From a virus: a DNA stretch of 20,862 nucleotides. The stretch covers positions 1-20,862 of the IMG/VR virus record IMGVR_UViG_3300027833_000256. One strand, given 5' to 3'. The stretch's first letter is position 1, and every line of letters starts with the position of its first letter. This document shows, piece by piece, positions 1 through 20,862 of this stretch. Below the pieces are notes generated by a model. That model saw nothing but the letters and a program-made list of their open reading frames with translations. It did not search any database and had not been told where the DNA came from. A program made the translations under genes and the position numbers.

Positions 1-1
1 A

Positions 2-1108
2 CTAATAAACCTCATACTATATTACGGTATAAATGAAAAGGGTAGTAAGATAGGTATCATAGCACCAATCTATCAACAGGCAAGAAAACTAATGGAAGAT
101 CTATATGAAGCTATAAAAGATAGTGGCCTAGTAGAAACCACTAACTTCTCTAACCATGAGATAAAATTAAAGACAGGTAGCAAGATCTACTTTAGATCCT
201 CTGAAAGAGAAGACGGACTGAGAGGTTATACCTTTGACTACCTCTTTATGGATGAAGCCTCTTATCAATCAGAGGATGCTTACCGTAGAGCTATCGAACC
301 TACCGCCCTAGTCCACGGAAAAAAGGTGGTCCTGTTTAGTACTCCACGTGGCAGGGATTGGTTCTATCAAATGTATAAGCTTGGACTCGACAGCGAGTAC
401 GCTAACTATGCCAGCGTCCGCATGGAGCAGGGCGATAACCCCTACATAAACCAAGAAGAAATAGCAGCAGCTAAAAAGGTCCTACCAGAAGCTATCTTTA
501 GAGCAGAGTATAGAGGAGAGTTCTTAGAGGGAGAGTCAATGGTCTTTACAAACTTCGGCCAAAAGACATTCGACCAATACCCAATAAGAGCTGGTAAAGT
601 TTACATAGGTGTGGATTTAGGTAGAGAATCAGATTACACCGTAGCAGTAGCAATGGATCAGGCCGGCAATGTGATAGAGATCTATAGAGATAATCAAAAG
701 GATTGGTCATTCATGCAGAATAATATCTTACAGTTAGCTAAGAAGTATGGAGCCACTCTCATGATAGAGATAAACTCAATGGGTACCATAATATTTGAGC
801 AGATCAAAAAGCAATACCAAGACACACATCCATTTACTACCTCAATGCAGAGTAAGAATGATATAGTAGAAAGCCTAATACTTGCATTCAATGAAGGGCA
901 AATCAGGATACCAAGTCAGCAGCTATTACCGGAGCTACACCAAGAACTTGAAGTGTTTGAGATGTCATATAACCCTAAGACCAGGAATGTAAGATACGCA
1001 GCGCGTACGCCGTTCCATGATGATATGGTCATGGCACTCTGTATTGCAAACTGGAATCGCCTTCAAAATAAATCATACGGACAATACGCTGTAATGGGAG
1101 GCCAATAG
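2..1108 (+). CDS. terL: Terminase large subunit, 5'-truncated
   Basis: This is the DNA-packaging motor: an ATPase that pumps DNA through the portal, plus a nuclease that cuts the concatemer. The reading frame is open to the window edge, so the true start and the Walker A motif lie upstream. The first ATG, at 92, is internal. Visible motifs are a Walker B (YLFMDEAS, acidic pair at 251-256), the coupling motif STPRG (338-352), and an RNase H-like nuclease. The nuclease shows a first Asp in GVDLG (614-616), a central acidic EINSMG, and a C-terminal FHDDMVMAL (acidic pair at 1019-1024). These motifs in this order are diagnostic of TerL. No small subunit is visible; it probably lies upstream. The next gene starts 42 bp downstream and is a tail gene, not the portal, which is unusual. 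Confidence 0.94.
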   Translation, partial: LINLILYYGINEKGSKIGIIAPIYQQARKLMEDLYEAIKDSGLVETTNFSNHEIKLKTGSKIYFRSSEREDGLRGYTFDYLFMDEASYQSEDAYRRAIEPTALVHGKKVVLFSTPRGRDWFYQMYKLGLDSEYANYASVRMEQGDNPYINQEEIAAAKKVLPEAIFRAEYRGEFLEGESMVFTNFGQKTFDQYPIRAGKVYIGVDLGRESDYTVAVAMDQAGNVIEIYRDNQKDWSFMQNNILQLAKKYGATLMIEINSMGTIIFEQIKKQYQDTHPFTTSMQSKNDIVESLILAFNEGQIRIPSQQLLPELHQELEVFEMSYNPKTRNVRYAARTPFHDDMVMALCIANWNRLQNKSYGQYAVMGGQ

Positions 1109-1133
1109 ATATAGTAGTTCATTTACCGAACGG

Positions 1134-1150
1134 TTTATATTTAATAGTAT
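1134..1150 (+). promoter_or_regulatory. 17-bp repeated pre-start element, copy 1
   Basis: TTTATATTTAATAGTAT lies directly before the ATG at 1151 and recurs exactly at 8719-8735, before the tape measure gene. Its core TATATTTA (1136-1143) matches 7 of 8 positions of the Bacteroidota -7 box TAnnTTTG. No TTG lies 17-23 bp upstream, so a standard -33 element is missing. If the core is a -7 box, the transcript would begin at or next to the start codon and be leaderless. The element could instead be an AT-rich translation-initiation signal. Confidence 0.45.
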
Positions 1151-1816
1151 ATGGCAGTTAAAGTTACACTTAATGATAAGCAGTGGTCGATCCCTACGAG
1201 GGTTACGATTACCGAATGGCAGGACTTACAGGCATGGCAGTTTGAAAACGAAGCACACTGGCCCTGGATAATTGGAAGTATCAGTACCTATGAGGCACAG
1301 GACTTTAATTATGCAGACCCGGGTAGTATGCAGTTATTCATTGGCTTCCTCAGTGCAGCTGTCAATCGACGTACACTTAATCACTTACCGGATTATGCAG
1401 GCTTAACCTTTGGCCAGTTTGTAGACTTAGACTGTTACCTCAGTCTGGGTATTGAGAAGAATATCCAAAAGGTATTAGAGATCTTAGAGGTCAACACACC
1501 GTGGGCCGATGAAGGCTTAGCCATTATAGACCAATACATTACATGGCGTGCAACTATCTATAAGCAATACGCAGATCTCTTTGGCCTTAACAAGCGAGGC
1601 GATCTACCTAATGATGATGCACAGATGTATGACCCTAAAGAGGTGTCAAGAGGATGGTACATGGTAATCTGTGAGTTAGCTCATTGGGACGTCATGCGCT
1701 TCGATAGCATTACTGCAGAACCACTACATAAGATACTTACATTCTTACAGATAAAGAAAGAGAAAGAGACTAAAGAGGCTATGGCAGCCCGTAAAATAAC
1801 TAATAAGCAAAGATGA
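1151..1816 (+). CDS. Putative tail assembly chaperone-like protein
   Basis: This 221-aa cytosolic protein has no signal peptide or membrane segment. The start is well placed: it follows the repeated AT-rich element and gives a natural N-terminus (MAVKVTLNDKQW). The middle part LTFGQFVDLDCYLSLGIEKN, followed by a helical KVLEILE stretch, resembles small proteins I associate with tail assembly chaperone positions in Bacteroidota phages. The C-terminus is strongly charged (IKKEKETKEAMAARKITNKQR). It is the first gene of the tail block and overlaps the next gene by 4 bp (ATGA), so the two are probably translationally coupled. The tape measure gene is almost 7 kb away, whereas chaperones usually sit next to it, and I found no frameshifted second product. 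The gene call is firm; the function is a weak inference. Confidence 0.6.
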   Translation: MAVKVTLNDKQWSIPTRVTITEWQDLQAWQFENEAHWPWIIGSISTYEAQDFNYADPGSMQLFIGFLSAAVNRRTLNHLPDYAGLTFGQFVDLDCYLSLGIEKNIQKVLEILEVNTPWADEGLAIIDQYITWRATIYKQYADLFGLNKRGDLPNDDAQMYDPKEVSRGWYMVICELAHWDVMRFDSITAEPLHKILTFLQIKKEKETKEAMAARKITNKQR

Positions 1817-2826
1817 CATACAAAGAAATCATAAACCGTTTTAGACAGGTAACCGAAGACCACCTAGTGCTACAAGACTTTGGGTACGGCGAACTATCAG
1901 ATCTAAAGACGCAATCACAATTAGGACCTGAAGAGCAGGGAGTAGACTACCCGTACCTCTTCTTATTACCAGCACCTAGTAACCGTACTAAAGGGGTTAT
2001 GAACTACTCATTCAATATGATAGTCATGGACATGGCAAGACCTGAAGAGGGTGACACCTATGACAACTACGTGACGATCCAATCACAGTGCCAACAGTAC
2101 ATTGATGATGTCTTAGCCCATCTCTACTTCTACTATAAGGACCAACCAGAGATAGAGCTCACAGGGATTACTTACACTCCATTCAAGGAGAAGTATCAAG
2201 ACGAACTAGCGGGCATGACAGCGACCATTACAATCGCAGTACCAACACCTCTTAATGATTGTATTGCACCATTCGATAACAATGTATTAATGTTTAGTGC
2301 TACTTCAAACACATCATATCAATTAGGTGTAGGAGAAGATGGCCAGCCTAACGGTTATATCTATGCTGAGAATGTTGCATTAGATACTTACGATGCATGG
2401 AGTTTACCGTCAGTACTTAATAATGAGATCTGGCAATTGCCAGCCCCAAACACAGTTATTCCTACGGAGCAGCATATAGTTATTGGAGAAGGTGCCTTTA
2501 CATTTAAAGTTAATGCTGGTGCAAACCAAGAAGAATGGGATCTATTCCGTACTAATACACTTAACGCCCTTGCAAGTAATTTTGAAGCCGGCTCTACTAA
2601 TCCCGAAATGACTTCCGGATTCTCTAATTTACCAGCAACAGTACCGGCAGTAGGTACAACAATTCAGGTAGCATGGGAATCTATAGACCTAGGTGCTGTT
2701 GGCTCGGGCCAACCTACATGGGGTATTCGATTCCGTGGCGGAACACCAGCCGGATTGACACCTTATTTGTATCAATGGTTAACACAAGAGAGTAGTTCAA
2801 TAAAAGCATCTTTATCAACATCATGA
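1813..2826 (+). CDS. Tail completion or terminator-like protein with an extra C-terminal domain
   Basis: This protein has 337 aa. Residues 1 to about 155 look like a small tail-completion or tail-terminator protein: a helical start (MTYKEIINRFRQV), then a strand-rich core (DYPYLFLLPAPSNR, YSFNMIVMDM), a helix (CQQYIDDVLAHL), and a closing strand (GMTATITIAVPTPLNDC). Such proteins cap the tail tube or join it to the head. Residues 160-337 form a second part of about 180 aa, rich in aromatic and Gly/Ser/Thr residues, that I do not recognise. Ordinary completion proteins are 130-160 aa, so this gene is about twice the usual length. It overlaps its upstream neighbour by 4 bp (ATGA) and its downstream neighbour by 4 bp. 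The downstream gene is an HK97 gp10-like protein, which supports a head-tail joining role. Confidence 0.55.
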   Translation: MTYKEIINRFRQVTEDHLVLQDFGYGELSDLKTQSQLGPEEQGVDYPYLFLLPAPSNRTKGVMNYSFNMIVMDMARPEEGDTYDNYVTIQSQCQQYIDDVLAHLYFYYKDQPEIELTGITYTPFKEKYQDELAGMTATITIAVPTPLNDCIAPFDNNVLMFSATSNTSYQLGVGEDGQPNGYIYAENVALDTYDAWSLPSVLNNEIWQLPAPNTVIPTEQHIVIGEGAFTFKVNAGANQEEWDLFRTNTLNALASNFEAGSTNPEMTSGFSNLPATVPAVGTTIQVAWESIDLGAVGSGQPTWGIRFRGGTPAGLTPYLYQWLTQESSSIKASLSTS

Positions 2827-3245
2827 GTTTAACAATAGATCAATTAACAGCAGAACTTGGACAACTAGGCGACGAGCTTAGCGACCCACAAACTATGTTA
2901 GCACAACTAGGTGATGATATAGTACAGTCTATGAAGGCTAACGTACCGGTAGATACTGGTGCACTTAAAGGTAGTATCCGATGGCAAACCAATGGACCTA
3001 ACTCAATCTCATTTGAAATGTTAAACTATGGTATTTACCAGAACTATGGGGTTAGGCCAAACGCATCAGCACTGTCTATGTCTAAATTTTGGGGCAATCG
3101 CTTTGGCGGTCTAACACAACCCCAATTTGGTGCTGGATATCAACCACCAAGAACATTCGGCCTACCAGCTAGAAAGTTCTTTGATGAAAACGAAATCAAT
3201 GACCTAATAGGGGATACCTTTATTGAAACAATAACAAACTTTTAA
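2823..3245 (+). CDS. HK97 gp10-like head-tail joining / minor tail protein
   Basis: This 140-aa protein has the hallmarks of the HK97 gp10 family, which acts at the head-tail interface during tail attachment. These are an N-terminal helical region ending in an amphipathic stretch, the signature VPVDTGALKGSI (roughly residues 41-52), a YGIYQNYGV strand (about 70-78), and PARKFF with an acidic helix near the C-terminus. The length fits the family. The start overlaps the previous stop by 4 bp (ATGA), and the next gene begins 3 bp after the stop, so it belongs to a tight tail operon. The motif evidence is good, but assignment to a precise joint (head completion or tail terminator neck) is inferred. 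Confidence 0.8.
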   Translation: MSLTIDQLTAELGQLGDELSDPQTMLAQLGDDIVQSMKANVPVDTGALKGSIRWQTNGPNSISFEMLNYGIYQNYGVRPNASALSMSKFWGNRFGGLTQPQFGAGYQPPRTFGLPARKFFDENEINDLIGDTFIETITNF

Positions 3246-3248
3246 ACT

Positions 3249-4724
3249 ATGCCAACACCAGTCACACCAGTACAACCAACGCAAACACCGTATAGACCAT
3301 TTGATATGGCCTACGGCGCTAATACTATTACACTCCAAGGTATAACACCTACACAGCAGAAGTATGCCTTACAGATCATTATAGTGGGTCAAGCCGATGC
3401 TATTGCAGATATTAGACAAACACCTAATAGATATGCAGTAGCTATCTTTGATATACAGAACATCTTACAGACACAGGTACAGCCTACTATTAATAACGTA
3501 GATGGACTACACTACGTCGATGGTGGATTTGCACAACAGAACACTAGAATGCAGATAGCCAATGGAGAACTAGTACAATACCAGATCGCATATACCACAG
3601 AGACTAACGGGCAATTAGATGACCCGTTCGTTGTATCACCTATTATCTACACAACACTCGGAGGTAGCAAAGAGTATTGGCAAGTACCCTATGATGAAGG
3701 TGCAGAGTTTATACCTATTGTAGATGCTGATGTCAATGGTTGTACCGATATTAACTATTGGGCCAAGCCACTCTCAGATAACACATGGACTATCTCTGAC
3801 CAAGACACAGGAGATAGCTTCCTCACGGCCAACGGAGGCTACTCTTCACCAGGTGGTATCGATGTTCACAATGTTTATAGAGATGATCAGTGTACCAAAT
3901 CCTTTTGGCAAACACCTTTTAGACTATCCTCACCCTATCCGCCTAACACAGCGGTACAGGGTATAGAAGGTTTCTGGATACTGCAAGTTAACGCTGCAGG
4001 TAATATTTTTGATACCACCTTCTTAGCCAATACTCAATCGAGTGGAGGAGGACCTAACGTCTCATTATATCAGGGACTCATACCATCTGGTAACTTTAAT
4101 GTAATTACACTAGCAACAGGCCCTGCTAACTTTCCATACGGTCAACTAGATCCAACGACTACTCACTATTATATAGTGCCAGTCTTATACTCACCTCAAT
4201 CATGTAGCCCGGATCCACAAGCACAGGCTAACCTAATGAATGAGTCAGCATGGAGAACACAGAGATACAATATCTTAGAGGCTCCATGTAATGATTATCC
4301 ACATGTACAGTTTGCATGGTTAAACTCAAAGGGTTACAGAGATCAATTCACCTTTACTAAGAAGAACGAGAAGAGGATAAATACTAAGAGGAATAACTTT
4401 CTTAAAGAGGCCGCAGATTACAATGACACTAGATATATTGTTAATAAGCAATCAAGAGGTTTCACAACTTACTCACAGTCTATTAAAGAGGACTGGACTG
4501 CTATGTCAGGGTATATGAATGATGAAGAGGCAGCCTTAATAGAGTCTATGTTTAAATCACCACAAGTTAATGTGAGATTCTCTACTGGTGAATACGCAAA
4601 CCAGTGGTTACCTATTAATCTTATTAGTAGTTCATACACTGAGAAGACTTATAGAAAGGATAGACTATTCCAATACACAGTTAACTATAAGTTAGCCAAC
4701 AACATTAAATCACAAAGAGGATAA
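3249..4724 (+). CDS. Tail structural protein of unknown role
   Basis: This 491-aa protein is rich in Asn, Gln, Thr and aromatic residues, as is typical of phage beta-structured virion proteins. It lacks a signal peptide and membrane segments. The N-terminus is Pro/Thr/Gln-rich, followed by strand-like repeats. The C-terminal 150 residues are more compact and charged (FTFTKKNEKRINTKRNNFLKE, then YTEKTYRKDRLFQYTVNYKLAN). This C-terminal part resembles a conserved type in uncultured marine and Bacteroidota phages, although I cannot name a family. Its position between the gp10-like protein and the large hub protein suggests a distal tail or baseplate component. Gaps of 3 bp on each side show it is part of one operon. 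The gene is certain; the function is only structural by context. Confidence 0.6.
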   Translation: MPTPVTPVQPTQTPYRPFDMAYGANTITLQGITPTQQKYALQIIIVGQADAIADIRQTPNRYAVAIFDIQNILQTQVQPTINNVDGLHYVDGGFAQQNTRMQIANGELVQYQIAYTTETNGQLDDPFVVSPIIYTTLGGSKEYWQVPYDEGAEFIPIVDADVNGCTDINYWAKPLSDNTWTISDQDTGDSFLTANGGYSSPGGIDVHNVYRDDQCTKSFWQTPFRLSSPYPPNTAVQGIEGFWILQVNAAGNIFDTTFLANTQSSGGGPNVSLYQGLIPSGNFNVITLATGPANFPYGQLDPTTTHYYIVPVLYSPQSCSPDPQAQANLMNESAWRTQRYNILEAPCNDYPHVQFAWLNSKGYRDQFTFTKKNEKRINTKRNNFLKEAADYNDTRYIVNKQSRGFTTYSQSIKEDWTAMSGYMNDEEAALIESMFKSPQVNVRFSTGEYANQWLPINLISSSYTEKTYRKDRLFQYTVNYKLANNIKSQRG

Positions 4725-4727
4725 CAC

Positions 4728-7700
4728 ATGATACAACTTAAGGTTTACAAACAAGGTACCCCCTTTATACTTGATCCAGTAACAGGCAATGAAATAATTG
4801 ATGAAGCTGGTTCACTATATTTAGATCTATATGAGACAGAGCCAATTAAGTTAACTCTTAGTATAGAGGATATAACCAACGCTGATGCATCCTCGGTATT
4901 CTCTAAGACATTCCGAGTTCCTGCGACTAGAGATAATAACGAATTCTTTGAGAATGCTTATGCAATAGACGGAATTGATTTTGATGTAACTGTAAAGAAC
5001 CAGGCTGAAATCATAGTAGATGGAGCAGAGTTTAGAGAGGGTCATATTAGACTACAGAAGATCTACACTAATGACGACCTAGATCGTATAGACTATGAGT
5101 TACTCTTCTTAGGTGAGACCCGAGACTTTAGTAGTATCATCGGTGAATCGACTATGTGTCAAATGAACTTTAGTGATTTCACTTGGGAAGATAACACTGG
5201 CGCGACCTACGTAGAATACACAGATTCACTAGACTACTTCGGAGCCTATGATAGAACAGATATCATAGATTCATGGGAAGCCTATTATGGTGATACTCCA
5301 CTAGTACCTGGTAATCCACTACCTGCACTAACAGATGGTTTTGCAGCTGGTAATATTCTATTCCCTCTTATTAATCATGGTAATACCTATAATGAGAATA
5401 ATGATGCAAATGAAGGTCGTATTGCCCTAGGTGGTAATGCTGATAGATCATTTACTACTAATGGTGGTGCATGGGCTCTAGCGGCTAGCCGAATGAAACC
5501 AATGATCAGAGCTAAGAGAGCATGGGATCAGATCTTTGAGGATGCAGGCTATACTTATACGTCTGATTTCTTATTGTCTCCCAAGTTCCATCAAATGTAT
5601 ATCAGTGCATTCGGTAATAACGAATCCATTGAAATGGAAGTTGACCAAACAACTGGAACTGTCTTTGAGTCTAATGAAACTATTAACGGTACAAACAATA
5701 TAGGTGAGTACATGTACAATAGTAATACGGTACAAAACGCCTCTAGTAATTACGATGAGGGTACTCAAATCACTGGTAGTAAATTTACTGTGCCTGTTAC
5801 TGCTACTAGTACTCAGTATTATATAATGTCTGTGTCAGCACAAATGGCTGCAGAATTTGAGACACCATCAGATGGTTGTTTTCCTACCGCCTGTTTCTTA
5901 AGATTAGAAATGAATGTTGGTGGTACGCTAACTACACTAGCTACTAGTAATGGCGTAACGAATATGCAACAGGCATCCTTGACTTGGGATTCACGTAATG
6001 ATCCCTCTGTTAGTGTACCTGCCGGTGCTATAATTAAAGTGTATCTAGATAGTGATGACCAACCAGATTGTGGTCAAAATGTAGATAATACCTACTGGGA
6101 CTGTACTGCAGCACCTGGTGACTATTACGCACCACTAGACTTAGATTGTGATTACAAACAAATAGATTTTATTAAGGATGTTCTTACTATGTTTAGACTA
6201 GTAATGCAACCTGATAATAAGAGGCCTAATAACTTTATTATAGAACCATGGCAAGATTTCATTGGCTCTGGGGTTACCTATGACTGGTCTCATAAACTAG
6301 TCCAAGATAAAGATATGGTATTAGAGCCTCTGTTTAATACGCAGTCATCTACTATAGAATTCTCTAAAGCAGCGGATGATGATTTTATTAACAAGTTCCA
6401 CCAAGACAATAACAAAAACCCTTATGGCTACTTACAATTTAATTCAGCTAATGAGTTACTAAAAGGTACTCGTAAGATTGAAGTAAAGGGTATATCGCCA
6501 ACACCACTAGATCAGATAGATCATAACGCTGCAACAAACCAGCAACCAGTACCACAGTGGGTAATACCAAATATCTATGAGTTAACTGGAGATATATCTA
6601 CAGACGGCTATCCGTTACAAGTGGCTATTAAACCTAATACTAGATTCCTATTCTATAATGGTAAACAAACAGGCTATCCTGGTTTACCAATTGGCTTGCC
6701 ATCTGCAGACCTATGGTACCTAGTAAATAATACGGCGCTTGGTTATTGGCCGATGGTATCCCCATATTCTAATTGGCCGGTACAACAGACATCGTTAAAC
6801 TTAAATTTCTCTAACGACACTAGATACTATATTGACCCAACACCAGGCGCTGGTTATTTTGAGCAAGGCTCTACACTATTTGATGCATACTGGTCACGTT
6901 ACATTTCATCACTATACGATAAGTACAGTAGAAGGTTAACGGCTAAGTTTATCTTAAACAATGTGGATTTACAAGATCTTACATTCGATGATGTTATTTT
7001 TGTTAATGGTAAATACTATAGACCTGAAAAGATTATCGATGCACAAGTAGGTGCTGAGACTGAAGTAACATGTCAACTAATTACTCTTGGTGATCAGAGA
7101 CCAGTATGGTTAGACTTACCGCTCAATGGATTCTCTGTAGTGGTTTCTAATGGCAATTGTATTGGTGAACAAGGTAATATACAAATAACAACAGGTGGTA
7201 CGCCAGCGTTTACCTGGGAGCTTGATGTGAGCGGCGCACAGGGTACTGCAAACCCTGGAGGTACTGCACCATATACTTTTACAATAGATGCACCAGTAGG
7301 TATTGATACACTTACAGTTACTGACTTATTTGGTAGAACAGCACAAGTACAGGTGAGCGTACCTGCAAGTACAGCGACACCGGTAACCAGTACATTTACT
7401 CAACTAGATCCTACAGACTGTACTGCACCTTGTAATGGTGAGATTGATGTAACACCAGCTGGTGGAGCAGGAGCACCTTACACTGTAATATGGAATGACG
7501 GAGTTACACAAGAAGATAGAACTGGCTTATGTCCTGGTAATTACCAATACTATGTAGAAGATGTTAACGGATGTCAATCAGATATTTTTAACGTTGACCT
7601 AACATGTCAGATAGAAGATATTAGATATCAACTTAGAGAACACCTAAACAACTGTACTCAATCTAGTTCAGCAATATACATTGCTACTTCTACTTCTCAA

Positions 7701-8702
7701 TTACCAATTAATCAAACAGTTACTCTTAATGAAAGAGCTGGATGTTATTACGTTCAGGCTCTAAGTACTGATACAGCTCTTTATACTATAGATGCACTTT
7801 CTGTAGATTGCGTATCTTGTAATGGTGGAACTGCTCTTAGTTATGAAGTAGAAACATGTGGCACTGGAGCTAATACTTATTATGCAAGTAGAAGTGGATC
7901 ACCGCTTTCACCTGGAGATGTAGTACAATTAAGTAATGATCCAGGATGTTACGAAGTAATAGGTGATTCAACAAATGCACCAGATAACGATGTTACAACA
8001 ATTCATAGAGACTGCGCAGGATGTACTGGTACAACTGTATACAAATATAAGTTCTTAAGTTGTGATGGTCTATTTGATGGACCGATAGAATCACCAGTAC
8101 AATTAGCACTAGGTAGTTTTATAGATATTACACCTGGTCCTGGTTGTGGTTCAGTATATGCAAACACTGCTGAATCTCCAACATACACATGGAATGGTCA
8201 ACTTCTATATGAAGACTGTGATGCTTGTAATGGTATTGCACCACCACCTGCACAGAACTGTCACTTAATTGGAAATGGAGGCCTAGTAGTAGCACAGGGT
8301 ACTTATATACTTAATGGATCCACATTTTCATGGACTGTTAAACCTGGTACTACGAGCTCGTATTGTGCAGAAGTTGGTTCGGTTGTAATTACTTCAGGTA
8401 ATGTAGTTACAATTAACGATCAAGGTAATGCATGTACTCAACCAGGCGATTGCTTAATTGGCCCACCTCCTCCAAGTGTTTATACTATTGAAGATTGTGC
8501 AACTAGCGCTCTATTTACAATGGACGATCAAGGTAGTCAATTCCAAATAGGTGATGTAATACAGTATTATGCAAATACACAAGGAACAGGTGCTAGGTAT
8601 TGTGGAACCGTCATAAACTATACAGGTACCACATTAAATGCATTCTTAGCTAACCCATTTGTATCGTACTTCTGTGGAGACACAATACATTGCGCGGAGT
8701 AA
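4728..8702 (+). CDS. Large tail-tip or hub protein with SprB-like and Cys-rich C-terminal repeats
   Basis: This is the largest gene in the window (1324 aa). Residues 1 to about 800 form the virion part. The opening is a strand-rich segment with KTFRVPATRDNNEFF and IRLQKIY..DLDRIDYELLFLGET, a type I associate with tail-hub or baseplate proteins of Bacteroidota phages. Residues 802 to about 890 look like a degenerate Ig/SprB-like domain. Residues 893-960 are a clear SprB-type repeat (C..PCNGEIDVTPAGG, PYTVIWNDGVT, LCPGNYQYYVEDVNGC). Residues 961-1324 contain about five cysteine-rich units of about 70 aa, most ending in DCxxC or similar. No signal peptide is seen. It sits between the tail protein and the tape measure, where siphophages carry tail-tip genes. 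The C-terminal modules are probably exposed and involved in host contact; that is inference. Confidence 0.65.
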   Translation: MIQLKVYKQGTPFILDPVTGNEIIDEAGSLYLDLYETEPIKLTLSIEDITNADASSVFSKTFRVPATRDNNEFFENAYAIDGIDFDVTVKNQAEIIVDGAEFREGHIRLQKIYTNDDLDRIDYELLFLGETRDFSSIIGESTMCQMNFSDFTWEDNTGATYVEYTDSLDYFGAYDRTDIIDSWEAYYGDTPLVPGNPLPALTDGFAAGNILFPLINHGNTYNENNDANEGRIALGGNADRSFTTNGGAWALAASRMKPMIRAKRAWDQIFEDAGYTYTSDFLLSPKFHQMYISAFGNNESIEMEVDQTTGTVFESNETINGTNNIGEYMYNSNTVQNASSNYDEGTQITGSKFTVPVTATSTQYYIMSVSAQMAAEFETPSDGCFPTACFLRLEMNVGGTLTTLATSNGVTNMQQASLTWDSRNDPSVSVPAGAIIKVYLDSDDQPDCGQNVDNTYWDCTAAPGDYYAPLDLDCDYKQIDFIKDVLTMFRLVMQPDNKRPNNFIIEPWQDFIGSGVTYDWSHKLVQDKDMVLEPLFNTQSSTIEFSKAADDDFINKFHQDNNKNPYGYLQFNSANELLKGTRKIEVKGISPTPLDQIDHNAATNQQPVPQWVIPNIYELTGDISTDGYPLQVAIKPNTRFLFYNGKQTGYPGLPIGLPSADLWYLVNNTALGYWPMVSPYSNWPVQQTSLNLNFSNDTRYYIDPTPGAGYFEQGSTLFDAYWSRYISSLYDKYSRRLTAKFILNNVDLQDLTFDDVIFVNGKYYRPEKIIDAQVGAETEVTCQLITLGDQRPVWLDLPLNGFSVVVSNGNCIGEQGNIQITTGGTPAFTWELDVSGAQGTANPGGTAPYTFTIDAPVGIDTLTVTDLFGRTAQVQVSVPASTATPVTSTFTQLDPTDCTAPCNGEIDVTPAGGAGAPYTVIWNDGVTQEDRTGLCPGNYQYYVEDVNGCQSDIFNVDLTCQIEDIRYQLREHLNNCTQSSSAIYIATSTSQLPINQTVTLNERAGCYYVQALSTDTALYTIDALSVDCVSCNGGTALSYEVETCGTGANTYYASRSGSPLSPGDVVQLSNDPGCYEVIGDSTNAPDNDVTTIHRDCAGCTGTTVYKYKFLSCDGLFDGPIESPVQLALGSFIDITPGPGCGSVYANTAESPTYTWNGQLLYEDCDACNGIAPPPAQNCHLIGNGGLVVAQGTYILNGSTFSWTVKPGTTSSYCAEVGSVVITSGNVVTINDQGNACTQPGDCLIGPPPPSVYTIEDCATSALFTMDDQGSQFQIGDVIQYYANTQGTGARYCGTVINYTGTTLNAFLANPFVSYFCGDTIHCAE
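7404..7607 (+). repeat. SprB-type repeat within the tail-tip protein
   Basis: Residues 893-960 of the 1324-aa protein match the SprB repeat pattern: a Cys followed by a Gly-rich stretch (CNGEIDVTPAGG), the PYTVIWNDG strand pair, the L..G.Y turn (LCPGNYQYYV), and a closing D-NGC. SprB repeats are known from giant surface adhesins of gliding flavobacteria. The preceding 90 residues look like a decayed relative of the same fold (GNIQITTGGTPAF, then APYTFTI and TVTDLFGR). Confidence 0.75.
7608..8699 (+). repeat. About five cysteine-rich protein repeats
   Basis: The C-terminal 364 residues of the tail-tip protein divide into about five units whose ends lie near 7820, 8024, 8228, 8453 and 8699. 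Units 1-3 share Y..xxC near the start, a G-x-V/I turn in the middle, GCYxV or GCGxV, and a terminal DCxxC (DCVSC, DCAGC, DCDAC). Units 4 and 5 are looser but keep C...YC..V and a terminal Cys pair. The regular spacing suggests disulphide- or metal-stabilised beta modules arranged as beads. Confidence 0.7.
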
Positions 8703-8718
8703 TTCAAATAACTAATAA

Positions 8719-8735
8719 TTTATATTTAATAGTAT
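8719..8735 (+). promoter_or_regulatory. 17-bp repeated pre-start element, copy 2
   Basis: TTTATATTTAATAGTAT is identical to 1134-1150 and runs into the tape measure start codon at 8734. The core TATATTTA is at 8721-8728. The nearest upstream TTG (8690-8692) is 28 bp from the core, too far for a flavobacterial -33 box. Interpretation is as for copy 1: a phage promoter core giving a leaderless mRNA, or a translation signal. It would let the tape measure block be expressed apart from the long gene upstream. Confidence 0.45.
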
Positions 8736-10542
8736 GGCAGATAAAGTAGTAAAAATAACCTTTGAGATCGACGGCCTAGAGCAGTCGGTCACAAACATAG
8801 ATGATGCAAAAGCAGCATTACAAAAGCTAGAGACTCAAGCTAAGAAAACTGAAACTGCTGCCGAAGGCGCTGCTGATGAATTTGAGAAACTTGGTGATGC
8901 TTCTAAACAAGCGGGTGAAGCTGGTGAAGGAGCTGTCTCAGTACTTGATGAAGCTACTGGTGGCCTAGCTAGTAGGTTTAAAAATGTAATAGTAGGTGTA
9001 AAGAAAATGGGAGTCGCTCTAAAGGCCTCTTTCAAATCCGGTGTTGCAGGAGCATCTTCTCTTAAGAAGGGTATTGCAGCCACTGGTATTGGACTACTAG
9101 TTATAGCCCTAGCAACAATCGTTGCATATTGGGATGATATCGTAGGTCTTGTATCTGGTGTAAGCTCAGAACAAAAGAAACTTAACGCACAAGTAGAGGC
9201 TAATGTTGCAGAACAGCAAAAAGCACTAGATGCAATATCAGCACAAGAGAATAGTTTAAAGTTACAGGGTAAAACCGAAGCAGAGATCAGAGATCTTAAG
9301 ATTGAGCAAACTAACGAGATAATACAGGCTACTATCTTACAGTTAGAGCAGATGAAGAAGACCAAAGAGGCACAGGTCGCAGCTGCTCAACGTAACAAAG
9401 ATATTGCTCAAGGTGTTATAGCATTCTTAACTCTACCTATTACAATCTTATTAGGTACAGTAGATGCAATGACTAAAGCTCTTTCTCTAATACCTGGTAT
9501 TGATATTGGTACTAATCTAGCAGATGACTTCACAGGAGGTATCGCTGGAATGATATTTGATCCTGAAGAGGTAGCATCAGAAGGTGACGCGACCATAGAG
9601 GAGACTGAGGCACAGCTAACGAAGCTTAAAAACTCTAGGGATGGGTTTATACTCCAAGGACAGAAAGCTGACCAGGCGGCGGCTGACAAAGCCAAAGCAG
9701 ATAGAGAGAAAATGACCGCTGATGAATTGGCTGCCGCAGAGAAACTTGCAGCTGACAAGAAAGCAATCAAAGATAAAGAAGATGCTGAAGCCCAAGCTAG
9801 AACAGATAAAGAGATAGCAGACGCACAGATAGTTAAAGACCTCTTACAACAGGCTGACTTAGATCTAATACAAAGTGCTTATGATAGAGCACAGGCTGAA
9901 TTAGAGATACAAAGACAGGCTGATATTGAGAAGATCACGCAAGCTGGAGCAACCGCAGATGAGATTGCACGTATCAATCAGCGATACGATAATAAATCAA
10001 AGAAATTAGAACAAGAGAACTCTGACTTTAAAGAGGCTCTTAATGAACAAGATGTAGATAATGCATTAGCTGCTGGTAGTCAAGTACTTGGCGGTATTAT
10101 CTCAATTGTTGGAGAGGGCTCCGCTGTTGGAAAAGCCGCGGCGCTCGCGCAAACAGCGATAGATACTTACGGTTCTGCTACAGCAGCATATAAGTCTGTA
10201 GTTGGTATACCAGTTGTAGGACCTGCACTTGCACCAGTTGCAGCGGGTGTTGCAGTGGCCGCTGGACTAATGTCTATGAAAAAGATAGTATCTGTAAAGA
10301 CACCAGGTAATAAGTCGGCAGGTGCGGCGCCAAGTGTGTCAGTACCTACAGCACCATCATTTAATCCTACTGCTGCATTAGAAGCTGGAGCAAATGCTGA
10401 TGCAGATGCAAATACAGAAGTAACACTAGGAGAACAAACAGGAAGCACCGGACCTACAGTAGTCAGAGCGTATGTTGTCAGTTCCGAAGTTACAAACCAA
10501 CAAGAGGCAGATGCTAAAATAAACGACCTGGCAAGGCTATAA
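8734..10542 (+). CDS. Tail tape measure protein
   Basis: This 602-aa protein sets tail length and is threaded through the tail tube. The features are classic: a short beta start (KVVKITFEIDG), a long Ala/Lys/Glu-rich coiled coil (about 20-75), a hydrophobic membrane-like segment GIGLLVIALATIVAYW (about 117-133), more coiled coil (150-225), a second hydrophobic stretch (VIAFLTLPITILLGTV, about 227-242), and an Ala/Lys/Glu/Asp-rich helix from about 310 to 440. Near the C-terminus comes a Gly/Ala/Val-rich hydrophobic segment (about 485-510). At about 1.5 angstrom per residue, 602 residues would predict a tail near 90 nm; this rule of thumb is approximate. It starts on the repeated 17-bp element and ends 10 bp before the protease gene. 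Confidence 0.88.
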   Translation: MADKVVKITFEIDGLEQSVTNIDDAKAALQKLETQAKKTETAAEGAADEFEKLGDASKQAGEAGEGAVSVLDEATGGLASRFKNVIVGVKKMGVALKASFKSGVAGASSLKKGIAATGIGLLVIALATIVAYWDDIVGLVSGVSSEQKKLNAQVEANVAEQQKALDAISAQENSLKLQGKTEAEIRDLKIEQTNEIIQATILQLEQMKKTKEAQVAAAQRNKDIAQGVIAFLTLPITILLGTVDAMTKALSLIPGIDIGTNLADDFTGGIAGMIFDPEEVASEGDATIEETEAQLTKLKNSRDGFILQGQKADQAAADKAKADREKMTADELAAAEKLAADKKAIKDKEDAEAQARTDKEIADAQIVKDLLQQADLDLIQSAYDRAQAELEIQRQADIEKITQAGATADEIARINQRYDNKSKKLEQENSDFKEALNEQDVDNALAAGSQVLGGIISIVGEGSAVGKAAALAQTAIDTYGSATAAYKSVVGIPVVGPALAPVAAGVAVAAGLMSMKKIVSVKTPGNKSAGAAPSVSVPTAPSFNPTAALEAGANADADANTEVTLGEQTGSTGPTVVRAYVVSSEVTNQQEADAKINDLARL

Positions 10543-10552
10543 TATATAAGTT

Positions 10553-12298
10553 ATGAATAAAATAGTAGAACTAATAGTAAACATGGAGGAATTCGAATTC
10601 GAAGACCTTGGAGTAGAGATTTTATCCTTAGTAGATAAACCTGCTATTGAAGTAAATTGGATGGCTTTCGCAAAAGAATTAGAATTCAGAGAGAATCCAG
10701 ATTGCCCAGATGGATGGGAACATCACATGCCTGACGGTTCATGGATGTGTGGTAAGACAATGGGTTACGTAGATAATACTGGCTTTGAAAAGTTTGAAAC
10801 ATTCTTTAATGCAAATCTAGATCTATTTAAGAAACCAGGCGTTGGCGCAGCTGGAGATGGTGGTGTAAATCACGCAGATCAAATGAAAATGCTAAATGAA
10901 GCTGGCATCAATACAGAATATCCGTTTGGTTACTGCTTCCAAGTAGCACAATTCTTATTCTATGCAACCGGTGGTTACTCAGGTGATTACGCACTTAAGT
11001 GTATTAAAGGTATGCATTACCAAGTAGACGGTGTAGACTTTGCATCAACTCACTGGTATATTCAACATAAAGATAATAATACGATAGTAGACCTTACGGC
11101 ATCCCAGTTCGAGGGTTTACTTGATATCAATGATTACTATGCTTCAGGCAGGAACGCGAACCTGGGCTATCCATATTACAACGTGGGCGATGATAGAGTA
11201 GAGTTTGATGAGACAGTACCAAGTTTCCAAACACTTAAGCTATATAGTAAGTGGAGAGAAGATAATAAGGAGATACCAGTACTAGAAGACTACTACGCTA
11301 AAGCTAAATACGAAGAACTACGTAAAGAGTTTACAGAAGAATCATTTGCAATATCTACTAATGAAGTAGATGATCAGCTATCTACGTATCATGAATATGT
11401 ACTTAGAGTTGCAAGGTCATCAGGATATCCATTTAACGCTGAAGATGTTATTTATGTTGATGGTACTAAACAGGGCTTTGAAACAATCAGTGATTTTTTA
11501 CAAGGTGCAAGAGCACTTGACGCATTAGGAGATCTACCAACAAATACACCAGCGAGAGAAGTATTTAGATATACAGGACCTGCAGGTGAGCGTGGATTTT
11601 GTAGAGTTATGATGGCGGTTAATAGAGTCTATACTTATGACGAAATTACTTTAATGAATAATTTTAATTCGTCGTTTGGACATAATAAGCAAGGCTATAG
11701 TATCTTTGAATACGGCGGAGGTCCTAACTGCCAACATTACTTTGAGAGATTAATACAATATCAATCTGGTGGTAAAAGCGTTTTAGTTAGTATGGGACCT
11801 GCTGTAGGCAATGCTGGTAAAACTAATAATAGAAACTATAAGTCACCTACTGGTGCAGTAGCTAACAACGGCTATTACTTTAATAGCAATAAAACATGGT
11901 CGTTCTCTGATGATGACAAGATGATTGTTACAGGACCCGCGATGATAGCCAATCAGCTTATAGCTAGAAAGGATGAAATGGGTAATCTATTTCATGTATA
12001 TTTTAGTAAAGAGACTATTGCTACTATTGCTAAAAAGTTCTTAGCAGATAATAACGCACATAATACAGATATAAATCATAATGGCGAAGTAACTAATGAG
12101 AATACATTATTAGAATCGTGGATTGTAGATGACCCTAAAATGGATAAGTCAACTGCTCTAGGATTTAATGTACCTGAAGGAACTTGGATGACGTCAATGA
12201 AAATTAATAACAGAGATACCTGGAATAAAATTAAAGCTGGAGAACTTAATGGTTTTTCCGTAGAAGGTTCCTTCCTAGAGGTCTTACAAAAGAATTAA
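10553..12298 (+). CDS. Composite XkdF-like prohead protease with an embedded papain-like domain
   Basis: This 581-aa protein is far longer than a plain XkdF-type protease. The N-terminus (FEDLGVEILSLVDKPAIEVNWMAF, about 16-39) matches the start of XkdF-like proteins. Next comes a small Cys/His motif (C51, H57, H58, C66 in NPDCPDGWEHHMPDG..MCG). Residues about 105-205 look like a papain-fold domain: GYCFQVAQFLFY (C128), STHWYI (H167) and VDLTASQF (D180) give a Cys-His-Asp triad. Residues about 340-400 resemble the Cys/His-rich tail seen in phage minor head proteins (GFCRVM C350, GGGPNCQHYF C393/H395). Residues about 455-581 are the protease core (TGPAMIANQLIAR, INHNGEV with H509, LESWIVDDPKMDKS, GFSVEGSF with S569). 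The core should cleave scaffold and capsid precursors. Lying between tape measure and capsid genes fits head maturation. Confidence 0.8.
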   Translation: MNKIVELIVNMEEFEFEDLGVEILSLVDKPAIEVNWMAFAKELEFRENPDCPDGWEHHMPDGSWMCGKTMGYVDNTGFEKFETFFNANLDLFKKPGVGAAGDGGVNHADQMKMLNEAGINTEYPFGYCFQVAQFLFYATGGYSGDYALKCIKGMHYQVDGVDFASTHWYIQHKDNNTIVDLTASQFEGLLDINDYYASGRNANLGYPYYNVGDDRVEFDETVPSFQTLKLYSKWREDNKEIPVLEDYYAKAKYEELRKEFTEESFAISTNEVDDQLSTYHEYVLRVARSSGYPFNAEDVIYVDGTKQGFETISDFLQGARALDALGDLPTNTPAREVFRYTGPAGERGFCRVMMAVNRVYTYDEITLMNNFNSSFGHNKQGYSIFEYGGGPNCQHYFERLIQYQSGGKSVLVSMGPAVGNAGKTNNRNYKSPTGAVANNGYYFNSNKTWSFSDDDKMIVTGPAMIANQLIARKDEMGNLFHVYFSKETIATIAKKFLADNNAHNTDINHNGEVTNENTLLESWIVDDPKMDKSTALGFNVPEGTWMTSMKINNRDTWNKIKAGELNGFSVEGSFLEVLQKN

Positions 12299-12299
12299 C

Positions 12300-12461
12300 A
12301 TGATAGCAGAAACTAAAGATTCAATTGCAAACATCACTACTATTACAGCAGCTGGTAGCGCAATGGTAGACTTTAACAGTATATTAACGATGGCTCTAAT
12401 CATCACAGGTATTATACTGAACATTATTAGAATAAGAGCACATAGAAAGAAAAAAGACTAG
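12300..12461 (+). CDS. Small single-pass membrane protein, possible holin or spanin-like protein
   Basis: This 53-aa ORF begins 1 bp after the protease stop. It has a polar N-terminus (MIAETKDSIANITTITAAG), one hydrophobic segment (about residues 26-45, ILTMALIITGIILNII) and a basic tail (RIRAHRKKKD). Small phage proteins with one membrane segment and a charged tail are often holins or other lysis factors. No endolysin is near, so the role is open. Its last codons form the left arm of a bidirectional terminator, and its stop overlaps the convergent gene by 4 bp. Tight spacing to the upstream gene and the membrane pattern support a real gene. Confidence 0.65.
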   Translation: MIAETKDSIANITTITAAGSAMVDFNSILTMALIITGIILNIIRIRAHRKKKD

Positions 12462-12475
12462 AATAAACTAGTCTT
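12454..12475. terminator. Bidirectional terminator
   Basis: AAGACTAG, loop AATAAA, CTAGTCTT forms a perfect 8-bp stem. It is followed on the plus strand by a T-rich run (TCTCCTTTT) and preceded on the other strand by A-rich sequence (AAAAAA before the stem). It sits exactly where two convergent operons meet and overlaps both 3' ends. Confidence 0.75.
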
Positions 12476-12667
12476 CTCCTTTTCCATTAGGTTTTTATAC
12501 TCACCATCTTTATTATAGGTAGTACCCTTTAGTATACACTTTATACTATTACGATTTAAGCCATACTGTTTACATAATGTATTAATACTAACACGGCCGA
12601 GATATTTCGCTCGTACCATGTTAGCATGTTCCATTGATAGTTTTGGTGGATTCTTTTTACCAGTCAT
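12458..12667 (-). CDS. Small helix-turn-helix protein (homing-type HTH)
   Basis: This 69-aa protein has a basic start (MTGKKNPPKLS), then a compact HTH: MVRAKYLGRVSINTLCKQYG as the helix and turn, and LNRNSIKCILKGTTY as the recognition helix. The pattern S-I-x-x-L-x-K-x-Y-G-L-N-x-x-S-I-x-x-I-L matches DNA-binding HTH domains attached to phage homing endonucleases, which also occur alone. It is the last gene of the five-gene minus-strand group, and its ATG overlaps the end of the upstream HTH gene by 11 bp. It could be a small repressor or a remnant of a larger selfish gene. Confidence 0.75.
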   Translation of the reverse strand: MTGKKNPPKLSMEHANMVRAKYLGRVSINTLCKQYGLNRNSIKCILKGTTYNKDGEYKNLMEKEKTSLF

Positions 12668-12806
12668 ATACTACTCTCTTTATAGATGACTGAGATCTTT
12701 TCATAATCTTTGCAATTTGTGATAATGAGTATTTTTGTCTACGATATTCTCTGATCATTTCTTTTTCAGAGCTACTCATGTGTGTGTGTCCTTTTGGTTG
12801 TTCCAT
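12657..12806 (-). CDS. Tiny helix-turn-helix protein overlapping the next HTH gene
   Basis: This 49-aa ORF runs from the ATG at 12806 (leader AAAAACAAATAATAATT) to a TAA at 12659-12657. An in-frame second ATG at 12779 would give 40 aa. The sequence SSSEKEMIREYRRQ, SLSQIAKIMKRSQSSIKRVVYDW reads as one HTH of the resolvase or sigma-like type. It aligns without gaps over 20 residues with the HTH of the next gene (S-L/I..I/L.K......SIK..V/I-V/L), so the two look paralogous. The ends overlap by 11 bp in different frames, which suggests coupled translation or a frameshifted two-HTH protein. Nothing shows its targets. Confidence 0.6.
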   Translation of the reverse strand: MEQPKGHTHMSSSEKEMIREYRRQKYSLSQIAKIMKRSQSSIKRVVYDW

Positions 12807-12825
12807 AATTATTATTTGTTTTTAT

Positions 12826-13137
12826 TTAGTTATTTGCTTCTATTGCGTCTATTGTTCTTCCAATATTTTCAAAGGCTTCTTTCATTCTTTTAGATCCATC
12901 CGCTCTTGTTATTCTAGAGTAAGGTCTAACCATCATACTATATCCTTTGTGCATTGCGTGGAAGGCTGCTCTCATACATGTATCCATTGTTAGTAAATGT
13001 TCGAAGTTTTCTTGAGTTGGAGATTCTAATGCTTCTGCATCGTTAGCCATTCTTTCTGCCATTTTAGCTACAACTCTTAATTCTGATGCTGTCATGTCTA
13101 GAAAGTCGTTGTAATTCTTTTTGTTAATTGATTTCAT
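12826..13137 (-). CDS. Hypothetical protein, helical
   Basis: This 103-aa protein has no membrane segment or signal peptide. It is predominantly helical, with repeated hydrophobic heptad-like spacing (MTASELRVVAKMAERMANDAEAL, about residues 15-37), a Met/His-rich middle (MRAAFHAMHKGYSMMVRPYS) and a charged end (KRMKEAFENIGRTIDAIEANN). I do not recognise a family. The start is supported by the A-rich leader AAAAACAAACATT directly before ATG. It belongs to the five-gene minus-strand group with HTH genes downstream. Real coding is likely from leader, codon pattern and tight spacing. Confidence 0.65.
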   Translation of the reverse strand: MKSINKKNYNDFLDMTASELRVVAKMAERMANDAEALESPTQENFEHLLTMDTCMRAAFHAMHKGYSMMVRPYSRITRADGSKRMKEAFENIGRTIDAIEANN

Positions 13138-13216
13138 AATGTTTGTTTTTAAATTGTTATTGTTATATTAGTTATATATCGCTTTATTCTTTTGTTTCAA
13201 TTGGTTCACAATTATT

Positions 13217-13441
13217 TTAGTGGACTCGACTCGAGTAGTAATTCATGTTTACTTTAGGGAATATCTTTTTACAATACGTAAAGTATGTAGTATAAGCTTC
13301 CTTACGTTCCTTAGAACCACGTGGAGATGATTCCCATGTTCGTAATGCATTCATAGTTACTGAATACAATTGATCACATGTAGTGATGTTGTTGTCGTCT
13401 AGCCATTTAATTTGGCGTGGTGTACATTTGTCTTTGTTCAT
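13217..13441 (-). CDS. Hypothetical small protein
   Basis: This 74-aa basic protein has a sequence such as CTPRQIKWLDDNNITTCDQL, then an aromatic and basic part (YTTYFTYCKKIFPKVNMNYYSS). There is no clear motif, membrane segment or signal. A short helix-turn-like N-terminus cannot be assigned to a family. The leader AAAAACAAATAAAA lies right before the ATG and overlaps the 3' end of the upstream gene: the AAAAACAAATAA string both encodes its last residues (KNK-stop) and serves as the leader. That shared use suggests coordinated expression. The 79 bp downstream, before the next gene, hold no clear promoter. Confidence 0.6.
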   Translation of the reverse strand: MNKDKCTPRQIKWLDDNNITTCDQLYSVTMNALRTWESSPRGSKERKEAYTTYFTYCKKIFPKVNMNYYSSRVH

Positions 13442-13443
13442 TT

Positions 13444-13665
13444 TTATTTGTTTTTAATTAGATTAATAATTTCTGATTCAGTGTTAACCATATCAAGTTC
13501 TGTTTGTGTAATAATAGCATTGTTACGTTTCTTAATGCTACCCATAGACCAACCATCCTCATCATTATTAAGATGGTAAGTTTTTTCACCAAACATCGCT
13601 TCAGTAAACTGATTAAGATGATAGTTGTTGTTACTTAAAATTTGTACTTTTTTTGAATTTGTCAT
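13444..13665 (-). CDS. Hypothetical small protein, first gene of the minus-strand group
   Basis: This 73-aa protein is charged and Asn-rich (MTNSKKVQILSNNNYHLNQF, then EKTYHLNNDEDGWSMGSIKKRNN and a helical acidic end). No known motif is visible. The start is preceded by TTAAAACAAATAAACATT, the same leader type found at 13441 and 13137. It is the first gene transcribed leftwards from the 13666-13886 control region, so it should be the most strongly expressed of the group. Function is unknown. Confidence 0.6.
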   Translation of the reverse strand: MTNSKKVQILSNNNYHLNQFTEAMFGEKTYHLNNDEDGWSMGSIKKRNNAIITQTELDMVNTESEIINLIKNK

Positions 13666-13764
13666 AATGTTTATTTGTTTTAATTAATTATAGTACTAAT
13701 ATACGAAATTAAATTGACATAAAAAAATTAAATGGCAATTATTTTGCAAAAACTTTCCAAGAGG

Positions 13765-13801
13765 GCGCATCATGCTAAAGCCACCCGTGCCATTAGCGCG
13801 C
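13765..13801. other. GC-rich hairpin
   Basis: The segment GCGC, ATCAT bulge, GCTAA, 14-nt loop AGCCACCCGTGCCA, TTAGC, GCGC folds as a 5-bp inner stem with a 4-bp GC outer stem. It stands out as the only GC-rich island in an otherwise AT-rich intergenic region. It could be an operator, a small RNA, or a terminator lacking its own U-run. Confidence 0.4.
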
Positions 13802-13814
13802 GTCTGTGTAAACT

Positions 13815-13843
13815 TTTGTCAATGTGCTAGATACATATATTTA
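13815..13843 (+). promoter_or_regulatory. Candidate flavobacterial-type promoter for the capsid operon
   Basis: TTTG (13815-13818), a 17-bp spacer and TATATTTA (13836-13843) fit the Flavobacterium TTG-N17-23-TAnnTTTG consensus, with one mismatch (final A for G). Transcription would begin near 13850, leaving a leader of about 37 nt before the scaffold-like gene. This is the best promoter in the window. Confidence 0.5.
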
Positions 13844-13886
13844 ATAATGTCTACCCTAGGTAGATAGAACTAAAAATAATAAAATT

Positions 13887-14468
13887 ATGACAGTACACGA
13901 CATGGTTAAAAAACTGAGAGTTATGCTCGCAGTAGACACAGCAGTTGTAACTGAAGCTAAATTTGCAGATGCAACTTTAGTAGATGGTACCGTGGTATAC
14001 ACTGAAGGTGAATTAGAGGTTGGCGCAACATTACTTGTAAGAGTTGATGAAGGCGAAGAATCTCCATACGCACCAGAAGGTATCCATGAGACAAACGACG
14101 GCAAGTTAATCGGTGTTGGTCCTAATGGTGAGATTATGGAAATCTCAGAAGTTGAAGCAGAAGCTAAACCTGAAGAAGTTATCGAAGAGGTAATGGAAGA
14201 GGTAGTAGTTGAAGCTCCGGTTTCTGACGCAGCTATACCAGCAACTGAAGAGTTGTTATCAGGTATTGCTGAGATGATTGCTCCTTTTACCGAAGAGATC
14301 GCAGCGTTAACAGAAGAAGTAACAGAACTTAAAGCTAAGTTCCAAATAATTGCAGATGAACCTGCAGCAAAACCAGTTAGAAACACGTTTAGCGAAAACA
14401 AAAAGATTGCAGACGATAGACTAGCAGAAAGAATGGATGCTCTAAGAGCGATCAGGACTAACAAATAA
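13887..14468 (+). CDS. Putative capsid scaffolding protein
   Basis: This 193-aa protein sits directly before the major capsid gene. Residues 20-90 form a strand-rich segment (DGTVVYTEGELEVGATLLV, PEGIHETNDGKLIGVGPNGEI). It is followed by a strongly acidic stretch (VEAEAKPEEVIEEVMEEVVVE, about 93-113), a helical coiled coil (MIAPFTEEIAALTEEVTELKAKF), and a basic C-terminus (NKKIADDRLAERMDALRAIRTNK) typical of scaffold proteins that dock on capsid protein. Scaffolds guide shell assembly and are removed or cleaved by the prohead protease. Position, charge layout and coiled coil support this; no family was recognised with certainty. The leader AAAAATAATAAAATT precedes ATG. Confidence 0.6.
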   Translation: MTVHDMVKKLRVMLAVDTAVVTEAKFADATLVDGTVVYTEGELEVGATLLVRVDEGEESPYAPEGIHETNDGKLIGVGPNGEIMEISEVEAEAKPEEVIEEVMEEVVVEAPVSDAAIPATEELLSGIAEMIAPFTEEIAALTEEVTELKAKFQIIADEPAAKPVRNTFSENKKIADDRLAERMDALRAIRTNK

Positions 14469-14497
14469 TTTAAAAACAAAAACAAAAATTAAACATT

Positions 14498-15403
14498 ATG
14501 GCATACGGATTTGACATTTCTGCTTTACCAGCGTATACAGACCAATTGAGTCTTGACATCGTATCAAAAGCAGTACTAAAAACAGACTTACTTGATTATG
14601 TAGACCTACGCAGTGGATTTACATCAGGTACAGTAGCAATAAATTTGGTGGATGCAGCATTACCTGTAACATCATTAGCATGTGGTTGGACAAATACAGA
14701 CGGGAATACAGTAACTTATTCTCAAGTAAACGTTACAATCGAATCGCTCCAAAGTAAGAGCGAACTTTGCGTCGAAGATTTAAGAAGTGTATACCAATCA
14801 GCATTTATGAATGCAGGTACAGGTAACGATTTCATTCCTTTTGAGGAAGTAATTTCTCAAAGTTACGCAGACAAATTAACAAAATATATCGAAGGTTTCT
14901 TAATCAATGGTTTTAATACTACATTAGGTCTTAAAGGACAGATTACTTCAGCTAACGGTGCAAACTTACAGCCAGGAGTACCTGCTGCATGGACTGCAAC
15001 TAACGCAGTTGAGCAAGCATTAGACCTTTATGATGCAATCGATGAAGCAGTAAAAGATAGAGATGATATCATCATGGTAGTATCTCCAGATGCATACCGC
15101 GCACTTGCAAGAGGCTTAGTAGCATCTAACTTATATCACTATGATTCAGTATCAGGAAATGACATTATTATGTTACCAGGTACAAACGCGCAAGTAATCA
15201 AGAGTTCTGGTTTAGTAGGATCTGATTACAAATTTGCAGGTCCTGGAAAGATGATCTTAGCAGCAACCGGCCTTACGGACGAGCTAGATAATTTTAGGTT
15301 CTTCTACTCTGAATCAGATGATATTGTAAAGTTCAGATCTGCATTCAGGATGGGTGTAGGAGTTGGTGAAGTGAACTTGTTCGCTACTAACGATATGGCA
15401 TAA
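14498..15403 (+). CDS. Major capsid protein (HK97 fold)
   Basis: This 301-aa protein follows the scaffold-like gene after 29 bp, with the leader AAAAACAAAAATTAAACATT. The pattern suits an HK97-fold coat protein: an N-terminal arm (residues 1-60); an E-loop-like region with NTVTYSQVNVTIESLQSKSELCVEDLR; a long helix in the P-domain (ATNAVEQALDLYDAIDEAVKDRDDIIMVVSPDAYRAL region, about 165-205); and a closing strand set with NFRFFYSESDDIVKFRSAFRMGVGVGEVNLF. The length is typical. It is followed by a strong hairpin terminator, which fits a highly expressed gene. No separate decoration protein was identified. Cleavage of a delta domain is not evident. Confidence 0.82.
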   Translation: MAYGFDISALPAYTDQLSLDIVSKAVLKTDLLDYVDLRSGFTSGTVAINLVDAALPVTSLACGWTNTDGNTVTYSQVNVTIESLQSKSELCVEDLRSVYQSAFMNAGTGNDFIPFEEVISQSYADKLTKYIEGFLINGFNTTLGLKGQITSANGANLQPGVPAAWTATNAVEQALDLYDAIDEAVKDRDDIIMVVSPDAYRALARGLVASNLYHYDSVSGNDIIMLPGTNAQVIKSSGLVGSDYKFAGPGKMILAATGLTDELDNFRFFYSESDDIVKFRSAFRMGVGVGEVNLFATNDMA

Positions 15404-15419
15404 TAGCCAAATAAACTTT

Positions 15420-15444
15420 AGAGGGAATCGTAAAGGTTCCCTCT
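15420..15444 (+). terminator. Terminator after the capsid gene
   Basis: AGAGGGAA, 9-nt loop TCGTAAAGG, TTCCCTCT forms a perfect 8-bp stem, followed by a T-rich TATTTAATT. It lies 17 bp after the capsid stop and would set capsid mRNA levels apart from the tail tube gene. Confidence 0.75.
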
Positions 15445-15476
15445 TATTTAATTAACTAAAAAAAAACCAATAATAT

Positions 15477-15995
15477 ATGAGTTGTTCAGCAATAACCGCA
15501 GGATTTTTAGACCTATGTAATGAAAATACTGGAGGTGTAGAAACTATTTATATCGCAAATGGGCCCGTACAGTCAATTACTGAAAGTGCAGGTAACATTA
15601 GTGCGATAACTGTAAACGGTGCTGCTCTAGTTCCAGCCGATTGGTTTGTCTTCGAAACACCCCGACAAGTGTCGTCAATAACTGAAACTACTACAGTTTC
15701 ACAAGAAAACGCGACTTTGTTTTTTGACCAACAATTAACAGCAGTATTTAATTCAATGTCTGCGACTAAAAGAGATCAGTTATTATTACTCGCTCAGGCC
15801 ACGACAATGTGTGTCGTAGCAAAAGACGGTAATGGAAACTACTGGTCAGTTGGAATTGAAAAAGGTGCGTTCCTAATATCAGCGTCTGCTACGACAGGTG
15901 TTGCTTATGGTGATCGTAACGGGTATGAGATAGTAATCGGTGGCTTAGAGCCAAAACCTATGTTTACTGTAGACGCATCAATAATTGTAGCGTAA
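15477..15995 (+). CDS. Putative major tail tube protein
   Basis: This 172-aa protein is rich in small and beta-forming residues, without membrane segments. The layout resembles tail tube proteins I associate with Bacteroidota phages: a Cys-containing start (MSCSAITAGFLDLC), GGVETIYIANG, a middle strand and loop (WFVFETPRQVSSITETTTVSQENATLFFDQQLTAVF), a helix (MSATKRDQLLLLAQATTMCVVAKDGNGNYWSVGIEKG), and a closing ATTGVAYGDRNGYEIVIGGLEPKPMF. The final pair GDRNGY followed by G-E/L-x-P is characteristic. It is flanked by terminators on both sides, as expected for an abundant virion protein. The tail genes at 1151-10542 lack another tube candidate, which strengthens the call. Confidence 0.6.
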   Translation: MSCSAITAGFLDLCNENTGGVETIYIANGPVQSITESAGNISAITVNGAALVPADWFVFETPRQVSSITETTTVSQENATLFFDQQLTAVFNSMSATKRDQLLLLAQATTMCVVAKDGNGNYWSVGIEKGAFLISASATTGVAYGDRNGYEIVIGGLEPKPMFTVDASIIVA

Positions 15996-16018
15996 CTAGT
16001 AAACCAATACAAATGAAG

Positions 16019-16047
16019 AAGGACTGCAGAAATGCGGTCCTTTTTTT
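16019..16047. terminator. Strong bidirectional terminator
   Basis: AAGGACTGCA, GAAA tetraloop, TGCGGTCCTT gives a 10-bp stem with one U-G pair, followed by a run of T (16041-16047). The opposite strand has an A-rich flank. It closes the tail tube unit and the convergent minus-strand gene, whose stop is at 16046. Confidence 0.85.
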
Positions 16048-16483
16048 ATATACAAGATATTACTCTATCAATATGTCTTTGTAAATTAGTATTACTTATT
16101 AGTACTCCACATTTAGGACATGGTGATTTAAGTTTTGGCAGACCTTTATTTGCTCTACCTGCCATTGCTTGATGTTCTTTAGTTTTAAGAGATGCAAAGT
16201 GACCCATGTCTCTTGTTGTAGTACCTCCTTTTCTACCAGCGGCTGCGGCAGTTTCACTAGTCCACTTAAATCTATTCTGTACTGATTTCCAATAAGGTAC
16301 TTTATCTACTGGTAATCCATAATCTTTCTGTAGTTGTATCTCTCTATCTGATACTTCATAAATACAATTATGTTCTTCTAAGATTTCCCATTGAGTAAAA
16401 CCTTGGTCACTCATTCTCTTATATAGATCTTTAGTACATCCAATCTTTTTACCTGGTATATGATATATTAAGTATGTTTTCAT
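16046..16483 (-). CDS. GIY-YIG-like homing endonuclease with zinc-finger C-terminus
   Basis: This 145-aa protein starts with a degenerate GIY-YIG layout: YLIY (residues 4-7), KKIGCTKDLYKRM (12-24, with R23 as the usual catalytic Arg position) and a helix with E48 in SDREIQLQKDYG, a candidate catalytic Glu. Residues 78-115 (AAAAGRKGGTTTRDMGHFASLKTKEHQAMAGRANKG) resemble the Gly/His DNA-contact repeats of homing endonucleases (NUMOD-like). C122, C125, H137 and C144 form a possible zinc finger (CPKC...H...C). Such genes spread between phages by cutting intron- or gene-less sites. It lies on the opposite strand between structural genes, beside a strong terminator. The fold is only a motif-level call. 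Confidence 0.7.
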   Translation of the reverse strand: MKTYLIYHIPGKKIGCTKDLYKRMSDQGFTQWEILEEHNCIYEVSDREIQLQKDYGLPVDKVPYWKSVQNRFKWTSETAAAAGRKGGTTTRDMGHFASLKTKEHQAMAGRANKGLPKLKSPCPKCGVLISNTNLQRHIDRVISCI

Positions 16484-16502
16484 AGTAGTTATAGTGGCTA
16501 GC

Positions 16503-16988
16503 CTAAATTAGTTTCATTGGTTCTTTGTATTGTCTACCGGGTTTTAATGCCTTAGCCATCGGCCATGTGACGTTTCTTAAAAAGAAGCCGTTTACTGGTC
16601 TAGAAGACCATACAGTTCCTCCATTAATAGTTTTCTTATCTGTATAAGTTGCATACGTTATAGTCATCGGAGTAGTTAGATCTCCGCACCACATTTCTGA
16701 ATCTATACTAAATTTAACATCTGTATACACCTGCTCTTCAAATGATATTCTTATACATCCTTCTAGTAACTTATTAACCTTGACAGCATCTACTGGCCCC
16801 ATAATAATGAGATCTAGATCTTCTGCTTTAACGTCTAGTAAAATAGAACCAACCGCCCATAATTCATAATCAGTCCAGTCTAGTTCTTGTTTAATTCTAT
16901 CTATAACATGACTAACTGACTTTAAACCGGTTAATTTATGCCATTGATTGCACTTATACTTACCATATTTTATCCTTTTATACTCCAT
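16503..16988 (-). CDS. Nucleotidyltransferase-fold protein (pol beta superfamily)
   Basis: This 161-aa protein carries the minimal nucleotidyltransferase signature. G47-S48 in ELWAVGSILL is followed by D57 and D59 in AEDLDLIIMG, and a third acidic residue is probably D90 or D96 in VYTDVKFSID. These would bind two metal ions and a nucleotide. The rest, WCGDLTTPMTITYATYTDKK and SRPVNGFFLRN, is unassigned. The substrate is unknown: it could be tRNA, a protein, or a small molecule. There is no partner HEPN gene next to it, so a toxin-antitoxin reading is weak. It is transcribed with, and ahead of, the homing endonuclease (19 bp apart) and starts divergently from the gene at 17018. Confidence 0.65.
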   Translation of the reverse strand: MEYKRIKYGKYKCNQWHKLTGLKSVSHVIDRIKQELDWTDYELWAVGSILLDVKAEDLDLIIMGPVDAVKVNKLLEGCIRISFEEQVYTDVKFSIDSEMWCGDLTTPMTITYATYTDKKTINGGTVWSSRPVNGFFLRNVTWPMAKALKPGRQYKEPMKLI

Positions 16989-17006
16989 GTCAATTTACAA
17001 TACTTT

Positions 17007-17014
17007 TATATTTA
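17007..17014 (+). promoter_or_regulatory. TATATTTA element before the portal operon
   Basis: TATATTTA lies 3 bp before the ATG at 17018, inside the 29-bp gap between divergent genes. It matches the core of the elements at 1136, 8721 and 13836. No -33 TTG is seen at the right distance. If it is a -7 box, transcription would begin near 17021, which favours the downstream start at 17045. Confidence 0.35.
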
Positions 17015-17017
17015 TAT

Positions 17018-17422
17018 ATGTATACGACTAAATATAACAAGTTTATGACAATATTAGTACCCGAAAACCAATTAACACAGCAATTTACAGTAAATATTAC
17101 CAATATGAGTTTGGTACCAGCTGCATATGCTTTTATATTAATATCTCAGTACTCACATCAGGCTCTGCCATTAGGAGTAACTGTTATTAAAACTAACGCA
17201 AGGTACTCTACATTAGAAGTTACATTCCCAATTGGGTTTGGAGACGAACATAAAAATGGGATATATAATTGGAGGTTAAATACTTCCGCCGGTGATACAC
17301 TAGAAGCTGGATTAGTTAAAATAATCACATCTCCAGGCGGTAGTTTAGGAATAACCGAATATATAAGTACACCTGCAACCGAAGAACGTGTTGCTGATGT
17401 ATTTTATAGACCTAATTATTAA
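17018..17422 (+). CDS. Hypothetical virion-type protein
   Basis: This ORF has 134 aa from 17018 or 125 aa from an in-frame ATG at 17045. The second start gives the cleaner N-terminus (MTILVPENQLTQQFTVNI) and room for a leader if transcription begins at the TATATTTA box. The protein is strand-rich: TQQFTVNITNMSL, a hydrophobic AYAFILISQYSHQ, then GIYNWRLNTSAG..LEAGLVKII and a C-terminus ending DVFYRPNY. The GIYNWRL..LEAGLVKI arrangement resembles small beta-sandwich virion proteins but I cannot name a family. It precedes the portal by 8 bp, so it could be a head decoration or neck component. Confidence 0.6.
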   Translation: MYTTKYNKFMTILVPENQLTQQFTVNITNMSLVPAAYAFILISQYSHQALPLGVTVIKTNARYSTLEVTFPIGFGDEHKNGIYNWRLNTSAGDTLEAGLVKIITSPGGSLGITEYISTPATEERVADVFYRPNY

Positions 17423-17430
17423 AAGACAAT

Positions 17431-18567
17431 ATGAGAAACACACCAGAAGGCATTTATTCAATTAAGGGATCAGAATTCCAAGCTATTGAATTACCAGAAA
17501 TCAAAGAAGTCAGAGGTAAAGATTACATCTACTATGGCGGAGACAACCTATTTCCACAATCATTAATTAAACTATATGACACATCTGCAATGCATCATAC
17601 TTGCGTTGACGCTATTACAGCTGGCATCGTGGGCGATGGTATTGAAACGATCGGAGACGAATATATTAACCAAAAAGGCGAAACAATTGATGAGATTTAT
17701 GAAAAGATTTCTTTAGATTACGTACTTTATGGAGGATATGCTGTTAACGTTATATGGTCTAAAGACCGTACAAAGATCTCGGAAGTATATCACTTACCAT
17801 TTGCTAATGTAAGATCAGGTAAACCTAATGAAGAAGATGTAGTAGAAGAGTACATGTACTCATCTGATTGGGCATACTTAAGAAAGAATCCTTATATTAC
17901 CTATAGAGCATTTGATGCTACAGATAATAAAGGTGACAATGCATCACAGATCTATTATTGTTATGGTTATACTCCTGGAAACGATGTCACTCCACTTCCC
18001 CAGTACATTGCGGCATTAAATGATATCAGTCTAGACGCACAAGTTAGTCGATTCCACGCAAACAATATAGCAAATGGCCTAGCGCCAAGTATGTTTATCG
18101 CGTTTCGAAATGGCACACCGACTCCGGAAGAAAGATCAAGTGTGTACAAAGAAATAGAAAAGACATTTACAGGTACAGAGAATGCGGGGCGCTTCTTTTT
18201 AAGCTTTTCAGAACCAGATAAAGTTCCAGAAGTAACTCCAATCGCATCGACAAACGATGATTATTACATATTATTAGAATCGCGTATATCGTCTAGAATA
18301 TTAACTGCGCATCGTATTACTAGTCCATTACTATTGGGTATCAAGGACAGTGCCGGTTTTAGCTCTAACGCGGAAGAGATTAAGGTTTCATACGCACACT
18401 TCGAAGGAACTGTAGTAGAACCTAAAAGAAAGAAGATATTATCTACATTTGGATATATTCTAAGATTAGCTGGTTACAACGTAGCTCTTAAAGTAAGACC
18501 TAATAAACTAGTTAATGAAGAACAAATAGAAGATACTAGACCACAAGAAAACATAGAATCACTATAA
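17431..18567 (+). CDS. Portal protein
   Basis: This 378-aa protein fits the dodecameric ring at the head vertex that the terminase docks on and DNA passes through. It shows the usual portal layout: an N-terminal helix-strand clip region with YYGGDNLFPQSLIKLYDTSAMHHTCVDAITAGIVGDG (about residues 34-70); wing strands with a YVLYGGYAVNVIW segment; a stem helix after DISLDAQVSRFHANNIANGLAP; and a C-terminal crown with SRILTAHRITSPLLLGI and HFEGTVVEPKRKKIL. The portal family is supported by this order and by the connector gene that follows with a 1-bp overlap (TAATG). It is short for a portal but within the range. The terminase gene is 16 kb away. Confidence 0.85.
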   Translation: MRNTPEGIYSIKGSEFQAIELPEIKEVRGKDYIYYGGDNLFPQSLIKLYDTSAMHHTCVDAITAGIVGDGIETIGDEYINQKGETIDEIYEKISLDYVLYGGYAVNVIWSKDRTKISEVYHLPFANVRSGKPNEEDVVEEYMYSSDWAYLRKNPYITYRAFDATDNKGDNASQIYYCYGYTPGNDVTPLPQYIAALNDISLDAQVSRFHANNIANGLAPSMFIAFRNGTPTPEERSSVYKEIEKTFTGTENAGRFFLSFSEPDKVPEVTPIASTNDDYYILLESRISSRILTAHRITSPLLLGIKDSAGFSSNAEEIKVSYAHFEGTVVEPKRKKILSTFGYILRLAGYNVALKVRPNKLVNEEQIEDTRPQENIESL

Positions 18568-19154
18568 TGGAAACAGTATTATTAGTCTCAGAACAAAGAA
18601 TGAAGCAATGGACCAGCTTAGACAACAATATTCGTATTGATGTATTAACACCGTCTATACTTCTTGCACAAGACAGTCAAATTCAAAATATTTTAGGAAC
18701 TCCTTTTTACAATAGACTTAAAGAAGGTGTCATAGCAAATGACTTAACCTTAGAAGAATCAGCATTCTTAAAAGACTACGTAGGTCCTTGTCTAATTCAA
18801 TATGCATTATACTACCTACTACCTAACTTAAAATATAAGTATGTAGAAAAAGGTATCTTAAATGGAGCAAGTGAAGAAACTGGCGCAACAACTCTAGATG
18901 AAATGAAATATCTTAGAGAACAAGCACTAGATATGGCACAGTTCTATAGTAATAGAATGTTAGAGTTTTTACGACAGCATCCTAATATGTTCCTATTATA
19001 TCAAAACCCAACACCGAGTGACGGTATGTCACCAGATAGACGTAGTCCATATTTTAGCGGATTGCAAACAAATATACCTCTACGAAGAAATGATTTATGG
19101 ATCTACGCGGACTGCGGTTGTGACGGAGACCCCGACTGTGGGGGCTGCAACTAA
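18567..19154 (+). CDS. Head-tail connector protein with a Cys-rich tail
   Basis: This 195-aa protein is mostly helical (VLLVSEQRMKQWTSLDNNI, DVLTPSILLAQDSQIQNILGTPFYNRLKEGV, LIQYALYYLLPNLKYKYVEKGI). That matches the head-completion or connector type which stacks below the portal (DUF6712-like, as I recall it). It overlaps the portal stop by 1 bp, so translation is coupled. The last 13 residues, YADCGCDGDPDCGGCN in context, hold five Cys and may bind metal. The main fold ends around residue 175. The name rests on helix pattern and position; the C-terminal Cys cluster is unexplained. Confidence 0.7.
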   Translation: METVLLVSEQRMKQWTSLDNNIRIDVLTPSILLAQDSQIQNILGTPFYNRLKEGVIANDLTLEESAFLKDYVGPCLIQYALYYLLPNLKYKYVEKGILNGASEETGATTLDEMKYLREQALDMAQFYSNRMLEFLRQHPNMFLLYQNPTPSDGMSPDRRSPYFSGLQTNIPLRRNDLWIYADCGCDGDPDCGGCN

Positions 19155-19198
19155 AAGCACAAAGTCTAATATAAAGAAACTGAAAATATACTTAAGCA

Positions 19199-19378
19199 AT
19201 GAAAGCAGCAACAGACAAAATACTAAATAGATATATAAGCAGAAAGCTTATGGTATTCGTTGTGGCTTGTTTCGGGCTCTTCTCAGAGACTTTAACAAGT
19301 TCTGATTGGGTTATTATAGCTGGAGTGTACATAAGCGCACAGGGAGCAATAGACGCAATAGCAAAATTAAGACAATAA
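19199..19378 (+). CDS. Holin-like small membrane protein
   Basis: This 59-aa ORF starts with a basic N-terminus (MKAATDKILNRYISRKL) followed by two hydrophobic segments: MVFVVACFGLFSE (about residues 18-30) and SDWVIIAGVYISAQGAIDAI (about 35-54). Two-pass proteins of this size, with a SRKL-type entry and a polar turn (TLTSSDW), are typical phage holins, which form membrane lesions at lysis. It lies 44 bp after the connector and 1 bp before the next ORF. No endolysin is found in the window, so lysis is incomplete here. The inside or outside orientation cannot be seen. Confidence 0.72.
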   Translation: MKAATDKILNRYISRKLMVFVVACFGLFSETLTSSDWVIIAGVYISAQGAIDAIAKLRQ

Positions 19379-19379
19379 T

Positions 19380-19739
19380 ATGGATATAAAATTAGCGGTA
19401 CAAGATTACGTACAATGTATAACTAACAATGCAGTTACAACCCCTACTGGAGGTAGCTGGATGTCAGCACTATGTATTTATTATGGTATAACAGAACCAG
19501 TAAACGGTAGTTGGATTCAAGCTTATTGTGAATACTTAGGTATTACGCAACCACTATATGGTAGTTGGACTATTGCATTAGCAAATTATTACAATATAAC
19601 AGCACCTGAGAATGCCTCATGGTGGTGGGCAATTGCTAATGATGCATGTAATGGAACTCCACCAGTAGGATCATTCATATGGAATCAAAACGCAACGCAA
19701 TGGGAAACTGAAGTTAGAACTTGGTCTCTCACACCCTAA
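19380..19739 (+). CDS. Tandem-repeat protein of unknown function
   Basis: This 119-aa protein is built on an 18-residue repeat. Units run from residues 25-42, 43-60, 61-78 and 79-96. The first three share GSW, a helix with A at position 6, YY or YL, GIT or NIT, and P near the end. A decayed copy may span 7-24. The pattern GSWxxALxxYYGITxPxx suggests short amphipathic helices joined by turns, as in a small helical solenoid. The C-terminal 23 residues (VGSFIWNQNATQWETEVRTWSLTP) differ. It is Trp- and Tyr-rich, has no signal or membrane segment, and starts 1 bp after the holin stop. A fibre accessory or spike role is possible from its neighbours, not from the sequence. Confidence 0.65.
   Translation: MDIKLAVQDYVQCITNNAVTTPTGGSWMSALCIYYGITEPVNGSWIQAYCEYLGITQPLYGSWTIALANYYNITAPENASWWWAIANDACNGTPPVGSFIWNQNATQWETEVRTWSLTP
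19452..19667 (+). repeat. Four 54-bp (18-aa) tandem protein repeats
   Basis: Four units of 18 residues start at 19452, 19506, 19560 and 19614. The first three are GSW..AL..YYGIT.P.N, GSWIQAYCEYLGITQPLY and GSWTIALANYYNITAPEN. The fourth, ASWWWAIANDACNGTPPV, has lost the YYGIT part but keeps SW..A and PP. The DNA has diverged more than the protein, so selection acts on the protein. Confidence 0.8.
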
Positions 19740-19767
19740 TATAAAAATTTAAAAAACAACAGATATT

Positions 19768-20862
19768 ATGTCAACATTAACAGGACAACAAATTGATCAG
19801 TCATATCTAGGACTGATAAAAACAAACGATAACGCTGCTCTTTCAGCTACCGCTAAAGCTATCCAAGATGGCTCAGGTGGAGCTACTAACCTTGAGATGA
19901 GTAATACAGCTACTAACTTTGTTAGTGGTACTGTGGACTTTACAGGTAGTACTGTGAGTGGTCTACCAACAGGAGTAAATACTACTTATGATTTAGATGC
20001 AGTGCAGAGTGGAGCAAACGTTGAATTAGATCTTAACGGTTCTGATGCAACACAAACTACTGTAACACTTACAGCTGGTACTAATATTACACTAACCAAT
20101 GATGCAAACAACAATGTTACAATTGATGCTGCAGGTGGTGGTGCGGCTGGTTTAGTTACCGGCGGTCAAACAGACAGTATGAAATCTGCAGCTGCATTAA
20201 CAACAACTGCTGCTGTAACTTTACATGAAGGTGATATTGTTATTGGTAATGGTGCAGCATCTACTGTAACCGCTGCAACAGACCTTTACAACGACGGTAA
20301 AGCAATTGTAATCGGTAATGGTGCTACAGTAAATAAAGCAGTAGACTATAACTTTGGAAATACTAAAGGTGGTATTGCAATTGGTACTAACGCATTTGCA
20401 GTATCAAATGTAAATGCTGGTGGTGGACTAGCAATAGGTGAAGACAGCAATGCTTCCAACGTCTCTATTGCAATTGGTAATGAAGCTATTGCACCACAGG
20501 ATGAGGGTATAGCAATTGGCTATCGTGCTGACGCTGCAGGTGGTACTTCTATAGCAATAGGTAAAAATGCAGACACTTCTGCTGCATGGGCAATCGCAAT
20601 CGGTGAAACTGCTAATGTAACTGCCGGCGGTTTTAGAACTGGAGGTATTGCAATTGGTGCTAACGTTGGTGCATCTGCACTAGACGCAGTTGCAATAGGT
20701 AACGAATCTGACGCAACTGCAGCAGGAGCTGTAGCACTAGGTCATAACGTACAAGCTACAATAGCAGAAACAACATCTGTAAGTGCATTAGAAGTACAAA
20801 CAGATTCAACACCAACTGCAGGTGGTATTATTATGTCAGATGCAGGTGGTACGGATAGAAGA
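19768..20862 (+). CDS. Tail fibre or spike protein with YadA-head-like repeats, 3'-truncated
   Basis: The frame is open from 19768 to the window end (365 codons), so the C-terminus is missing. The N-terminus (MSTLTGQQIDQSYLGLIKTN) resembles N-termini of phage fibres that anchor to the virion. Residues about 35-125 are strand-rich linker (TVDFTGSTVSGLP, TQTTVTLTAGTNITLTND). From about residue 155 the protein carries a run of roughly eleven (G/A/S)-(I/L/V)-A-(I/L)-G-type turns (GIAIGTNAFA, SIAIGNEAIA, GIAIGYRADA, SIAIGKNADT, AVAIGNESDA, AVALGHNVQA). This is the pattern of YadA head beta-rolls in trimeric autotransporter adhesins. Such trimers would bind host surface receptors. The A-rich leader AAAAAATTTAAAAAACAAC supports the start. 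The gene is probably a receptor-binding fibre. Confidence 0.8.
   Translation, partial: MSTLTGQQIDQSYLGLIKTNDNAALSATAKAIQDGSGGATNLEMSNTATNFVSGTVDFTGSTVSGLPTGVNTTYDLDAVQSGANVELDLNGSDATQTTVTLTAGTNITLTNDANNNVTIDAAGGGAAGLVTGGQTDSMKSAAALTTTAAVTLHEGDIVIGNGAASTVTAATDLYNDGKAIVIGNGATVNKAVDYNFGNTKGGIAIGTNAFAVSNVNAGGGLAIGEDSNASNVSIAIGNEAIAPQDEGIAIGYRADAAGGTSIAIGKNADTSAAWAIAIGETANVTAGGFRTGGIAIGANVGASALDAVAIGNESDATAAGAVALGHNVQATIAETTSVSALEVQTDSTPTAGGIIMSDAGGTDRR
20230..20757 (+). repeat. YadA-head-like repeats, about eleven copies
   Basis: Repeats of 12-20 residues are centred on xAIGxx-A-x-A turns. Two weak copies (DIVIGNG, AIVIGNG) lead into nine clearer ones ending AVALGHNVQA. The irregular loop lengths between turns are typical of trimeric left-handed beta-rolls. 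Confidence 0.75.

Follow-up and report, generated by a model that had tools for sequence, protein, structure and literature searches.

How does a single phage protein come to join the two ends of a head-maturation protease to a long middle part that resembles something else? The protein of 581 residues considered here is encoded by a single open frame in a 20.9-kb virus record, which was analysed over its whole length (20,862 nucleotides, called the window hereafter) and whose late genes, as judged by PHROGs, include those for terminase, neck, tape measure and portal. The initial annotation saw in it a merger of a prohead protease with a papain-like domain and a minor-head-like domain. Two enzyme-like centres are indeed apparent, but the fusion is not a fixed one: the middle part is made of cassettes stacked in a single slot of the protease. 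The frame itself is not an assembly chimera, since contigs from two independent samples (L001 and L002) encode proteins of the same length and architecture. Relatives were collected from IMG/VR, where a first scan gave 14 loci and a profile scan 347 relatives, of which 80 were used. The features of the gene are given in Table 1.

Table 1. Features of the head protease gene and the portal gene in the window.
Feature	Position	Strand	Evidence
Whole gene, XkdF-type head protease with internal cassettes, 581 aa	10553..12298	+	ORF, PF14550
N, first XkdF protease segment, residues 4-39, DLGVEILSLVDKPAIEVNWM	10562..10669	+	own HMM E 6.9e-22, conserved in relatives
Cassette B, residues 45-72, CPDGWEHHMPDGSWMCG mini-domain, C51/H57/C66 invariant	10685..10768	+	HMM
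Cassette P, residues 72-262, predicted papain-like / transglutaminase-like cysteine-enzyme domain	10766..11338	+	conservation, model, neighbours
C128, predicted nucleophile	10934..10936	+	in all untruncated members; helix N-terminus
H167, predicted catalytic base	11051..11053	+	invariant; on strand
D180, predicted third residue	11090..11092	+	invariant
Linker region, residues 263-337, in part common to cassette-free relatives	11339..11563	+	relatives' frames
X, portal-C-terminus-like module, residues 338-422, C350/C393/H395 invariant	11564..11818	+	phrog_33693 443-516/560, P12024 portal
S, predicted XkdF serine protease core, residues 448-581	11894..12295	+	PF14550 at 452-573, E 5.6e-20
H509, predicted catalytic His of serine protease	12077..12079	+	invariant 62/62
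S569, predicted catalytic Ser	12257..12259	+	invariant 62/62
Portal protein of phage, short form without X module	17431..18567	+	phrog_11226; phrog_33693 12-370/560

To judge from its sequence, the protein almost certainly contains an XkdF-type (assemblin-like) head-maturation serine protease core of a tailed phage. The PF14550 match has a score of 72.1 bits against a curated cut-off of 24, and E521, together with the predicted catalytic His and Ser, is invariant in all 62 relatives compared. The N-terminal DLGVEILSLVDKPAIEV segment is also conserved, and the proposal that XkdF-like ends bracket the middle part is borne out. A Pfam scan of the entire protein has XkdF as the only family to pass its cut-off; a hint of YunG is seen at residues 160-189 (E 0.06). 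The full-length AlphaFold2 model, made with 11 alignment rows, has a pLDDT of 42. Searches of the PDB for sequence relatives found none for P or X and none that was convincing for the whole protein, and models of defence systems gave no match.

The organization of the middle part becomes clear when relatives are compared. The shortest, of about 347 residues, are made up solely of N, X (a CxxH module) and S, the serine core; in the others all further sequence is inserted downstream of a 'W.AF' motif, near residue 41. In a census of 51 distinct full-length relatives, in which one HMM was used per element, 18 architectures were encountered, with zero to four cassettes per slot and six cassette types; in all 51 proteins cassettes were found only between N and X. 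Since the relatives were picked by similarity to the 581-residue protein, the following frequencies do not represent XkdF proteins at large: no cassette in 9/51, C alone in 11, C-E in four, and C-B and C-D in three each. Two proteins each have B-P (including the protein studied here), B, C-P, B-C-D, C-D-E, D-E, P-C-D and C-B-E, and one each P, E, C-D-F-E, C-D-E-B and C-F-D-E. The order of cassettes is not fixed: both C-B and B-C, P-C and C-P, and D-F and F-D occur.

The contents of the slot also turn over. On a tree of the serine core, the minimum number of changes is at least 6 for P (which has 7 carriers among the 51), 8 for B, 9 for C, 4 for D, 8 for E and at least 26 for the architecture as a whole, counts that are only approximate because many inner branches of the tree are weak; a tree of 44 rows agrees. 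P is gained or lost among close relatives, and in pairs of close relatives the DNA stays nearly identical until the slot, where it switches to another cassette. The head protease has one fixed slot that accepts swappable cassettes, and there is little room for doubt on this point. It gives the impression of a vehicle whose passengers can be exchanged, not of an invariable machine with two proteases. In the open-licence papers that we searched such a slot is not described; nor did they yield a papain-like domain in a setting of this kind, a slot at a fixed place within the protease or reshuffling to this extent.

Cassette P holds the second centre. The C128/H167/D180 triad recognized at the outset lies at the residues named and is kept in every sufficiently long member of the domain family, even at 18-25% identity; the relatives do not lack it. 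In an alignment of 21 sequences H167, W168, D180 and Q185 do not vary, and no sequence that spans the position of C128 lacks this residue. An AlphaFold2 model of the domain (19 rows; pLDDT 84.6, pTM 0.83) places C128 at the start of a helix, H167 on a strand and D180 beside the following short strand, which, if the model is right, is the usual layout of the papain/transglutaminase-like fold. A Foldseek search with the model returned nothing significant (E 0.49 or worse). With a second structural aligner, the best 46 neighbours are nearly all papain/transglutaminase-type Cys-His enzymes (Z 2.3-4.2). They include SseI, TglA, PeiW/PeiP, protein glutaminases, LapG and arylamine N-acetyltransferases, as well as vasohibins, SpvD, NTAQ1 and staphopain, all of which we take to have one common fold. 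Each of these matches of the model is weak, and what counts is the mutual agreement of the neighbours. At the level of sequence, YunG (PF24585) is matched by 18 of the 21 members (best E 2.4e-5), the P domain of this phage scoring 16.9 bits, below the curated cut-off of 27.

From the model and its neighbours we consider it very probable that P has a papain-like fold and, with the conserved residues added, probable that it is an active enzyme. The initial annotation had postulated two proteolytic centres, one serine and one cysteine. The serine centre is strongly supported, and the second is enzyme-like by conservation, fold and neighbours; that it is proteolytic is not established. Protease would be an unsafe label for P, since its neighbours span proteases, deamidases, protein glutaminases and acyltransferases.

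The other cassettes are of a different kind, five of the six types being small with two conserved Cys. The Cys/His motif that had been noticed ahead of P proved to be a separate mini-cassette, B, of the form C-x5-H-x8-C. Among its 12 copies the two Cys and H57 hold without exception; position 58 varies (H/E/R/K/Q), and H58 was rejected as a metal ligand. B is absent from L003, and in relatives it is found alone or in other orders. In isolated phages no B was found, nor any convincing match to C. F corresponds to DUF3721 of Pfam (E 3e-10). D occurs in 382 phage records, mostly of cyanophages, which include an annotated structural protein and a late-gene protein. E is found in prohead proteases and in portal-region and capsid-region proteins of haloviruses and of Roseobacter, Vibrio and Synechococcus phages. 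Matches of E to RpiB were far under the cut-offs and were treated as chance. In halovirus HGTV-1 (L122, 1636-4302), E and F (the latter identified by eye) are borne on the prohead protease, C-terminal to its core. E and DUF3721-like modules are common to archaeal viruses by this example, and a further 'VHSPEYSGT' domain lies behind the core of the same protein. The occurrence of D, E and F near or in head proteins of several viruses makes the association of cassettes with head proteins a recurrent one. For the five cassettes other than P, an effector role is not obvious from their sequences.

Beyond the slot lies the fixed module X. It contains the GFC...GGGPNCQH segment that the initial annotation had taken as typical of minor head proteins. 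The segment is real, but all 22 X members tested match the C-terminal end of the portal family phrog_33693 (best E 3.6e-20), and 0/22 match the MuF or minor capsid families of Pfam. In the Nonlabens phages P12024L/S, X is part of the portal gene (4722-4967; 39% identity, E 8e-13 by tblastn). In the phrog_33693 and P12024 portals X forms part of the C-terminal region, whereas here it is inside the protease and the phage's own portal is without it. In different phage lineages, the module appears to have changed place between portal and head protease.

Several other genes of the window deserve mention. The frame at 13887-14468 encodes a likely scaffold protein, whose end is similar to the C-terminal tail of the protease gene product of P12024S (33% over 60 residues, E 0.001 in a single comparison), which hints at a fusion of protease and scaffold in that phage and at separate proteins in the present one. 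Between the protease and scaffold genes is a cluster of short frames on the minus strand (12458-13665), and those tested have no Pfam match. A small frame within the head cluster, also on the minus strand (16046-16483), resembles by eye a homing endonuclease of the GIY-YIG type; it has no Pfam match. The Cys-rich protein of 1324 residues encoded at 4728-8702 has a weak SprB-repeat match (E 8e-4, below the cut-off) and possibly serves in the tail or in host recognition. A short protein made of imperfect 'YYGITxPxNGSW' repeats (19380-19739) is without a Pfam match. As to the host, three relatives of the head protease are held by one Flavobacteriaceae MAG, an indication, though no proof, of the host group; the host is probably a marine member of the Flavobacteriaceae. 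A P profile search of that MAG gave no match.

Relatives of P are found outside head proteases as well: in phage Mx1, in one 735-kb phage and in IMG/VR contigs, in the last both as small stand-alone proteins and as parts of large ones. The Mx1 relative is within a 1480-residue 'NUDIX hydrolase' encoded downstream of the major capsid gene, at a distance of about 3 kb. Among the large proteins, one (L108) has NUDIX and GNAT domains, and in another (L112) an ART-PolyVal domain adjoins P. Distant relatives of P are found in the 'polyvalent' multidomain proteins of phages, for which packaging and injection have been predicted (Iyer et al., 2017, PMC5512222). In such proteins an assemblin-like peptidase, if present, is always C-terminal, and of the four kinds of peptidase listed for them none is papain-like (PMC5512222). 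The present protein resembles them in uniting domains of disparate activity, a serine protease and a papain-like domain, in one chain encoded in a head gene cluster. Multidomain phage proteins that end in a peptidase are a known theme.

What could P be doing in a head protease? The explanation that we find best as a whole, and to which we would give about an even chance, is that the protease has a slot and that P is packaged and then acts on a host protein. Head-maturation proteases work within the procapsid. The slot of this phage, with B followed by P and then by the fixed module X, would offer a route into the head: as the protease is itself a procapsid component, whatever domain occupies the slot would be packaged alongside, and processing by the serine protease could free or trim the chain. 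P would then exit with the DNA and target a host protein early in infection, on which the C128-H167-D180 chemistry may effect cleavage, deamidation or acyl transfer. In SPN3US and T4, packaged proteins are processed in the procapsid and then ejected. That P is a packaged and delivered effector we regard as possible, somewhat short of an even chance. More tentative is a broader proposal, in which the head protease of marine phages would be a general cargo chassis whose reshuffled slot brings lineage-specific domains, effectors or accessories, first into the procapsid and from there into the host, the papain-like enzyme being one payload.

P could also remain at home as a second maturation enzyme in the procapsid, where it would cleave, deamidate or cross-link the scaffold, the capsid or its own chain, the serine and papain-like centres working in series. 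That P is lodged in the head protease, with the N segment ahead of it and the core behind, fits with such a task, and the transglutaminase-like TglA among its neighbours may point to an activity that would be attractive for capsid cross-linking. However, 44 of the 51 relatives do without P, nine of them without any cassette, and the serine core is kept. Self-processing, a role suggested for P at the outset, is less likely to be its core job given that most relatives lack it, and that P is optional speaks against capsid maturation depending on it. Were it needed for this step, P would not come and go among close relatives as it does, and the relatives of P in unrelated multidomain proteins also tell against a procapsid enzyme. 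We therefore consider this role, and with it two centres in series, quite unlikely.

The cassettes, P included, might instead be non-catalytic structural or targeting modules, stabilised by metal or disulfides, that tune scaffold-like packing, the portal/capsid interaction or head size. The size and paired Cys of five of the six types are in line with this; so are E, with its distribution over prohead proteases and portal- and capsid-region proteins of several viruses, and D, with its cyanophage structural and late-gene proteins. The recurrence of D and E in ordinary structural and head-gene proteins means that a structural role for cassettes would fit too. The triad of P is difficult to accommodate, however: its residues are among the most conserved positions of a domain that has otherwise diverged to 18-25% identity, and a pure structure would not need them. 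As an account of all cassettes we think it unlikely. As the inserts separate the first segment of the protease from its core, one could imagine them as inhibitory pro-segments that keep the serine protease inactive until assembly. Yet many relatives have no insert, cassettes that are unrelated and without common sequence would need to inhibit equally, and the E and F cassettes of HGTV-1 are C-terminal to the core, all of which leaves pro-segments very improbable.

If packaging of P for action in the host is the correct reading, a phage with a small genome could load new virion proteins by placing a domain in its procapsid-bound protease, proteins delivered by phages could be found at a single site of a familiar gene, and anyone wishing to load domains into capsids would have a natural place to insert them. 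Should the cassettes turn out to be structural, six interchangeable types in 18 arrangements would still make an unusual and testable pattern.

The protein shares features with several known systems and departs from each. With Peptidase_S78_2 / XkdF (PF14550) it has in common the core sequence, the invariant His and Ser and a location among head genes, but here a cassette stack of about 300 residues plus a portal-type module splits the protease; the compact XkdF relative of Nonlabens phage P12024 is without cassettes. The prohead protease of HGTV-1 also carries E and F (DUF3721-like) cassettes, but they are behind the core and do not split it, and no papain-like domain was seen there. P resembles YunG and the transglutaminase/papain-like enzymes in its H...DLTxxQF block, in the order of C, H and D and in its fold neighbours; unlike YunG, for which it scores below the cut-off, it has a longer helical C-terminal part and is embedded in a head protease. 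Finally, the likeness to polyvalent proteins (PMC5512222) extends to several unrelated domains per chain, a C-terminal assemblin-like peptidase and common relatives of P, whereas here the cassettes are inside the protease rather than ahead of it, occupy a single fixed position and are for the most part mini-domains.
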